Notes under the pieces: generated by a model
What the model saw: the letters and a program-made list of their open reading frames with translations, nothing else
Told to the model about the DNA's origin: nothing
Database searches by the model: none
In this document: positions 1-64,000 of the stretch, one piece after another
Layout: each line of letters starts with the position of its first letter
Numbering within the stretch: the stretch's first letter is position 1
Made by a program: the position numbers and the translations under genes
From: Sulfitobacter sp.
GTDB lineage: Bacteria > Pseudomonadota > Alphaproteobacteria > Rhodobacterales > Rhodobacteraceae
Length of the DNA: 64,000 bases
NCBI GenBank assembly: GCA_029252045.1
Contig: JAQXCD010000062.1
Location: 1-64,000, forward strand
Reading direction: 5' to 3'

Positions 1-98
1 GCATAAGCGACTTTCCAGGCACCACCATGGTGCCCGCCGCCTTTAATGATTTTTTTACGTTTAATGATGACTGGCGCGAGCTTTGCATTCGCACTCAT
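1..98 (-). CDS. motB: Flagellar motor protein MotB, N-terminal fragment cut by the window edge
   Basis: The minus strand from an ATG at 98-96 reads MSANAKLAPVIIKRKKIIKG, then GGHHGGAWKVAYA, up to the edge of the window. The basic stretch followed by a Gly/His-rich segment and AWKVAYA is the well-known entry to MotB, just before its single membrane helix. MotB anchors the flagellar stator to peptidoglycan and forms the proton channel with MotA. An AGGTAGTGG sequence just upstream of the ATG can act as a ribosome binding site. Only about 32 residues are visible, so the helix with its catalytic Asp and the OmpA-like domain cannot be checked. Confidence 0.8.
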   Translation of the reverse strand, partial: MSANAKLAPVIIKRKKIIKGGGHHGGAWKVAY

Positions 99-227
99 AT
101 CCACTACCTTTTATTCACCCGACGCCAGAAATACATGCTCAGCTGTTATCAAACTCCTAAGACCGGACGTATTGGTTACCAGAAGGTAAAGCTTGCATCT
201 GCAAAGCAATCGCTGCCAGATCGCGAG

Positions 228-1445
228 ATGAAGAATCTGATCACAGATAGTCGCTATTCCTGGACCCGTCTTGGGCTGACGCTCTTGGTCGCGACCGTGA
301 TTAATGCGGGCATGTGGGCCATCATTGTCATTATGCCTGCGGTTGAGACGGAGTTTGGCGGCAGTCGTGCAATGGCGTCGCTGCCCTACACGCTCACCAT
401 GATCGGCTTTGCGACGGGGAATTATGCAATTGGCCGCGCGGTGGACCGTTTTGGAATTACGCTGTCGTTGATGGTGGCTGCTGTGGTGACAGCACTTGGG
501 TATGTATTGGCCACGTTTTCGGGCTCGTTGATGATGTTGTCTTTGGCGCAATTGCTGGTTGGCTTTGCCTCTGCCGTGGGCTTTGGCCCTCTGATTGCAG
601 ACATTTCTCACTGGTTTGTACGCAGGCGGGGGATTGCTGTGGCGATTGCCGCATCGGGCAACTATCTTTCTGGTGCGATCTGGCCCATCTTGCTGGCCGG
701 TGTGCTGCAAGAAAGCGGCTGGCGTGCGGTCTATCTGGTGATGGCAACGGTAACGGTGGCGGTGGTGATCCCGCTGGCGTTGACCCTGCGCCGCCGCGTC
801 CCAGAGGAAGCACAGACCGCCGCTCAAACCGCCTCGGTCCTGAATGCCAGATCCTCGGGCCTATCGCCGCGTGCGCTCCAGTACTTGCTGGGACTGGCCG
901 GCATTGGCTGTTGCGTGGCCATGTCCATGCCGCAGGTTCATATTGTGGCGCTTTGCGTCGGGCTGGGGTTCGGCCCTGCTGTTGGTGCGCAGATGCTGGC
1001 GCTAATGCTACTGGGCGGCGTTGCCTCGCGCATCGTGTCGGGACTGTTGGCAGATAAACTTGGCGGCGTACGCACCCTGTTGATCGGGTCATTCCTGCAG
1101 TGTCTGGCACTTTTTTTATACCTGCCGGCAGGCGGCATGGTCTCGCTCTATCTGGTCAGCATGGTTTTTGGTCTTAGTCAGGGCGGCATCGTCCCCAGTT
1201 ATGCGCTCATCGTGCGGGAGTACATGCCCGCAAAGGAAGCAGGCGCGCGCGTCGGATTTGTCATGATGGCCACGATTCTGGGTATGGCGCTGGGCGGCTG
1301 GATGTCGGGCTGGATCTATGACGTCAGCGGCTCGTACACGCTGGCCTTCGTGAACGGTATCGTTTGGAATGGGGCAAACATCGCGATCATGCTGTGGCTC
1401 TTGCTGCGCAGTCGTCCCCGCGCATCCCGAATGGCAATGGCCTAA
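228..1445 (+). CDS. MFS transporter, 405 aa
   Basis: Major facilitator superfamily permease of the inner membrane; substrate unknown. From the ATG at 228 (MKNLITDSRYSWTRLGLTLL) the protein has about 12 hydrophobic segments, and a GRAVDRFG loop between helices 2 and 3 resembles the MFS signature GxxxDRxGRR. The reading frame is open back to position 27, but the residues before 228 are hydrophilic, lack MFS similarity and run into the motB promoter region, so the later start is preferred. The protein resembles the oxalate/formate or monocarboxylate-type MFS group, which is a loose inference. Its stop lies 1 base from the end of convergent trhO. Confidence 0.8.
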   Translation: MKNLITDSRYSWTRLGLTLLVATVINAGMWAIIVIMPAVETEFGGSRAMASLPYTLTMIGFATGNYAIGRAVDRFGITLSLMVAAVVTALGYVLATFSGSLMMLSLAQLLVGFASAVGFGPLIADISHWFVRRRGIAVAIAASGNYLSGAIWPILLAGVLQESGWRAVYLVMATVTVAVVIPLALTLRRRVPEEAQTAAQTASVLNARSSGLSPRALQYLLGLAGIGCCVAMSMPQVHIVALCVGLGFGPAVGAQMLALMLLGGVASRIVSGLLADKLGGVRTLLIGSFLQCLALFLYLPAGGMVSLYLVSMVFGLSQGGIVPSYALIVREYMPAKEAGARVGFVMMATILGMALGGWMSGWIYDVSGSYTLAFVNGIVWNGANIAIMLWLLLRSRPRASRMAMA

Positions 1446-1446
1446 G

Positions 1447-2337
1447 CTACCACTTACGCTGCTTTGCCAAAGCCATTTGCTTTTGCCGCTCGCGAAAGCG
1501 CATTTTGTCATCCTCTGAGGTCTCGCCGACGCAGTTGTGACAGCTCACACCAGCCTCATATCCGTCCCGTTCAGTATCGGCGGGCAGGATCGGGCGGCGG
1601 CAGCCGTGGCACAGCAGATGCGGACCGGGTTTAAGCCCATGCTCCACGCTGACGCGGTTGTCGAAGACAAAGCATGCACCATCCCATGTGCTTTGGGCGG
1701 CGGGGACTTCTTCGAGGTATTTCAGAATACCGCCTTTGAGGTGGTACACATCCTGCACGCCTTGACCCAACAAATAGTTGGTGGACTTTTCGCAGCGGAT
1801 ACCACCCGTACAGAACATCGCGATCTTCTTGTTGTGGAAGCGGTCCTTGTTCGCCTCCCACCACGCTGGAAACTCGCCAAAGCTGGCGGTTTGCGGGTCA
1901 ATTGCACCCTGAAACGTTCCAATCGCCACTTCGTAATCGTTGCGGGTGTCGATTACGGCCACATCGTCACGGGTGATCAGATCATTCCAATCCTCGGGCG
2001 CTACATAGTGGCCCACACTGGCGGTAGGATCGACGTCAGGCTGTCCCATGGTCACGATCTCACGCTTGAGACGGACTTTCATTTTGCCAAAAGGCGGCAC
2101 ATCCGACTCCGCGTATTTATGTTCAAGCCCGGCGCAGCCGGGCAGGGCGCGCAGATGCGCCAAAACAGCGTCCACCGCAGCCTTTGAGGGGCCTGCGATG
2201 GTGCCATTCACCCCTTCGCGCGCCAGCAACAGCGTGCCGGTGATCTCCTGCTCAAGACATAGCTTGAGCAAGGGTGGCTTGATCGCCTCGGGGGAAACGA
2301 AGCGGGCGAAGTGATACAGGGCGGCTATGGTATACAT
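1447..2337 (-). CDS. trhO: tRNA uridine(34) hydroxylase TrhO (rhodanese-like, YceA/UPF0176), 296 aa
   Basis: TrhO hydroxylates uridine 34 in the anticodon of some tRNAs (ho5U34), the first step toward cmo5U/mo5U. It has the usual order: an N-terminal acylphosphatase-like domain (about 1-95), a rhodanese domain (about 120-215) whose loop CTGGIRCEK carries the catalytic Cys176 and Cys182, and a C-terminal Cys-rich segment with two CxxC pairs (LLCHGCRRP and VSCHNC, about 240-268) that probably binds metal. The length is normal for the family. Transcribed divergently from pncA. Confidence 0.92.
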   Translation of the reverse strand: MYTIAALYHFARFVSPEAIKPPLLKLCLEQEITGTLLLAREGVNGTIAGPSKAAVDAVLAHLRALPGCAGLEHKYAESDVPPFGKMKVRLKREIVTMGQPDVDPTASVGHYVAPEDWNDLITRDDVAVIDTRNDYEVAIGTFQGAIDPQTASFGEFPAWWEANKDRFHNKKIAMFCTGGIRCEKSTNYLLGQGVQDVYHLKGGILKYLEEVPAAQSTWDGACFVFDNRVSVEHGLKPGPHLLCHGCRRPILPADTERDGYEAGVSCHNCVGETSEDDKMRFRERQKQMALAKQRKW

Positions 2338-2388
2338 GGGACGCCAAATAGGCCGCGCAGGGGCTGTTGCGCAAGAGGGACGTGGTCT

Positions 2389-2410
2389 AAAACTGCGCTA
2401 TCACAGTTTT
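2389..2410. promoter_or_regulatory. Inverted repeat upstream of pncA, possible operator
   Basis: Arms AAAACTG (2389-2395) and CAGTTTT (2404-2410) are perfect inverted repeats separated by 8 bases. They end 20 bases before the pncA start codon, in the 93-base divergent trhO/pncA gap. The position would suit a repressor site or a hairpin in the pncA leader. I did not find the same repeat before pncB, so a shared NAD regulator is not supported. Confidence 0.3.
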
Positions 2411-2430
2411 CTACTCAAAGAGGTTTTGCC

Positions 2431-3024
2431 ATGCATGCGCTTATTGTCATCGACGTCCAGAATGATTTTTGCCCCAAGGGCGCGCTTGCGGTTGCAGGCG
2501 GAAACGAGATTGTCTCTGACATCAACGTATTGATGGGCCAATTTGATGCGGTGATTCTTACGCAGGATTGGCATCCGGCGGGCCATTCATCCTTTGCCGC
2601 GTCCCACACAGGCAAAGACCCGTATGATATGATTGAAATGCCTTACGGCCCACAGATTCTCTGGCCAGACCATTGTATTCAGGGGACAGCGGGCGCGGCG
2701 TTTAACAGTGCGCTAAACACCGATCAGGCGGATTTGATCATTCGCAAAGGATACAACCCTGCCATCGACAGCTATTCGGCGTTCTTCGAGAACGACCACA
2801 AAACACCAACAGGCTTGGAAGGCTATTTGCGCACGCATGGTATTACCAAAGTGACGCTTGTAGGCCTCGCGTTGGATTTTTGTGTGAACTATTCCGCGAT
2901 TGATGCAGCCAAACTGGGTTTTGATGTGACGGTTCGCAGGGAATTGTGCCGCGCCATTGATTTAAACGGCTCGCTTGCCGCGGCAGAGGCTGCGATGGCA
3001 TCCGCAGGCGTAACGCTCGCTTGA
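2431..3024 (+). CDS. pncA: Nicotinamidase PncA, 197 aa
   Basis: Converts nicotinamide to nicotinate and ammonia in NAD salvage. The isochorismatase-fold catalytic triad is visible: Asp8 (IVIDVQNDF), Lys106 (IIRKGYNP) and Cys151 (ALDFCVNY). The metal site Asp46/His48/His52 (TQDWHPAGH) is present. The ATG at 2431 is chosen because MHALIVIDVQNDF is the normal PncA start and AAGAGG lies 8-13 bases upstream; the open frame begins earlier at 2311 but that part is unrelated. pncB, which uses the product nicotinate, lies 750 bases downstream on the same strand. Confidence 0.93.
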   Translation: MHALIVIDVQNDFCPKGALAVAGGNEIVSDINVLMGQFDAVILTQDWHPAGHSSFAASHTGKDPYDMIEMPYGPQILWPDHCIQGTAGAAFNSALNTDQADLIIRKGYNPAIDSYSAFFENDHKTPTGLEGYLRTHGITKVTLVGLALDFCVNYSAIDAAKLGFDVTVRRELCRAIDLNGSLAAAEAAMASAGVTLA

Positions 3025-3025
3025 C

Positions 3026-3157
3026 CTAGCGATCAGCCCCGAGGTTTGGCGCAAATTCGGCGGTCTCTGTTCCGGCAGAGAACTGCGGCAAGCCGAAGAA
3101 CTGTAGCGTCAGCGCAAGCGTGATTGCGAATACGGGAAAAACAACCTGAGGGCGCAC
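3026..3157 (-). CDS. Putative 43-aa single-helix membrane protein
   Basis: A GTG-initiated reading frame gives a hydrophobic N-terminal segment (VVFPVFAITLALTLQFFGL) and an acidic tail ending GADR. It occupies nearly all of the pncA/3167-gene gap. It begins 10 bases after the stop of the 3167-3616 gene and in the same frame, and its stop sits 2 bases from the pncA stop. No clear ribosome binding site is seen, so it may be coupled to the upstream gene, or it may be a remnant of a longer C-terminus of that gene. The function is unknown. Confidence 0.4.
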   Translation of the reverse strand: MRPQVVFPVFAITLALTLQFFGLPQFSAGTETAEFAPNLGADR

Positions 3158-3166
3158 AAAGTGGGT

Positions 3167-3616
3167 TCAGACAGCCTTTTGATCAGCGCGTTTGCGGCGT
3201 CTTGGAGGCGCAATAGCAGGCACCTCAATCGGTTTGGCATTCTCGATCGAAACGATACATGCGCCCAGATCGAATTCGTTCCACATCTGATCCTTCAGAT
3301 GAAACTGGTGCAGGTTTTCCTGCAAACGGCTTGCGACATCACTCAACTGGCCATCAAACCGTTCGTCAAATGCGCCACTGGGCAGCACCTTGCCTGACGG
3401 ATTGAACACAAAACCACATGTTTTAAAATATGCCTTAACGCGAGGTGATGCTCCGGCAAGTGCGGCTGCGGTCTGCGGGTCGCGGAATTTGGCAATGTAG
3501 TTGCTGCGGCCATTCAGTGCAAAACCCGATGCTTTGAGCAGCTCTGCCGATCCTGAATCGGTAAAGGCCTCTGGCGGCATTACATAGGAAATGTCGATGT
3601 CATACTGAAGAGTCAC
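3167..3616 (-). CDS. Conserved hypothetical protein, 149 aa
   Basis: I do not recognise the family. The sequence is soluble, with no signal peptide or membrane helix. It starts MTLQYDIDISYVMPP, has a central Gly/Ala-rich part, and ends in a basic tail (PPRRRKRADQKAV). Residue use and codon choice look like normal chromosomal coding. It is divergent from pncB across a 156-base gap. The reading frame continues after the TGA as the small membrane ORF at 3026-3157. Confidence 0.6.
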   Translation of the reverse strand: MTLQYDIDISYVMPPEAFTDSGSAELLKASGFALNGRSNYIAKFRDPQTAAALAGASPRVKAYFKTCGFVFNPSGKVLPSGAFDERFDGQLSDVASRLQENLHQFHLKDQMWNEFDLGACIVSIENAKPIEVPAIAPPRRRKRADQKAV

Positions 3617-3772
3617 GGGATGTCCTTAATTCTGCTCATTTTGGTCTGACCGCAAATTTTGACACAAATGCGGCGCGCGCAAGACATTTTCGGACTGTGT
3701 CGATTGTGCCTTTTCGCTTGTCACTTCCTGCTCTTCTTTGGCACAAAAGGTTAATCCTAAAAGGAATAGCCA

Positions 3773-5065
3773 ATGGTTGATATCGCCGCCCGTGTCTGGA
3801 ACCATAAATGGAAGATCGACCCCATTGTGCGGTCGCTCATCGATACTGATTTTTACAAGCTGCTGATGTGCCAATCCATCTTCCGCAACAAGCCGGACAC
3901 GCAGGTGACATTTAGCCTGATCAACCGGTCCAAAGATGTGCCATTGGCCGAGTTGATCGACGAGGGCGAGCTGCGCGAGCAGCTGGATCATATCCGCTCA
4001 CTCAGCCTGAGCCGTGGTGAATCAACATGGCTGCGCGGTAATACTTTCTATGGCAAGCGCCAGATGTTCCGCCCCGACTTTATGGAGTGGTTCGAGAATT
4101 TGCGTCTGCCGCCCTACCATCTTGAGCGTAAGGGCGACCAGTACGAGCTGACGTTTGAGGGTAAATGGCATGAGGTCATGCTGTGGGAAATCCCCGCGCT
4201 GGCAGTCCTGATGGAGCTGCGCGGCCGTGCGGTGCTGGGCAAGATGGAGAAGTTCGAGCTTCAGGTTCTGTATGCCCGGGCGATGACCCGCGTCTGGGAA
4301 AAGGTCGAGGCCCTGCGGGAGATTCCGGACCTGTCTATCGCCGACTTCGGCACCCGCCGCCGCCACAGCTTTCTTTGGCAGGACTGGTGTGTGCAAGCGA
4401 TGAACGAAGGGCTGGGTACCAAGTTTACCGGTACGTCCAACTGCAAAATCGCCATGAAGCGGGAGCTGGAGGCGATCGGGACCAATGCCCACGAACTGCC
4501 GATGGTCTACGCGGCGTTGGCCGAGGATGACGATGCCCTGTTCCAAGCACCCTACAAGGTGCTTGAAGACTGGCATGAAGAGCATGAAGGCAACCTGCGC
4601 ATCATCCTGCCGGATACTTACGGCAGCCAAGGCTTTCTTGATAACGCGCCGGACTGGCTGGCAGGTTGGACGGGTATCCGCATCGATAGCGGTGATCCGG
4701 CCACCGCCGCAAATAAGGCGATAGACTGGTGGAAATCCCGTGGCGAAGACCCGCGTCAAAAACGCGTAATTTTCAGTGATGGTCTCGATGTGGCCAAGAT
4801 CAAAGAGCTGCATGCCCAGTTTGCGGGAAAGACGGCCATTTCATTTGGCTGGGGAACATTGCTCACCAACGACTTCCGTGGCCTCGTGCCAGAGGACGCA
4901 CTGGCGCCCTTCAGCCTTGTCTGCAAGGCTGTCAGTGCCAATGGCAATCCGACGGTAAAATTGTCTGACAACCCGAACAAGGCCATGGGTCCTGCCGACC
5001 AGATCGAGCGGTATAAACGTGTTTTTGGTTTGGGCGAGCAAACGGCACAAAAGGTTATCGTATGA
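3773..5065 (+). CDS. pncB: Nicotinate phosphoribosyltransferase PncB, 430 aa
   Basis: Makes nicotinate mononucleotide from nicotinate and PRPP, coupled to ATP hydrolysis, in the Preiss-Handler NAD salvage route. The substrate segment TDFYKLLMCQ (25-34), the ADFGTRRRHSF motif (190-200) and the GTNAHE motif with the His that is phosphorylated in the family (His240) are all present, and the length is typical. AAAAGGAA lies just upstream of the ATG. The last bases overlap the next gene by ATGA, so the aminotransferase is probably translationally coupled. pncA lies upstream on the same strand. Confidence 0.95.
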   Translation: MVDIAARVWNHKWKIDPIVRSLIDTDFYKLLMCQSIFRNKPDTQVTFSLINRSKDVPLAELIDEGELREQLDHIRSLSLSRGESTWLRGNTFYGKRQMFRPDFMEWFENLRLPPYHLERKGDQYELTFEGKWHEVMLWEIPALAVLMELRGRAVLGKMEKFELQVLYARAMTRVWEKVEALREIPDLSIADFGTRRRHSFLWQDWCVQAMNEGLGTKFTGTSNCKIAMKRELEAIGTNAHELPMVYAALAEDDDALFQAPYKVLEDWHEEHEGNLRIILPDTYGSQGFLDNAPDWLAGWTGIRIDSGDPATAANKAIDWWKSRGEDPRQKRVIFSDGLDVAKIKELHAQFAGKTAISFGWGTLLTNDFRGLVPEDALAPFSLVCKAVSANGNPTVKLSDNPNKAMGPADQIERYKRVFGLGEQTAQKVIV

Positions 5066-5973
5066 GTACCACCCACGAGGCGGATGAAGACGCGCGTAAC
5101 GAAAACATCCTGATCTATGTTAACGGCGTGCTAAAGCCGCGGGCGGAAGCGACTGTTTCCGTCTACGATAGCGGCTTTTTGCTGGGCGATGGAATGTGGG
5201 AAGGAATGCGGCTCTATAATGGGGTTTGGTCGTTCTTTGACGAGCATATGGACCGCTTTTTCAACTCCTGCAAAGCAGTGTCGCTAGATGTAGGGATGGA
5301 CAAGGCAGGTATCGCAGAAGCCCTGCGCGTGACGGCTGAGGCCAACGGCATGAAGACCGATGTGCACTGCCGTCTCATGCTTACGCGTGGGGTCAAGGTT
5401 AAGCCGTTCCAACACCCTTCGCTGTCCCGTTCCGGCCCGACGTTGGTGATCATCATGGAACATTCCAAACCTGTTGAGACGCTCAGCAGTAAAGGTATCC
5501 GCCTTGCCACTGTCCCGCAGGTGCGTGGCCTGCCGATGTCTCAGGATGCCAAATACAACAGCCACTCCAAGCTGAACTGCGTGATTGCCTGCATGCAAGC
5601 AGAACAGGCAGGCGCGGATGAAGCGCTAATGATGGACCCGCACGGCTTTGTGAACACCACTAACGCCTGTAACTTTTTCATCGTCCGGCGGGGTGAGGTT
5701 TGGACCTCGACCGGTGACTACTGTATGAATGGCGTCACCCGCCAGAAGGTCATCGACCTGTGCCGCGCCGACGGTATTCCTGTGTTTGAGCGGAACTTCT
5801 CCCTCTACGAGACTTACGGCGCCGATGAGGCCTTTCTCACTGGTACTTTTGGTGCGCAAACGCTGGTGTCGGAAATCGACGGCAAGCCCATCGGGGACGG
5901 CACGCGCCCTATGACGGAGCGGATCAGGCAGCTCTACAAACAAGCGATTGTCGAGAACATTCGGCGCATTTGA
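5062..5973 (+). CDS. Class IV PLP-dependent aminotransferase (branched-chain / D-amino-acid type), 303 aa
   Basis: Fold-type IV aminotransferase acting on branched-chain or D-amino acids, or a lyase such as aminodeoxychorismate lyase; the precise substrate cannot be read from the sequence. Fold landmarks are VYDSGFLLGDGMWEGMR (about 33-49), the PLP lysine in QDAKYNSHSKLN, and DEAFLTGTFG (about 263-272) near the phosphate-binding region. About 12 residues before NENILIYVNG are extra and acidic. It overlaps pncB by 4 bases, and its stop directly abuts the convergent sitD stop. Confidence 0.85.
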   Translation: MSTTHEADEDARNENILIYVNGVLKPRAEATVSVYDSGFLLGDGMWEGMRLYNGVWSFFDEHMDRFFNSCKAVSLDVGMDKAGIAEALRVTAEANGMKTDVHCRLMLTRGVKVKPFQHPSLSRSGPTLVIIMEHSKPVETLSSKGIRLATVPQVRGLPMSQDAKYNSHSKLNCVIACMQAEQAGADEALMMDPHGFVNTTNACNFFIVRRGEVWTSTGDYCMNGVTRQKVIDLCRADGIPVFERNFSLYETYGADEAFLTGTFGAQTLVSEIDGKPIGDGTRPMTERIRQLYKQAIVENIRRI

Positions 5974-6810
5974 CTAGGCTTTGCGCGCTGACGCGCGGCG
6001 GGTCGCCTTGTTGGACCGGATGAAGGCCGCTATGAAGATAATCGTCAGGATCAGGATGATCGTGGGGGCAGGGGCACTGTCCAGATAGAAGCTGGCATAG
6101 ACGCCCAGAAGACTGGAGAGAATGGTGACTCCAACGGCAATTGGCAGCATCCGTGCAAATTGCCGTGTCAGCAAGAACGCAATCGCTCCGGGTGCGATCA
6201 ACAAGCCGATCGACAGGATAATCCCTACCGCCGAAAGTGTCGCGACAATGGTAAGCGAGATCAGCGCGAGCAGGCCGTAGTGCAGCCAGCCCACACGCAG
6301 CCCAACGGCCTGCGCCTGTATTGGATCAAACGCATGCAGTAGGAAGTCCTGCCGTTTAGCGATAACAATACCTGCAACGAACAGCGCAATCAGTCCCGCT
6401 GTCCACAGATCCGTAGTACCCACACCCAGCATATTGCCGAACAGGATATGATCCAGATGCACGTCTGTGGAGACTTTGGTGTACATGACAATTCCCAGCC
6501 CGAACATGCCTGAGAACACGATCCCCATCACGGTGTCCTGTTTGACGCGGCTGTTGTCCGACAGGAATCCGGTGGCCAGCGCGCAAAACATACCAGCGAT
6601 AAACGCGCCAACGATCAAGGGAATCCCCAATAGATACGCGGCCACAACACCGGGCAACACAGCATGGCTGATCGCATCGCCCATCAGGGACCAGCCTTTG
6701 AGAACCAGATAGCAGGACAGCAGGCTGGTCGGCACGGCGATCATCAGCATTATGAGAAACGCGTTCTGCATAAACGGAAACTGGAAAGGCTGGAGCAAAG
6801 TCTCGATCAT
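5974..6810 (-). CDS. sitD: Manganese/iron ABC transporter permease SitD, 278 aa
   Basis: Second permease of the SitABCD importer (ABC-3 family: ZnuB, MntB, SitC/D). It has about eight hydrophobic segments with GWSLMGDAISHAVLPG (about 39-54), the conserved region of this family, and a basic C-terminal tail (RSNKATRRASARKA). It overlaps sitC by 4 bases as the last gene of the operon. Mn2+ (and perhaps Fe2+) as substrate is inferred from the Sit-type binding protein and the adjacent mur. Confidence 0.9.
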   Translation of the reverse strand: MIETLLQPFQFPFMQNAFLIMLMIAVPTSLLSCYLVLKGWSLMGDAISHAVLPGVVAAYLLGIPLIVGAFIAGMFCALATGFLSDNSRVKQDTVMGIVFSGMFGLGIVMYTKVSTDVHLDHILFGNMLGVGTTDLWTAGLIALFVAGIVIAKRQDFLLHAFDPIQAQAVGLRVGWLHYGLLALISLTIVATLSAVGIILSIGLLIAPGAIAFLLTRQFARMLPIAVGVTILSSLLGVYASFYLDSAPAPTIILILTIIFIAAFIRSNKATRRASARKA

Positions 6811-7661
6811 CCGCGCAGCGCCTCCCGCGCTTTGCGCCGCGCAGCCAGATAGCCGTGCTTGGGCGCAAAAACGAACGCTACAAGAAAAATGAGTGTTTGA
6901 AGGGTGACAATCAGCCCGCCCGTTGCCCCGTCCACAAAGAAGCTGAGATAGGCCCCGATAAATGATGTCCCTGCCCCGATTACCACACTGACCATCAGCA
7001 GATGGGGGAAGCGATCGGTGATCAGATAGGCCGTAGCCCCTGGTGTCACCACCATCGCAATGACCAAAAACGCGCCAACAGTTTGCAGGGCGGCCACACA
7101 GGAGGCAGACAGCAGCATAAAGAAAATCACCTTCAGCAGATCAGGCTTCAACCCGATCGAGCGTGCATGGTTTTCGTCAAAAAAGGTCACCATCAGATCT
7201 TTCCACTTCGCCAGCAATACCGCCAGAGTTACAAACCCGATGATCGCCAATTGCAGGGTGTCGGACGGTGTGATCGCCAGAATATTGCCCATCGTGATGG
7301 TCTGCACAGAAACGGATGTGGGGGACAGCGAGACCATGAACAGCCCCAGCCCGAAGAACGAGGTAAAGATCAGCCCGATAATCGTATCTTCCTTGAGGCC
7401 GGACCGTTGATTGAGAAACAGCATCGCCCCCGCCGCCAACCCGCCTGCTGCAAACGCGCCCAAAGCAAAGGGCAGCCCCAGCATATAGGCCCCCGCGACA
7501 CCCGGCACGATAGAATGGCTCAGCGCGTCGCCGATCAGTGACCAGCCTTTGAGCATCAGATAGGCGGACAAAAATGCACAAACACCCCCGACCAGCGCGC
7601 TGACCCACATCGCGTTAAACATGTAGCCGTAGGAGAACGGCAGCAGCAGCGTTTCCATCAC
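6807..7661 (-). CDS. sitC: Manganese/iron ABC transporter permease SitC, 284 aa
   Basis: First ABC-3 family permease of the Sit importer, paralogous to SitD. It has about eight transmembrane segments, with [16 protein letters not shown] in the same place as in SitD. The basic C-terminus ([14 protein letters not shown]) is cytoplasmic by the usual topology. It starts within the sitB stop (4-base overlap) and its own stop overlaps the sitD start, so the four proteins are likely made from one message. Confidence 0.9.
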
Positions 7662-8506
7662 TGCTCTTCCTCATTGCGGGTCTCGTCGCCGTAGACTACA
7701 AAGGGACGCTCGTCGTCGGTGATCACGCGAATTGTGCGTGCATCGTCATCGTCATGCAGATCCGATCCGCCGATCACAAAGTGGCGCAGCACCCCGCCAA
7801 ATGCCAGTTCCAGATTGTCGTGGGTAAAGGTCTGTTCCGTCGTGCCGAAGGCAATCACGGTTTCTTTGACTAACACAGTTCTGTCACAAAATTCGGGGAC
7901 CGAACCGAGGTTGTGAGTGGAAACCAGCATTACCCGCCCCTCGTCGCGCATCTCGCGCAGCAGGTCGATGATCTGGTCTTCGGTCTGGACATCCACGCCT
8001 GTGAACGGCTCGTCCAGCAGTATCACCTGACCCTCTTGTGCCAACGCGCGCGCCAGAAACACCCGCTTGCGCTGGCCGCCCGACAATTCGCCAATCTGAC
8101 GGTGCCGGAAATTAACCATATTCACGCGCTTCAGCGCGTCGGTGACAGCCTCATGATCCGCTTTCTTCGGATGCCGGAAAAACCCCATGTGACCATAGCG
8201 GCCCATCATCACCACATCTTCAACCAGTACCGGAAAGCTCCAGTCAACCTCTTCTGACTGCGGCACATAGGCGACGATGTTCCGTTTCAACGCCTCTTTG
8301 ACAGGCATGCCCAGCACGGTGATCTCACCTTTGGCAGCAGGTACAAACCCCATAATCGCCTTGAATAGGGTCGATTTACCCGCCCCGTTCACGCCCACAA
8401 GGGCGGTAATTGTTCCTTTGGGAATATCAAATGTGGCGTCCCGAAGGGCCGTATGCCCATTGCGGTAAGTGACAGTCACATCGCGTGCGGAAATGCCTGT
8501 GCTCAT
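7658..8506 (-). CDS. sitB: Manganese/iron ABC transporter ATPase SitB, 282 aa
   Basis: ATP-binding subunit powering SitC/SitD. Walker A is GVNGAGKST (about 38-46), the signature is LSGGQRKR (about 140-147), Walker B is VILLDEPF (about 160-167), and the H-loop is STHN. A C-terminal extension of about 35 residues is rich in Asp and Glu ([13 protein letters not shown] and after) and could sense or bind metal; this is a guess. It overlaps sitA and sitC by 4 bases each. Confidence 0.93.
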
Positions 8507-9396
8507 TCTGTCAGGCCCTTCACAATGGTTTCAGAGGTGACGCGCAGCAGGTCCAGATAGCTGGGCACCGGCCCGTCCTCTTCCGTCAGACTATCCACAA
8601 ACAGCATCCCGCCATAGCGCGCACCCGTCTCCCGAGCGACCTGTTCTGCGGGGGCTTGCGATACTGTTGATTCACAAAACACAGCCGGAATATTGTGCTC
8701 GCGGACAGTATCAATCACCTTGCGGACTTGCTGTGGCGTACCCTGTTGATCGGCGTTCATAGGCCAGAGGTACAACTCTTTCATCCCGAAATCGCGGATC
8801 AGATAGCTGAACGCCCCTTCGCATGTTGCCAGCCAGCGTTGTTGCTCTGGAACGGCAAGAATGGAATCGCGAAGCGGCGCGATAGTTTCTGTGATCGTTG
8901 CCTTATAAGCGTCCGCATTGGCGCGGTAGATGTCGGCATTCACTGGATCATGCAGTACAAATGCGTCACGGATGTTGTCCACATAGACTAACGCAGTGCT
9001 CAAACCCATCCACGCATGCGGGTTGGGCTTACCGTCATATTCGCCCTCGGTAATGCTCATCGGCTCAATCCCGTCCGACAGGGTGGCCGAGGGGACATCG
9101 CGCAGATTTGACAGAAACTGCTCGAACCAGAGCTCCAGATTCAACCCGTTCCACAGGATTAGACCCGCATCCTGCGCGCGGATGATGTCGCGCGGCGTGG
9201 GTGAATACCCGTGAATATCCGCGCCGGGTTTTGTGATGCTCTCCACAATAGCGGCATCTCCTGCCACGTTACGCGCCATATCGGCGATCACGGTAAAGGT
9301 TGTGACGGCTTTGAATTTTTCTTGCGCAATCGCTTGACCCGAAAGAAGCGCAAAACCGCAAACGGCAGTAAGTGTTTTCAAAGTGTTGGCAAACAT
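8503..9396 (-). CDS. sitA: Periplasmic Mn2+/Fe2+-binding protein SitA, 297 aa
   Basis: Cluster A-I (ZnuA/PsaA-type) solute-binding protein with a cleavable signal peptide ([20 protein letters not shown] then QAIAQ). Four metal ligands align with PsaA: His62 (IHGYSP), His127 (NPHAWMG), Glu193 (TCEGAFSYL) and Asp268 ([10 protein letters not shown]). A Glu rather than His at the third position fits Mn/Fe rather than Zn, as does the lack of a His-rich loop. First gene of the operon, divergent from mur. Confidence 0.92.
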
Positions 9397-9428
9397 AGAC
9401 GTGGTTCATCCTATGATATCGCTTTGTA

Positions 9429-9449
9429 GAATGGTTATGAGAACCATTC
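9429..9449. promoter_or_regulatory. Perfect inverted repeat, candidate Mur/Fur operator (sitA-proximal)
   Basis: Arms GAATGGTT (9429-9436) and AACCATTC (9442-9449) are perfect inverted repeats around ATGAG, 33 bases upstream of the sitA start in the sitA/mur gap. Fur-family regulators bind A+T-rich dyads of this kind. A site so near the sitA start suits manganese-dependent repression of the importer. A second, related dyad lies 14 bases away. Confidence 0.55.
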
Positions 9450-9462
9450 ACAACTGTAAATA

Positions 9463-9479
9463 AGAATGATAACGATTCT
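9463..9479. promoter_or_regulatory. Fur-box-like dyad, candidate second Mur operator
   Basis: AGAAT (9463-9467) and ATTCT (9475-9479) flank GATAACG, giving an imperfect Fur-box-like palindrome about halfway between the sitA and mur starts. On the minus strand it begins GAATCGTTAT, close to the half-site GAATGGTTAT of the 9429-9449 repeat. Two similar dyads suggest cooperative binding and control of both divergent promoters. Confidence 0.45.
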
Positions 9480-9517
9480 CAAAGATAACGGGTGAATGAG
9501 AAGAAGAGGCGCGGAAC

Positions 9518-9943
9518 ATGAGCAGCGACAGCGGGAAAACCGAAAAACTGGCGAGTGCGCTGCGCAAATCCGGCATCCGCGTCACGCGCCAACGCATTGC
9601 ATTACTTGGGGTTCTGGCCGATGCCAATGATCACCCCGACGCGGTTGAACTGCATGAACGCGCAAAGGCGGTGGAACCTTCCGTATCCCTTGCAACCGTT
9701 TATCGCACCCTCTCTGTCCTGGAGAGTGAGGGTGTGGTTCATCGCCACGCCTTTGAAGGCGGCGGCGCGCGGTTTGAAACCACCCACGAAGAGCATCATG
9801 ACCATATCCTCGATGTTGACACCGGCGAGGTGATCGAATTCCAGTCGGATAAGATCGAGCAGCTTCAAGACGAGATCGCCCGCGAGCTTGGCTATGAGGT
9901 GGTGCACCACCGGCTTGAGCTTTACTGCCGAAAGAAGATCTAG
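9518..9943 (+). CDS. mur: Manganese-responsive Fur-family regulator Mur, 141 aa
   Basis: Fur-family DNA-binding repressor: a winged helix (about 12-85, with SLATVYRTLSVLES as recognition helix), then the metal/dimer domain with HEEHHDHI (90-97). There is one Cys in total (Cys137), so the CxxC zinc sites of many Fur proteins are absent, as in rhizobial Mur. Divergence from sitABCD supports a manganese role by analogy with rhizobia, where Mur represses sit. Iron-responsive Fur is the alternative. It overlaps the convergent DMT transporter by 4 bases. Confidence 0.8.
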   Translation: MSSDSGKTEKLASALRKSGIRVTRQRIALLGVLADANDHPDAVELHERAKAVEPSVSLATVYRTLSVLESEGVVHRHAFEGGGARFETTHEEHHDHILDVDTGEVIEFQSDKIEQLQDEIARELGYEVVHHRLELYCRKKI

Positions 9944-10827
9944 TTTCGCCGAAGCTGCCGTTCCCGCCACACGATCAAAAGGCCGCTGACTAATATCAAC
10001 AACGCGCCCGGAAACAGCTCTCCCCAAGGCGCTTCGTCAAAAAACACCCAACCGAGCACAAAGGCCAGCGGGATGCCGAAATAGTTGAACGGGGCCAGAT
10101 TGCTCTGCTCGGCACGGCGGTAGGCCATGATCAACAACAAGACAGCAGTGCCGCCAAAACCGCCCATCGCAATGATCAACAGCATGTCGGACGTGTACTG
10201 TATGGGCGTGAACCCCCCGGTCAGCAACGTAAGAACAACGGCACCTCCCAGCGCAACAACACTGGAATAAAGGTTGATCAGAGGTGTCGGGACATCGTCA
10301 TCCAGCATCCGCGCCGTGACGCCGACCAGTGCATAACACGCAGCAGCACCCAGCGGCAGCAGCGCAGCAGGGGTAAACGTGTCCCCGCCCGGCCGAACAA
10401 TCCAGACGACACCGACAAACCCGACCAAAACCGCACTCCACCGCATCCAACCCACCTTTTCATCCAGCAGTGGCACAGCAAGTGCCACCGCAAACAGGGA
10501 ATTGGCATAGGTAATGGTCGACGCGGTCGCAAAGGTCAGAAAGCCCAGCGAGAGATAGAAGGAAAATTGCGCAACCGTTAGGATCAGCCCCCGCGACAGG
10601 GCCATACGCCACTGCCGCAGCTTCCATATTCGCCCCTTCGCATGCCAGTCCCGCGAGGCATACAGAACAACAAGGGATGGAATCAGTCCAAAGGTATTCC
10701 GCCATGTTGACAGCTCTGCTGCGGAGTACCGCGATGAAAGATGCTTTATGATCAGACCCATGCCATCAAACAGCGTCAAGGCGCAGAGCAGAAAAAGTAC
10801 GGCTGTCAGGGTGCGGTCAGTCTTCAT
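9940..10827 (-). CDS. EamA/DMT-family transporter, 295 aa
   Basis: Inner-membrane permease of the drug/metabolite transporter superfamily with about ten hydrophobic helices arranged as two EamA repeats (roughly 10-140 and 150-285). The conserved pieces include TYANSLFAVALAVPLLDEKV in repeat 1 and NYFGIPLAFVLGWVFFDEAP in repeat 2, each ending in the D/E-E/A motif of the family. The substrate is unknown. Convergent with mur (4-base overlap). Confidence 0.85.
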   Translation of the reverse strand: MKTDRTLTAVLFLLCALTLFDGMGLIIKHLSSRYSAAELSTWRNTFGLIPSLVVLYASRDWHAKGRIWKLRQWRMALSRGLILTVAQFSFYLSLGFLTFATASTITYANSLFAVALAVPLLDEKVGWMRWSAVLVGFVGVVWIVRPGGDTFTPAALLPLGAAACYALVGVTARMLDDDVPTPLINLYSSVVALGGAVVLTLLTGGFTPIQYTSDMLLIIAMGGFGGTAVLLLIMAYRRAEQSNLAPFNYFGIPLAFVLGWVFFDEAPWGELFPGALLILVSGLLIVWRERQLRRN

Positions 10828-10966
10828 GCTACCATCATGGGCCGCGCCTTAGTGGATGACCAGCAAGGAAAACAGATGCGAGGTAATCGACGCCAAGGGT
10901 GTGTACCGGCGCCTTCTTTATTGTGCCAATAAACTCAATCCCGCCGTCAAAAAGCGTTCGACCGTG

Positions 10967-11386
10967 CTATTCGGGATCAACCTTCCCACGCATGGCCTTT
11001 ACCTCGCCCCGTACTTTCTTCTCCTTCAGCCGCCGCTTTTTCGATCCCAGCGTAGGCCGTGTCGCAATCCGCCGTTTTGGCGGCGTCAGCGCCTGTTCAA
11101 TCAGCGCCTTTAATCGCTCACGAACCAAGTCGCGATTGCGGGCTTGACTGCGTGTCTCGTCGCATTGCAGGACCAAAGCACCCTCAGTGGTCCAGCGTCG
11201 CCCGGCAAGCCTGCGTAGACGGTTCTTAACCGGCAGCGGCAAGGAAGGAGATGTGGCGGCCTCGAACCGCAACTCGACAGCGGAGGAAACCTTGTTCACA
11301 TTCTGACCGCCCGGGCCTGAGGCGCGCATAAAGCTTTCGGTAAGCTCCCAGTCTTGAAGAATAATGGCGTCAGTGATGTATAACAT
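10967..11386 (-). CDS. arfB: Peptidyl-tRNA hydrolase ArfB (ribosome rescue), 139 aa
   Basis: ArfB enters the empty mRNA channel of stalled ribosomes and releases the nascent chain. The release-factor GGQ motif is at 26-28 (ASGPGGQNVNKV). A basic tail (about 105-139, with GSKKRRLKEKKVRGEVKA) matches the tail that binds the mRNA entry channel. The start at 11386 (MLYITDAI) is chosen over an open frame reaching 11521, because the extra 45 residues are encoded by a terminator hairpin and a leader. A terminator 45 bases upstream on the same strand suggests attenuated expression. Confidence 0.9.
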   Translation of the reverse strand: MLYITDAIILQDWELTESFMRASGPGGQNVNKVSSAVELRFEAATSPSLPLPVKNRLRRLAGRRWTTEGALVLQCDETRSQARNRDLVRERLKALIEQALTPPKRRIATRPTLGSKKRRLKEKKVRGEVKAMRGKVDPE

Positions 11387-11430
11387 AGGGCACATCATAG
11401 CGCCCATCGGCGCAAGGTGAAGGGCCGACG

Positions 11431-11460
11431 AAAAAGGGCCACCCTGATACAGAGCGGCCC
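11431..11460 (-). terminator. Rho-independent terminator upstream of arfB
   Basis: On the minus strand, GGGCC and GGCCC, extended by a G.U pair and CTCT/AGGG, form a 10-pair stem with a 5-base loop, followed by five Us. It closes the candidate leader/small RNA and lies between it and the arfB start. It is therefore either the 3' end of an independent RNA or an attenuator of arfB. Confidence 0.75.
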
Positions 11461-11533
11461 AATCGAATTGTATAGGAGGTGGGATCGGTAAGACCGACGG
11501 TCCACTTCGGCTTTCAGTCAACCAGGGGCTGCC

Positions 11534-11590
11534 CTAGCAAGTGACCTCCAAAGCTGTTCCGACACCTCGCTCCAGTACCTTTCTTGACAC
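11534..11590 (-). CDS. Possible 18-aa leader peptide
   Basis: GTG at 11590 follows AAAGGAGGTG with a 5-base spacer, about the best ribosome binding site in the window. The ORF reads VSRKVLERGVGTALEVTC and stops at TAG. Its binding site is the 5' strand of the long-range stem to 11474-11481, so translation and RNA folding would compete. It is upstream of a terminator and arfB, which suggests a translation-sensing leader peptide. It could be chance within a structured RNA. Confidence 0.35.
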   Translation of the reverse strand: MSRKVLERGVGTALEVTC

Positions 11591-11699
11591 TAGATCACCT
11601 CCTTTACATTTGTTGAACCCAAGGAAAGCGTCCCACAGGTTCTCCAAATCACAAAGCGTTTTTTCAGGAAATTTAAAATAACCTGACCAAGTCGCCGGA

Positions 11700-12317
11700 T
11701 TAAGCAGCAAGCAAGCGCGCGGTGATGATGCGGAACGGGATCAGCGCCAACAACGACAGCGCCAGCTTTACGCCCCAATCTGCAACCGCAAGCGAGACCC
11801 AAAGCGGGGCTTCAGGCCCTACCCCCAATAGCGGCAAAACCTCAGCAGCCCAAGAGACATCAGTCGCCGGGTGGATGAAGGTTAGTGCGCCGGAAAAGGC
11901 CACAGAGAAGAAAATAACCGTATCAATGCTGCTGCCGATTAGTGTGGACACAAGCGGCGCTTTCCACCAACTGCCATTGCGCAGGGCGGCAAAGATACCA
12001 ACGTCGAGCATTTGGGCAATGAGAAACGCAAGGCCGGACCCTATCGCGATACGTAATGTAACCAGCGGCCCGAATTCGCCCATGATCTGCGTACCGATCA
12101 GCGAGCAGATGATGCCGACAACAAAGCCTGCCATCACCACGCGGCGCGCAGCGGCAGTGCCGTAGACGCGGTTCATCACGTCCGTGACAAGGAATGCCAG
12201 CGGGTAGGTGAATGCCCCCCAAGTGAGCCAGTTTCCATAGAGAAATTGAACAAGGATATTTGAGGCCACAACGATGGCGGCCATGGCAATGATGCCAGGT
12301 AGATGTATGCGTGTCAT
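11700..12317 (-). CDS. yhhQ: Queuosine precursor transporter (YhhQ/QPTR, VUT family), 205 aa
   Basis: Membrane protein importing 7-deaza-guanine precursors (preQ0/preQ1 or queuine) for queuosine in tRNA. About six helices are visible, with the family segments YPLAFLVTDVMNRVYG (about 37-52), GSGLAFLIAQMLDVGIF and STLIGSSIDTVIFF (about 122-135). A TTG at 12338 would add seven residues, but it lies within a candidate preQ1 aptamer, so the ATG at 12317 (MTRIHLPG) is preferred. No good Shine-Dalgarno sequence is visible in front of either. Confidence 0.85.
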   Translation of the reverse strand: MTRIHLPGIIAMAAIVVASNILVQFLYGNWLTWGAFTYPLAFLVTDVMNRVYGTAAARRVVMAGFVVGIICSLIGTQIMGEFGPLVTLRIAIGSGLAFLIAQMLDVGIFAALRNGSWWKAPLVSTLIGSSIDTVIFFSVAFSGALTFIHPATDVSWAAEVLPLLGVGPEAPLWVSLAVADWGVKLALSLLALIPFRIITARLLAA

Positions 12318-12325
12318 ATTTAAAA

Positions 12326-12359
12326 CCGTTTTTTGCAAGGGTGCGGCGACTTGGCCTGC
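12326..12359 (-). promoter_or_regulatory. Candidate preQ1-I riboswitch aptamer before the queuosine-precursor transporter
   Basis: A 34-base segment 9 bases before the ATG fits the small H-type pseudoknot of preQ1-I. P1 is GCAGG with CUUGC (one G.U). The second strand is preceded by CACC, like the CACCCU of the B. subtilis aptamer. An A6 tract follows, then CGG that can pair with CCG in the first loop. Against it, the first loop is 8 bases (longer than usual) and the conserved UUC after P1 is missing. The gene context is the strongest support. Confidence 0.35.
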
Positions 12360-12410
12360 GGGGATCGCAGACAGGGGCGTCCTTAGGGGCCTTTTCCCTT
12401 CTACACAACC

Positions 12411-13298
12411 CTATTCAACAACACTGTATTCAACAATTTGGGTCCGCAGAACCCGCAAAAAGTTGTCATCAGAGATCATTGTCACATGCAGTTTCCCGCG
12501 CGCGTCCTGCCAGACGCTGATGCCCTCAAGATTGTCAAACCGTGCGGGTACGGTGGCCAGCAAGGTGTATTCCCGCGGTGCGGTGGGATCGAGCACGAAA
12601 AGCCTGATCCGGCTGCGAAAGCCTAGCGGAGTTACTGCCCGCTCTAACACCCATAGTCTGTCATAAGGATCAAAATCAGCACCGACAGGCACAAAGGGTC
12701 CGCGTTGGGGGATGCGCGCTGTGATCCGCCATTCGCCGTTTGCATAGGCGTAGACGGGAAACGCACTTCCGTCGGGTGACGCCTGCTCGGGGATGGCGTA
12801 GAGCGTCCCGTTCGCAGAGACCGCCAGCGCTTCGATACCAGTGTTGTTGCCTAAACTATTCTGGAACGGCAGCGCAATCCGCCCGAACGTGCGGCCGCTT
12901 GCGCGGTCGACCTGCATAATCCGGTGGCGATGCTCGAACGAGATATAGGTGCTCCCGTCATTCGCAATCGCAAGCCCCTCGGCGTCGCTTGCCTTCTTGC
13001 GCACCTTGCCGCCACCGGGGCGCCCCATGTGGGATGTGCTGTGCACTGCAACGGCAGTGATTTCCCCGCGCACCCGTTGTAGGGCCGCAACCACCATCTG
13101 TCCGCGGTCGTTAATGACTGTCATCTGTCTGCCCTGCGCACCTACTTCGATGCCGGACCAACCGCCGAACCACGGGGCATCCACTTGCCAGCGTATGGCC
13201 CCTTCCGACCGAAGGGATGGTTCCGCCTGCGCGCCGCCGCACAGGCATAAGAATGCCAGTGCGAACCGGATCAATTGGCGTCCAGTACTGCTTTGCAC
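12411..13298 (-). CDS. Esterase-like activity of phytase family protein, exported, 295 aa
   Basis: Beta-propeller-like protein of the phytase/esterase-like family with a probable signal peptide (RQLIRFALAFLCLCGGAQA). WSGIEV, SDAEGLAI, GIEALAV and DNLEGISVW are spaced repeats of the type xEGxxV/I seen in propeller blades, and DFDPYDRLWVLER is a conserved core segment. The chosen GTG at 13298 leaves a 28-base overlap with mepA; the frame is open back to 13400 but that part is antisense-shaped and basic. The substrate and true enzymatic activity are not known. Confidence 0.7.
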   Translation of the reverse strand: MQSSTGRQLIRFALAFLCLCGGAQAEPSLRSEGAIRWQVDAPWFGGWSGIEVGAQGRQMTVINDRGQMVVAALQRVRGEITAVAVHSTSHMGRPGGGKVRKKASDAEGLAIANDGSTYISFEHRHRIMQVDRASGRTFGRIALPFQNSLGNNTGIEALAVSANGTLYAIPEQASPDGSAFPVYAYANGEWRITARIPQRGPFVPVGADFDPYDRLWVLERAVTPLGFRSRIRLFVLDPTAPREYTLLATVPARFDNLEGISVWQDARGKLHVTMISDDNFLRVLRTQIVEYSVVE

Positions 13299-14215
13299 TG
13301 TGCCGGCAAGTCGGCCAGCACCAACTGGTGGCGCGGCTTGCTGGGTTTTGGTTTTGGGCCGGGCTTTGGCTTGGGGGGGCTGATGATGTTTGCCTGCCAT
13401 TGACGCGCATCATCGCAGCCATCGCCAGCAGGTGGCGCAGCTTGGTTCACACAGCCTTGCTCCCCTTTGGGGCAGGCCAGCCTGACGTGGAAATGGTAAT
13501 GGTGTCCGTACCAAGGTCGGATTTTACGCAGATAGCTGCGGTCACCGCGTTCATCATCACACATCTGCACTTTGGCACCGGGGAAAACGAATATTCGCTC
13601 AACCCGTGGATCCTTGGCCGCTGCTTTGATGATCTCGTGATGCGATCGCGTCCATGAGCTGTTGACATAAGCGCCATTCGCCCGACGGGTAGAAATAGAC
13701 GAGATGTTCTCACGCTGTTTGCGCGACAGGCTCAACGAGGTGGGTGGGAGCATCCAGATGTCCGCATCCAACCCCACTTGATGGCTTGCGTGCCCCGTCA
13801 ACATTGGGCCCCCTCGCGGTTGGCTTATATCGCCGACATAGAGGCCGTTCCAACCCGGTTGCTGCGCCGCAAAACGGCTGAGGTTCTTGACCATATCAAC
13901 CAGTTCGGGATGGCCCCAGTTGCGATTGCGCGACAGGCGCATTGCCTGCCACGTGGGGCCGGTTTCCGGTAATTGTTCTGCGCCCGCCAGACAGCCCTTG
14001 GCATAGCTGCCATATGTGGCAGGGCTTTGAGAAGTGCCGGAGGATTTTGTGCCAAACAGCTTTTTCGCTTCAACGTTGGCCAGTGGGCCTGCAAGGTCAC
14101 CAATAGTAGGAAGCTCTGCCCGCTTTTCTTTTGACCCGCTGATGTCCCGCGCGCCACCACAGCTCGCGACCAGAACACCCAACAGGGTGACCGTTAGAAG
14201 CTTTTTCAGTTTCAT
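13271..14215 (-). CDS. mepA: Penicillin-insensitive murein endopeptidase MepA, 314 aa
   Basis: Zinc-dependent LAS-family endopeptidase that cleaves D-Ala-meso-DAP cross-links in peptidoglycan. Ligand motifs are GHASHQVGLDAD (zinc His and Asp, about 143-154) and YGHHYHFHVRL (about 239-249). The N-terminus is a lipoprotein signal with lipobox VASC (Cys19), so it is probably anchored in the outer membrane. A Pro/Lys stretch (PPKPKPGPKPKPSKP) separates the catalytic domain from a short C-terminal segment not found in E. coli MepA. It overlaps the UMF1 gene by 4 bases. Confidence 0.92.
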   Translation of the reverse strand: MKLKKLLTVTLLGVLVASCGGARDISGSKEKRAELPTIGDLAGPLANVEAKKLFGTKSSGTSQSPATYGSYAKGCLAGAEQLPETGPTWQAMRLSRNRNWGHPELVDMVKNLSRFAAQQPGWNGLYVGDISQPRGGPMLTGHASHQVGLDADIWMLPPTSLSLSRKQRENISSISTRRANGAYVNSSWTRSHHEIIKAAAKDPRVERIFVFPGAKVQMCDDERGDRSYLRKIRPWYGHHYHFHVRLACPKGEQGCVNQAAPPAGDGCDDARQWQANIISPPKPKPGPKPKPSKPRHQLVLADLPAQCKAVLDAN

Positions 14216-15585
14216 TTGCCAAAGTCCCCTCGTGGTTTTACCCAGATTAGCAGAACCAGTCCTATGATGAACAGCCCGACAACAGGGCTTACGCCTAAAC
14301 GCTGGCTGCCGGTCAGCTCGCTGGTCAGGGCGATCAGCGCGGGGGCCACGAAAGATGTCGCTTTGCCGGATAGCGCATACAGGCCAAAAGCCTCTGTCAT
14401 CCGCTTTGGGTTGGCCTGCCGCGTCATCATGTTGCGCGACGATGCTTGCAGCGCGCCACCAGCGCCGCCGATGACGGCACCCGCTATGAAAAAGGTAATA
14501 TCAGGCGCGTTAGAGCCTTCAGCAATCGGGATTCCAAGGATTGATGTCGGGGTGATCATCACAATCAGCAGCGCCACAAACGCCAGCACAACAACACAGA
14601 AAACAATGACGGGCATTGGCCCGACACGCTGGTCGACCCGTCCCGCGATCCAGCAAAACAGCGCACCCGAGATAAGCGCAATTATGCCGAAAATCCCGAC
14701 TTGTGTGATCGACCACCCTAAAACGCCGACAGCATACACACCGCCAAAGGCATACATCCCGTTCAACGCATCACGGTAAAACATCGAGGATCCCAGATAG
14801 GCCAGCAGCGATGGATGGCGGGGAAGCCCCCTTAGCGTGTTTTTGAGGTCTTGCAGGCTCTGTTTAACCAAAAGGCGTGGTGCGCCCGTTGGTGTATTGT
14901 CGCGGGTGTAGATAAAGAACGGAATCATAAAGACGGCGAACCAGATGGCGCTCAGGGGCCCGACAATGCGGGTATCTCCGCCTGTTGCAGGGTCCAGCCC
15001 GAATAAAGGTGCTATGCCTGCCATCGTGTTTCCGCTGCTAGTTGCCTGAAACAGACCCAACATCATCAGCAGTGCAACCAGACCACCGATATATCCAAAC
15101 GCCCAGCCGGACCCCGATATCCGCCCCAGTTCAGCCGGATCATCGTGCAGCTCAGGTAGGTAGGAGTTGGTGAAGATGGTTGCGAACTCCATTCCGATTA
15201 GGCCGATTCCAAAGAAAAAGAGCGCCCAGAGAACGGAAAAATCTTGTGGTGCGGTCCACCACAAGGCGTCGGACCCGATAAAATACATTGCCGAGAACAG
15301 CCATATCCACGGAAGCTTGCGCCCTGAATTGTCTGCGATTGCGCCCAACACAGGAGCCAGAAGCGCAATAAAAATACCGGCAATTGCCAAGCCCCAGCCC
15401 CAAGAAGCCTGTGCCTGCGCTTGTGCCGCACCCTCCGCCATTCCTTCGGCGATCAGGTTGCCAGACAAAGTACTGGTAAAGTACGGCCCAAAGATAAACG
15501 TGAGCAATAGCGTGTTATACGGCTGGCTGGCCCAGTCAAAAAAGTACCAACCCCAAATCCGTTTACGCTGTGATACTTGCGTCAT
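14212..15585 (-). CDS. UMF1-type MFS transporter (Atg22-like), 457 aa
   Basis: MFS protein of the UMF1/Atg22-like family with about 12 helices. Family marks are WGWYFFDWASQPYNTLLLTF (about 7-26) and the NSYLPEL segment after helix 4. Eukaryotic Atg22 exports amino acids from the vacuole; bacterial substrates are unknown. The ATG at 15585 (MTQVSQRKRIWG) is preferred to one 24 codons upstream, because the family begins just before WGWYFFDWA. mepA starts within its stop codon. Confidence 0.85.
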   Translation of the reverse strand: MTQVSQRKRIWGWYFFDWASQPYNTLLLTFIFGPYFTSTLSGNLIAEGMAEGAAQAQAQASWGWGLAIAGIFIALLAPVLGAIADNSGRKLPWIWLFSAMYFIGSDALWWTAPQDFSVLWALFFFGIGLIGMEFATIFTNSYLPELHDDPAELGRISGSGWAFGYIGGLVALLMMLGLFQATSSGNTMAGIAPLFGLDPATGGDTRIVGPLSAIWFAVFMIPFFIYTRDNTPTGAPRLLVKQSLQDLKNTLRGLPRHPSLLAYLGSSMFYRDALNGMYAFGGVYAVGVLGWSITQVGIFGIIALISGALFCWIAGRVDQRVGPMPVIVFCVVVLAFVALLIVMITPTSILGIPIAEGSNAPDITFFIAGAVIGGAGGALQASSRNMMTRQANPKRMTEAFGLYALSGKATSFVAPALIALTSELTGSQRLGVSPVVGLFIIGLVLLIWVKPRGDFGK

Positions 15586-15676
15586 AGCACTGTCTCTCCC
15601 CGTTTGGGATAACATAGAACAGGGTGCACCCATCGGCGCAAGCTGTGGTTTAGCCATTTTGCGTTACGGTTTTGTG

Positions 15677-16216
15677 TCAGCCCTGCATCGGAGGCCATGG
15701 CCGCGTTGCCTCGGCAGCGATCCAGTTTGCGATCCAGTCTGGCGTCGGTGGCGATACAAGGTCCTGCCCCAAGGCTGCCAGAATGCGGGGAGGTTTTACG
15801 ATACCGTTCCGGTCCGTTACTGCGGCACGGTAAAGAACGTGGCTGGCGCATTCGCCATCCCGTTTCCACATCGACTGCTCAATGTAGATAAATTTATCAT
15901 CCCAGCAGACTGCACGGCTACGCACCTCGAACCGCTCGAACCCGCGAATGCGGCGGCGGAACCGGACGTGTGATCCGGCCATGGTTAGACCCCATTTTTC
16001 GCGGCGTAAAACCTCTATCAGACCAGCGCGCTTTGCCATCGCGATGCGGCCAAGATCATACAGGGTGAGCGCGCGCCCGTTGTTCAGCTCAAGGAAAACA
16101 TCCAAATCGTGAGGCCAGCAGATATGCTGGGAAACATGAGTATCGGTCAGTTGTGCAAGGGGCGCTTTGCGGCCCGCGAGCCACAGTTCTTTGGCAAGAC
16201 GGATGAACGGGAACAT
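15677..16216 (-). CDS. Acyl-CoA thioesterase-like (4HBT/THEM6-type), 179 aa
   Basis: Hot-dog fold protein resembling the thioesterase-like/THEM6 group: CWPHDLDVFLELNNGRAL near residue 33 is the equivalent of the HxDxNxHxNNxxY motif of 4-hydroxybenzoyl-CoA thioesterases. The rest shows the repeating pattern of the fold (FRRRIRGFERFEVRSRAVCWDDKFIYIEQ). Substrate not known. It is first in the minus-strand series 16216-12411 and is divergent from yggT. Confidence 0.75.
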   Translation of the reverse strand: MFPFIRLAKELWLAGRKAPLAQLTDTHVSQHICWPHDLDVFLELNNGRALTLYDLGRIAMAKRAGLIEVLRREKWGLTMAGSHVRFRRRIRGFERFEVRSRAVCWDDKFIYIEQSMWKRDGECASHVLYRAAVTDRNGIVKPPRILAALGQDLVSPPTPDWIANWIAAEATRPWPPMQG

Positions 16217-16348
16217 GGACAGTCTCCTTTAACACCCTCAAATGATCTAAAAGGCACCCGCGTCAATTAGAGACCTTGCGGCACTCTTGTTCTTTTTGCG
16301 CTGCGCGCTTAACTGCTGTGCAGCCCCGTAGAAAAAGGACCGCCCGCT

Positions 16349-16636
16349 GTGACATCTCTTTTTATGATCCTGATGCTTTTGCTCAATATCCTGTGGTTCT
16401 TCATTATCGCCCATGTAGTGATGTCCTGGCTGATCAATTTTCAGGTCCTGAACACGCGGCAGCCGTTGGTTGCGCAAATCTGGTATGGTATAAACCGCTT
16501 GCTCGAGCCGATTTACGGCCCCATCCGGCGTGTGCTGCCTAACATGGGCGGGCTTGATCTGGCGCCGCTTGCTGTGTTGATCGGAGTCGCTGTGGCGCGG
16601 ATCGTTCTTACTAATAACGCCGCCTTGTTTTACTGA
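16349..16636 (+). CDS. YggT family membrane protein, 95 aa
   Basis: Small inner-membrane protein with two hydrophobic helices (about 3-28 and 65-88) around a conserved loop containing NRLLEPIYGPIRRVLP. The YggT family has been linked to osmotic-shock tolerance and cell-division or membrane placement in various bacteria, but its role here is not shown. Normal length. Upstream is a 132-base divergent gap with the thioesterase gene. Confidence 0.85.
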   Translation: MTSLFMILMLLLNILWFFIIAHVVMSWLINFQVLNTRQPLVAQIWYGINRLLEPIYGPIRRVLPNMGGLDLAPLAVLIGVAVARIVLTNNAALFY

Positions 16637-16687
16637 GTAAGCCGCGGATGGGATATGAAAAAGGGTGCAAGGGCGCGGATGTCCTTG

Positions 16688-16699
16688 CCCCTACTTGAG
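16688..16699 (+). promoter_or_regulatory. CCCCTACTTGAG motif upstream of recQ
   Basis: One of three near-identical 12-mers in the window, found 50 bases before recQ. The others are CCCCTACTTAAG at 45866 and CCCCTATTTGAG at 50619, each 30-55 bases before a plus-strand gene. The position suggests a core promoter or activator element; I cannot assign it. Confidence 0.3.
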
Positions 16700-16748
16700 C
16701 GATATGTGAGTCTGGCGTCGCTGCATTTTCCAACTTCAGGTTATTCCC

Positions 16749-18797
16749 ATGTCCGGCGCTGCCCCGCTGCTTAAAGATGTATTCGGCTTTGACGGCTTCC
16801 GGCCGGGGCAGGAGGAGATCGTTGAGGCGGTGACGGCGGGTGAGAACGTGCTCGCCATCATGCCCACAGGTGGCGGTAAATCCCTTTGTTTCCAGTTGCC
16901 TGCGTTGATGCGAGAGGGAGTCACTGTGGTGATTTCTCCGCTGATTGCGCTGATGCGTGATCAAGTGCGCTCCTTGAAGGAAGTTGGTGTGGGTGCGGGC
17001 GCGTTGACCTCTGGCAATACACCCGAGGAAACAGATGCGGTTTGGGAGGGGCTGGAAGCGGGCACGCTGAAGCTGTTGTACATGGCGCCAGAGCGGTTGG
17101 CGGCGGGTTCTGTCGTGGGGATGCTGAAACGTGTAGGCGTGAGCATGATCGCGGTCGACGAGGCGCATTGCGTGAGCCAGTGGGGGCATGACTTCCGTCC
17201 TGACTATTTGCGCATTGGTGATTTGAAGCGTGCGCTGGGCGTGCCGTTGGCTGCGTTTACCGCGACGGCTGATGCCGAAACGCAGGCCGAGATTGTTCAG
17301 AAGCTGTTTGAGGGTGTGCAACCGCGTGCCTTTTTACGGGGTTTTGACAGGCCGAACATCCACTTGGCCTTTTCAGCGAAGAACTCACCGCGCAACCAGA
17401 TTTTGAACTTTGCCGCGGCGCGCGGCGGCCAGTCGGGGATTGTTTACTGCGGGACGCGCGCCAAGACCGAAGGCATCGCCCGCGCGCTGAATGAGGCGGG
17501 CCAAACCGCTATCCATTATCACGGGGGCATGGAGGCAGAGGACAGGCGAATCGCCGAGCGACGTTTCCAGCAGGAAGACGGGTTGATTGTGGCTGCGACT
17601 GTGGCTTTTGGTATGGGGATCGACAAGCCGGATATCCGGTGGGTCGCCCATGCGGATCTGCCGAAAAGTATCGAGAGCTATTATCAGGAGATAGGGCGTG
17701 CCGGCCGCGATGGTGCACCTGCCGAGACGTTAACATTATTTGGCCCTGAAGATATTCGTCTGCGCCGCACCCAGATTGATGAAGGTCTTGCCCCACCAGA
17801 GCGGCGGAGTGCAGACCATGCACGTCTAAACGCGCTGTTAGGGTTAGCGGAAGCGTTGGAGTGCCGTCGCAAGACGCTGCTGGGGTATTTTGACGAAAGC
17901 GAAGTAACCTGTGGCCGCTGTGACCTGTGCGATAGTCCTGTGGATACGTTTGACGGCACTACGGCTGTGCGCAAAGCGCTTTCTGCGATGCTACGAACGG
18001 AGGAGTGGTTTGGCGCGGGCCACCTGATTGACATTTTGCTGGGTAACGAGACGGATAAGATCAAGCAACGTGGTCATCAAAGCCTTCCGACCTACGGTGT
18101 TGGCACGGAGTATTCCAAACCTGAATGGCAGGCCGTGTTCCGCCAGATGATGGGCCGCGATCTGGTGCGTCCCGATCCCACGCGGCATGGCGCATTACGC
18201 CTGACAGATGCGGCCCTGCCCATTCTACGGGACGAGGCAAAGATCACGTTGCGACGTGACACAATCACTGCGGCGGGAAGTGCGACGCGTAGACCCGCAG
18301 TCAAAGCCTTGGTGAATGATGAAGATGCGCCGCTGCTGTCTGCCCTTAAGGCCAAGCGCCGCGGCTTGGCCGAGACGGCGCGCGTGCCCGCGTATATCAT
18401 CTTTACTGACCGCACCTTGATAGAAATGGCCGAAACCCGCCCCGCCAATCTGGACCAGATGGCAGGCATTAGTGGTATCGGAGCCAAAAAGCTGGAGAGC
18501 TACGGCGCGGCCTTTTTGGAAGTGATCAACGGCGAAGCCCAGATGATGCATCCGCAGCGGCGCAAACTTGCAGGCCGCGATGCCGGCAGTGTCTATGATC
18601 AGCTGCTCGAGGTGCAGGCCCAACTGTCGCGGGGGGACCTGGGCACCGAAAAACCGCTGAGTTGCTCTGCGTCACTGTTGGCCAAGGTTGCCCAACTGCA
18701 GAACCCGGATGAGAGCGGAATTGAGCGGATCCTCGGTGAAAAAAGAGCCGAGCGTTTTGGCGCTGCGTTTCTGGACGTCTTGCGGGGCGCGAACTAG
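16749..18797 (+). CDS. recQ: ATP-dependent DNA helicase RecQ, 682 aa
   Basis: 3'-5' SF2 helicase of recombination and repair. Walker A MPTGGGKS (38-45), DEAH (137-140), motif VI region EIGRAGRDG, the zinc-binding Cys cluster (ECRRKTLLGYF ... TCGRCDLC, about 374-398), a winged-helix region, and an HRDC domain (about 530-600) are in the normal RecQ order. About 80 residues follow the HRDC; the length is slightly above E. coli RecQ (about 610). yaaA follows 29 bases downstream. Confidence 0.95.
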   Translation: MSGAAPLLKDVFGFDGFRPGQEEIVEAVTAGENVLAIMPTGGGKSLCFQLPALMREGVTVVISPLIALMRDQVRSLKEVGVGAGALTSGNTPEETDAVWEGLEAGTLKLLYMAPERLAAGSVVGMLKRVGVSMIAVDEAHCVSQWGHDFRPDYLRIGDLKRALGVPLAAFTATADAETQAEIVQKLFEGVQPRAFLRGFDRPNIHLAFSAKNSPRNQILNFAAARGGQSGIVYCGTRAKTEGIARALNEAGQTAIHYHGGMEAEDRRIAERRFQQEDGLIVAATVAFGMGIDKPDIRWVAHADLPKSIESYYQEIGRAGRDGAPAETLTLFGPEDIRLRRTQIDEGLAPPERRSADHARLNALLGLAEALECRRKTLLGYFDESEVTCGRCDLCDSPVDTFDGTTAVRKALSAMLRTEEWFGAGHLIDILLGNETDKIKQRGHQSLPTYGVGTEYSKPEWQAVFRQMMGRDLVRPDPTRHGALRLTDAALPILRDEAKITLRRDTITAAGSATRRPAVKALVNDEDAPLLSALKAKRRGLAETARVPAYIIFTDRTLIEMAETRPANLDQMAGISGIGAKKLESYGAAFLEVINGEAQMMHPQRRKLAGRDAGSVYDQLLEVQAQLSRGDLGTEKPLSCSASLLAKVAQLQNPDESGIERILGEKRAERFGAAFLDVLRGAN

Positions 18798-18826
18798 ATA
18801 CAGCTACACACGACAGAGGAGCCGAT

Positions 18827-19606
18827 ATGCTTGTAGTGATTTCACCAGCTAAGAAGATGGATTGGTCAGAGCGGGACGTTGCCACAACCACGCCTGATTT
18901 TTTGGAAGACGCGGCGCGGCTGGTTGATGCAGCGCGCGGCCTTAGTGTGAGTGATTTGAAATCCCTGATGTCGCTGAGCGAAAATCTGGCCACGCTTAAC
19001 CGCGACCGGTTTCAGAGCTATCAAGAGGCGCCTGAGCCTGCGCTGACCCGTCCTGCAGCGCTGGCTTTTGCCGGCGATACCTATCAGGGGCTGGAAGCAG
19101 GCAGTCTGGACGAGGAGGAGTTGGCATTTGCGCAGGATCATTTGCGCATTTTGTCCGGCCTCTATGGTGTCCTGCGGCCGCTGGATGCAATCCAGCCTTA
19201 TCGCCTTGAAATGGGAAGCAAATTAAAGACGCAGCGTGGCAAAAACCTTTATCAATATTGGGGTGACCAGATTTCCACTGCGTTGAACGTTCAGGCGGAG
19301 GCAACCGGCAGCGATGTTTTGGTGAATTGCGCAAGTCAGGAGTACTTTGGTGCAGTTGATTTGAAGTCCCTAAAGCCGCGGGTGATTACACCGCAGTTCA
19401 TGGAGGATAAAGGTGATGGCAAGGGCCCCAAAATCGTGAGCTTCTATGCCAAAAAAGCACGCGGAGCCATGGCGCGCTTTGTGATGCAAAAGCGGATTGA
19501 TAATGTAGAAGGTATTCTGGATTTTGACTTGGGCGGATATGCTTACACGCCTTCAATGTCCAAGCCTGAGACACCTGTGTTCCTGCGTCCCTATCCTGTC
19601 TCCTGA
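18827..19606 (+). CDS. yaaA: Peroxide stress protein YaaA, 259 aa
   Basis: DUF328/UPF0246 protein that lowers intracellular free iron and DNA damage during peroxide stress in E. coli. The start [13 protein letters not shown], the segment [19 protein letters not shown] (about 113-131), NLYQYWGD, and NCASQEYF are the family signature blocks. Full length. The spacing to recQ and an AGAGGAG-like ribosome site suggest co-expression with DNA repair. It overlaps the convergent histidine-kinase gene by 16 bases at the 3' end. Confidence 0.92.
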
Positions 19607-21786
19607 GCCGCATCTGGCATCACTTGCAGTGTGCCTTCAGGCTGCGCAAGCAAGATGTGCTCTTCAATTGCGACCCGGCGTAAGGGTTTGCTGAGGTAAT
19701 GATCCAGACCGGATTCGAGAATTGATTTGTCATCATCCGCCAGTGCGTGCGCAGTCATCGCTACAATCGGGATATGCCTTCTGGTTATCGCCTCAATTTG
19801 CCGGATATTTTGGGTTGCCTGTTTGCCGTCCATACGAGGCATTGAGATATCCATAAAGACGAGGTCGGGCTCAAAGCTTTGATAGAGGTCCACAGCCTCT
19901 TCGCCATTCGCTGCAAACATCAAGTCGATGTTGAGTCTTTTGATCATCTTACTAAATACAAGCTGGTTGGTCCGGTTATCTTCTGCGGCGAGTATCCGCA
20001 TTTTGCGCAGGCTAGGTGCCGGTACTTCGGCAGGAGCTGGTGCCATTTCCGGCAGAGAGTCGGAAGGCGAAATCCGCTGCAACGCATTAAACAGGGCGCG
20101 GCGGGGCAAGGGCTTTTGAATCATATCGACAAAGACTGCCGACCGTGGATCATCCTTTAGTTCCGCCAGATTTGAACTGAGCAGCAGCATTGGAATTTCC
20201 CTTGCCCGCCCCTTCAGGGCTGTCGCCAGAGCCAGTGCATACACGCGGGGCATCTTATGATCGGTCACGATCATGTCAATCGTGTCATCCAGCGCCGCAA
20301 TAGCTGCTGTGGTTGTCCCCACGCCGATGGTGCACAGTTGTAGCTGCTGAAGTTGACGTTCCAGAATGGCGCGGTTTGCAGACATGTCATCGACAACCAT
20401 CACGCGCCGCACCCGTGCATCTAACGAAGGATAGGCCATATCGATGGCCCCGTTTGCCGCCATTTCCAGCCGGAAGCCAAAGCACGAGCCGACACCCTCT
20501 TCTGACGTGACCCAGATGTCGCCCTTCATGAGCTCAACCAGACGTTTTGTAATCGCCAGACCAAGGCCGGTGCCGTCAAACTGTCGGTTCCTCTCGTTCT
20601 CGACCTGATTGAATTCGTCAAAAATATGCTGGGTCATATGCTCCGGAATGCCAATGCCTGTGTCCTCAACAGTCATGTGTACTGCGACGATTCCGGTTTC
20701 CGCATCTGCCACGCCGGTCCCACGGATCAAGACATGACCTTCTGTGGTGAACTTAATCGCATTGCCGATCAGATTGGTTAAAACCTGCCGCAAACGACCC
20801 GCATCACCGGCCAGCTCGGTTGGTAAAAACAGATCGTAGTCCAGCAACAGCTCCAGACCCTTTTCGCGGGCCATTGGCTGCAATAGCATAATGACCTCCT
20901 GACAAGCGCGCTCCAAATCGAAAGGCGCTGTGTGCAGTTCAAGCCTGCCCGCTTCGATCTTGGAGTAATCGAGGACATCGTTGATAATCACCAACAAGGC
21001 CTCGCCAGAGTTCTTGATAGTCTGCGCGTAGAGGCGCTGCTCCTCGGTCAAGGTGGTATCGCCCAGCAGTTCTGCCATACCCACGACACCGTTCATGGGT
21101 GTACGGATTTCATGGCTCATGTTTGCAAGGAAGGCTGATTTTGCGCGGTTGGCGGCCTCTGCCTGCTCGCGTGCGGCGTCCAGTTCCCGCTCGTATTGCA
21201 CGGTTGCCGTGATATCGAGACCCAAGGACACCAGATCACCACCCGGTCCACGCTGGTCTACCATCTTGATATAGTTTCCGTTCCAAAGCCGGATAATCGC
21301 CGATTCCGGCGCCTGTTTCTGGAACCGCACCATCATCCGCTGGCGCCATACTGCAGGCTCAACCCCGTCCAGATCAATAATACCTTCGTCAGTTAAAGCC
21401 TGCAAAATAGTCATGAAATTCACGCCAGGCTTGATCACTTCAAGCCCGTCGAAAATCACCAGATAGGCCTGATTTGCCATGATCAGATGGCTGTCGGCAT
21501 CAAAGAAGGCAAAACCGTCTTCGATCGTCTCGATCGAGTGCCACAGCCGCCGTTCGACTACGGCGATCTTTTCATGCGCCGCGTTCAAATCGGATTTCAC
21601 TTTCCGGTTCTCCGCACCCATGCTCTCGACCAAGGCGCGGGTATCCACAATTTCGTCGCTCAACTGTCGTGCATCGCGGCCTAGTTTGCGGTTTGCCGCA
21701 AAAAGCTCAACTTTTTTCAGCTCCAACATCCGTTCTGCCGCCAAACGGCCACGCCGCTCTTCGGGGAGTTTTTGTTGTAGGCTCAT
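19591..21786 (-). CDS. Hybrid sensor histidine kinase with two receiver domains, 731 aa
   Basis: Signal protein with no clear membrane helix: an N-terminal coiled coil (about 1-80, Glu/Lys/Arg-rich), a PAS domain (about 82-200), HisKA with the phospho-accepting His225 in [12 protein letters not shown], HATPase with N/G1/G2 boxes ([28 protein letters not shown]), then REC1 (VMVVDDMS, phospho-Asp in VTDHKMP) and REC2 (AAEDN, phospho-Asp in FMDISMP). No Hpt domain is present. The ATG at 21786 has GAGGG five bases upstream; an alternative is 21813. The input and the target regulator are unknown. Confidence 0.9.
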
Positions 21787-21921
21787 CCATCCCTCATTGG
21801 TCGCATGGTGCACTGCCGTTTGTGCGCCAGAGGTGGTAAAGATTGGCTTAAGGTGAACATGCTTGCCTGCGCAGCGCCCGCCATGTCACCCTGTACGGAT
21901 TACACATAAAGGGATTCTGTC

Positions 21922-22213
21922 ATGCGTATTTTGCAAATACTTACAGGGGCTTTGATCGTGCTTGGGTTGGGCGCCTCTGCTGTGACGGCGCAAACTGCAA
22001 TCCCGGAGTACCGCTATGTCTATACGCCTGATACAGATTTCTACGGCGCCGATCTTGGCCAGCTTTTTGACACCACGCAAGCGGCTTGCGCGCGGGCCTG
22101 TGACGCGCAATCTAGCTGCATCGGGTTTACCTATAACACCCGCTCCAACGCGTGCTTCCCCAAATCTGCGGTCACCCGGAGCGAGTACTTCGAGGGTGCG
22201 CAATCTGCGCGAA
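21922..22213 (+). pseudogene. N-terminal remnant of an alpha-2-macroglobulin family protein (PAN domain)
   Basis: The first ~95 residues show a signal peptide (MRILQILTGALIVLGLGASA, then VTAQ) and a Cys-rich PAN/apple-like module (YRYVYTPDTDFYGADL, CARACDAQSSCIGFTYNTRS, ACFPKS), the usual N-terminus of the bacterial alpha-2-macroglobulins of this group (YfhM-like, about 1,800 residues). Near 22205-22215 the similarity stops and pbpC-like coding begins in another frame. As translated, the ORF ends at a stop at 22264-22266 after 114 codons. The 3' limit given is approximate. Confidence 0.75.
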
Positions 22214-22994
22214 AGCAAAATTGCCCGGCGGGCAGGCGGGTCTGGCCGTGGCGCTGGGCGGTGTAGGGCTGAGCTTGTGTGATCTGGTCCAGCTCTACGC
22301 GGGCATCGCGCAGGGCGGGCAGAGTGTGATGTTGCACACAGTGCCCGACGACGATCTACCACCGCGACCTGCGCGCTTTGTCTCACCCGTTGCTGCATGG
22401 CAGGTCTCCCATATTCTGGCGGGCATCGCGCCGCCAAAAGGCGCAGCCGCCCGCACGGGCGAGATCGCCTACAAGACGGGTACATCCTATGGTTACCGCG
22501 ACGCGTGGTCTGTCGGGTTTGACGGGCGTCATGTGGTGGGTGTCTGGCTTGGTCGGCCTGATGGCACGCCTGTCCCGGGTGCATTTGGCGGCGTATTGGC
22601 GGCCCCTGTGCTGTTTGAAGCCTTCGACCGGATCAGCCCCGCGCGCACGGCCCTGCCACGCCCGCCGGCTGATGCGCTGATCCTGGGCACGGCACATCTG
22701 CCTGAACCTCTTCATGAATTCCGCAGCCGTGATGCAGTTTTCGCCACAGCACCCGACCGCCCCGTCGTGACCTTCCCGCCTGATGGCGCAGTGCTGCGCC
22801 GCAGTGGCTTTGGCGTGCCGCTGAGACTTGAGGCGGGAAAGTTGCCGCTGACAGTGCTGGTCAATGGTGCCCCTGTGATTGTGCAAATGCGTAGCCGCGA
22901 TGTGCTGCTGCCCCTTGAGACCGAAGGCTTTACCCGCATTTCGGTTATCGACGCGCAAGGGCGCAGTGACAGCGTGGAAATCCGGCTGGACTAA
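22214..22994 (+). pseudogene. pbpC: C-terminal remnant of penicillin-binding protein 1C (pbpC)
   Basis: From about 22217 the frame reads the end of a PbpC transpeptidase domain: GLAVALGGVGLSLCDLVQLY, YKTGTSYGYRDAW (the KTG box), VGVWLGRPDGTPVPGAFGG, then the C-terminal biPBP_C domain (PPDGAVLRR ... VNGAPV ... ISVIDAQGRSDSV). The glycosyltransferase domain and the SxxK and SxN boxes of the transpeptidase are missing. No start codon of its own with a ribosome site is seen. In Proteobacteria pbpC normally follows the alpha-2-macroglobulin gene, so this is the far end of one deletion. Confidence 0.8.
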
Positions 22995-23021
22995 TCCGGA
23001 CCCCGATGGCACTGATCGCGG

Positions 23022-23933
23022 ATGTCACTTGTCCTCTCGGTCCTTCCGCTTCTGCTAATTATTGCAGCTGGCTATACGCTTGCCAAATCAGCGATCATTC
23101 CGCGGGGCAGTTGGGCTGCAATTGAAACGCTATCGTTTCGTGGGCTGATCCCTGCGACGCTTATCCTTGCCATTGCCCGCTCTGACTTGTCGGTTGAGAG
23201 GTTCGGTGGATTTGCCGTTGCGCTGGTAATGACGCTTGCACTTCTGACGGGTCTGGCTTTGGCGTTGCGGCTGCTGTCCCAACAGCGGCTGGGCAATCCG
23301 GCCTTCACGTCCTTGTTTCAGGGCAGCATCCGCTGGAACGCTTTTGTAGCCCTTGCCGCAGCCGAGCAGTTCCTGACAGATGGGCTCGCGATAATGGCAG
23401 TTGCAATTGCGGTTTTGATCCCGTTGATCAATATCACCTGTATCGTCGTCCTTGCGGCCTTTAGCCCGTCCAAAGCGAGTATCGGCAGGGTTCTCGGCAC
23501 CTTGTCCCGTAACCCGCTGGTGCAGGCCTGCGTCATCGGCCTGACGCTTAACATCGGCGGTATTACCCTGCCGCTGCCCGTTGCCGATGCGTTGGATATG
23601 ATTGGTCGTGGAGCGCTGGGTGTCGGGCTTATGGCGGTAGGTGCGGGAATTAGCTTGCGGCGGCTGGCGCGACTGGACTGGCGGGTCTGCCTTGGTGCCT
23701 TCATGCGGCCCGTGCTGGCCTCTGCCATGTTTGTCGCAGCGGGAATGTTTGTCGAAATTCCGGCGGAGCAGATATTCGCTGGCGTGCTGGTCTTTGCTGC
23801 CCCTGCCGCTGCCAACGGCTATATTGTTGCCAAGCAGATGGGCGGCGATGCCGATCTCTATGCGGACATCATGACTTGGCAAGTTGTTCTGTCGCTGATG
23901 GTTCTCCCCCTTTGGGCATATATCCTGCTTTAG
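23022..23933 (+). CDS. AEC-family (auxin efflux carrier-like) transporter, 303 aa
   Basis: Ten-helix inner-membrane carrier of the AEC/malate-permease family (MdcF-like). Both halves show the fold: LLLIIAAGYTLAKS at the start, RWNAFVALAAAEQF near the middle, and RNPLVQACVIGLTLNIGGI opening the second half. A second AEC protein is at 59588-60529. The substrate is unknown, probably an organic anion. Its stop overlaps the convergent 680-aa gene by 4 bases. Confidence 0.85.
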   Translation: MSLVLSVLPLLLIIAAGYTLAKSAIIPRGSWAAIETLSFRGLIPATLILAIARSDLSVERFGGFAVALVMTLALLTGLALALRLLSQQRLGNPAFTSLFQGSIRWNAFVALAAAEQFLTDGLAIMAVAIAVLIPLINITCIVVLAAFSPSKASIGRVLGTLSRNPLVQACVIGLTLNIGGITLPLPVADALDMIGRGALGVGLMAVGAGISLRRLARLDWRVCLGAFMRPVLASAMFVAAGMFVEIPAEQIFAGVLVFAAPAAANGYIVAKQMGGDADLYADIMTWQVVLSLMVLPLWAYILL

Positions 23934-25972
23934 CGGCGGCCTTCGCGCAACCAGGCAGCTGTGATCAAACCGGCACTCAGGATCAATACCAACCATGCAG
24001 GCAGTATCGGTGTCTGACGCACATCGCGTGTCTCATAGGCGTCGCGGGGCGTCAGCCCGATCCAGCCACGACCGGCAGCAGGACGCCCCGCCCGCACATT
24101 ACGCAGGCTTGGCAGCCCTTCTTCCAGCCGGTTGATCCCACCGCGCAGCGCGCTGACAGCAGGCTCTAACACAGCGGCATTTGCGATTGTCTCGACAAAT
24201 TCGCGCGGTGCGGCAGGGCCAAGGCCGATCACACTGATCTGATCGCCGTTCTCAAGACGGTAGAGGCCGATCTCGGGTCCGGTAAACACCGCCTCAAAGC
24301 GCCCGGGCGCGGTCGACGAAAGGGGCAGCTCCGTTACAGTTCCGTCAGGTCCGGTAATGGTCAGCGGGGGGACATCCTCGCTCAGCGTGCGCCGCTCAAT
24401 GCGCACGGTCTGGCCTTCCGCACTGGCGGTTAGCGCTTCTTCTTCCAACTCCGGTTCGCCCATCATCCAATGGGCCAGCCGGCGCAACAATTCCAGCTGC
24501 GGGCCGCCGCCTTCATAGCCACGGCTCCACAGCCATGCCTGATCCGAGGCCAGTAGAGCCACGCGCCCCTCCTCTACACGGTCAAGGATGAGCAGCGGGC
24601 GGTCATCGATACCCGTCATCACCACATTGCCGGAAGTGGCCGTTACATCAATCTGGCGCAGCCAGCGGCCCCACGCGCCATTCTGCGGCAGATCTGCCGT
24701 CATGGGGTGGCGGTTGCCCAGATCCGAGACGACGGGAAGATAGGGCGCGTCAATCACCCGCGCAGACGGGGTGGCTGGTAAAACAGATCCCAGTGGCGTG
24801 CGAAACAGACTGTCTGCGCTGGCAAAGTCCGGTCCGGCTGAGACCAGAACCGCGCCGCCTTTGCGCACATAGTTGGCGATGTTTTCCAGATAGAGCGCGG
24901 GCAGAATGCCACGCCGCTTGTAGCGGTCAAAGATAATCAGATCAAAGTCGTCGATCTTTTCCATAAACAATTCGCGCGTCGGAAAGGCGATCAGGGACAG
25001 CTCGGATACGGGCACGCCATCCTGTTTTTCCGGCGGTCGCAGAATCGTGAAATGTACCAGATCAACCGAGCTGTCGGATTTTAGCAAGTTGCGCCATGTG
25101 CGTCCGCCTGCATGCGGCTCGCCACTCACCAACAAAACGCGCAAACGGTCGCGCACGCCGTTCATCTGGATCAGCGCGGCATTGTTGCGGTCTGTCAGCT
25201 CACCCTCGGTTACGGGAAGGGAGAAGCGGATCACGTTGCGGCCCCCGTGCGGCAGGGTCACGGGCAGCTCCAGATCCTGGCCGATCGGCACGCGAAATCG
25301 TTGCGGTTCTTCGGCGTCGATCGAGATATCCAGCTCGGCAAAACCTTCGCCCTCGGGTGCTGCACCCAGATCATCGATGCGCAGGGTCAAAACCACAGGC
25401 TCGCCGATGATCGCAAAGGCTGGCGCGCCAACCACGCTCAGGCGGCGGTCCCAATCGGTTTCTTCACCGCTGAGCATAACGTGGAACGGGGCGGGAAAAT
25501 CAACGGGCAGATCGGCGTCATGCACACGGCCATCGGTCAGCGCCACAATACCCGCTACGCGCGCGCGGGGCTCCTCAGCCAGCGCATCTGTCAGCGCCGC
25601 CATCAGTTGCGTGCCGGAATCGCCTTGGCCATCCGGCACGGCAATGCGGCGTAATTCAGTATTCGGGCGGGCCTCGATTTGTGCGGCAAGGCGGTCGGCG
25701 GCAGTGCTGGTTTGTGCCGCACGATCCCCCAGACGCTGGCTGGCGCTTTCGTCTTCCAGCATCAGCACAATGTCGGTCAGCGGTGCACGGTCTTCTTGCT
25801 GAAAGGACGGGCCGGACAACGCGGCCAATACCACCAGCCCCGCCAGCGCACGCAGTGCCCAGCCGTTCAGGCCGCGCACCAGCGCCAACAGAATGCCAAG
25901 GCCTGCAATCACGGCGACCATGATAAACATGGCCCAAGGGATCAGCGGATCGAATACGATACTAGAGGTCAC
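23930..25972 (-). CDS. Large membrane protein with class I glutamine-amidotransferase-like domain, 680 aa
   Basis: Last gene of the MoxR/DUF58/DUF4159 operon. It has two N-terminal helices (about 10-55), a VWA-like periplasmic region (ADRLAAQIEARPNTELRR, VALTDGRVHDADLP), a domain resembling class I glutamine amidotransferases (VLVSGEPHAGGRTWRNLL, IIFDRYKRRGILPALYLENI, GGAVLVSAGPDFA), and a C-terminal helix (TPILPAWLVLILSAGLITAA). The catalytic Cys of true amidotransferases is not evident. Family members are conserved in alphaproteobacteria with this gene order; the function is unknown. Confidence 0.7.
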   Translation of the reverse strand: MTSSIVFDPLIPWAMFIMVAVIAGLGILLALVRGLNGWALRALAGLVVLAALSGPSFQQEDRAPLTDIVLMLEDESASQRLGDRAAQTSTAADRLAAQIEARPNTELRRIAVPDGQGDSGTQLMAALTDALAEEPRARVAGIVALTDGRVHDADLPVDFPAPFHVMLSGEETDWDRRLSVVGAPAFAIIGEPVVLTLRIDDLGAAPEGEGFAELDISIDAEEPQRFRVPIGQDLELPVTLPHGGRNVIRFSLPVTEGELTDRNNAALIQMNGVRDRLRVLLVSGEPHAGGRTWRNLLKSDSSVDLVHFTILRPPEKQDGVPVSELSLIAFPTRELFMEKIDDFDLIIFDRYKRRGILPALYLENIANYVRKGGAVLVSAGPDFASADSLFRTPLGSVLPATPSARVIDAPYLPVVSDLGNRHPMTADLPQNGAWGRWLRQIDVTATSGNVVMTGIDDRPLLILDRVEEGRVALLASDQAWLWSRGYEGGGPQLELLRRLAHWMMGEPELEEEALTASAEGQTVRIERRTLSEDVPPLTITGPDGTVTELPLSSTAPGRFEAVFTGPEIGLYRLENGDQISVIGLGPAAPREFVETIANAAVLEPAVSALRGGINRLEEGLPSLRNVRAGRPAAGRGWIGLTPRDAYETRDVRQTPILPAWLVLILSAGLITAAWLREGRR

Positions 25973-28734
25973 TGGCCCAACCTGTCCAAGAGGGCAGGCA
26001 CATGAACCTGATCCGATTTATAGTTGCCCGTCAGCACATGCATCACCAGATTTACACCAAAACGGTAGGCAATCTCGCGCTGGCGCTCGCCGCTATAGCC
26101 GCGTCCGATGGGCAGCATCGGGGTGCCGTTGCTGTTGATGGCCCAAGCGGCGGCCCAGTCGTTACCGCCGATCACAACGGGTGTCACACCGTCATTGAGA
26201 TCGCGGAAGGGCATGCCATCTACCTGTTCTGCGTTGGGGTCCGCAGCCTCTACCCAGACATCGCGACTGTCGTGGCGACCGGGAAAATCTTGCAGCAAAT
26301 AGAATGTACGGGTCATCACATGATCCGCTGGAAGCGGCTCTAACGCGGGGATATCCAGGGGTGCTGCCAGTTCTTGCAGCTTGCGCCCGTTCGGGCTTGA
26401 GGCGCCAAAGCGGGCAGTATCGGCATCGCGCGTGTCAAACAGGATCATCCCGCCAGAGCGCAGATAGGCATTCAGTTTCGCATAGGCCTCCGCAGACGGG
26501 GTTGTTTGCTGTGGCGTGATCGGCCAGTAGAGCATCGGGAAAAAAGCCAGCTCGTCTGTTTCAATGTTCACGCTCATGGGGGGGGATGGCTCAACGGAAG
26601 TACGAAAAAACAATGTGTCGCTGAGGCCTACAAGGCCGGCAAGCGCCACCTCGTCGATGGTGCGATCACCGGTGATTACATGGGCCAACGTCAATTCGGC
26701 TGTTGCAGCAAGGGCAAATTCTTCTGCTGCTGTCTGGGCGTCAGCGGGGGCCCCGAACAGCAGCAGAACACCAAGAGCCGCGGCGGCGGCATTGCTCCGG
26801 TTCAGCAGACGACCCGAGAGTGAAAGTGACACGACGACGTCTGCAAGAAGCAGCAGAATTGACAGGCTCAACAGCCAGCCCGCAATAGGCTGCTCGGGCG
26901 CAACCGCAAGACCACGCACCGGCACATCAGCAGGCCAGACAGCGGGGCTGAGCATGCTATCATCCGTTAGGACATTGCGGGCCAAGGTCCGCTCACTTGA
27001 CGTGTAAAGGCCGGGAGGCATCGTGGGGCCGGTTGTTGCAGCGATGAGCGCCGGACTGTTGACACCCTGAAGGGTACCTGCGTCCGATAGCGTCCCAAAG
27101 CCGTCCAGCACACGACGTGGAATCCATGTCGTGCCTTCCAACGCTGCGGGTGTTGTACTTGCCGCCGAGGAGGAAACGGCCAGTCTTTCCAGCATCTCGA
27201 CAAACAAGCCCGAGAGTGGCAGCGTGGACCACTCCGCCGTGGCAGCGACGTGGAACAGGACGATCTGGCCTTGGCCAACAGCCTTTCGCGTGACCAGCGG
27301 CGTGCCATCACTGAGCGAGGCAATCACGCGCTCGGCGAGTGTCGGATCGGGCTGCGCCACAACTTGGGCACTTACGGTGACATCATCTGGAATATTCAGC
27401 CCGAAGAAAGGCGAGCCATTGCTGAACGGCGCCAGCGCTTTCGGCGCTCCCCAACTCATCGCGCCACCGACGCTGCGGCCACCGGCACGCAAGCGGACTG
27501 GCATCAGCGGGTCTTCGTCGACGCGGGAAATGTCGCTGGCTGCAATGCGCGGCCCTGCAAACCGGACCAGCATGCCGCCGCTCTCGATCCAGTCGGTCAG
27601 AGGGCGCGCTTCCGCTTCTGCCAGTGTGGCGATATCGGCCAGAACAATCACGTCAGGGTTGGCGGGCAAAACATCAGCGAGCGATCCGTCGATCAGATCC
27701 GCAGTCGGGGCAAGAGCCTGTTCGATGTAATGCAATGGCGAAAGAAGCTCCAACCCTTCACGGTTCTCGCGGGCCGAGATCAGGGCCACCTCGCGACGGC
27801 GCAACCCGTCATCGCTGAGCGTTGTGGCACCCGCAGAGCGTTGGCCGGCGATATCAAACCGCGTGAGCCGCGCACGCAATTCGGAGGGCAAAACCATAGC
27901 TGTCTGTGCCTCGGTGTCGCCTGCGTCGAAAGTGGCTGTGGCGGTGGCGAGGATGCGTGCGTTTCCGGCAGGATCACGGCCCTGCGCCTGAACGGTCACC
28001 TCACGCGCCTCTCCTGCAGTGGCGCGTAACACTCGCAGTTGCACGGCCCCATCTTCATAGGTGGCGGGTAGGATTGCCAACACATTTACAGCGGTCTGGT
28101 AGGCCTCGACACTGCCGCGGGTTTGCAAGAGCGACAGAAGGTCATCGCGCCCTTCATAATCCAGTGCATCGCTGAACCATAGGGTGTCAAACCCGCCTGC
28201 ATTCGCTAATACTATGCCTGCGTCTTCCAGCATTGAGGGACTTGGCTGCCATGGGGCGGGTACCAATCCGGCCAGTCTGTTGCGCCACGCATCTGCGGAT
28301 TGGAACACAGGCGGTTCGGGGCGTGTTAGGGTCAAAAAACCAACGGTACGGCCCAGTCGGCTGGCGCGGGTCAGCTGTGCCTCAATCGCTTCCTGCTGCT
28401 GTGGCCAGCGTGTCGCACCCGCCCACGATCCGTCCAGCACAAACAACAGCGGGCCATCGCCCTCTGCCTGTTCTGTTTCGGGGTTCAGCACGGGGCCGGC
28501 GAGCCCCAGAATGATCGCAGCAACCGCCAGCATGCGCAGCAGCAGCAGCCACCACGGGGTGCAGTCCGACACCGTTTCGTCATCCTTCAGACCCAGCAGC
28601 AGCGCCACACCCGGAAAGCGCCGCTTGATCGGCGCGGGAGGCACCGCGCGCAGCAACAGCCACAAGATCGGTAATGCGGCCAAGGCCAGCAAAAGCCATG
28701 GCGCTGTAAAGCCAATGCCGCCCAGAACCATCAT
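25969..28734 (-). CDS. DUF4159 / BatA-like N-terminal domain membrane protein, 921 aa
   Basis: An N-terminal BatA-type segment (GGIGFTAPWLLLALAALPIL, WWLLLLRMLAVAAIILGLAG) gives two helices, then a long periplasmic region including a VWA-like part (LLFVLDGSWAGATRWP), another hydrophobic stretch near 680-720, and a C-terminal DUF4159 domain (SVNIETDELAFFPMLYWPI, GGMILFDTRD). Such proteins sit beside MoxR ATPases and DUF58 proteins. The ATG at 28734 overlaps the DUF58 stop (ATGA); the open frame extends to 28773. The exact role is unknown; a role in envelope protein maturation is inferred from Bat/MoxR systems. Confidence 0.8.
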   Translation of the reverse strand: MMVLGGIGFTAPWLLLALAALPILWLLLRAVPPAPIKRRFPGVALLLGLKDDETVSDCTPWWLLLLRMLAVAAIILGLAGPVLNPETEQAEGDGPLLFVLDGSWAGATRWPQQQEAIEAQLTRASRLGRTVGFLTLTRPEPPVFQSADAWRNRLAGLVPAPWQPSPSMLEDAGIVLANAGGFDTLWFSDALDYEGRDDLLSLLQTRGSVEAYQTAVNVLAILPATYEDGAVQLRVLRATAGEAREVTVQAQGRDPAGNARILATATATFDAGDTEAQTAMVLPSELRARLTRFDIAGQRSAGATTLSDDGLRRREVALISARENREGLELLSPLHYIEQALAPTADLIDGSLADVLPANPDVIVLADIATLAEAEARPLTDWIESGGMLVRFAGPRIAASDISRVDEDPLMPVRLRAGGRSVGGAMSWGAPKALAPFSNGSPFFGLNIPDDVTVSAQVVAQPDPTLAERVIASLSDGTPLVTRKAVGQGQIVLFHVAATAEWSTLPLSGLFVEMLERLAVSSSAASTTPAALEGTTWIPRRVLDGFGTLSDAGTLQGVNSPALIAATTGPTMPPGLYTSSERTLARNVLTDDSMLSPAVWPADVPVRGLAVAPEQPIAGWLLSLSILLLLADVVVSLSLSGRLLNRSNAAAAALGVLLLFGAPADAQTAAEEFALAATAELTLAHVITGDRTIDEVALAGLVGLSDTLFFRTSVEPSPPMSVNIETDELAFFPMLYWPITPQQTTPSAEAYAKLNAYLRSGGMILFDTRDADTARFGASSPNGRKLQELAAPLDIPALEPLPADHVMTRTFYLLQDFPGRHDSRDVWVEAADPNAEQVDGMPFRDLNDGVTPVVIGGNDWAAAWAINSNGTPMLPIGRGYSGERQREIAYRFGVNLVMHVLTGNYKSDQVHVPALLDRLGQ

Positions 28735-29612
28735 GCCGCCACCGCCTTTGCGTCCAGCGCGCCATAGAGCCACAGAAGCCCCGCCTGCGCCGTGCTGTCC
28801 GTGTGATGGATGCCATAGCGCCAGCCTGTCAGCGCGCAGAGCGATTGTAGCTCTGCTTTACGCTCGGCCAGCCGCGCGAGATAACGGTCGCGCAAATCGC
28901 TGGCTTTCAGGGTCTCATGGCTCAGCGTACCGCCCATAGACTGGAAAATTGTGCGGCCCGTGAAGGGAAAGGCCTCTTCTGACGGGTCGAGCACATGGCA
29001 CAACACGCCGCGCACGCCACGGTCGGCGGCTTTGGTCAGGGCGGTACGCACGCCGCCAATATCGCCCATGAAATCGGAGATGAAAACCGTGCGGGCATGG
29101 GGGATCATCCCGCGGTGCTCTGGTGGGGCGTAGTCCGCAACATCGTCACGGCAAAACATCTGCGCCATCGCCATAATCTGGGGACGGCCAGCACGCGGGG
29201 GCAGGGCAGTGCCGGTTAGGCCTACCCGCTCTCCGCCACGGTTCAGCAGGATCGCTACAGCCAGCGCCAGTGCGCGCGCCCGGTCAATTTTCTGCGGCAC
29301 CGCATCGGATGAGGCAAACCGCATCGAGGCCCCTTGATCGACCCACATCATCACAGACTGTGCAATCTGCCATTCGCGTTCGCGGACAAATTCGGTGTCA
29401 CCCATCGCCGAACGACGGTAATCAATCGCACGGCGGCTGTCGCCAATCTGCGCCGGGCGGTACTGCCAGAAATCATCTCCTGCACCCGCACGGCGGCGGC
29501 CATGCGCGCCCAGCAGGACGGCACCCGCCAGATGTTCGGCCCGTGCCAATAGCGCAGGGAAAGCGGCGGCTTCGTCTTGGGACAAGGCACGCAGGGCGAG
29601 GGGATCACTCAT
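28731..29612 (-). CDS. DUF58 domain-containing protein, 293 aa
   Basis: Soluble protein with the DUF58 signature: a Gly/Arg-rich RRRAGAGDDFWQYRPAQIGD (about 40-59) followed by DSRRAIDYRRSA and LVREREWQ-like FVREREWQIAQ. The second half resembles a VWA fold (MMWVDQGASM, VFISDFMGD), but the MIDAS pattern is not complete. DUF58 proteins accompany MoxR ATPases and are thought to act with them as VWA-like adaptors. It overlaps moxR and the DUF4159 gene by 4 bases each. Confidence 0.88.
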   Translation of the reverse strand: MSDPLALRALSQDEAAAFPALLARAEHLAGAVLLGAHGRRRAGAGDDFWQYRPAQIGDSRRAIDYRRSAMGDTEFVREREWQIAQSVMMWVDQGASMRFASSDAVPQKIDRARALALAVAILLNRGGERVGLTGTALPPRAGRPQIMAMAQMFCRDDVADYAPPEHRGMIPHARTVFISDFMGDIGGVRTALTKAADRGVRGVLCHVLDPSEEAFPFTGRTIFQSMGGTLSHETLKASDLRDRYLARLAERKAELQSLCALTGWRYGIHHTDSTAQAGLLWLYGALDAKAVAA

Positions 29613-30634
29613 GCAACGGCAGCTTTTGGAGCTGTCAGGGCTGCGGCAGTCTCGTCAATCAGGGCGGTTAGGCTATCACCGCGCGCGCGCGCGGCAAAGT
29701 TCAACGCCATGCGGTGCGTCAGCACAGGCCGCGCCATATAAATCACATCTTCCGCCGAAGGGGCCAGACGGACCTGCAACAGCGCCCGCGCCCGCACGGC
29801 CAGCATCAAGGCCTGCGCGGCACGCGGTCCGGGCCCCCATGACACGGTCTCCTGTACCCGCTTGCTCGCGCCCGCTTCGTCGGGACGGCAAGCGCGAACC
29901 AGATCAAGGATCATTTCGACCACGCTATCGCCTACAGGCATCCGGCGCAGCAGGCGCTGGGCGTCCAGCAATTCGCCCGCAGTAAAGACCTCGACAGATT
30001 GCGCCTCTTCCTCGCCTGTGGTGGCGATCAGAATGTCACGTTCTGTCGCGCGGTCGGGGTATTCGATGTCGATCTGCACCAGAAAACGGTCCAGCTGTGC
30101 CTCTGGCAGGGGATAGGTGCCTTCCTGCTCAATCGGGTTTTGCGTGGCCAATACATGGAAAGGCTTGCCCAGCGGGCGGTTTTGCCCTGCAACCGTCACA
30201 GTTTTTTCCTGCATCGCCTGCAACAACGCTGACTGCGTGCGCGGGGACGCGCGGTTGATCTCGTCCGCCATCAAAAGCTGGCAGAACACCGGCCCTTCGA
30301 TAAAGCGAAAGCTGCGTGTGCCTTTGGCATCTGTTTCCAGAACTTCCGAGCCGAGGATATCAGCCGGCATCAGATCCGGTGTGAACTGCACACGTTTACC
30401 ATCCATGCCCATGACAGTGCTTAGTGTTTCGACCAGTCGTGTCTTGCCCAGACCGGGCAAACCCACCAGCAAGCCGTGTCCGCCACAGAGCAAGGCAGTC
30501 AGTGTCAATTCAACCACACGCTCCTGTCCGATGAACCGGGCCGTGATGGATTTGCGCGCCTCCGCCAGCTTTTCGCCCAAGGCTTCGATCTGTTCGACCA
30601 TGTCTTCGGCCGCTTGGTGTTCCGCTTGGGTCAT
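29609..30634 (-). CDS. MoxR-family AAA+ ATPase, 341 aa
   Basis: AAA+ chaperone-like ATPase. Walker A GLPGLGKT (58-65), Walker B LLMADEINR, sensor 1 LATQNPIEQEGTYPLPEAQLD, and the MoxR lid domain are visible. The start at 30634 (MTQAEHQAAEDM) has GGAG 8 bases upstream; the frame is open to 30823, but that stretch is antisense to the DUF1285 gene. First gene of a four-gene operon with overlapping starts and stops. MoxR proteins help fold or activate partner proteins, often via VWA domains. Confidence 0.92.
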   Translation of the reverse strand: MTQAEHQAAEDMVEQIEALGEKLAEARKSITARFIGQERVVELTLTALLCGGHGLLVGLPGLGKTRLVETLSTVMGMDGKRVQFTPDLMPADILGSEVLETDAKGTRSFRFIEGPVFCQLLMADEINRASPRTQSALLQAMQEKTVTVAGQNRPLGKPFHVLATQNPIEQEGTYPLPEAQLDRFLVQIDIEYPDRATERDILIATTGEEEAQSVEVFTAGELLDAQRLLRRMPVGDSVVEMILDLVRACRPDEAGASKRVQETVSWGPGPRAAQALMLAVRARALLQVRLAPSAEDVIYMARPVLTHRMALNFAARARGDSLTALIDETAAALTAPKAAVA

Positions 30635-30692
30635 GACTTCTCCGCTGTGCAGGTTATATTGCTCAAATGTAAGTGTATCTCGAACTGAGGGA

Positions 30693-31286
30693 ATGGCAAA
30701 AGCAATGAGCGGACAAAAAACTGTGACTCCGTCAGCGACAAGCCTCGCTGAGTCCATAAAAGCCACAAAAACACGCGGATTGCCGCCTGTTGAGTTGTGG
30801 AACCCGCCGTTTTGCGGTGACATTGATATGGAAATTCGCCGTGACGGGACGTGGTTTTACGAAGGCACGCCGATGGGCAGGGTCGCATTGGTCAAACTTT
30901 TTGCGTCGATTCTGATCCGCGAGGAGGATAAATACTTCCTTGTGACCCCCGTTGAGAAGGTGGGCATCCGTGTTCAGGATGCTCCTTTTGTTGCGGTGGA
31001 CTTCGAAGTGTCAGGCGAAGGCACTACTCAACGCCTGACCTTCACCACCAATCTCGAGGATATAACTGTTGCCGGCCCCGATGCACCACTGCGCTTTGTG
31101 CGTGACGCTGAGACCGGAGAGCCTTCGCCTTACGTCCGCGTCCGTCGAAACCTTGAGGCACTGATTGACCGCAAGAGCTTTTACCGTTTGGTCGAGTTGG
31201 GCGTGCACTACGAAGGATGGTTTGGCGTCTGGTCGGGTGGGCAATTCTTTGGCATCATCCCGTCAGACGAACTGCCGCAGGAATGA
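30693..31286 (+). CDS. DUF1285 domain-containing protein, 197 aa
   Basis: Conserved protein of unknown function with the DUF1285 core: LWNPPFCGDIDMEIRRDGTW (near 35-55), FYEGTPMGRVALVKLFASIL, REEDKYFLVTPVEKVGIRV, and the C-terminal RKSFYRLVELGVHYEGWFGVWSG. The ATG at 30693 follows GAGG closely (2-base spacer); an ATG at 30705 in the same frame has a better but longer spacing and is possible. The frame is open far upstream to 30117, antisense to moxR, and that part is rejected. The gene is divergent from moxR with a 58-base gap. Confidence 0.85.
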   Translation: MAKAMSGQKTVTPSATSLAESIKATKTRGLPPVELWNPPFCGDIDMEIRRDGTWFYEGTPMGRVALVKLFASILIREEDKYFLVTPVEKVGIRVQDAPFVAVDFEVSGEGTTQRLTFTTNLEDITVAGPDAPLRFVRDAETGEPSPYVRVRRNLEALIDRKSFYRLVELGVHYEGWFGVWSGGQFFGIIPSDELPQE

Positions 31287-31288
31287 AC

Positions 31289-31846
31289 ATGCGGCGCATC
31301 CGTCTGGCCTTCTTCGCTGGGATAGCCGCGTTAGGCATATCGCCGATACCTGCCGCTGCGCATGATACCCCGCTTGCGGCGTTTTTCGATCTTGTTGCAG
31401 TCGGGTCTGTGTCCAGTTTCGCCGAGGCGCTGACCCATGAACCTGATCTGGCGGTCAAAGCGGATAAATACGGTTTCTCTGCTGTGCATGTCCTCGACTA
31501 TCTCGGGTTTGAGGACAAACTGGCGCTGTTGCAGCGCTTTGGCGCCGATATCAACGCGCGCAATGACGAAGGGCACGCGTTGCTCCACATCATAATGGAT
31601 CCTGCTTTGATCCCCGTTGCTGTGGCTGCAGGCGCAGATGCGAATTTGGGTAATTATAGCGGGCGTACCCCCCTGATGGTTCATTTGTCAGAGCCTGATG
31701 GCGCGGATTTTGTGCCTGCGTTTGTGGCGGCAGGTGCCGACCTAAATGCGCGTGATGCCAAGGGTAAATCTGTGCTGGACTACGCGGTTGACCATAACGA
31801 CCCCGCGCTGACGGAAATGTTGTTGGCAGCAGGTGCCAAGCCATGA
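31289..31846 (+). CDS. Secreted ankyrin-repeat protein, 185 aa
   Basis: Signal peptide (MRRIRLAFFAGIAALGISP, cleavage after AAA) followed by about four ankyrin repeats; LLQRFGADINARNDEGHALL, AAGADANLGNYSGRTPL and AAGADLNARDAKGKSVLDYA are clear units, and LLAAGAKP ends the array. The ATG at 31289 has AGGA 7 bases upstream; an ATG at 31283 overlaps the DUF1285 stop and is also possible. The last bases overlap the Hyi-like gene (4 bases). It may bind a protein partner in the periplasm; none is known. Confidence 0.8.
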   Translation: MRRIRLAFFAGIAALGISPIPAAAHDTPLAAFFDLVAVGSVSSFAEALTHEPDLAVKADKYGFSAVHVLDYLGFEDKLALLQRFGADINARNDEGHALLHIIMDPALIPVAVAAGADANLGNYSGRTPLMVHLSEPDGADFVPAFVAAGADLNARDAKGKSVLDYAVDHNDPALTEMLLAAGAKP

Positions 31847-32598
31847 GACCAGCCGCCAACCTTTCCCATCTGTGGCCCGAACTGCCCTATCTGGACCGTT
31901 TTGAGGCGGCCGCCACAGCAGGATTTACCGGCGTAGAAGTGCTGTTCCCCTATGCTGTGCCAGCAAAGGAAACCCAACGCGCCCTGTTGCGTGGTGGCTT
32001 GCAAATGGTGCTGATCAACGCACCGCCACCCAATTATACGGGTGGCCAGCGTGGTTTTGCGGCAGAGGTAGGGAATGAGGCGCGGTTTGCCCGCGATATG
32101 CGGCGGGCATACCGCTATGCGCAGGAACTGCGTGTGCCGATGATCCATGTGATGGCGGGTTATACCCATGGGCAAGCCGCCAAAGACACGATGATCGCCA
32201 ATCTCAAACAGGCTGTGCAGGACACGCCCAAGGGCATAACACTCATGTTAGAGCCGCTTTGCCCTGAATCCCTGCCCGATTATTTTCTGAATGATTACGC
32301 CTTGGCGGCCGAGATCATCGCGGCTGTGGATGCGCCCAATCTGCGGCTGCAATTTGACAGCTACCATGCGCAAATGATCCACGGTGATGCCGTGGCGGTG
32401 TTTAATCAATACCGTGATTTGATCACACACGCTCAAATCGGCGATACGCCTGAGCGTGGCGCGCCAGGTACAGGAGACGTTGATTTCCCCGCCCTATTTG
32501 CAGCTCTGTGTATGGCGGAATATAGTGACTGGATCAGCGGCGAATACACGCCCGGCCCTTCGACAGAAGCAACTTTAGACTGGATGAACCTTCTATGA
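31843..32598 (+). CDS. hyi: Hydroxypyruvate isomerase-like TIM-barrel protein, 251 aa
   Basis: Sugar phosphate isomerase/epimerase family (AP endonuclease 2 fold) close to Hyi, which converts hydroxypyruvate and tartronate semialdehyde. Metal-binding parts are visible: LMLEPLCPESLPDYFLN (about 133-149, with the Glu ligand), LQFDSYHAQMIHGD (about 167-180) and HAQIGDTPERGAPGTGDVDF (about 202-221), plus the terminal Glu in SGEYTPG. Activity on hydroxypyruvate rests on similarity alone. It overlaps genes on both sides by 4 bases. Confidence 0.85.
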   Translation: MRPAANLSHLWPELPYLDRFEAAATAGFTGVEVLFPYAVPAKETQRALLRGGLQMVLINAPPPNYTGGQRGFAAEVGNEARFARDMRRAYRYAQELRVPMIHVMAGYTHGQAAKDTMIANLKQAVQDTPKGITLMLEPLCPESLPDYFLNDYALAAEIIAAVDAPNLRLQFDSYHAQMIHGDAVAVFNQYRDLITHAQIGDTPERGAPGTGDVDFPALFAALCMAEYSDWISGEYTPGPSTEATLDWMNLL

Positions 32599-32822
32599 TC
32601 CCCGCACGTTTCGCCCCTGTACTATTCGGATTCATCCTGTCCGGCCTCATGTCCTGCATGGTGTCGTGCATTGCCACTGTGCGCATGCTGGACGGTACAA
32701 CGCCGCTGTTCGGCGCGTGGATGAGTGCGTGGATCTTCAGTTGGGTTATCGCTTTCCCCGTTGTCCTGGTTGTCGCACCCATCACACGGCGCATCGTAGC
32801 CAAGTTGGTCGCCTCACAGTAG
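32595..32822 (+). CDS. DUF2798 domain-containing membrane protein, 75 aa
   Basis: Small protein with two hydrophobic helices (about 8-33 and 42-65) and the DUF2798 pattern LFGFILSGLMSCMVSCIAT plus WIFSWVIAFPVVLVVAP and TRRIVAKLV. Of unknown function. It overlaps the Hyi-like gene by 4 bases, and its 3' end overlaps the convergent GST gene by 41 bases. Confidence 0.8.
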   Translation: MIPARFAPVLFGFILSGLMSCMVSCIATVRMLDGTTPLFGAWMSAWIFSWVIAFPVVLVVAPITRRIVAKLVASQ

Positions 32823-33456
32823 CGCGGGATCCGGTGGGGAACCGGATAGCTGGATCCCCCGCGCGCCACTGCGGGTACTTGTCCATAATTGCGTTGAATT
32901 CAGGTGAGGCCAGAAACGTCTCCAGCCAACGCTGCAGGCTGGGCCACGGCTGTGCGTCGAACCATGTTTTGTCAATAAACGCGAATTGCCGGACAAACGG
33001 CAGAATTGCGTAATCGGCCAACGTGGGGCGCTCATACAACCAGTCCCCCAGTTGCGCATCCAGATCGGCCAGAAATGCGGAAGCATATGCCCGGTGCTCT
33101 GCCGCGTCCTCCTCCGGATAGCGCGCCGCGTATTTGGTGCGGTCCAACGCGTGTTTGAACGGCCCATCTGCACGGGCAATCAGGGCATGACCTGCCTTTG
33201 ACATGTCCAGCCAACCCTGTGGGTCGTTTTGGCTTAACGCCCAGATCATGATGTCGAGGCTTTCGTCCAACACAGTATCACCCGCCATCAGACAAGGCAC
33301 AGTGCCCGAAGGGGATACGGCCAGAAACTCATCAGGTTTGTCGCGCAAGACTACTTCGCGGAGTTCAACTTGCTGGCGGGAAGCAAGAAGCGCCAGCCGC
33401 GCACGCATGGCGTAGGGACAGCGACGGAAAGAGTAGAGGAGGGGCTGTGTTAACAA
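32782..33456 (-). CDS. Glutathione S-transferase, 224 aa
   Basis: Thioredoxin-fold N-terminal domain (about 1-80) with YSFRRCPYAMRAR carrying a CxxA motif (Cys13), typical of Omega/GrxB-like GSTs, and the PSGTVPCL cis-Pro loop plus DESLDIM. The C-terminal helical GST domain follows. The last ~13 codons overlap DUF2798; the tail (RATVRRPTWLRCAV) looks like run-through into antisense sequence, suggesting a mutated stop. The substrate is unknown. Confidence 0.85.
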   Translation of the reverse strand: MLTQPLLYSFRRCPYAMRARLALLASRQQVELREVVLRDKPDEFLAVSPSGTVPCLMAGDTVLDESLDIMIWALSQNDPQGWLDMSKAGHALIARADGPFKHALDRTKYAARYPEEDAAEHRAYASAFLADLDAQLGDWLYERPTLADYAILPFVRQFAFIDKTWFDAQPWPSLQRWLETFLASPEFNAIMDKYPQWRAGDPAIRFPTGSRATVRRPTWLRCAV

Positions 33457-33492
33457 TGGCAGATTGAACTTTTAACAGGATATAGATTGATC

Positions 33493-34074
33493 ATGGACAA
33501 AGATGACCTTTCACGCAGAGCTAAAATCGTTGCAGACGAATATGATGGCATAATTCCTCATACGAGGGAATTTTACAAACTTAGTCTGAAGTATTGAGCG
33601 ATGCAGAGTCGCGGCTCGTTCATTCACTGTGACAATTTGATAAAATATGATGCCGATGCGGAGGACATTTTCGGGTCACTGCAAGAAGCAATGACGCACG
33701 CGGCCGGCCTCGCAAAGTTCTTTTTTCCAGCAATGAACAAGCATTCGCAACGAGACCTAATGATCGCTCGTACCCGGAGCTTGAGGGACGAATACGGGAT
33801 AGGTGACGATCATCCACTAGCTAATAGAGATTTAAGGAACAAATTCGAGCACTTCTACGAAAATTTGGATTTGTTTTTACTTAAAAACGATAGTGGCTGT
33901 TTTCTCCCGATGCCTATTGTGGGGGACTACCGGCTCCAACAAGATCCAGTAGGCAATATATTCAAGCTCATAGATCCCCAAAACCAGCATTGTGTCCTTT
34001 TGGGTGAAGTGTTCGACTACGGAAGTATTCGGGCTTCTATAGAAGTGATTTGTGCCAGTTTCGAATCTGACTAA
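33493..34074 (+). pseudogene. HEPN-like protein gene interrupted by an in-frame TGA
   Basis: An ATG at 33493 (with AGGA about 12 bases upstream) reads MDKDDLSRRAKIVADEYDGI for 34 codons, then TGA at 33595, and an ATG at 33601 in the same frame continues for 157 codons. The longer part has NRDLRNKFEHFYENLD, matching the HEPN RN-xxx-H (Rx4-6H) motif. It is poorer in G+C than its neighbours, so it may be horizontally acquired. Either it is one gene broken by a stop, or the 157-aa ORF (33601-34074, weak ribosome site) is the functional protein. Function unknown; HEPN proteins are often RNA-cleaving toxins. Confidence 0.55.
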
Positions 34075-34078
34075 TCGT

Positions 34079-36868
34079 TCAATGCGCCTGCGCCCAGTTC
34101 GCCCCCACGCCCGCATCCACGCTCAGCTTTACGTCCAGCTTTACAACCGGATCAGAGGCGTTTTCCATCACGTCGCGCGCGGCCTTGATCAGATCATCCT
34201 CCACGCCGTTCTCTACCTCGAACAGCAGCTCGTCGTGGACCTGTAGCAGCATCTTCGCAGGCAGGCCCGCAATGGCGTCAGGCATGCGGATCATCGCGCG
34301 GCGGATGACATCGGCGGCGGTGCCTTGGATGGGTGCGTTGATGGCGGCACGGGCGGCGAAGCCTGCGCGGGGGCCTTTGGAGGCAATCTCGGGTGTGTGG
34401 ATTTTGCGACCGAACAAGGTTTGCACATAGCCGTGTTCTTTGGCAAAGGCCTTGGTGTCGTCCATATAGGCTCTAATACCGGGGAAACGCTCGAAGTAGC
34501 GATCGATGAAGCCTTGTGCTTCGGCGCGCGGGATGCGCAGATTGCGGGCCAGGCCAAAGCCCGAGATACCGTAGATGACGCCAAAGTTGATGGCCTTGGC
34601 CTGACGGCGGATATCTGGCGTCATTTCGTCCAGCGGGACGTTGAACATCTCGGACGCGGTCATGGCGTGGATATCCAAACCATCGGCAAAGGCCTGTTTC
34701 AACGCGGGCAGGTCAGCAATATGAGCCAGTAGGCGGAGTTCAATCTGGGAGTAGTCGAGCGCAACCAGAACTTTGCCTTCTTCGGCGATGAACGCTTCAC
34801 GAATGCGGCGGCCTTCCTCACTGCGGATCGGGATGTTTTGCAGGTTCGGATCGGTTGAGGCGAGGCGGCCCGTAGAGGCACCGGTGATGGAATAGGACGT
34901 ATGCACGCGCCCTGTTTCCTTGTTGATGTGATCCTGCAGCGCATCCGTGTAGGTTGATTTCAGTTTGGACAGTTGCCGCCAGTCCAACACCAGACCGGGC
35001 AGTTTATGCTCGGTTGCGAGGTCTTCCAACACGTCTGCGCCAGTGGCATAGGCACCGGTTTTGCCCTTTTTGCCGCCTTCAAGGCCCATCTCGTCAAACA
35101 GGATTTCACCCAGCTGTTTGGGCGAGCCTACGTTAAAGGGATGGCCGACAACTTCGTGGATTTCAGACTCTAATGCGGCCATTTTCTGGGCAAAAGCGTT
35201 GGACATCCGGCTCAGCGTGTCACGGTCAACCTTGACGCCGTACCGCTCCATCTGCGCCAGCACGGGCACCAGCGGGCGCTCCATCGTCTCATAGACGCGG
35301 GTGGTTTGCGCACGGTGCAGCATAGGTTTGAACATCTGCCACAGGCGCAGGGTGATATCTGCGTCCTCGGCGGCGTAGGGTACGGCCTGCTCCAACGGCA
35401 CCTTGTCAAAAGTGACGGCGGATTTACCGGACCCGAGCAGCGGTTTGATCGGGATTGGCGTGTGGTTCAGGTAACGTTCCGACAGGGTATCCATGCCGTG
35501 GCCGTGCAGGCCTGCGTGCATCGCGTAAGACATCAGCATCGTGTCATCGAACGGCGCAACCGTGATGCCCAACTGCGCGAAAATCTTGGCGTCGTATTTC
35601 ATGTTCTGGCCGATTTTCAGGATCGCGGGATCCTCAAGCATCGGGGTGAGCATTTGTAGCGCTTCTTCCAGCGGCATTTGCGCTTCGGCCAGATCAACGG
35701 AGCCGAACAGATCATCGGCGCGGCTGGCTTTGTGGATCAGCGGAATATAGCAGGCCTCTCCCGCTTCGACGCAAAGCGAAACCCCGACCAGATCCGCAAC
35801 CATCTCGTCAAGGCCGGTGGTTTCGGTATCTACAGCCACATAGCCGCGGGCATAGATGCGGTCGATCCATGTTTGCAGGGCATCGCGGTCGCCGACCATC
35901 GTGTAGGTGGCTTGATCAAATGGGATCGCTTCAATCACCGGTGCGCCTGCAACTGGTGCTGCTTCGGGGATCGCGGGTGCCTCAACCTTCAGCGTATCCG
36001 CGATGCGTTTTGTCAGTGTGCGGAACTCCATCTCGGTCAGGAATTTTAGCAGTTTCTCGGGGTCGGGTTCACGCACTTCCAGATCGTCCAGCGTGAAATC
36101 CAGCGGCGTTTTGTCATCCAACAGCACCAGCCGGCGGGACAGGCGGATTTGGTCGACGTTGTCGATCAGGGTCTGGCGGCGCTTGGGTTGCTTGATCTCG
36201 CTTGCGCGTTCCAGCAGCGTGTCCAGATCGCCGTATTCGTTGATCAGCAGCGCAGCAGTCTTGATGCCAATGCCGGGGGCGCCGGGTACGTTATCCACGC
36301 TGTCACCTGCCAGTGCCTGCACATCGACTACACGTTCGGGATAAACGCCGAATTTGGCATGCACACCTTCGCGGTCAATCAGGTTGTTCTTCATCGCGTC
36401 GAACATCTCGACCCCGCCGCCGACCAATTGCATCAGGTCTTTGTCCGAGCTGATGATGGTACAGCGTCCACCCGCCTCACGCGCCTGCACAGCCAACGTG
36501 GCGATAATGTCGTCGGCCTCGTAGCCTTCCTTCTCTTCACAGGCGATGTTGAAGGCGATGGTGGCTTCGCGCGTCAGCGGCATCTGAGGGCGCAGGTCTT
36601 CGGGCATGGCTTCGCGGTTGGCCTTGTACAGGTCGTACATATCGTTGCGGAAGGTGTGGGAGCCCTTGTCAAAGATCACGGCAACGTGGGTCACGTCCCC
36701 GCCTGCATTCCCTGCCACATAGCGTTGCAGCATGTTGCAAAAGCCGGAGACAGCGCCAATCGGCAGCCCGTCGGATTTGCGGGTGAGGGGAGGCAGCGCG
36801 TGGTAAGCGCGGAAAATAAACGCCGAGCCGTCGATCAGATGAAGGTGGTGCCCTTTGCCGAATGCCAT
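34079..36868 (-). CDS. polA: DNA polymerase I, 929 aa
   Basis: Family A polymerase for Okazaki fragment maturation and repair. All three domains are visible: 5'-3' exonuclease (about 1-290; LIDGSAFIFRAYHA, DKDLMQLV, GVEMFDAMK), 3'-5' exonuclease (about 330-520; YVAVDTETTGLDEM with Asp/Glu ligands), and polymerase (about 540-929; LDYSQIELRLLAHIADL with the motif A Asp, motif B RRQAKAINFGVIYGIS, motif C LQVHDELLFEV). The start at 36868 (MAFGKGHHLHLIDGS) has AAGGAG 9 bases upstream; the frame is open to 36940. Confidence 0.96.
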   Translation of the reverse strand: MAFGKGHHLHLIDGSAFIFRAYHALPPLTRKSDGLPIGAVSGFCNMLQRYVAGNAGGDVTHVAVIFDKGSHTFRNDMYDLYKANREAMPEDLRPQMPLTREATIAFNIACEEKEGYEADDIIATLAVQAREAGGRCTIISSDKDLMQLVGGGVEMFDAMKNNLIDREGVHAKFGVYPERVVDVQALAGDSVDNVPGAPGIGIKTAALLINEYGDLDTLLERASEIKQPKRRQTLIDNVDQIRLSRRLVLLDDKTPLDFTLDDLEVREPDPEKLLKFLTEMEFRTLTKRIADTLKVEAPAIPEAAPVAGAPVIEAIPFDQATYTMVGDRDALQTWIDRIYARGYVAVDTETTGLDEMVADLVGVSLCVEAGEACYIPLIHKASRADDLFGSVDLAEAQMPLEEALQMLTPMLEDPAILKIGQNMKYDAKIFAQLGITVAPFDDTMLMSYAMHAGLHGHGMDTLSERYLNHTPIPIKPLLGSGKSAVTFDKVPLEQAVPYAAEDADITLRLWQMFKPMLHRAQTTRVYETMERPLVPVLAQMERYGVKVDRDTLSRMSNAFAQKMAALESEIHEVVGHPFNVGSPKQLGEILFDEMGLEGGKKGKTGAYATGADVLEDLATEHKLPGLVLDWRQLSKLKSTYTDALQDHINKETGRVHTSYSITGASTGRLASTDPNLQNIPIRSEEGRRIREAFIAEEGKVLVALDYSQIELRLLAHIADLPALKQAFADGLDIHAMTASEMFNVPLDEMTPDIRRQAKAINFGVIYGISGFGLARNLRIPRAEAQGFIDRYFERFPGIRAYMDDTKAFAKEHGYVQTLFGRKIHTPEIASKGPRAGFAARAAINAPIQGTAADVIRRAMIRMPDAIAGLPAKMLLQVHDELLFEVENGVEDDLIKAARDVMENASDPVVKLDVKLSVDAGVGANWAQAH

Positions 36869-36943
36869 GTGCCTGTGCTCCTTAATATGCTGTGACTTGC
36901 CTTTTGCCATGCGCGGGCCATCCTTGCCAGTAGATAGCATGGC

Positions 36944-37588
36944 TCAGGCGGGTTGATATAGCCTGTGCGACAGCGTGACGGACAGCGGCAAAGGGGTCCA
37001 GACGCCAAAACGCAGGCCTGCACCACGCAGCATTGAGCCAACCCAGACGTTGCAGGTGCGCAAAATGTGGAATTTCCCTTTTGCCGGATAGAAGGCATCG
37101 GTTTGGGTGAAGCCACCGCGCAATATAGGGGATTGCCCGTCAAAGCTGTTTCTAATTTCAGTAAGAAAGCGATCATATTGCGCATCCGACATCGTGATCT
37201 TACGCAGGCCATGATCGGGGTATAGCGCGCCGGTAACATCCATGTGGACCACACTGGTATCGCCAAAGGCAGCGCGCCAGATGGCTTTGCCTGTCAGGTC
37301 ATTATAGCCGCCGATGGTGGTGTAGAATGTCTCAGTACCCCAGCCGATAATGAGGTGTTCCGCATTCTCTTCGTTAAAGGGCGCATAGGCGATCGTAGAA
37401 AAGGCAGCGAGGGTTCGCTGATCAAGCGGCAGGACAAAATCGTAGTGAATTGGACCTTTTGCCAAATAGATGACTTGGGTCCGTTGTCCGGTGTCGGGTT
37501 GTAAAGAGTTAGAAAGGATACCACCCAGCACCGCCGCACCGATGTAGATCAGCGGGATCAGACAGAGGAGAGCGAAAAGCCGCCTCAG
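36944..37588 (-). CDS. DUF2459 (TIGR02117-type) protein, 214 aa, probably CTG start
   Basis: Membrane-anchored protein of the DUF2459 family (the conserved hypothetical protein found next to some urease clusters). The body matches the family: [40 protein letters not shown] at 37531 would omit most of the N-terminal helix ([20 protein letters not shown]), which is in frame and preceded by no ATG, GTG or TTG back to a stop. The CTG at 37588-37586 lies 6 bases after GAGGG and overlaps the upstream stop as CTGA, so it is my chosen start. Confidence 0.7.
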
Positions 37589-37764
37589 ACTTTACCCTCG
37601 AAATCCTCGTGGATGAATTTGCAGTCGCAATAGCCGCATTCAACCCAGCCTTTGTCCGCTGGGATTTGTAGCCAGACGCGCGGGTGGCCGGATGCGCTTC
37701 CGCCGCCGTCACAGGCCACGCGGTTTGTGTTGACGATGCGGGTTTCGGGTGCGTTCAATGTCAT
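37585..37764 (-). CDS. Zinc-finger domain protein (zf-CHCC / NDUFS6-like), 59 aa
   Basis: Small protein related to the zinc-binding part of mitochondrial complex I subunit NDUFS6, common in alphaproteobacteria. [15 protein letters not shown] and [11 protein letters not shown] supply the Cys/His set of a CHCC finger. [12 protein letters not shown] at 37764 is the natural start. Its stop overlaps the CTG of the DUF2459 gene by four bases. It may bind to or mature complex I, but this is inferred from the family only. Confidence 0.8.
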
Positions 37765-37990
37765 GTCAGGCCCTTCGAGCGTGGGGAATACCGTTTGCGT
37801 TGTTATGACCAATGCAGGTCGCGCGGGCAAGGGGCAGGCAGCGGTTGCGGCGGGCACGGCGTCCGCGCAACAGTGTTTTTCCGCAAATATCCACCGATCA
37901 GGCGCCGCACGGGGATAAAGTGGTTCACGTCAGGGCGGTGGATGGATACAAGGCGCATATATTCCTGTCCGTGCCGGAGCTATTGTGCCC

Positions 37991-39508
37991 ATGTCATCCC
38001 CTAAACCTGTTGTTTTGTGTATCCTTGACGGGTGGGGCATCGGTGCCACGCCCGAAGGCAACGCGCCCTTTCTGGCACACACGCCGAACATGGACCGGCT
38101 GATGGCAAATTGCCCCAATGCAACCCTGACCACCTTTGGTCCTGATGTGGGTCTGCCGCGCGGTCAGATGGGCAACTCCGAAGTGGGGCACACCAACATC
38201 GGCGCAGGCCGTGTGGTGGCGATGGATCTGGGCCAGATTGATCTGGCGATTGAAGAGGGTAGCTTTGCCGTTCATCCGCCGATGCTGAACTTTATCGCCG
38301 CGATGAAAGCCTCGGGTGGCGCGGCGCATCTGATGGGCTTGGTGTCTGATGGCGGTGTTCACGGGCATATCGCGCATATGATTGCTGCCGTAAAGGCGTT
38401 GGATGCGGCAGGTGTGCCTGTGGTGATCCATGCCTTGACGGACGGGCGCGATGTCGCCCCCCAATCGGTGCTGGCTGATTTGGCGCATCTTGAGAAATCA
38501 CTGCCTGAAACAGTGCGTATTGTGACCCTAACAGGACGTTATTACGCGATGGATCGGGATAACCGATGGGATCGGGTGGCGCTGGCGCACGCGGCAATCG
38601 CCAATGGCGATGGCGCTGAGGCGGATAGTGCAAAAGCCGCGGTTGAGGCGTCTTATGCCGCAGAGGTAACCGATGAATTCATCAAACCCTGTGTGATTGG
38701 GGACTATTCAGGCGCCAAAGCGGGCGACGGTTTCTTTTGCCTCAACTTCCGCGCCGACCGCGCGCGCGAGATTATGGCGGCGCTGGCTGCCCCCGAATTT
38801 GACGGGTTTGACCGTGGCACGCGCACCGATTGGGCCGCTGTAATGGGGATGGCTGAATATTCCAGTGCCCACAGTATCTACATGACCACAATGTACCCCA
38901 AACCGCAGCTCATCAACACGCTAGGTGCTTGGGTTGCGGCCAAAGGGCTGCGTCAGTTCCGGCTGGCCGAAACCGAGAAATATCCCCATGTCACCTTTTT
39001 CCTGAACGGTGGCGCAGAAGAGCCTGAGGTAGGCGAAGATCGCTTTATGCCGCTTTCGCCCAAGGTGGCCACCTATGACCTTCAGCCCGAGATGTCGTCG
39101 GCGCAAGTCACCGAGCAGTTCGTGAAAGCGATTGAAGCGCGTTATGATCTGATTGTAGTGAACTATGCCAACCCCGACATGGTGGGTCATACCGGTGATC
39201 TGGCGGCTGCAATTGCTGCCTGTGAGGCGGTGGATGCCGGATTTGGACATGTACTTAAGGCGCTGGAAGACGTAGGCGGCGCAATGATTGTCACCGCCGA
39301 CCACGGCAATTGCGAGATGATGATTGACCCTGAAACAGGTGGCCCGCACACCGCGCATACACTTAACCCAGTGCCCGTGTTGGTTGTGGGTGGCCCCGAC
39401 GGTGCGGCGATGCGTACCGGCAGGCTTGCTGATCTGGCCCCAACTGTCTTGTCGCTGATGGGGCTGGACCAACCGGCCGAGATGACCGGAGAGAGTCTGC
39501 TCACATGA
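37991..39508 (+). CDS. gpmI: Cofactor-independent phosphoglycerate mutase GpmI, 505 aa
   Basis: Interconverts 3- and 2-phosphoglycerate with two Mn2+ ions. The alkaline-phosphatase-fold ligands and the phosphoserine Ser63 in QMGNSEVGHTNIG, LHALTDGRD-like IHALTDGRDVAP, and the C-terminal DHGNCEMM and GGPHTAHT are clear. Full length. A GTG two codons upstream (37985) is possible. It overlaps the envC-like gene by ATGA. The 226-base gap before it, to the zinc-finger gene, shows no gene, only a divergent promoter region. Confidence 0.95.
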   Translation: MSSPKPVVLCILDGWGIGATPEGNAPFLAHTPNMDRLMANCPNATLTTFGPDVGLPRGQMGNSEVGHTNIGAGRVVAMDLGQIDLAIEEGSFAVHPPMLNFIAAMKASGGAAHLMGLVSDGGVHGHIAHMIAAVKALDAAGVPVVIHALTDGRDVAPQSVLADLAHLEKSLPETVRIVTLTGRYYAMDRDNRWDRVALAHAAIANGDGAEADSAKAAVEASYAAEVTDEFIKPCVIGDYSGAKAGDGFFCLNFRADRAREIMAALAAPEFDGFDRGTRTDWAAVMGMAEYSSAHSIYMTTMYPKPQLINTLGAWVAAKGLRQFRLAETEKYPHVTFFLNGGAEEPEVGEDRFMPLSPKVATYDLQPEMSSAQVTEQFVKAIEARYDLIVVNYANPDMVGHTGDLAAAIAACEAVDAGFGHVLKALEDVGGAMIVTADHGNCEMMIDPETGGPHTAHTLNPVPVLVVGGPDGAAMRTGRLADLAPTVLSLMGLDQPAEMTGESLLT

Positions 39509-40632
39509 GCCTTCGCGCGGTCTTCCTTGTGTTGGCGATGGCCACCGCAGCCCAAGCGCAGGACAATGCAGCCGATCAGGCGCGTGCCGCAGTGGTTATG
39601 CTTGAAGAGGCGTTGGGACAACTGGATGCGGCGGACGGCGCGCGCGACCGCGTACAGGCCCTGACCACAACCATTCAGGCGTTTGAGTCGGGTCTCGCCG
39701 CCATGCGCACAGGCCTGCGTCAGGCTGCCATCCGTGAGGCCCAGCTGAGCGCCAAGCTGGAGGCCCGCGACGGCGAAGTGGGTCAGTTGCTGGCGGTATT
39801 GCAAAGCATCGGGACAGAAAACCCGACGGCGTTCCTGCACCCTGACGGCCCTACTGGTACAGCCCGCGCGGGCCTGTTGCTGGCCGAACTGACGCCAGCC
39901 CTGAACAAGCGTGCCGAACAGTTGCGCCGTGATCTGGAAGATGTGCAAACCCTACGCACCCTGCAAACCGACGCCGAAGCGCGCCTGCGCACCAGCCTCA
40001 CCGCGGTTCAGGCCGCGCGTACAGCCCTCAATCAGGCCATGGCAGAGCGCACTGACCTACCCAAACGCTTTACCGAAGATCCGGTTTCGACCGCGATTCT
40101 CATCGCGTCAACCGAAACGCTGGACGGTTTTGCCTCTGGTCTGTCACAGATTGTGACCAACGAAGACCTGAACGTAGAAACCCCGGTGAGCATCGAAGCA
40201 CAAATTGGTGATTTGCCTCTGCCTGTGCAAAGCATCGTTTTGCGCCGCATGAACGAGCCTGACGCAGCAGGGATCGTCCGGCCCGGTATTTTACTGGCCA
40301 CACGCCCTCGGGCTATTGTCACATCGCCGACGGCTGCTACCATCAGATATACGGGTCCCTTGCTGGACTTCGGTAACGTGATGATCCTTGAGCCCCGCGC
40401 AGACACATTATTTGTGCTTGCTGGACTAGAGACGGTATATGGTGAAATTGGTCAGGTCATCGCCGCTGGAACGCCCATCGGACTGATGGGTGAGCGCGAC
40501 GCAGGCGGAGAATTGTCAACAGATGGTGATGGCACTGGTGCTGCCCGCTCAGAAACGCTCTATATGGAAGTCAGACAAGATAACGTCCCACAGGATCCTG
40601 CATCCTGGTTCAGGACCGACAAGGATGGATAA
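39505..40632 (+). CDS. EnvC/NlpD-like murein hydrolase activator with degenerate LytM domain, 375 aa
   Basis: Exported (signal peptide MSLRAVFLVLAMATAAQAQ) protein with a long coiled coil (about 25-210) and a C-terminal M23/LytM-like domain (about 250-375; TIRYTGPLLDFGNVMILEP, GQVIAAGTPIGLMG, LYMEVRQ). The HxxxD and HxH zinc motifs of active M23 peptidases are absent (LYMEV in place of LHFEV), so it is probably an EnvC-type amidase activator rather than an enzyme. It sits between gpmI (4-base overlap) and ctpA, an order common in alphaproteobacteria. Confidence 0.85.
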   Translation: MSLRAVFLVLAMATAAQAQDNAADQARAAVVMLEEALGQLDAADGARDRVQALTTTIQAFESGLAAMRTGLRQAAIREAQLSAKLEARDGEVGQLLAVLQSIGTENPTAFLHPDGPTGTARAGLLLAELTPALNKRAEQLRRDLEDVQTLRTLQTDAEARLRTSLTAVQAARTALNQAMAERTDLPKRFTEDPVSTAILIASTETLDGFASGLSQIVTNEDLNVETPVSIEAQIGDLPLPVQSIVLRRMNEPDAAGIVRPGILLATRPRAIVTSPTAATIRYTGPLLDFGNVMILEPRADTLFVLAGLETVYGEIGQVIAAGTPIGLMGERDAGGELSTDGDGTGAARSETLYMEVRQDNVPQDPASWFRTDKDG

Positions 40633-40636
40633 ATAA

Positions 40637-41974
40637 ATGAAGAAATTTTTGATGGCCGCTGCGGGTGGCACGGTCTTGGGTATCATTGCCACAACGCAGA
40701 TTGCGGCGCCTCTGCTGGCTCAGGAAGCGGCGAAAACAAACAATGTCTACGAACAGCTGGATCTGTTTGGCGATATATTCGAGCGTATCCGCGCCCAATA
40801 TGTCGAGGAAGTGGACAGCGCCGACCTGATCGAGGCGGCGATCAACGGCATGTTGACCTCGCTTGATCCCCACTCCAGCTACCTGTCGCCAAAAGATGCT
40901 GCAAAAATGCGCGAGCAGACACGCGGTGAATTTGGTGGCTTGGGAATCGAAGTGACGCAAGAAGACGGCTTTGTAAAAGTCGTCTCGCCGATTGATGGCA
41001 CACCAGCCGATGAGGCCGGTATCGAAGCGGGCGATTTCATCACACACGTCGATGGTGAGAGCCTGCTGGGTCTGGTGTTGGACGAAGCGGTGGAATTGAT
41101 GCGCGGGCCTGTCGGCTCTGACATTGTGATCACCGTTGTGCGAGAAGGCGAGTCCGAGCCGTTTGACGTAACCATCACCCGCGATACGATCGAGCTGACA
41201 GTTGTCCGCTCGCGCACCGAAGGTGACAGTGTTGTGCTGCGTCTAAGCACGTTCAACGACCAGACATACCCCAAGCTGGAAGAACAGCTGGCCGAGAAAG
41301 TGGCCGCAGCTGGTGGCATGGACAAGATCAACGGTTTTGTCATCGACTTGCGCAACAACCCCGGTGGTTTGCTGACACAGGCGATCAAAGTATCCGATGC
41401 CTTCCTTGATGAGGGCGAGATTGTCAGCACCCGCGGACGGGAAGCATCTGACGGCGAGCGGTTCAATGCAAAGCTGGGCGATCTGGCCGAGGGCAAACCG
41501 ATTGTGGTGCTGATCAACGGCGGCTCTGCCTCGGCGTCCGAGATCGTTGCAGGCGCGTTGCAAGACCACCGTCGCGCCATTGTCATCGGCACCAAGAGCT
41601 TTGGTAAAGGTTCGGTCCAGACTGTGATGCCGCTGCGTTCCGAAGGGGCGATGCGTCTCACAACTGCACGGTATTACACGCCTTCGGGCCGCTCGATCCA
41701 GTCGCTGGGTGTGTCTCCTGACATCATCGTGGCCCAGCCGCCGCGCCGGCCGGAAGGCGAAGAAGAGGCTGAAACATCTGTTCGCACTTCCCGCTCCGAA
41801 GCGGATCTGCGCGGTAGCCTGAATAACGACAGCCTGACCGAAGACGAGATCAAGCAGATCGAAGCAGACCGCGAAAAGGCAGAGAAGGCAGCAGAGCTAC
41901 GGGTCGAAGATTACCAGCTGGCTTATGCTATCGACATTCTCAAAGGATTGTCCGCGCTGGCCCCTAAGAAGTAA
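40637..41974 (+). CDS. ctpA: Carboxy-terminal processing protease CtpA (S41), 445 aa
   Basis: Periplasmic serine protease trimming C-termini, with a signal peptide (MKKFLMAAAGGTVLGIIATT...), a PDZ domain (about 95-175; GGLGIEVTQEDGFVKVVSPI), and the S41 core with Ser in INGGSASASEIVAGALQD and Lys in GTKSFGKGSVQTV, the Ser/Lys dyad. A C-terminal acidic/coiled region follows (EDEIKQIEADREKAEKAAEL). Only 4 bases from the envC-like gene, so the two are probably one operon acting in peptidoglycan remodelling. Confidence 0.95.
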   Translation: MKKFLMAAAGGTVLGIIATTQIAAPLLAQEAAKTNNVYEQLDLFGDIFERIRAQYVEEVDSADLIEAAINGMLTSLDPHSSYLSPKDAAKMREQTRGEFGGLGIEVTQEDGFVKVVSPIDGTPADEAGIEAGDFITHVDGESLLGLVLDEAVELMRGPVGSDIVITVVREGESEPFDVTITRDTIELTVVRSRTEGDSVVLRLSTFNDQTYPKLEEQLAEKVAAAGGMDKINGFVIDLRNNPGGLLTQAIKVSDAFLDEGEIVSTRGREASDGERFNAKLGDLAEGKPIVVLINGGSASASEIVAGALQDHRRAIVIGTKSFGKGSVQTVMPLRSEGAMRLTTARYYTPSGRSIQSLGVSPDIIVAQPPRRPEGEEEAETSVRTSRSEADLRGSLNNDSLTEDEIKQIEADREKAEKAAELRVEDYQLAYAIDILKGLSALAPKK

Positions 41975-41996
41975 GCCCATCACAACAACAAATGCG

Positions 41997-42026
41997 AAAG
42001 GCCGCCCCATGACAGGGCGGCCTTTT
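41997..42026 (+). terminator. Strong Rho-independent terminator after ctpA
   Basis: AAAGGCCGCCC (41997-42007) and GGGCGGCCTTT (42015-42025) form a perfect 11-pair stem with a 7-base loop, and the T-run follows. On the opposite strand the end GGGCGGCCTTTC also has Ts, so it can work both ways for the convergent genes ending at 41974 and 42080. Confidence 0.9.
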
Positions 42027-42079
42027 CGTATTCTGTCACTCTGCCCAAGCGGCTCACCGCCGCAGGGCCCTATTTTGAC

Positions 42080-42454
42080 TCAGCTTGTTTCAAGGCAATG
42101 GCGGCGGAACGCGCGTTTAAGCATATCCAGCTCTGCGCGCAACAGATCAACCTCGACGCGCAGATCATCGTCCAAAACCTCACCTGCCATCAGCGTGATT
42201 GATGTGAGTTTGGTATCGGTTTCAGGATCGGTAACCAGCAAGGTTTGCATTCCGTCGGCAATCGCATCTTGCGGGATTGTTATACGGACGGCGTGGCCCG
42301 CCACCGGCTCAAGTGCGGACACATCGACGTCGGGCACCAGATTTCCTTGATGGGTGACCATCAATTTCGGAAGCGTACCGGCTGGCGCGCCCGATAGTTT
42401 TCCTTCCCAAACGCCTTGACGCATTTTGGTTTTGGTCAACACAAGCTTGCTCAT
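42080..42454 (-). CDS. Conserved hypothetical protein, 124 aa
   Basis: A cytoplasmic protein with a beta-rich start (MSKLVLTKTKMRQGVWEGKL) and an acidic, helical C-terminal end (VLDDDLRVEVDLLRAELDML) that may form a coiled coil. No family recognised with certainty. The ATG at 42454 is 5 bases after GGAGG; an ATG at 42457 is too near the ribosome site. It follows the DUF6478 gene by 40 bases and is probably in the same operon. Confidence 0.7.
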   Translation of the reverse strand: MSKLVLTKTKMRQGVWEGKLSGAPAGTLPKLMVTHQGNLVPDVDVSALEPVAGHAVRITIPQDAIADGMQTLLVTDPETDTKLTSITLMAGEVLDDDLRVEVDLLRAELDMLKRAFRRHCLETS

Positions 42455-42494
42455 CATATCCTCCGCAGTCCGGCATGGGGACCAAAATCTGTCG

Positions 42495-43271
42495 TTAAAT
42501 CTGGGCCCGTGGGCGACGCGAAAACGTGAGATCGCGCAGCACAATCTGGTTCATCTCTGGCCCTTCAAAGATCAGGTCGATCCATGCGCCTTCGACCCGG
42601 CGTTCATTCAAGCTGGAGTAGGCAAGATCAAATTCCACCATGGTCTGGTCTTGGGTCAGATCAATTTCACGCACAATTTGTTCCGTATTAGGCCCGTTTT
42701 TGATGTTGAGGCGGGCAAAAATCTCGATCTTCTTTTCCAGCTCCACAATCATATCCATACGGATCAAATGTGTGCGTTTCAGTCCTTCGACCCCACCAGC
42801 AGGTAGGTCGACAACCAGTGACAGTAACGAACCATCAAAACGGAAAACATCCATGCTTAGCCCGTAAGGGGCCAGATCCGCTTCGCGCATGTTACGCAAC
42901 TGGCGCAAGGTCAGCTCGGAGTATTCGCAATCGTGAAACAGCGTGACCTCGTTACCCAGCATCGCGCGGGTTTGTACGGCTGACAGGCCCGGGTTGGGCA
43001 GCGGGCCGCGCCATAGTTCCGGCCGCCACGCCCAATCGGCGTTATGTGGTTTGGGCAAGCTGGTAGAGCCCTCCAGCGGAAGCGCCAACCGTTCATCAGC
43101 GATGTGAATCAACTGGTCCAGATGCGCCTTCAACTGGCGCGCGCGCAGGCGTTGGCGCCGCAGTCCGTTCAGGTCAGCAGATCGCGCCAAGCGCGCATTC
43201 CGCGCCCATTTTGCAATTGTCCGGCCATAAAAAGCCGTATCAAAAAGAGTGCCGCCAAGTTTGGCCATCAT
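42495..43271 (-). CDS. DUF6478 family protein, 258 aa
   Basis: Soluble protein of a family common in Rhodobacterales and unknown in function. It has a basic N-terminal helix region (ADLNGLRRQRLRARQLKAHL), a central WRPELWRGPLPNPGL segment, and a beta-rich C-terminal part (TLFHDCEYSELTLRQL, VFRFDGSLLSLVVDLP, VEGAWIDLIFEGP). No signal peptide. The family name is from memory of the conserved sequence type and should be checked. Confidence 0.65.
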   Translation of the reverse strand: MMAKLGGTLFDTAFYGRTIAKWARNARLARSADLNGLRRQRLRARQLKAHLDQLIHIADERLALPLEGSTSLPKPHNADWAWRPELWRGPLPNPGLSAVQTRAMLGNEVTLFHDCEYSELTLRQLRNMREADLAPYGLSMDVFRFDGSLLSLVVDLPAGGVEGLKRTHLIRMDMIVELEKKIEIFARLNIKNGPNTEQIVREIDLTQDQTMVEFDLAYSSLNERRVEGAWIDLIFEGPEMNQIVLRDLTFSRRPRAQI

Positions 43272-43354
43272 TACTGCCTTGCTGCTCTATGCATTGCTTG
43301 TGACGCATATCAGTGTCTGTTTTCTAAAGACCTGCGCATTTTGGTAAAGATGCC

Positions 43355-43380
43355 ACGCTTGTGCAGTGTCGTGCAAGCGT
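43355..43380 (-). terminator. Hairpin after the 43390-43995 gene, possible weak terminator
   Basis: ACGCTTG (43355-43361) and CAAGCGT (43374-43380) are perfect inverted repeats; with two wobble pairs and C-G inside, the stem reaches 10 pairs and has a 6-base loop. On the minus strand it begins 10 bases after the upstream stop but is followed only by TCTTTACC, so the U-tract is poor. Confidence 0.35.
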
Positions 43381-43389
43381 CGTGATGTC

Positions 43390-43995
43390 TCAACCCGCTT
43401 TCGTCTTGCCTGTGGTCCGCTGGATCATTTCCCGCAGCAAATCGGCACCTTCGTCCGAAACAGCACGGCGGTCCTGCGGGCCATATAGAGCCGCCCCCAT
43501 TGTATAGCCGCCGACCCGTGAAATAGAGCGCCAGTGATAGGGGGACAGATCAGGGGCCGGCGGTTTGCCTGTTGTTTTAAACACCACGCTCTGCCCATGT
43601 CTGCTGATGCTTTGGGGCTGGCCTAGCCCGGAGGCTGTTGTGATCTCTTGTGCGGTTGGCACTGGCGTGCCTTTGCCGCCGCGTGTGAAACTCACCGACA
43701 GCACGCCAACCGGCGCGCCAGAGCCACCAGTGGGGGCACCCAATGCGTCGCAGCGCGCCATCAAGGCAAAATTCTCGCTCAGGCTTTCGGGGTCAATGCA
43801 GTAGCCGGAAGGCGGAACCAGAGTCACCTTTCCTCGCATCATCAACGCTTGCCGCAGTGGGACAATCGGCAATGCAGCATCCGTGGGAGGGGCAAGCCCC
43901 GCCAGTAGCGCGCTGCCCGTTCCTGCGGCATCGCAAGCGCCCAGCATTGTAACAATGCCGAGCGCTGCAAGTGGCTTAGAGGTCCATGTAATCAT
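43390..43995 (-). CDS. Hypothetical lipoprotein, 201 aa
   Basis: The ATG at 43995 ([20 protein letters not shown]) gives a lipobox LGAC (Cys at position 21), so the protein is probably lipid-anchored in the envelope. The mature part is rich in Pro, Gly and Ala with two Cys (YCIDPESLS and ARCDALGAP). A start at 44013 would place the signal further in. The start overlaps the end of ilvD by 20 bases. Function not recognised. Confidence 0.65.
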
Positions 43996-45742
43996 GGCGC
44001 TCGACTTTGGCACCGGGATGCGTGACGGCGCCCAGATAGGTCGGGCCTACCAGCTGCGCATATTTCCAGAGGGCACCAGATGCGTAAAGCGTCTCGCGCG
44101 GGCCGGTCCATGCGGCTCTGCGCGTGGCAAACTCTTCATCCGTCAAATCAACCGAGATGGAGCCGGTAATAGCGTTCAGCGTGATCATATCCCCGTTCTT
44201 CAGCAGACCAATCGGGCCGCCCAATGCGGCTTCTGGCCCAACGTGACCTACGCAGAAACCGCGTGTCGCACCCGAGAAGCGGCCGTCGGTGATCAGCGCG
44301 ACCTTCTTGCCCATGCCCTGACCGGACAGGGCTGCCGTGGTTGCCAGCATTTCACGCATGCCGGGACCACCGCGCGGGCCTTCGTTGCGGATCACAAACA
44401 CATCGCCTTCGGAATAGGTGCGGTTTTGTACAGCTTCAAACGCATCCTGTTCGCATTCAAACACCAGCGCGGGGCCGGTGAAGACAATATCTTCGTCGCT
44501 CATGCCGGCGATTTTTACGATGGCACCTTCTGGCGCCAAGTTGCCTTTAAGGCCGACAACGCCGCCGGTTTTGCTGATCGGGTTGCTGATAGCGTGGATC
44601 ACTTTGCCATCCGCTTCGCGCGCGATCTTGTCCAGCTCTTCACCCATGGAATAGCCTGTGACGGTCATGCAGTCCTCATGGATCAGGCCTGCCTTGCGCA
44701 GTTCGCGCATAACAACCGGCACACCGCCGGCTTCATAAAGGTCCTTGGCTACATAAGCGCCGCCAGGCTTCATATCGACAAAGTGGGGCGTGTCGCGGAA
44801 GATGTCGCAGACGTCTTCAAGGAAGAAATCAATACCTGCTTCATGTGCCATAGCGGGCAGGTGCAGACCCGCGTTGGTGGAGCCGCCTGTGCAAGCCACG
44901 ATGCGCGCCGCGTTCTCGAACGCCTGACGTGTGCAGATGTCGCGCGCACGGATGTTCTTCTCAATCAGGTTCATAACGGCCTTGCCGGAGGCGATGGCGT
45001 ATTCATCGCGGCTCTCGTAGGGCGCTGGCGCACCGGACGAGTTGGGCAGCGCAAGGCCAATGGCTTCGGAGACGCAAGCCATGGTGTTGGCGGTGAACTG
45101 GCCGCCACATGCGCCCGCAGACGGGCAGGCTACACGCTCAAGCACGTCCAGCGCGGCTTCGGACATTGTGCCGCCCTGCCAGTTGCCGACAGCCTCGAAC
45201 ATGTCCTGCACGGTCAAATCACGGTCCGCAAATCCCGCAGGCACATCCGCGCCTTTGGGCGCTTTGCCCGGCAGGATGGAGCCGCCGTACATGAACACGG
45301 ACGGCACGTTGAGGCGGATCATCGCCATCATCATGCCTGGCAGAGACTTGTCACAACCGGCCAGACCCACAATCGCGTCATAGCAGTGGCCGCGCATTGT
45401 CAGCTCGACCGTGTCGGCAATCGCCTCGCGCGATGCCAGCGAGGACCGCATGCCCTCATGGCCCATCGCAATGCCGTCTGTGACGGTGATGGTGGTAAAC
45501 TCGCGGGGCGTGCCCTGCACGGCCTTAACGCCAATCTTGACCGACTGCGCTTGACGGTTCAGCGCAATGTTGCACGGTGCCGCTTCGTTCCAGCAGGTTG
45601 CAACGCCGACCAGCGGCTGATGGATTTCCTCTTCGGTCATGCCCATGGCATAATAGTACGAGCGGTGCGGCGCGCGTGCCGGCCCTTCGGTCACATGGCG
45701 GCTGGGCAGTTTGGATTTGTCAAAACGAGGGTTCTTGGTCAT
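43976..45742 (-). CDS. ilvD: Dihydroxy-acid dehydratase IlvD, 588 aa
   Basis: Dehydrates dihydroxy-isovalerate and dihydroxy-methylvalerate in valine, isoleucine and leucine synthesis, with an Fe-S cluster. The cluster Cys are at about 50 ([12 protein letters not shown]), 130 ([11 protein letters not shown]) and 212 ([14 protein letters not shown]), and the carbamate/catalytic GMREMLATT region and [10 protein letters not shown] are present. The start is [20 protein letters not shown] with AGGAG 9 bases upstream; an open frame reaches 45856 but is unrelated. Length is typical of the short IlvD form. Confidence 0.95.
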
Positions 45743-45865
45743 CGTGCGGCGCTCCTGAAGAATTCTTTCACAACGGCATAATAGCGCAAGGGCGCTGCTG
45801 CAAGCATTTGCACCGCGTGACACCCTTTGACGCAGGCGGCTGGTGCGTTCGGGCAATGGTGGTTT

Positions 45866-45877
45866 CCCCTACTTAAG
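45866..45877 (+). promoter_or_regulatory. CCCCTACTTAAG motif upstream of the frameshifted lipoprotein gene
   Basis: Copy of the 12-base motif also seen before recQ (16688) and accD (50619), here 55 bases before the ATG at 45932 and inside the 189-base gap between ilvD and this gene. Together with the other copies it may mark a shared promoter or activator site. Confidence 0.3.
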
Positions 45878-45931
45878 CTGAATGTGCGGCTTTGGTAGGG
45901 TCAGATTTGTAGTGAGAAGGGTGTCCCGATT

Positions 45932-46560
45932 ATGAGAAATTTTGCCAAACCGCTGTTTGCCTTTTGCCTTGCAGCAAGTGTTCTTGTGGGGTGTAGCGAC
46001 GGCAATGGTGATTTCTTTTCAGGGCATCAGGCAGGCACAAGTGACCCCAAGGCGATCTCGGATATCGGGGATGTTCGCATTCGGGTTGCGCGGGTCATTA
46101 CCGCGCGAAATTTCAAGATACCCGAAACCTATGCGTTTCATTTTTCATGGACACCCGAAGCCTACGCCAAAAGACAAGCCGCAAAAGGCCTGGCCCCGCA
46201 TCGGAGCAGGATTGGGCACGTTATGAGAGGTTTTTGCTGCAAACCGGAATGAAACAGAAGGCAGCGGCAAAAATGGTCAAATATCAACGCAAACAGGCGA
46301 ATCGTACCAAGTTCAAACCTGTAATTGGGAGCAACGGGCAGGTGGCGTTCTGCAACGATACATGGGGTGGAAAATACGGGTGCAGCATTGGCCTCGATCT
46401 CGGTAAAACGCAGCAACGGCGTCTTGCGCAATCGGTGCTGGACCAGACAGAGGCTGGGTGCAAGATCGGCACAATTGATCCAACGCAGTTGTCCGCCCTA
46501 AAACCAGGTATAAAATCAGCCAAGCTGAGTGTGGTGGCCACAATCGTCTGTTCAGGGTAA
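45932..46560 (+). pseudogene. Hypothetical lipoprotein gene with an apparent frameshift
   Basis: From 45932 the frame encodes a lipoprotein signal (MRNFAKPLFAFCLAASVLVG then Cys) and a mature part to about residue 90 (TPEAYAKRQAAKGLAP). After the CCCC run at 46194-46197 coding continues in the frame that ends at 46560 (ASEQDWARYERFLLQTGM, CNDTWGGKYGCSIGLD, AGCKIGTID). One base is missing in that C-run relative to an intact frame. The first frame alone gives 106 codons ending at 46252; the second, 46147-46560, has no signal. The Cys in the C-terminal part suggest a disulfide fold. Family unknown. Confidence 0.6.
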
Positions 46561-46656
46561 GGCGCGAGGCATTATGCCATGCCACATGGTACATCCGTTG
46601 TATTGCAAGGGGTTCGGCCCTAGGTTATGCGTATCTCCCCCGTATAAAGCCCGCCC

Positions 46657-49600
46657 ATGGACCGCACCCTGTACGCCTTTATCTGGAAGTACTCCAAGCG
46701 CGAGCAGTTGGTTCTGCTGGCTTTCACTGTGTTCACGTTTCCCTTTTTGTACGCGACGCTGGAACTGCCCAAGCGGATCATCAACGATGCCATCGGTGCG
46801 GAAAATCCGATGGTCAGCATTTTCGGATATGAGTTGAGCCAGATCCAGTTTCTGACTTTGCTGTGTTTGGGGTATCTGGCTGCGGTGTTGGCGAACGGGC
46901 TTTTGAAGATGCGGCTCAACACCATGAAAGGTGTTACCGCCGAGCGTCTGCTGCGCCGTTTTCGCTATAATCTGCTGTCGCGGATGATGCGTTTTCCCAA
47001 GCGGTATTTTCAGGATACGTCGCAGGGCGAACTGGTCAGCATGATCACCTCCGAGGCCGAGCCGATGGGTGATTTCCTGGCACAGCCGGTTTTTCAGGCC
47101 GGGCAGATGCTGATCATTGTGGTTTTCTTGTTCATGCAGTCGTTCTGGTTCGGGCTGGCCGGCGTCGCGCTGATCCCGTTGCAGGCCTATGTGTTTCCGA
47201 TGTTGCAGCGTCAGATCAACCTGCTGAACAAGGACCGCATCAAAGAAGTTCGCCTGCTCTCTTCCGAGATTGGCGAGACGGCGGCGGGCATTACTGATCT
47301 GCGCACAAACGGCGGCTGGCGGGCTTCACGGAGCGTTTGGGCCGCCTGTTTGAAATTCGGTTCAAGATCTACCAAAAGAAATTCTTTATGAAGTTCCTCA
47401 ATAACTTCATCACACAACTGACGCCGTTTTTCTTCTATCTTGTCGGCGGCATTCTGGCCATTCAGGGCCAGATCACTGTGGGGGCGCTGGTTGCGGCCCT
47501 TGCGGCGTACAAGGACCTGAGCAATCCGTGGAAAGAGCTGCTGGATTATTACAACCAAACGCAGGATATGACCTTGCGCTGGGAGGTTGTGACCGACCGG
47601 TTCCATCCGGCAGGGATCATGGACGAGGCGCTGTTCACGGGCACACCAGAAGACATTCCGCACCTCACCGGCGGTATCGAAATCCGCAACGTATCGCTGC
47701 GAAGTGAAAGTGGTAACACGGTGCTGGACGATCTGACGCTGGAAATCCCGAAGGGGGCACAGGTTGCGATCAAGACGTCCTCCGTTTCCGAGCGCCGCGC
47801 GATTGCCGAGCTGTTGACCCGTGAGGTGGTCCCGACGCGCGGCAGTGTGCACATGGGCGGGCACGATATATCCACCTTGCATGAGGCAGTCATTGCCGCG
47901 CGCATCGGTTATGTCGAGGCGCACCCCTATCTGTTTCACGGCACCATCGGGGACAACCTGTTGATGTCGCTTCGCAGCTCGCCCAAGACGGTGCTTTGGG
48001 ATCCGGACCGTCGTGACAGGGCAGGGATCGAGGCGCGCCGATCGGGCAATAGTCTTGATAGTCTGCGGGCCGATTGGCTGGACCCTGCACTGGCGGGTCT
48101 GGACAGCCCTGATGACGTGAATGACTGGTGGTTCGAGTTAAGCCGCGTCCTGAATACGGACGAAGGGATCATTCGCGGAATCCTCGGCACACGGATTGAT
48201 GTCGAGAAACACGGTGATCTTGCGGGCGCAGTCGTTGGGCTGCGGGATGAGGTCTTTGCAGCGCTGAAAGAGCGGAACTTGGACCGTGCAATTCACCGCT
48301 TTGATCCTGAAAAATTCAATCCGACCATCCCGTTGGGCAGTAACCTTTTGTTTGCATCGCCCCGACGCGACATCACTCAGCAGGGTATGGTCAAGGAAAA
48401 GACCTTTATCGCAATGATTGCTGAAAACGGTCTGGCCGAGCAGGGGATCGCGATTTCCCAGACGCTGGTCGAGACATTGCACCAGACCTTTGGCATGGAC
48501 GGGATCAACCACCCGCTGTTTACTGCGCTGAACATCGAAGAAGGGCTCTACGAGCAGCTGGTCGATATTGCCGGCCGCCGCCGGAGCGGGGGTGACGGTG
48601 CGCTGAGCGAAGACGAGTTTGCCCTTCTGCTGACTGTGCCCTTTGCCTTCACCGCCGAGCAGATCGGCCCCGCTTTCCCAGAAAGCTTCAAGGAGGCAAT
48701 TCTGGCGATCCGTCGCACCCGCGGCGCGGATTTGCGCGCGCTGGCCGACGACATCTTCATTCCCGTGACGCCCGAAAATTATTTTCCCCGTCTCACGCTG
48801 CTGGAAAACCTGATTTATGGTCGTGTCTCTGCCATCGCGGGATTGCAAGCTGATCTGGTGATGGATGTTGTGTCGGATGTTTTGCGGACCCATAATTTGA
48901 GGGCGCAGGTGGCGACCAATGTGTTCGACCTTCCGACGTCGATCGGTGGCACCAACTTGCCTCAGTCCATTCATGAACGCGCGGCCTTTACCCTTGCGGC
49001 AATCAAGCGGCCGGATGTGTTTATTTTTGATCAGGCGCTGGCAGGCAGTGATCTGGCCCGTACCCGCGCCCGTCTGCGTGATCTGATGCCAGACACGATC
49101 CAGATATTTCTGGAAGACAACTTTGACGCGCCAGAGAGTTACGACATGTTTGTCGAGATCAGTCATGGACGTATAGACGGGGTAGACAGCACAGAGCGCC
49201 CCGATAGCAACAGCACCATCTCCGATGATCTGCGCCGCAAGCTTACTTTGATCCAGCGCAGTGAATTGTTCGGCGGCCTACAGCCCCGCGCACAGCGCCT
49301 GCTGGCCTTTGCCGCACAGTGGTATGAACCGCCTGCAGGTGAAGTGATTTTCAACAGTGGAGAGCCGCCGGATGCGACCTATCTGTGCCTCTCTGGCAAG
49401 GCCGAGCTAACATACCGCGATCATAACAACGAAGCGCAGCACATCTCGACGGTTGAGCCGGGGCGGGTGATTGGCGATCTGGCCGTCATTGTGCGTGAAC
49501 CACGGCAGATGACTCTGAAAGCATTGGAGGACACAAGCTTCCTGCGCTTTGGGGCAGAACAATATGGTTCTGTTATCGAAAACGACAAAGCCGTGTTGCT

Positions 49601-49703
49601 GAGCCTTCTGAGAACTGTTGCAGGGCACCTCACGGGTGCGGCTGAAGTGATCCGTGACGCACAAATCGAAATCCCGCGCGATGCGCCAAAGGACCCAAAA
49701 TGA
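46657..49703 (+). pseudogene. ABC-exporter-like protein with degenerate ATPase and C-terminal CNB domain, frameshifted
   Basis: Two frames make one protein of about 1,015 aa: 46657-47391 (six-helix ABC transmembrane domain, MDRTLYAFIWKYSKREQLVL...) and 47337-49703. The break is at the GGG run near 47321-47323 (NGGW to GFTERLG), with one base missing. The NBD has a degenerate Walker A (VAIKTSSVSERRA for GxxGxGKS), VEAHPYLFHGTI instead of a Q-loop, a 300-residue insertion, then GGTNLPQSI (signature) and VFIFDQALAGSD (Walker B without the Glu). A cyclic-nucleotide-binding-like domain (about 880-990; GEVIFNSGEPPDATYL) ends it. The next gene overlaps by 4 bases. Confidence 0.7.
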
Positions 49704-50599
49704 CCCGTTTCCTGCCTGACTACCGGGCCCATATCATTCACACCACTGTTGCCGGGCCGCGCTCGGAAATTTGGCGGTTGCTTCTGGGCATCGCGGTCAT
49801 GGTGGGCGTTTATGTGTTGTTTGCGATGTTCTATCAGCAGGCCATATTCGAGCTGGCCCGCTACCGCCCCACCTTTGAGGAGGAGCTGCTTGCAGGCAGT
49901 ACGCCCCTTGCCATGTACGTCCTGCTGGCCAGCTTTGGTCTGTTTACGCTCAGCGTTTTCGGCGTTGTGAAGGTCCTGCATAAACGTGACGCGCTGAGCG
50001 TGCTGGGCCCGCTGATTCTGGCAGTGCCCCAGTTCTTCCGCGTGATCCTTGTATTGGCGATTGTCTGCTTGGCCCTGATGGTGTTGCCGCCCTACGACAT
50101 GGGGGGACTACCGGTGCCCAATATGGGTCTCGGACTGTGGACCGTCCTTTTGCCGCTGTCTCTGATTGCTGTGTTCATTCAAATCAGCGCCGAGGAAGTG
50201 TTTTTCCGGGGGTATCTACAACAGCAACTGGGCGCACGGTTCCGCTCCCCGCTGGTTTGGATGGGCATTCCGTCAGTTCTGTTTGCAATTGGCCACTACC
50301 AACCCGCCGAGGCGGGCGAAAATGCGGTGATTATCGTGGTTTGGGCTGGCCTTTTTGGCGTGTTGATGGCCGACCTCACAGCGCGCGCAGGCAGCATTGG
50401 CCCCGCGTTGGCGGTGCATTTCGTAAATAACGTTACGGCATTGCTGATTACGTCACTGCCTGACGCGCTGGGCGGCCTTGCCCTGTGGCATACGCCCTTC
50501 GGGATGGAGGATGCCGAGCAGTTGCGCGCGTGGTTGCCTGTTGATTTCGCCATGATGATTGTCAGCTGGCTGGCCGCACGTCTGGCCTTGCGGCGCTGA
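49700..50599 (+). CDS. CPBP-family intramembrane metalloprotease, 299 aa
   Basis: CAAX-protease/bacteriocin-processing (Abi, CPBP) protein with about seven to eight helices. The three metal motifs are intact: EExxxR as SAEEVFFRGY (Glu165, Glu166, Arg170), FxxxH as FAIGH (195-199), and HxxxN as HFVNN (His240, Asn244), so it should be active. The ATG overlaps the stop of the ABC-like gene (ATGA), so the two are probably made as a pair. The substrate is unknown. Members modify or cleave membrane peptides, or act on partner proteins. Confidence 0.88.
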   Translation: MTRFLPDYRAHIIHTTVAGPRSEIWRLLLGIAVMVGVYVLFAMFYQQAIFELARYRPTFEEELLAGSTPLAMYVLLASFGLFTLSVFGVVKVLHKRDALSVLGPLILAVPQFFRVILVLAIVCLALMVLPPYDMGGLPVPNMGLGLWTVLLPLSLIAVFIQISAEEVFFRGYLQQQLGARFRSPLVWMGIPSVLFAIGHYQPAEAGENAVIIVVWAGLFGVLMADLTARAGSIGPALAVHFVNNVTALLITSLPDALGGLALWHTPFGMEDAEQLRAWLPVDFAMMIVSWLAARLALRR

Positions 50600-50618
50600 T
50601 TGCAATTTCCTTCCCAGC

Positions 50619-50630
50619 CCCCTATTTGAG
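50619..50630 (+). promoter_or_regulatory. CCCCTATTTGAG motif upstream of accD
   Basis: Third copy of the 12-base motif, 30 bases before the accD ATG, in a 60-base gap after the CPBP gene. See the recQ and 45866 copies. Confidence 0.3.
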
Positions 50631-50659
50631 TGTCAAACGTAACGTAACGAGGCGCCGCC

Positions 50660-51607
50660 ATGAACTGGATCAACAACTACGTCCGGCCCCGGATCAACTC
50701 GATCTTTTCGCGCCGCGAGACGCCCGAGAACCTTTGGACCAAATGCGATGAATGCGGCACCATGCTGTTCCACCGCGAGGTCAGCGATAACCTGAACGTT
50801 TGCACCAACTGCAACCACCACATGCACATCACGCCGCGCCACCGTTTTGGCGTGCTGTTTGACGGCGGTGTATTCAGCGAAGTGAAAGTTCCGGCACCCA
50901 CCGTGGACCCGCTTCAGTTCCGCGATCAAAAGAAATACCCCGACCGCTTGCGCGCTGCCCAAAAGCAGACCGAAGAAGCAGAGGCGATGTTGGTCGCGAC
51001 TGGTGATATGGGCCGAACCCCCATTGTGGCCTGCGCGCAGGACTTCAGCTTTATGGCGGGTTCCATGGGCATGTATGTTGGCAATGCGATCATCGCGGCA
51101 GCAGAAGCGGCGGTAAAGCTCAAGCGTCCGCTGATCTTGTTCTCCGCCGCTGGCGGTGCGCGCATGCAAGAAGGTATCCTGAGCCTGATGCAAATGCCGC
51201 GTACAACTGTCGCCGTGCAGATGCTCAAAGAAGCAAATCTGCCGTATATCGTTGTGCTGACCCATCCGACCACAGGCGGTGTTACAGCCAGCTATGCCAT
51301 GCTGGGCGATATCCATATCGCCGAGCCTAACGCGCTGATCTGTTTTGCAGGCCCCCGTGTGATCGAGCAAACCATCCGTGAGAAATTGCCCGAAGGCTTC
51401 CAGCGCGCGGAATACCTGCTGGACCATGGCATGCTGGACCGTGTGACATCCCGCACAGAAATGCGCGACGAGTTGATTACAATTGTCCGGATGTTGATGG
51501 GGCTTCCCCCTGCCGTGAAGGCGGATCTCCCGCCGCCTGCCGATGTCCCGCACGGGCTGTCTACGCCGGAAGCAGCAGTGCAGGCGCCTGTCGGGACCAA
51601 GAAATAA
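50660..51607 (+). CDS. accD: Acetyl-CoA carboxylase, carboxyltransferase subunit beta, 315 aa
   Basis: Forms malonyl-CoA with AccA, the first step of fatty acid synthesis. An N-terminal zinc ribbon uses Cys29, Cys32, Cys48 and Cys51 (WTKCDECG, VCTNCNHHM). The crotonase-fold core shows FMAGSMGMYVGNAI, FSAAGGARMQEG (oxyanion region) and THPTTGGVTASYAM. The C-terminal ~30 residues (PPADVPHGLSTPEAAVQAPV) are a low-complexity tail. It precedes folC by 54 bases, a common arrangement. Confidence 0.95.
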   Translation: MNWINNYVRPRINSIFSRRETPENLWTKCDECGTMLFHREVSDNLNVCTNCNHHMHITPRHRFGVLFDGGVFSEVKVPAPTVDPLQFRDQKKYPDRLRAAQKQTEEAEAMLVATGDMGRTPIVACAQDFSFMAGSMGMYVGNAIIAAAEAAVKLKRPLILFSAAGGARMQEGILSLMQMPRTTVAVQMLKEANLPYIVVLTHPTTGGVTASYAMLGDIHIAEPNALICFAGPRVIEQTIREKLPEGFQRAEYLLDHGMLDRVTSRTEMRDELITIVRMLMGLPPAVKADLPPPADVPHGLSTPEAAVQAPVGTKK

Positions 51608-51661
51608 GTGAGGCCTCGGGGGCGGTGCTGCCGCCTGCCGTGTTGATAGGATACCGCCCGC

Positions 51662-52936
51662 ATGACTGCTCCTACGTCTGATCTCATCCTAGAGCGGATG
51701 ATGGCCCTGCACCCCAAGATCATTGATCTGACGTTGGACCGTATGCTGCGTTTGTTGGCCGCATTGGGCAACCCGCAGGACAAATTACCTCCCGTGATCC
51801 ATATCGCGGGCACCAATGGCAAAGGCTCGACCCAAGCGATGATCCGCGCGGGACTGGAGGCGGCAGGCAAGACAGTGCATGCTTACACCTCGCCGCATCT
51901 GGCCCGCTTTCACGAGCGTATCCGCCTGGCCGGTGAGCTGATTTCAGAAGACGCCCTGACGGCTGTGCTGGACGAATGCTACGCCGCCAACGGTGGCGAG
52001 AATATCACCTACTTCGAGATCACCACTTGCGCGGCCCTGCTGGCCTTTTCGCGCACGCCTGCGGATTACACCCTGCTTGAGGTTGGCCTTGGCGGGCGTC
52101 TGGATGCCACCAATGTCATCACCAACCCCGCTGCGACGGTGATCACTCCCGTTGATCTGGACCACCAACAATATCTTGGCGAAACCTTGCCCGAAATCGC
52201 AGGCGAGAAGGCAGGCATTATCAAACGCCGCGTGCCTTGCATCGTGGGGCCGCAGCAGGAGGACGGGCTGGCGGTAATCGAGGCCGTTGCCGCACGCAAC
52301 ATGGCACCGCTGAGCGTTTATGGTCAGCACTGGCATGCAAGTCGTGAGGCGGGTCGCATGATCTATCAGGATGAACAGGGCTTGCTGGATCTGCCCTTGC
52401 CGATTCTGCCCGGCCTGCATCAGGTGCAGAATGCTGGTGGTGCTATCGCTACTCTGCGGGCGCTGGGCTTTGATGCTGCTGCCTGTGAGGGTGCTGTGAC
52501 AAATGCGCAATGGCCCGCCCGGATGCAGCGTCTGAAAACCGGACCTCTTGTCAAAGCGGCAGGTCAGGCAGAGTTGTGGCTGGACGGTGGACACAACCCC
52601 GCGGCAGGTGTCGCACTTGCCACGGTGTTGGATGAGTTGCCAAAAGTGCCCACATATCTGATTTGCGGCATGCTCAACACCAAGGACATCAAGGGCTATC
52701 TGCGCCCGCTGGCCCCCCATGTGACCGCGCTGCATGCGGTGTCCATTCCGGGTGAGGCCGCAACCCTTCCCGCCGCGACAACGGCGCAAGCGGCACAGGC
52801 TGTCGGGATGACCGCAGCCGAGGCGCCCGATGTGGCAACTGCATTGCAGAGCATTATCGGGCAAGACCCGCAGGCGCGCGTGCTGATTTGTGGATCGTTG
52901 TATCTTGCGGGCAACATCTTGCGGTCCAACGGGTAA
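51662..52936 (+). CDS. folC: Bifunctional folylpolyglutamate / dihydrofolate synthase FolC, 424 aa
   Basis: Mur-ligase-family enzyme adding glutamate to dihydropteroate and tetrahydrofolate. The P-loop is AGTNGKGSTQAM (49-60), followed by TSPHLARFHERIRL (about 80-93), the Mg-binding Glu region EVGLGGRLDATNV (about 140-152), and VITPVDLDHQQYLGETLPEI. Full length. Downstream of accD on the same strand; a small gap with no terminator suggests co-transcription. Confidence 0.95.
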   Translation: MTAPTSDLILERMMALHPKIIDLTLDRMLRLLAALGNPQDKLPPVIHIAGTNGKGSTQAMIRAGLEAAGKTVHAYTSPHLARFHERIRLAGELISEDALTAVLDECYAANGGENITYFEITTCAALLAFSRTPADYTLLEVGLGGRLDATNVITNPAATVITPVDLDHQQYLGETLPEIAGEKAGIIKRRVPCIVGPQQEDGLAVIEAVAARNMAPLSVYGQHWHASREAGRMIYQDEQGLLDLPLPILPGLHQVQNAGGAIATLRALGFDAAACEGAVTNAQWPARMQRLKTGPLVKAAGQAELWLDGGHNPAAGVALATVLDELPKVPTYLICGMLNTKDIKGYLRPLAPHVTALHAVSIPGEAATLPAATTAQAAQAVGMTAAEAPDVATALQSIIGQDPQARVLICGSLYLAGNILRSNG

Positions 52937-53051
52937 TCCACACCAGATACGGCAGCCGATTGATTGACCTCTCTGAGCGCGCCTTTTAGGCAATTGGCAA
53001 AACCGGACGGCGTATATCTGTGCGCCTAACCGCAAAGCCCGAGGACTGAGC

Positions 53052-53276
53052 ATGGATTCGAAAGACAACAAGCGGCAGCCTGCTGGCATGCCGAAATCCC
53101 CCGCTTCTAAATCCGTCATTGCGCGCCAGCTAGTCGCGAGCGCTGTTGCTGTGGGTATTCTGGGTCTCGGCGCATGGAGTTTGCTTGGGCAAAAAGCACC
53201 CTATCACCCCGACTACTCTGACGATGTAACCCGTGGTGATCCGTCCGGTCTGACCACGGTTTCCGGCGGCAACTAG
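53052..53276 (+). CDS. Small hypothetical protein with one transmembrane helix, 74 aa
   Basis: A positively charged N-terminus (MDSKDNKRQPAGMPKSPAS), one hydrophobic helix (about 28-48, LVASAVAVGILGLGAWSLL), and a periplasmic tail (YHPDYSDDVTRGDPSGLTT). No family recognised. It overlaps the end of the convergent zapE gene by 4 bases. The 115-base region before it has no other clear feature. Confidence 0.6.
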   Translation: MDSKDNKRQPAGMPKSPASKSVIARQLVASAVAVGILGLGAWSLLGQKAPYHPDYSDDVTRGDPSGLTTVSGGN

Positions 53277-54334
53277 GATTTACCCCAGTCCTCGCTTTGC
53301 ATCTCCCGCAGGCGGGAGGCTGTACGCTCGAACTCGAACGTGCCTTCACCTTCCAGATACAACATTTCCGGTTTCGCCGCCGCAGAACAGATCAGCCTCA
53401 CGCGCGCCTCGTAGAGCGCATCAATTAGCGTGACAAAGCGCTTCGCCTCGTTGAAGTTTGTCCGCCCTAGGCTGGGGATATCGTCCAGCATCAAAACCTT
53501 GACCGCCTCGGCCAGCGCCAGATAGTCGGCAGGGCCTAGCGGCTGACCGCAAAGAGCGTGGAATTTCGCACGGCCCACACCATTGCGGAACCGCGGGATC
53601 ACAACATCACGGCCTTTGACGCGCAATGTCAGCGGGCCGGCCTCACCCCCCGTCAAATCCTGCCAGACTTCATCCATTTGCGCGCGGCTTTCGGCATTCA
53701 CGGGCGTGAAGTAGACCGGACTGCCCGATAGCCGGTCCTGCCGGTAATCTGTGGGGCTGGCCAATTCATGCACAACCATCTTCTCTTTGATCAGCTCGAT
53801 GAACGGCACAAACAGGTTCCGGTTCAGCCCGTGTTTGTACAAATCATCGGGCACACGGTTTGAGGTGGTGATGACCACAACCCCATCCGCAAACAGGGCC
53901 TGAAACAGGCGGCCCACAATCATCGCGTCAGTAATGTCGGTGATCTGCATCTCGTCAAAGGCCAACAGGCGGACCGAGCTGCTGACTGCCTTGGCGACGG
54001 GTGCAATCGCATCATCCACACCGGTTTTACGGGCCTCATGCATCGCTGCATGGATTTCCTGCATAAAGGCATGAAAATGCACGCGCCGCGCAGGGATATC
54101 CCCCAGATTATTGGCAAACATGTCCATCAACATGGACTTACCACGTCCAACACCCCCCCATAGGTACAGCCCCATTGGCGGCTCTGGCGCCTTGCGGAAA
54201 AGGCCCTTCTTGACCGGCCGCATCAACGCGTCGCGGATGCGGTCAAATTCGGGCATGACGGCTTTTTGCGCAGGGTCAGGCCGCAGGGTGCCGTCGGCGA
54301 TCATCTGGTCGTAAAGGGTGCTGATGCTGGTCAT
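53273..54334 (-). CDS. zapE: Cell division protein ZapE (AFG1-like ATPase), 353 aa
   Basis: AFG1-like AAA ATPase; ZapE in E. coli destabilises FtsZ bundles and works under low oxygen or heat. Walker A is GGVGRGKSMLMD (60-71), Walker B LLAFDEMQ, followed by NRVPDDLY and FRNGVGRAKFHALC. The start at 54334 (MTSISTLYDQMIADG) is the usual one; the open frame continues to 54460. Length 350-380 is typical. Divergent from the MFS gene starting at 54448. Confidence 0.93.
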   Translation of the reverse strand: MTSISTLYDQMIADGTLRPDPAQKAVMPEFDRIRDALMRPVKKGLFRKAPEPPMGLYLWGGVGRGKSMLMDMFANNLGDIPARRVHFHAFMQEIHAAMHEARKTGVDDAIAPVAKAVSSSVRLLAFDEMQITDITDAMIVGRLFQALFADGVVVITTSNRVPDDLYKHGLNRNLFVPFIELIKEKMVVHELASPTDYRQDRLSGSPVYFTPVNAESRAQMDEVWQDLTGGEAGPLTLRVKGRDVVIPRFRNGVGRAKFHALCGQPLGPADYLALAEAVKVLMLDDIPSLGRTNFNEAKRFVTLIDALYEARVRLICSAAAKPEMLYLEGEGTFEFERTASRLREMQSEDWGKS

Positions 54335-54447
54335 GGGAAACTTCCTAGCGACAAGCGCTGCGGTTGGAAAGTGTGTGCATACAATCGCCTGATTGACGAA
54401 GCCCGCCATGCTGCGCAATCTGCCCCGATTGAATTGGAGCATCCGTT

Positions 54448-55683
54448 TTGGAAAAGTCACCCCTGTTTTCGCCTGTATTGATCGTCGGTTGCGTCATAAT
54501 CATGGTCAGCTTTGCGATCCGCGCCTCCTTTGGTGTGTTCCAGATCCCGATCGCGGACGAGTTCGGCTGGCTGCGAACCGAGTTCTCATTGGCCATCGCT
54601 ATCCAGAACCTCGCGTGGGGCATAGGCCAGCCGATCTTTGGCGCGATGGCCGAGAAAATCGGAGACCGCAAAGCGATCATTCTGGGTGCTGTTGTCTATG
54701 CCTTGGGGCTGATCCTGTCGGCGGGGGCCGATACGCCGTTTTTGCTCCAGTCTTACGCGTGGCTGGTAGGTTTTGGCATCGCAGGCACGGGTTTTGGTGT
54801 GATTCTGGCCGTCGTAGGGCGGGCTGCATCGGATGAGAACCGCTCGATGGCGCTGGCCGTCGTGACAGCAGCGGGCAGTGCGGGCCAGATATTTGGCGCG
54901 CCTCTGGCCGAGTTTCTGCTGGGTGTGATGAGCTGGCAAATGGTCTTCACGATCTTTGCGGGTACGATCCTGACAGTGATCCTGACGTTGCCGTTTATGC
55001 GCGCACCTGTGAAAACAGACCGTGCAGAGCTGGAGGAGACGATGGGCGCCATCCTGCGCCGCGCGTTCAAAGACCCCAGCTTTACACTGATCTTTGTCGG
55101 CTTCTTTTCTTGCGGGTATCAGCTGGGGTTCATTACCGCCCATTTCCCCGCCTTCGTGACCGAGCTGTGCGGCCCGATCATGGCCAGAGGTGTGCTGCAT
55201 AATATGGGGATCACAACAACATCGGCGCTAGGGGCGGTGGCCATCGCGCTGATTGGGGCCGCGAATGTCGGTGGTACTTTGTTGGCAGGTTGGGCGGGCA
55301 AACACTACCAAAAGAAATATCTTCTGGCGGGCATCTATGCGGGCCGCACCATCATTGCGGCTGTGTTCATAATGCTGCCCATCACGCCGCTGAGCGTGAT
55401 CCTGTTCTCTATCGGGATGGGCGCGCTCTGGTTGGCGACTGTGCCTTTGACGTCCGGCTTGATCGCCCACCTCTACGGGCTTCGCTATATGGGCACTCTC
55501 TATGGGATCATCTTTTTCAGCCACCAGCTGGGTAGTTTTGCAGGCGTCTGGCTGGGGGGGCGGATGTATGATGCTTACGGCACATATACCACCGTCTGGT
55601 GGATCGGTGTCGCCGTGGGGGCCTTTAGCGCAATTGTCCACTTGCCGGTGCGCGAGAAAGCAGGGCGCATTGCGGTCGCCTGA
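54448..55683 (+). CDS. MFS transporter, 411 aa, TTG start
   Basis: Twelve-helix MFS carrier, with a loop AEKIGDRKAIILG between helices 2 and 3 of the GxxxDRxxR type. The TTG at 54448 (read as Met) has GGAG 9 bases upstream, and the residues (EKSPLFSPVLIVGCVIIMVS) run straight into helix 1, so no earlier or later ATG fits better. It resembles the oxalate/formate-antiporter and monocarboxylate branch. Substrate unknown. Convergent with the alpha/beta hydrolase, 2 bases apart. Confidence 0.83.
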   Translation: MEKSPLFSPVLIVGCVIIMVSFAIRASFGVFQIPIADEFGWLRTEFSLAIAIQNLAWGIGQPIFGAMAEKIGDRKAIILGAVVYALGLILSAGADTPFLLQSYAWLVGFGIAGTGFGVILAVVGRAASDENRSMALAVVTAAGSAGQIFGAPLAEFLLGVMSWQMVFTIFAGTILTVILTLPFMRAPVKTDRAELEETMGAILRRAFKDPSFTLIFVGFFSCGYQLGFITAHFPAFVTELCGPIMARGVLHNMGITTTSALGAVAIALIGAANVGGTLLAGWAGKHYQKKYLLAGIYAGRTIIAAVFIMLPITPLSVILFSIGMGALWLATVPLTSGLIAHLYGLRYMGTLYGIIFFSHQLGSFAGVWLGGRMYDAYGTYTTVWWIGVAVGAFSAIVHLPVREKAGRIAVA

Positions 55684-55685
55684 CG

Positions 55686-56633
55686 TCAGGTATCATGGCC
55701 CCAGTCGTCGGCTTCGGGACTGGGCAGAAATGCGGCTATGTGTTCCAAAATGACGTCGCTATGAGTGTAGGGCATTCCATGGCCTGCATCCTCGATCACC
55801 TCATGTATGACCTCATGGTTCCACGCAGCAAGCTGCCCCATCGCACTGGTTGGTATGACATCATCATCTGCACCCCAAAGTGCAAGTACGGGCATCTGAC
55901 AACGCCGCAGGGCCATATGCTCACCCTCTAACGGCCTGCCCAAAATGCCCCGTAGGCTGGACAGGACAGCGGGCACAAAGCCCTGAAATATCAGCTGGAA
56001 CTCCTGCCCCTCTGATATTTGGGCGGGGACGGCGTGCTGGCTTTTTTCGGCTTTGATCCCCCGGCGCAGCATAGTGGGATAGACTGCCAGCATCAGCCAT
56101 TTTCCTGCAAGGCCGCGGTCACGAATGAACCGGACAATCGGAGCATCGGCCCGCGTCATTCCAGCAGAGGCGAGCAAAACCAAGCGCCTCACGCGGGTAG
56201 GGTGTGTCGCGGTAAACCCGGCTGCAACGGCACCGCCCATTGAATAGCCAATCAGGTGAAAAGGCTCTTCGATGCTCAGATGGACCAGCAGATCGTCTAG
56301 TTGCTGATTGAAGAAGACCTTGTCATGCAGGCTGTCAGGCCGGTCCGAAAATCCGCGTCCGTAGAGGTCATAGACCAATACGCGAAATCCCATCGCCACC
56401 AGTCCTTTTGTTAAGGCACCCCAAACGAAGCTGGGTGTGGTCAGCCCGTGCACACACATCACCAACGGGCCTTCGGTAGGGCCGCTGAGATGGTAATGCG
56501 TGACGCCTTGTGACAGCTCCGCAAACTGACCGGGGGCCGATCCCCTGCGTCCGTCCGTCATCTTCGGGCGGTAATGCTCGATCACAAAGGGCGCTGCGGC
56601 TGTAGCGGCCAGAATGAGGATGAGCCAGATCAC
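55686..56633 (-). CDS. Alpha/beta hydrolase, 315 aa
   Basis: Hydrolase with an N-terminal signal anchor (MIWLILILAATAAAPFVI). The triad is visible: Ser in LIGYSMGGAVAAG (about 130-142), Asp in LWGADDDVIP, His in DAGHGMPY; the oxyanion loop is CVHGLTT. It resembles the epoxide-hydrolase/esterase/haloalkane dehalogenase group but the substrate is unknown. It overlaps the ornithine-cyclodeaminase gene by 4 bases and is the last of that set. Confidence 0.85.
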   Translation of the reverse strand: MIWLILILAATAAAPFVIEHYRPKMTDGRRGSAPGQFAELSQGVTHYHLSGPTEGPLVMCVHGLTTPSFVWGALTKGLVAMGFRVLVYDLYGRGFSDRPDSLHDKVFFNQQLDDLLVHLSIEEPFHLIGYSMGGAVAAGFTATHPTRVRRLVLLASAGMTRADAPIVRFIRDRGLAGKWLMLAVYPTMLRRGIKAEKSQHAVPAQISEGQEFQLIFQGFVPAVLSSLRGILGRPLEGEHMALRRCQMPVLALWGADDDVIPTSAMGQLAAWNHEVIHEVIEDAGHGMPYTHSDVILEHIAAFLPSPEADDWGHDT

Positions 56634-57550
56634 TCGGCGGCGCGCCAGCGGTCAAGAATGTAGCGGCTGGTCATCAGGTCCAGATGCGCCCCGCCGCCAT
56701 TCTTGCAAATTGTTATCTCGTCATCCGATGTGCGGATAAAGGCGCCCAGATCATAGTAATCCGCAATGATATGATCGCGGGTGATGGCGCCGGTCTCCAG
56801 CGGTATCTTGATCTCGCCGATATGACCCAGTGTCGTATCGAAACTGTCGACAAACAGCCGTGCACGCTGCAAGGCCTCGTCATCCACTTCGCGCATGTCG
56901 GGGCGGTAGGCGCCGATCAGATCAAGGTGCTGCCCCGGTTGCAGCCAAGCCCCTTTGATCAACGGCTCGGTCGCCATGGTGGCGCTGCCTATGATCTCGG
57001 CCTGCAGCACAGCAGCTTCCAGATCGTCTGCAATCGCAACATCGGGCAGTAGCGCTGCCAGTGCTTCCGAGCTGGCACGGGTACGGCTCCAGACGGTAAA
57101 CGTCGCCTTGGGGAAGGCGGCGGAATAGGCCGCATGCAATGCCCGCGCGACTGATCCTGCACCAACCAGAAGGATGCGCCTAGCATCAGGGCGGGCCAGA
57201 CGGCGCGCAGCCAGCAGGCTGTCGCCTGCCGTTTTCCATTTGGTCACCAGATGGAAGTCCACAATCGCCTCCAACGTGCCGTCAATGTCGGAGTAAAGGC
57301 TGACACCGCCGTTCACATTCGGCTTGCCCTTGGCGCTGTTGCCCGGAAACACCGTGGCAGATTTCACGGCGAGACCTAACCCGTCAATCCACGCGGCACG
57401 GTTCAGCAATGTGTCGGGTGTGCGGTATAGAAACGTATCTGCAATCTCGGCCTTTGGTAGCATGTGACCCTGCGCAAAAGCATCGGTCAGCGCGATCCAG
57501 TCGAGTAACTTTTCACCGGCCTCGAACGGGATGATCGGGATTGTGGTCAT
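56630..57550 (-). CDS. Ornithine cyclodeaminase / mu-crystallin family protein, 306 aa
   Basis: NAD-dependent enzyme of the OCD family, which includes ornithine cyclodeaminase, alanine dehydrogenase-like and ketimine reductase types. The Rossmann glycine motif is LLVGAGSVARALHAAYS (about 128-144), the active-site lysine is around VTKWKTAGDSLLAARR (about 103-118), and GGVSLYSDIDGT and LDLIGAYRPDMREVDDEAL are family segments. The substrate cannot be told apart. It overlaps neighbours by 4 bases on both sides. Confidence 0.85.
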   Translation of the reverse strand: MTTIPIIPFEAGEKLLDWIALTDAFAQGHMLPKAEIADTFLYRTPDTLLNRAAWIDGLGLAVKSATVFPGNSAKGKPNVNGGVSLYSDIDGTLEAIVDFHLVTKWKTAGDSLLAARRLARPDARRILLVGAGSVARALHAAYSAAFPKATFTVWSRTRASSEALAALLPDVAIADDLEAAVLQAEIIGSATMATEPLIKGAWLQPGQHLDLIGAYRPDMREVDDEALQRARLFVDSFDTTLGHIGEIKIPLETGAITRDHIIADYYDLGAFIRTSDDEITICKNGGGAHLDLMTSRYILDRWRAAE

Positions 57551-58173
57551 TGTGCTTCTCCGTCGGTGAGCAGGCCTGATGCAACAAGCTTATCGGCCCA
57601 GCCTTGCGCCCCTGTGAAGTGGTGGGTTTGCCAGCCGCGCAGCGCAGCTGCGGCGATGTTTTCGGGGCGGTCATCAGTGAACAGCAGATCACCGCCGGAC
57701 AGGCCGGAGCCTTCCTCCAGCATCTGATAGATGCGCGGATCGGGTTTGATAACGCCCATATGACCAGAGATGAAGTCGCGGTCAAAAGCCCGCAAAAACG
57801 GGTATTTCTTTTCGGCAATCTCATAGGTTTCGATGCCGAAGTTTGTGAGGGAAAAGACAGGGGTCCCTTTGTCTTGCAGTGCAGCCATCAGACGCACGGA
57901 ATGATCGATGGCAGGGTTGGCCATATCCAGCCAGCGGTCATGCCACATCATGATCTCAACCGTCCAGTCAGGATAGCTCTTTGCGCATTGCTCCACCATC
58001 TTGGTGAAGTTCTCTCCCCTATCCACGCGGTCGTTCATCGCATGCAGGTCAACAACTGCAAACATCGCGCGGCGTTTGTCCTCGCCGATTTCGGCATCAT
58101 AGAAGCGTTCTGGTTGCCACTCTATCAACACGTTGCCGATGTCAAAAACCACTGCTTTGGGTATCATGTCCAA
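57547..58173 (-). CDS. HAD-superfamily hydrolase (YihX-like), 208 aa
   Basis: Subfamily IA phosphatase: motif I VVFDIGNVLIEW (the second Asp is replaced by Gly-Asn as in YihX), motif II FSLTNFG, motif III Lys in GVIKPDPRIY, motif IV LLFTDDRPEN. YihX dephosphorylates alpha-glucose-1-phosphate; activity here is inferred from similarity only. MDMIPK or MIPK may be the start. It overlaps the OCD gene by 4 bases. Confidence 0.85.
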   Translation of the reverse strand: MDMIPKAVVFDIGNVLIEWQPERFYDAEIGEDKRRAMFAVVDLHAMNDRVDRGENFTKMVEQCAKSYPDWTVEIMMWHDRWLDMANPAIDHSVRLMAALQDKGTPVFSLTNFGIETYEIAEKKYPFLRAFDRDFISGHMGVIKPDPRIYQMLEEGSGLSGGDLLFTDDRPENIAAAALRGWQTHHFTGAQGWADKLVASGLLTDGEAQ

Positions 58174-58188
58174 CCTCTCGACGGGGAT

Positions 58189-58208
58189 CGGAATTTTGGA
58201 AAATTCCG
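58189..58208. repeat. Perfect hairpin (arms CGGAATTTT / AAAATTCCG), element 1 of a pair
   Basis: Nine-base perfect arms around GG, immediately followed 2 bases later by another perfect hairpin (58211-58231), between the HAD start and the yaiI stop. It is symmetric, so it might be a terminator in either strand, an operator, or a repeated palindromic element. I did not find other copies by eye. Confidence 0.6.
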
Positions 58209-58210
58209 GA

Positions 58211-58231
58211 CGTTTTCTGTATCAGAAAACG
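58211..58231. repeat. Perfect hairpin (arms CGTTTTCTG / CAGAAAACG), element 2 of a pair
   Basis: Nine-base perfect arms around TAT, adjacent to the first hairpin and one base from the end of yaiI. On the minus strand it directly follows the yaiI stop, so it may terminate the fghA-yaiI transcript, but no T-run follows. The two stems share an AT-rich, G/C-capped design but differ in sequence. Confidence 0.6.
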
Positions 58232-58232
58232 G

Positions 58233-58688
58233 CTATGCCAGTTTGGCTGCGGCCCTGATTTCACGTTCCAATGCTTCCAGAAAGCGCGAGCGGTCGGCCT
58301 TTGTAAAGCTTTTCCCGCTTCCCTGCCGGAACGGGTCCGCCGCACGCAAGTCTGTCATCAGATCACGGGTGGCCAGCACGTTGCCAATATTGGCCTGTGT
58401 CAGCGCCTCGCCGTTATGTTTGATGACCCTCGCGCCAGCCTCAACACATTTGGCGGCCAGCGGAATATCTCCTGTCACCACAACATCACCGCGCCCTGCA
58501 CGATCTGCAATCCACATATCGGCCACATCAGGCCCATCAGGGACTATAACAGTCTCTACATAGGGGTTTTGTGAGGGACGCAACCCGCCGTTAGATACCA
58601 CCAACATCTTGATCTTGTGACGGGTCGCCACCCGCTCTGCCTCTTCTTTGACGGGGCAGGCATCAGCGTCGATGTAGAGTGCGGTCAT
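58233..58688 (-). CDS. YaiI/YqxD family (DUF188) protein, 151 aa
   Basis: Small conserved protein with the DUF188 pattern [20 protein letters not shown] at the start, followed by [20 protein letters not shown] and [18 protein letters not shown]. It has a NYN/PIN-like fold in the family, suggesting nuclease relatives, but its activity is unproven. The ATG at 58688 overlaps the fghA stop (ATGA). The two adjacent hairpins at 58189-58231 follow it. Confidence 0.88.
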
Positions 58689-59518
58689 GCGGACCACAGC
58701 GCGTCGGCGTGGAAGGTGACGTGATCTTCCATGAAGGTCGCGATAAAGAAATAGCTGTGGTCATACCCCGGTTGCATGCGGAATGTCCCGTTCTGACGGC
58801 GCTTGGCCATCGCTCCGCTCAACGCTTCGGGCATCAGCAGGTCGAGGAACTGATCACTGGTTCCCTGATCAATCAGCACAGGGCCGTCAAAACCTTTTTC
58901 CTGCATCAGTAGTGTCGCGTCATGCGCACTCCAGCTTGCCTCATCCGCGCCCAAATAAGCGGTCAGCTGTTTGCGGCCCCAGTCACTGGCCGTGGGGTGC
59001 GCGATCGGCGCAAAGGCGGAGACTGAAGCGAAGCGACCGGGCAGGGACATCGCCAGCGTCAACGCGCCATGCCCGCCCATGGAGTGACCAGTGATCGACT
59101 GCCGCTCCATGTCCAGCGGGAAGTGCTCAGCCAGCAACGCAGGCAGCTCATCAGCGATATAGGTCCACATCTGGAAATGGGGCCGCCACGGGTCCTGTGT
59201 CGCGTTCACATAGAACCCCGCACCCTGACCCAGATCATAGGCTTCATCATTGGCCACACCGTCTCCGCGCGGGGAGGTGTCTGGAAACACCAGCGCTATG
59301 CCCTGTTCGGCAGCCCATGCCTGTGCGCCTGCCTTTACCATCGCGTTTTCGTGGGTGCAGGTCAGGCCCGACAGAAACCACAGCACCGGCACAGGACCAT
59401 CTTGCGCCTCGGCAGGCAAAAACAGGGCAACTGTCATGTCACAGGCGCAGGCCGCAGACGCGTGTTTGATTACATGTTGCGTGCCGCCAAAACAGGCGTT
59501 GGACGAGAGGGTTTCCAT
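58685..59518 (-). CDS. fghA: S-formylglutathione hydrolase FghA, 277 aa
   Basis: Last step of glutathione-dependent formaldehyde detoxification: S-formylglutathione to formate and glutathione. Esterase D family landmarks: [13 protein letters not shown] (about 48-60), the nucleophile Ser146 in [12 protein letters not shown], and the triad Asp and His in DQGTSDQFL and GYDHSYFFI. Full length. No adhI/flhA partner lies in the window. A weak ribosome site precedes METLSSN. Confidence 0.94.
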
Positions 59519-59587
59519 GGTGCGTCTCCTTTTCGGGGTTACCTATGGCTACCCAGAGCAAGGACGGGGGGCAAGCACTCTATTCCG

Positions 59588-60529
59588 TTATCCGGCGACA
59601 GTGCCGCCGGTCAGCCACGCGATCCACAGGCTGACGCTGACAATACTGATCGCTGTGGAGACAAGGATGGCCGCTGACACACGCTGCGGTGCAACGCCGT
59701 AATGCTGGGCAAGGATATAAACGTTGCCGGCCACAGGCAGGGCTGCCGCCGAGGTAACGACCATGGCTTGATACGCATCAACCTTGAACAGCACAAAACA
59801 GGCAAAAGCCACAAGCAACGGATGCAACACCAGTTTGCAAAAGCTGAGCCACCCCGCAACCGAAACACGCTCGGCTGATTTAGAGGCGAGGGAGGCCCCG
59901 ATGGCAAAGAGCGCGCCGGGTGTGGCCGCCGCACCGAGCAATACCAGAAATTCACTCATTGGCGCGGGGATGGGGATTTTCAAACCGGACCAGAGCAACC
60001 CCGCGGTTATCGCCACAATCATAGGGTTTTTTATCAGACCCAGACCTACAGTACGCAAGATTGCCAAGCTCATCCTACCGTCGCGCGAGCCGGTGATCAG
60101 GATCACGATCAGAGAGGAAAAGACGATCAGATCTACGGCCAGTGCCATCATCACGGGGCCAATAGCCTCCGGTCCCAACAGCAGCGTCAGCATCGGTACG
60201 CCCAGAAATCCGACATTGCCGATTGCGGCGCATTGGGCCTCTATCGCTGCGGTCTCAACGCTCAGCCCTCTGAAGTGGCAGACTAGCGTGGCGATTCCGT
60301 AGACAAATGCCGTGCCCCAAAGATAAGCCGCCACCAGCCGCGCGTCCCAGACCTCGGCCAATGACAGATTGGCCGAGAAATTGAACAGCATGGCTGAGAG
60401 CGCAAAGTAAAATACGAATTTTGTGAGATATGCCGTCGCTTCCGCCGTGAAGAAACGCGTCCGTCCGGCCCAATAGCCCAAACCGATAAGTGCAAAAAAT
60501 GGAAGTGTTTTGAGGAAGATCGCCAGCAT
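59588..60529 (-). CDS. AEC-family (auxin efflux carrier-like) transporter, 313 aa
   Basis: Second AEC protein of the window (first at 23022-23933). About ten helices, with the starts of each half readable: LPFFALIGLGYWAGRTRFF and KNPMIVAITAGLLWSGLKIP. VGFLGVPMLTLLLGPEAI and ALPVAGNVYILAQHYGV are typical family segments. The substrate is unknown, possibly a dicarboxylate or similar anion. Confidence 0.87.
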   Translation of the reverse strand: MLAIFLKTLPFFALIGLGYWAGRTRFFTAEATAYLTKFVFYFALSAMLFNFSANLSLAEVWDARLVAAYLWGTAFVYGIATLVCHFRGLSVETAAIEAQCAAIGNVGFLGVPMLTLLLGPEAIGPVMMALAVDLIVFSSLIVILITGSRDGRMSLAILRTVGLGLIKNPMIVAITAGLLWSGLKIPIPAPMSEFLVLLGAAATPGALFAIGASLASKSAERVSVAGWLSFCKLVLHPLLVAFACFVLFKVDAYQAMVVTSAAALPVAGNVYILAQHYGVAPQRVSAAILVSTAISIVSVSLWIAWLTGGTVAG

Positions 60530-60562
60530 GGCGTCACAGATAGCTTGGCGGCACGCGCTGCG

Positions 60563-61384
60563 CTAGTGAAAATCGGCTTGAAAGCTGGTTGCGGTCAGGC
60601 TGACATGGGCCGCAAGAGGAGGGCAAAGCTCAAACGCGCGGGGAGTACGTGCAAAATTATAAACCCGCATGAGCCTCCAGTGATCACGCCGTTGCTCGGC
60701 CACGAGTAATTCGTTGCGTGATATGTGAAAGGGTGTCCGGTCCCAACCGGTTGTTGTCTTTACCTCGATCAACCGGGGCGTGCCGTCGGGCGCAAAGCTT
60801 GAAATATCAAAACCTGCGCCATCCCCGTCCTCCTCTGATACCCACATGACTTGATCGGCTAAATCATAAGCCCCGCAATTGCGCAGGGTTGCCCGCTCAT
60901 GCGCAAGCATGCGGGCTTCACCTGCGCGGCCCAATGCGCGGTTGCGTCCATCCCGCCCAGCTACGTCAAATTTTGGGGCAATGATAAGCGTTTCATCTAC
61001 TTCGTCAGGGGGCTGTGTGTTTCGTTGGGTAGGCGGTGTATCCAGATAGAGCGCCGCATCATCTGCCATACCCATAGAAGGGGCCATGAAGTCCGGCAAA
61101 CCAACGGCCTTGAGGTGGCGATCCACTGTATCTGGCAGAGCGCTGTTGTAATGCGGTAGCGGTTTATATCCCGTGATCCACGGCAGGCCAAATCCCTTCA
61201 TCACAGCACTTATGTTCTGGTGCAAACGCTCGATTGAACCTTCGGGATGTGCGGCGTGCGCCAACAGGACGCGACGATGTGTTGCCTTCACATAGGGTGA
61301 TCCGGCAACATCCGCTGAGAGGATTGCAAAATAATCCGCAACGCACACATCAAATTCCGCATCGGTCCAGGATTTTCCAGCCAT
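60563..61384 (-). CDS. DUF3883 domain protein, nuclease-like, 273 aa
   Basis: The C-terminal half is a DUF3883 domain of PD-(D/E)XK type: Glu in GRAGEARMLAHERA, Asp193 in GAGFDISSF, and E207-x-K209 in RLIEVKTTTG, followed by SRNELLVAEQ. These are the acidic and Lys residues of the restriction-endonuclease fold. The N-terminal part (about 1-110) has helices and WITGYKPLPHYN. DUF3883 domains occur in restriction and other defence proteins, but none is next to it here, so defence is only a suggestion. Divergent from the tetR gene. Confidence 0.75.
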   Translation of the reverse strand: MAGKSWTDAEFDVCVADYFAILSADVAGSPYVKATHRRVLLAHAAHPEGSIERLHQNISAVMKGFGLPWITGYKPLPHYNSALPDTVDRHLKAVGLPDFMAPSMGMADDAALYLDTPPTQRNTQPPDEVDETLIIAPKFDVAGRDGRNRALGRAGEARMLAHERATLRNCGAYDLADQVMWVSEEDGDGAGFDISSFAPDGTPRLIEVKTTTGWDRTPFHISRNELLVAEQRRDHWRLMRVYNFARTPRAFELCPPLAAHVSLTATSFQADFH

Positions 61385-61442
61385 AAGGCTACGCTAGGCG
61401 TGAGCGTGGATTTGGTCCAGGTTCTTTGTAAGACTTGTTTTG

Positions 61443-61454
61443 CACTTGGAAGTG
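61443..61454. promoter_or_regulatory. Palindrome CACTTGGAAGTG, candidate TetR operator
   Basis: A perfect dyad (CACTT / AAGTG around GG), 45 bases before the tetR ATG in the 115-base gap shared with the divergent DUF3883 gene. A TATATG sequence lies 20 bases further on and could be a -10 box. Autoregulation by the encoded TetR protein is plausible but unproven. Confidence 0.35.
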
Positions 61455-61499
61455 AACCGATCCGTTTATATGCTGTCCCTTCACCCGTCAGGAGACACA

Positions 61500-62132
61500 A
61501 TGCCCCCGCTCGCCGCCACTCGTAACAGCATCCTTCCTCCCCGTGGCCGCAAGTATGATCAGGTACTGGAGGGCGCGCGTCAGGTCTTTATGGCTGATGG
61601 GTTCGAGGGTGCCAGCGTGGACGAGATCGCGCGGGTGGCGGAAGTGTCCAAGGCGACGCTCTACAAATACTTCGCCGACAAGCGTATGTTGTTTATGGAG
61701 GTGGCCAACAACGAGTGTCAGCGGCAGGCCGGTGCTGCGTTGGACAATATCGTTCTTGCCGCCCCGCCGCGCGAAGTATTGGGCCAGACGGGCCGTCATT
61801 TTTTGGGTTTCATCACCAGCCGTTTCGGCCAGCAAATTTTCCGCATTTGCGTGGCAGAATCAGATCGCTTCCCCGAATTGGGCCGCAGCTTTTATGAATC
61901 TGGTCCGGCGGTAATGCGCGCAGAGCTGGCGTGTTATTTCGCGCAGGCCTGTGCGCGCGGTGAACTTGTGATAGACGACTATATTCTGGCTGCCGATCAA
62001 TTCGGCGAGCTATGCAAAGCCGATCTTTGGATGCGGCTGATATTCGGAGTGATCAAAGAGGTCAGCGCGGCGGAGATAGACCGCGTCATCGACAACGCAG
62101 TAGAGACATTTTTAGCGAGGTACGGGACATGA
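61500..62132 (+). CDS. TetR-family transcriptional regulator, 210 aa
   Basis: N-terminal TetR HTH (about 18-62; ARQVFMADGFEGASVDEIAR, VSKATLYKYFADKRMLF), followed by a C-terminal ligand/dimer domain that resembles the AefR-like type. The start is the ATG at 61500 with AGGAG 5-10 bases upstream, chosen over an upstream non-ATG start at 61440. It overlaps the I78 inhibitor gene by ATGA, which suggests the two are one transcript. Targets unknown. Confidence 0.88.
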   Translation: MPPLAATRNSILPPRGRKYDQVLEGARQVFMADGFEGASVDEIARVAEVSKATLYKYFADKRMLFMEVANNECQRQAGAALDNIVLAAPPREVLGQTGRHFLGFITSRFGQQIFRICVAESDRFPELGRSFYESGPAVMRAELACYFAQACARGELVIDDYILAADQFGELCKADLWMRLIFGVIKEVSAAEIDRVIDNAVETFLARYGT

Positions 62133-62401
62133 AATATACGATTTTTGCAGCATTGCTGCTGGCCGGTTGCGGGGCAACAACAGCGCCAATCGGGGGCAGT
62201 GCACCTGCAAATGCACCAGATACTTGCAACGCAGCAGCACATCAGGGCCTGATCGGTCTTGACGCTGCATCATCGCTGGCCCTGCCCGAGCCAAAGCGCC
62301 TTTACGGTCCGAATGATCCTGTCACGACAGACTTCAACCCTGCCCGTTTAAACGTGCAGCTGGACGCCGTAGACAACATCGTGGCGGTGACCTGCGGCTA
62401 G
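62129..62401 (+). CDS. I78-family peptidase-inhibitor-like lipoprotein, 90 aa
   Basis: A lipoprotein signal (MKYTIFAALLLAGCG, lipobox LAGC) leads to a small domain with the I78 pattern: a Cys-containing start (DTCNAAAHQGLIG), VTTDFNPARLNVQLD and a terminal VAVTCG. I78 proteins inhibit serine proteases of the subtilisin type in fungi. In bacteria the targets are unknown. ATGA overlap with tetR. Its end overlaps the convergent paaK gene by 4 bases. Confidence 0.82.
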   Translation: MKYTIFAALLLAGCGATTAPIGGSAPANAPDTCNAAAHQGLIGLDAASSLALPEPKRLYGPNDPVTTDFNPARLNVQLDAVDNIVAVTCG

Positions 62402-63708
62402 GCTTTTGGCCGCTTGTCCAGAATGCGGACCGCTTTCCCCTCCGAGCGGGGAACAGCCCCCACGTCCCCCACGGCGACACCCGCACTGATCCCGACGCTC
62501 TGTTTGATCGCCGCCGCCAATTGTGCGGTGGCGTCTGAGCGGGACGCGTCACTGACGCTTGCATCGGCCACTTCCGTCAGGATGCGCATTTTGTCCATCC
62601 GGTCGGGGCGGGTCAGCTCGATCTGGAAGTGCGGCGCAAGGGCGGGGATTTGCATCAGCAGTTCTTCGATCTGGGTCGGGAAGACGTTGACGCCGCGCAG
62701 GATAATCATGTCGTCGCTGCGTCCGGTGACCTTCTCCATCCGGCGCATGCTGCGCGCTGTGCCAGCCAGCAGGCGGGTCAGATCGCGGGTGCGGTAGCGG
62801 ATGATCGGAAAGGCCTCTTTGGTGAGCGAGGTAAAAACCAGCTCGCCGCGCTCGCCCTCTTCAACGACTTCACCTGTTTCAGGATTGATGATCTCGGGAT
62901 AGAAATGGTCTTCCCAGATGTGCAGGCCATCTTTGCTTTCCACGCACTCCATTGACACACCTGGTCCGATGACTTCGGACAGGCCATAGATATCCACCGC
63001 GTGCATGTCGAAGGCTTGCTCAATCTCCAGCCGCATGGCGTTGGTCCAAGGCTCTGCTCCGAATATGCCTACCTCCAGCGAACAGGCGCGCGGGTCTAGG
63101 CCTTGGACGTGGAACTCGTCCAGAACAGAGAGGGCATAGGAGGGCGTGACAGTGATGCCCTTTGGTTTGAAATCTTCAATCAGGCGGACCTGTCGCGGGG
63201 TCATCCCCCCCGAAATCGGTACCGTGCTCAGCCCCAGCGCATCGGCACCCAGATGGATGCCTAGGCCGCCGGTAAACAGCCCGTAACCATAGGCGTTGTG
63301 CAGCATGTCACCGGGGCGCATACCCGCTGCGCGAAGCGACCGCGCCACAACGTTGCCCCAGTTTTTCAGGTCATTTTTGGTATAACCCACCACAGTCGGC
63401 TGGCCCGTGGTGCCAGAAGACGCGTGTATCCGTTTCACCTGATCGCGCGGGACGGCGAACATCCCGAAAGGGTAGTTGTCGCGCAGATCGGTTTTGACGG
63501 TGAATGGAAACTTGGCCAGATCGCTGAGGCTGTGCAAATCGTCGGGGTGCACGCCAGTAGCGTCAAAGCTTTGACGGTAGAAAGGAACGTTGTCATAGGC
63601 GTGGCGCAGCGACCATTTCAACCGCTCCAGTTGCAGCGCGGTAATCTCGTCGCGGCTTGCAATCTCGATCGGGTCCAGACTGCTGCGGGCGGGGGTCAGG
63701 TCTTTCAT
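62398..63708 (-). CDS. paaK: Phenylacetate-CoA ligase PaaK, 436 aa
   Basis: Activates phenylacetate to phenylacetyl-CoA with ATP, the entry to the aerobic paa pathway. The adenylate-forming P-loop is IHASSGTTGQPTVVGY (about 93-108), with DIYGLSEVIGPGVSMEC, HIWEDHFYPEI and RTRDLTRLL as family segments, and the LRGVNVFPTQIEELL segment near the C-terminal domain. Full length. It overlaps paaI by 4 bases. Confidence 0.95.
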   Translation of the reverse strand: MKDLTPARSSLDPIEIASRDEITALQLERLKWSLRHAYDNVPFYRQSFDATGVHPDDLHSLSDLAKFPFTVKTDLRDNYPFGMFAVPRDQVKRIHASSGTTGQPTVVGYTKNDLKNWGNVVARSLRAAGMRPGDMLHNAYGYGLFTGGLGIHLGADALGLSTVPISGGMTPRQVRLIEDFKPKGITVTPSYALSVLDEFHVQGLDPRACSLEVGIFGAEPWTNAMRLEIEQAFDMHAVDIYGLSEVIGPGVSMECVESKDGLHIWEDHFYPEIINPETGEVVEEGERGELVFTSLTKEAFPIIRYRTRDLTRLLAGTARSMRRMEKVTGRSDDMIILRGVNVFPTQIEELLMQIPALAPHFQIELTRPDRMDKMRILTEVADASVSDASRSDATAQLAAAIKQSVGISAGVAVGDVGAVPRSEGKAVRILDKRPKA

Positions 63709-64000
63709 GGGGTATCTCCGTCTTCGGTGAACAGCTGTCCTTTGAGGGTGCGTGACAGGCCGCGCATGGTGGCCACGGCGCGCCCGTCTTCGCCGGTGAC
63801 CATGACATCATACACGCCCGAACGACCGGCTAGTGCCGTTTCCAATGCGGTTGCGGTGAGCAGCTCGCCCCCTTTTCCGGGGGCAATGTAGGTGATCTGG
63901 TTTTGCTGGGCCACCGTCAGCTTGTTGTAGCTGTTGCAGGCAAAAGCAAAGGCGCTATCGGCCAACGTGAAGATATATCCGCCATGGCACATCTTGTGCC
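63705..64000 (-). CDS. paaI: Hydroxyphenylacetyl-CoA thioesterase PaaI, C-terminal part
   Basis: Hot-dog thioesterase of the phenylacetate cluster, cut at the right edge. The visible frame reads HKMCHGGYIFTLADSAFAFA (the PaaI catalytic loop; HGG with the Asp of the LADSA helix) and runs to SGVYDVMVTGEDGRAVATMR. It continues past 64000, because the HKM residues lie directly at the edge, so the N-terminus is missing. Operon with paaK (4-base overlap); other paa genes are expected to the right. Confidence 0.9.
   Translation of the reverse strand, partial: HKMCHGGYIFTLADSAFAFACNSYNKLTVAQQNQITYIAPGKGGELLTATALETALAGRSGVYDVMVTGEDGRAVATMRGLSRTLKGQLFTEDGDTP

Follow-up and report, generated by a model that had tools for sequence, protein, structure and literature searches.

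Introduction

In Rhodobacter and the rhizobia, the CUCCUCCC-motif sRNAs hold a C-rich anti-Shine-Dalgarno (anti-SD) element in their loops and use it in trans. In the Sinorhizobium meliloti duf1127 leader, as far as the available text describes it, the ribosome-binding site of an upstream ORF (uORF) pairs with the first codons, and ribosome availability is the proposed signal (PMC12218461), and an available account of Staphylococcus aureus has extended SD pairing direct the choice of start (PMC13009471). RF01867, the Rfam family of the Caulobacter sRNA CC2171, is named in the available part of the Rfam 15 paper among the families with improved structure (PMC11701678), and Mesorhizobium huakuii MH_s33 has been assigned to it (PMC5596092, available part). 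According to the available text of Schrader 2014, intergenic Caulobacter ncRNAs are mostly untranslated, and two earlier predicted ncRNAs, whose names are not given there, are translated (PMC4117421). CC2171 is not named in the available parts of a Caulobacter Hfq study (PMC11005374) or of a Bradyrhizobium sRNA study (PMC5082802), and in a literature search that took in few subscription papers we found no paper on the RNA described here or on an ORF in CC2171 RNAs.

The present work concerns a stretch of 64,000 nucleotides from a Sulfitobacter sp. contig (the window), in which a first-pass annotation had pointed to a structured leader or small RNA in front of arfB. To judge from the conservation of its parts, the window holds a real, widely conserved RNA gene. 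By the same comparisons its lineage spans several alphaproteobacterial orders, the window RNA being the Rhodobacteraceae branch, related to the Caulobacter sRNA CC2171.

Results

As the first-pass annotation had it, AAAGGAGGTG (at 11605-11596), an 18-codon ORF with a GTG start, the distal CACCTCCT and a terminator all lie on the minus strand of the 313-nt intergenic gap (Table 1). It had also described a 10-pair terminator 45 bases before arfB; the terminator is there, but we counted 11 pairs (G-T allowed) and 44 nt from the end of the T tract to the arfB ATG (11386). The RNA is present as a single copy in its own genome, in which second copies were looked for. A mobile or phage origin was considered and set aside, as a distant blastn search gave no match among phages or plasmids.

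Table 1 Features of the RNA locus and its neighbours, in window positions
Feature	Position	Strand	Remarks
Small RNA gene, ~190 nt (predicted extent)	11431..11620	-	Extent set by the likely promoter and the terminator
Likely promoter of the RNA: TTTGTG (11655-11650), 17 nt, GACGCT (11632-11627)	11627..11655	-	Conserved upstream block
Ultra-long Shine-Dalgarno (SD) AAAGGAGGTGATC	11593..11605	-	13 nt contiguous complement of the 16S rRNA 3' tail
ORF, 18 codons, GTG start, TAG stop, peptide VSRKVLERGVGTALEVTC	11534..11590	-	Fixed length in related loci
Start-codon hairpin UCUAGUGUC / GGUACUGGA	11571..11594	-	Helix 2: 95.5% of cells paired, 1/9 pairs changed on both sides
Stop-codon hairpin GCUAGGGCAGCCCCUGG	11520..11540	-	Helix 6: 7/9 pairs changed on both sides
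Distal anti-SD CACCTCCT	11474..11481	-	Exact complement of AGGAGGTG; helix 1: 97.8% of cells paired, one-sided changes only
Intrinsic terminator: stem 11460-11436, T tract 11435-11431	11431..11460	-	Helix 8: 7/11 pairs changed on both sides
Probable separate arfB promoter CTTCAC-N17-TATGAT (scan: TTCACC-16-TATGAT)	11394..11422	-	Sigma-70-like scan; predicted
arfB, downstream neighbour, outside the RNA unit	10967..11386	-	NF006718 ArfB, 182.7 bits, cut-off 100
Queuosine precursor transporter (YhhQ type), upstream neighbour	11700..12317	-	TIGR00697, 91.9 bits, cut-off 50.95

The promoter-like pair in front of the RNA places its start near 11620. Of the 30 genus loci, 26 have a TTTG-N14-20-TGTG block upstream, where shuffling of the letters gives 0.07 of 30, with the proviso that this pattern was chosen after viewing the sequences and that an earlier one with longer spacing had matched only 3 of 30. 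Several other family members have TTTTGACA at the position of the RNA promoter, and a TTG/TA...T-type pair was found upstream in 15 of 20 relatives from the wider class (2.06 in shuffles). A generic sigma-70 scan of 11350-11760 did not call the likely promoter of the RNA. For a type I toxin mRNA, one would look for a hydrophobic toxic peptide and an antisense RNA; consensus scanning of 11350-11760 showed no antisense promoter, and the peptide of the ORF is not hydrophobic by inspection.

In the 102 Rhodobacteraceae-type loci (this set and the 72-locus set used below require the Rhodobacteraceae ORF type, with Glu at codon 7, and may count one place twice, as L026 and L110), the transporter is upstream in 94 and the RNA lies between it and arfB in 86. 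The first proposal had been a leader that senses ribosome activity and controls arfB by permitting readthrough. In keeping with it, arfB follows the RNA on the same strand in 93 of the 102 loci (84 within 332 nt of the SD, nine at 528-1131 nt), and Sinorhizobium has a comparable uORF leader that senses ribosomes (PMC12218461, available text). However, the only sigma-70-like site in 11350-11760 falls between the RNA terminator and the arfB ATG (0.3 sites expected by chance, so that it is weak alone). Of 93 loci, 27 also have a TAnnnT hexamer ending in the 5-9 nt range upstream of the arfB start, and ten other offsets gave counts of 0-4. The fuller pattern (CTT-type box, 16-18 nt, NNTGNT) occurs in 19 of 93 loci only, and the 66 loci without TAnnnT just before arfB again favour the leader. 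On these sequence patterns arfB probably has its own promoter, located after the terminator; as the ATG follows TATGAT by 7 nt, the arfB mRNA of the window is probably leaderless, and the conserved position of the hexamer suggests that at least some species have an arfB mRNA with next to no leader. Moreover, arfB is absent from the stretch examined in eight of the 102 loci (one further locus had no room for it), and the nine more distant copies leave a gap of more than 400 nt. Outside the order, crude gene calling at 20 loci put the next gene on the same strand in nine, on the other strand in ten and nowhere in the stretch in one, so that no downstream gene is fixed among the 19 loci with one. 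We therefore rejected control of arfB as the main reading and consider it very improbable. The other option that had been offered, an independent small RNA, gains from the RNA's own terminator, its likely promoter and its persistence without arfB.

Some other neighbours are recorded here as observations: beside the RNA, several unrelated clades have a gene for ribosome rescue or RNA quality control. A release factor 3 (RF3) gene lies upstream on the other strand in L098 and L157, and an RNase R-like gene lies downstream in L060 and L078; partial sequences of two of these loci gave matches below the full-length cut-offs (RF3 in L098, 350.3 bits; RNase R in L060, 58 bits). In L035 a tmRNA is found about 1.2 kb upstream of the RNA, arfB being the neighbour in Rhodobacteraceae. 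At many other loci the neighbours are unrelated to ribosome rescue.

At gathering thresholds, Rfam returned nothing in the window. A permissive scan gave RF01867 at 24.2 bits against a cut-off of 75 (E 0.0017-0.0049), the alignment running over model positions 1-159 of 159 with the middle unaligned; when two sets of related loci were submitted to Rfam, 9 of 20 and 7 of 18 reached the cut-off. By blastn the RNA was found in 35 of the 36 genomes of the genus, its own included, and in none of 24 genomes of other families, a degree of conservation that is far from what chance would give. Searched with the RF01867 model at E <= 0.01, the order gave matches in 132 of the 149 genomes (63 of 72 genera), none above the 75-bit cut-off and ten with an additional, weaker match, and the class gave matches in 46 of 192 genomes, six of which exceed the cut-off. 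The model also matched the unrelated Deinobacterium chartae below the cut-off in a control search, so that lone weak matches prove little, whereas a conserved layout does. Of 385 class genomes, 21 contain the pattern AAAGGAGGTGATCYAGTG and none contains it in reversed form as a control, and the layout is present in 19 of the 21 matches (L033 and L037, with unrelated ORFs, were dropped before counting). A scan of named genomes returned at least 118 stretches, and among the 80 listed are Bradyrhizobium, Methylobacterium, Bosea, Microvirga, Ancylobacter, Devosia, Brevundimonas, Phenylobacterium, Falsiroseomonas, many Rhodobacteraceae and a few records labelled gammaproteobacterial; L096, L123 and L165 carry the pattern without the layout. 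One Rhodobacteraceae-type copy with an 18-codon ORF (L131) is on a contig labelled as a Gammaproteobacteria MAG and is perhaps misbinned.

The loci were gathered in ways that bear on what can vary in them. The named-genome scan fixes GTGTC, and codon 2 of L052-L169 is therefore not free to vary. L001-L030 came from blastn, and L170-L199 and L201-L220 from RF01867, none of them chosen by ORF length or stop; the RF01867 model itself contains the SD and GUG letters, and only its best-scoring 30 matches in the order and 20 in the class were taken.

Folded singly, the window RNA has z = -3.87, and 0 of 200 shuffles were as good. We built one alignment (A1) of 29 of the 30 genus loci and another (A2) of 47 of 60 loci, near-identical or long ones being left out. 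The consensus fold of A2 has 53 pairs: a helix between the SD and CACCUCC encloses the start-codon hairpin, an inner stem, the stop-codon hairpin and a small 3' stem, and the terminator then follows, its stem standing isolated in the consensus structure. In A2, 94.0% of cells are paired, against 88.3% in shuffled alignments and 36.0-55.0% in slid versions, a comparison that favours the fold in the latter case, as it was derived from the same alignment. Pairs changed on both sides number 25 against 14.8 in shuffles, and 0 of 500 shuffles reach 25. The structured RNA that had been proposed, with its small ORF, SD/anti-SD helix and terminator, is supported by this covarying fold. The expectation of covariation was thus confirmed for the fold as a whole and not for AGGAGGTG/CACCTCCT itself: there the changes that keep pairing are on the 3' side only, and with an invariant SD side two-sided covariation could not be demonstrated. 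A helix common to all clades was considered and set aside, as class RNAs make 7.4 pairs with their own partner against 6.6 with the partners of others (71 distinct starts), which is a weak gain. By eye, a few clear compensations were seen among class RNAs (CATTGC/GCAATG, CATAGTT/GACTATG, CATGGTT/GACCATG and AATGAGATT/AATCTCAT).

The distribution of invariance bears on whether the RNA works in trans as an ordinary base-pairing sRNA, its CCUCC blocking, for instance, the SD sites of mRNAs and its ORF being a side product or only a stabiliser. In favour of this are the independent unit with a terminator, the conserved stretches CUAAC and CACCUCC of the 3' half and the relatives classed as sRNA by Rfam, and most Caulobacter ncRNAs are untranslated (Schrader 2014, PMC4117421, available text). 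Nevertheless, the most invariant stretch is the SD with the start codon and not a seed, the length and stop of the ORF are kept, and the distal CCUCC is absent in most of the relatives examined from other orders, though two Devosia loci have ACCTCC. We regard action in trans as unlikely.

The ORF has exactly 18 codons in 71 of the 72 loci of the Rhodobacteraceae ORF type and in all 30 loci picked by RNA similarity (the best-scoring matches of the order). Its stop codon in the 72 loci is TAG in 48, TAA in 12, TGA in 11 and a sense TTG in one. On a parsimony tree of 59 of 60 sequences, on which synonymous and nonsynonymous changes were counted, changes that create a stop within the ORF number 4 against 14.1 expected (P = 0.002), with codons 9-13 slightly above expectation (2 vs 0.5); no branch has an in-frame stop in codons 2-18, and the other two frames have 8 and 18. 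The stop codon itself underwent 15 parsimony changes, ties being arbitrary, and 14 of these were stop-to-stop. Synonymous changes over the whole ORF are at expectation (86 vs 86.2). Stops are avoided and synonymous changes are as expected, so that the frame, the length and the stop are kept and the peptide mostly not. This weighs on the possibility that the RNA serves as a small mRNA whose 18-residue peptide is functional. The conserved start codon, frame and stop fit such an mRNA, as do the common pattern V-S-x-x-x-L-E-x-G-V-G-T of the Rhodobacteraceae-type loci and a slight synonymous excess in codons 2-8 (35 vs 26.1, P 0.02), but some of the shared codons are also paired within the RNA, synonymous change over the whole ORF does not differ from random expectation, and both length and sequence of the peptide differ between orders. 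We judge a functional peptide to be distinctly unlikely.

In the 20 class relatives the start codon is GTG in ten and ATG in ten, at a constant 13 nt from the first base of AGGAGG, and their ORFs of 18-26 codons share little past the first codons; between orders, the peptides have mostly 14, 18 or 20-26 residues, with outliers. Two Bradyrhizobium loci (L075 and L080) and L045 of the same type have a 14-codon ORF, VS(Y/F/C)xKRCHLAGIAR, in nearly identical DNA; this ORF contains TCACCTC, a complement of the SD, and a tRNA lies within about 250 nt of the RNA in L045 and L075. Another subgroup (L083, L164, L215 and L218) has ORFs with EQP-type ends (EQPLPSV, EQPLPVS, EQPPGCA and EQPSPTS) and differs in the remainder.

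The contiguous complement to the 16S tail measures 12-16 nt in 30 genus loci, 11-18 nt in 30 order loci and 11-18 nt in 20 class loci, all 80 having been picked by script for GGAGGTG and a start codon, as compared with 3-8 nt at 80 long-ORF starts of the window (the first ATG or GTG of long frames, so that some are not true starts) and 2-9 nt in 4000 random 26-mers. In many relatives it reaches or passes the start codon, and it would presumably extend to the 3' strand of 16S helix 45 (E. coli numbering). The 16S tail was taken to be CTGGATCACCTCCTTTCT, the end of a 57-nt query that was then checked against plasmid records: 237 records match, 209 of them at >=99% identity, and the matches that are exact over the 57 nt include Sulfitobacter sp. 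SK025, Ruegeria sp. TM1040 and Cereibacter sphaeroides. These records, under which no annotation is displayed, are presumably rRNA operons. The 13-mer AAAGGAGGTGATC occurs once in its own genome, in the RNA; the assembly seems to be without a readable 16S, and the tail was readable in none of the 16 genomes examined. With so long a complement, the RNA could be a decoy or partner of the 16S 3' end that binds free or immature 30S subunits over up to 18 nt, the ORF start being secondary; both the 11-18 nt of contiguous pairing, in many loci to and past the start codon, and the matches of the tail in plasmid records speak for it. A pure decoy, however, needs no conserved start codon, frame and stop, yet all are kept, and we hold a decoy to be improbable.

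In folding predictions for 60 Rhodobacteraceae RNAs, opening GGAGG would cost 1.81 kcal/mol on average when the RNA has been made up to the stop codon. For the 57 RNAs in which CCUCC was located, the predicted average rises from 1.24 kcal/mol immediately before the distal CCUCC is made to 6.49 for the complete RNA, with an increase of more than 1 kcal/mol in 57 of 57, and any GGAGG near a CCUCC will always look lockable to a folding program. The model suggests an SD that is open during synthesis and shut once the RNA is finished. In the 20 class relatives the modelled SD cost shows no rise (4.74 nascent vs 3.55 full), and in these the region of the start finds its partner either within the ORF or in the stretch that precedes the terminator. 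Devosia L111 and L128 have ACCTCC shortly after the ORF, perhaps a similar distal lock outside Rhodobacteraceae. The partner strands CACCUCC and CUGGAUC are themselves pieces of the 16S tail, so the lock and the ribosome would use the same letters.

Discussion

The explanation that we prefer, tentatively and with a little less than even confidence, is an independent, translated small RNA gene whose SD would be open while the RNA is nascent and would be locked by the distal CACCTCC when it is complete. The anatomy is well supported; from this anatomy and the folding models we infer that the RNA is transcribed, translated and self-locking, and that it gauges ribosomes. A 30S subunit that reaches the nascent RNA would initiate on the 18-codon ORF, translation would end at the stop codon inside its hairpin, and the long-range fold would stay open. 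If no 30S arrives, the distal anti-SD would close the SD. The 30S subunits and the lock would thus compete, and the state of the RNA would report free ribosomes; selection would keep the act of translating, not the peptide. From there the signal might pass through the freed 3' half, the stability of the RNA or the bound 30S.

Beyond this self-locking gene, the whole lineage of small RNAs may be a direct gauge of initiation-competent 30S subunits, built from a complement copy of the 16S tail, often of 16-18 nt, laid on the start codon, with an ORF whose length outweighs its meaning and a lock made of the tail copies CACCUCC and CUGGAUC; we put this forward as a doubtful proposal. If it is true, it would explain a short ORF that is conserved in length and not in meaning, and it would offer a simple way to study in the laboratory how free-living alphaproteobacteria gauge their spare ribosomes. 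Across its relatives, an RNA that has been classed as a non-coding sRNA proves to have retained an ORF with its start codon and an exceptional site for ribosome binding, and the Rfam cut-off misses a branch that is present in most of the Rhodobacteraceae genomes searched.

Among known RNAs, CC2171 (RF01867) shares with the window RNA a 5' element CAACAA...AAAGGAGGUGAUCcAGUGUC and a 3' terminator hairpin, and in 20 of 20 CC2171 relatives the start codon is at the same offset. The long-range helix is different: in the window RNA the SD would pair with the distal CACCUCC, whereas in many RF01867 relatives UCAUUGUC (codons 2-5) would pair with GACAAUGG before the terminator. The consensus long-range helix of RF01867 falls in the region that is unaligned in the window RNA, and the SD/CACCUCC helix is supported in its place. 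We therefore regard the window RNA as a divergent relative of RF01867 and not as a formal member, as it scores below the cut-off and lacks the long-range helix of the family. The statement that no RNA family has this layout holds in part: RF01867 is a distant relative, never above its cut-off in the order. To our knowledge, the CUCCUCCC-motif sRNAs do not have such a long SD and ORF; unlike them, the window RNA is predicted to pair its CACCUCC with its own SD.

The rnTrpL/peTrpL RNA of Sinorhizobium is also a small RNA with a short ORF (14 codons) and is described as dual-function, but it is leaderless and a tryptophan attenuator of trpE, whereas the window RNA, with its very long SD, is not followed by a biosynthetic gene (PMC10117765, available text). 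The S. meliloti duf1127 leader likewise has a short ORF and gives rise as well to a small RNA containing that uORF. It differs in its control of a downstream gene in cis, presumably Rho-dependent, and in its uORF of 29 residues; no controlled gene was found downstream of the window RNA, and the terminator there is intrinsic. Compared by description in the available text (PMC12218461), the duf1127 leader is the nearest working analogue of the window RNA.
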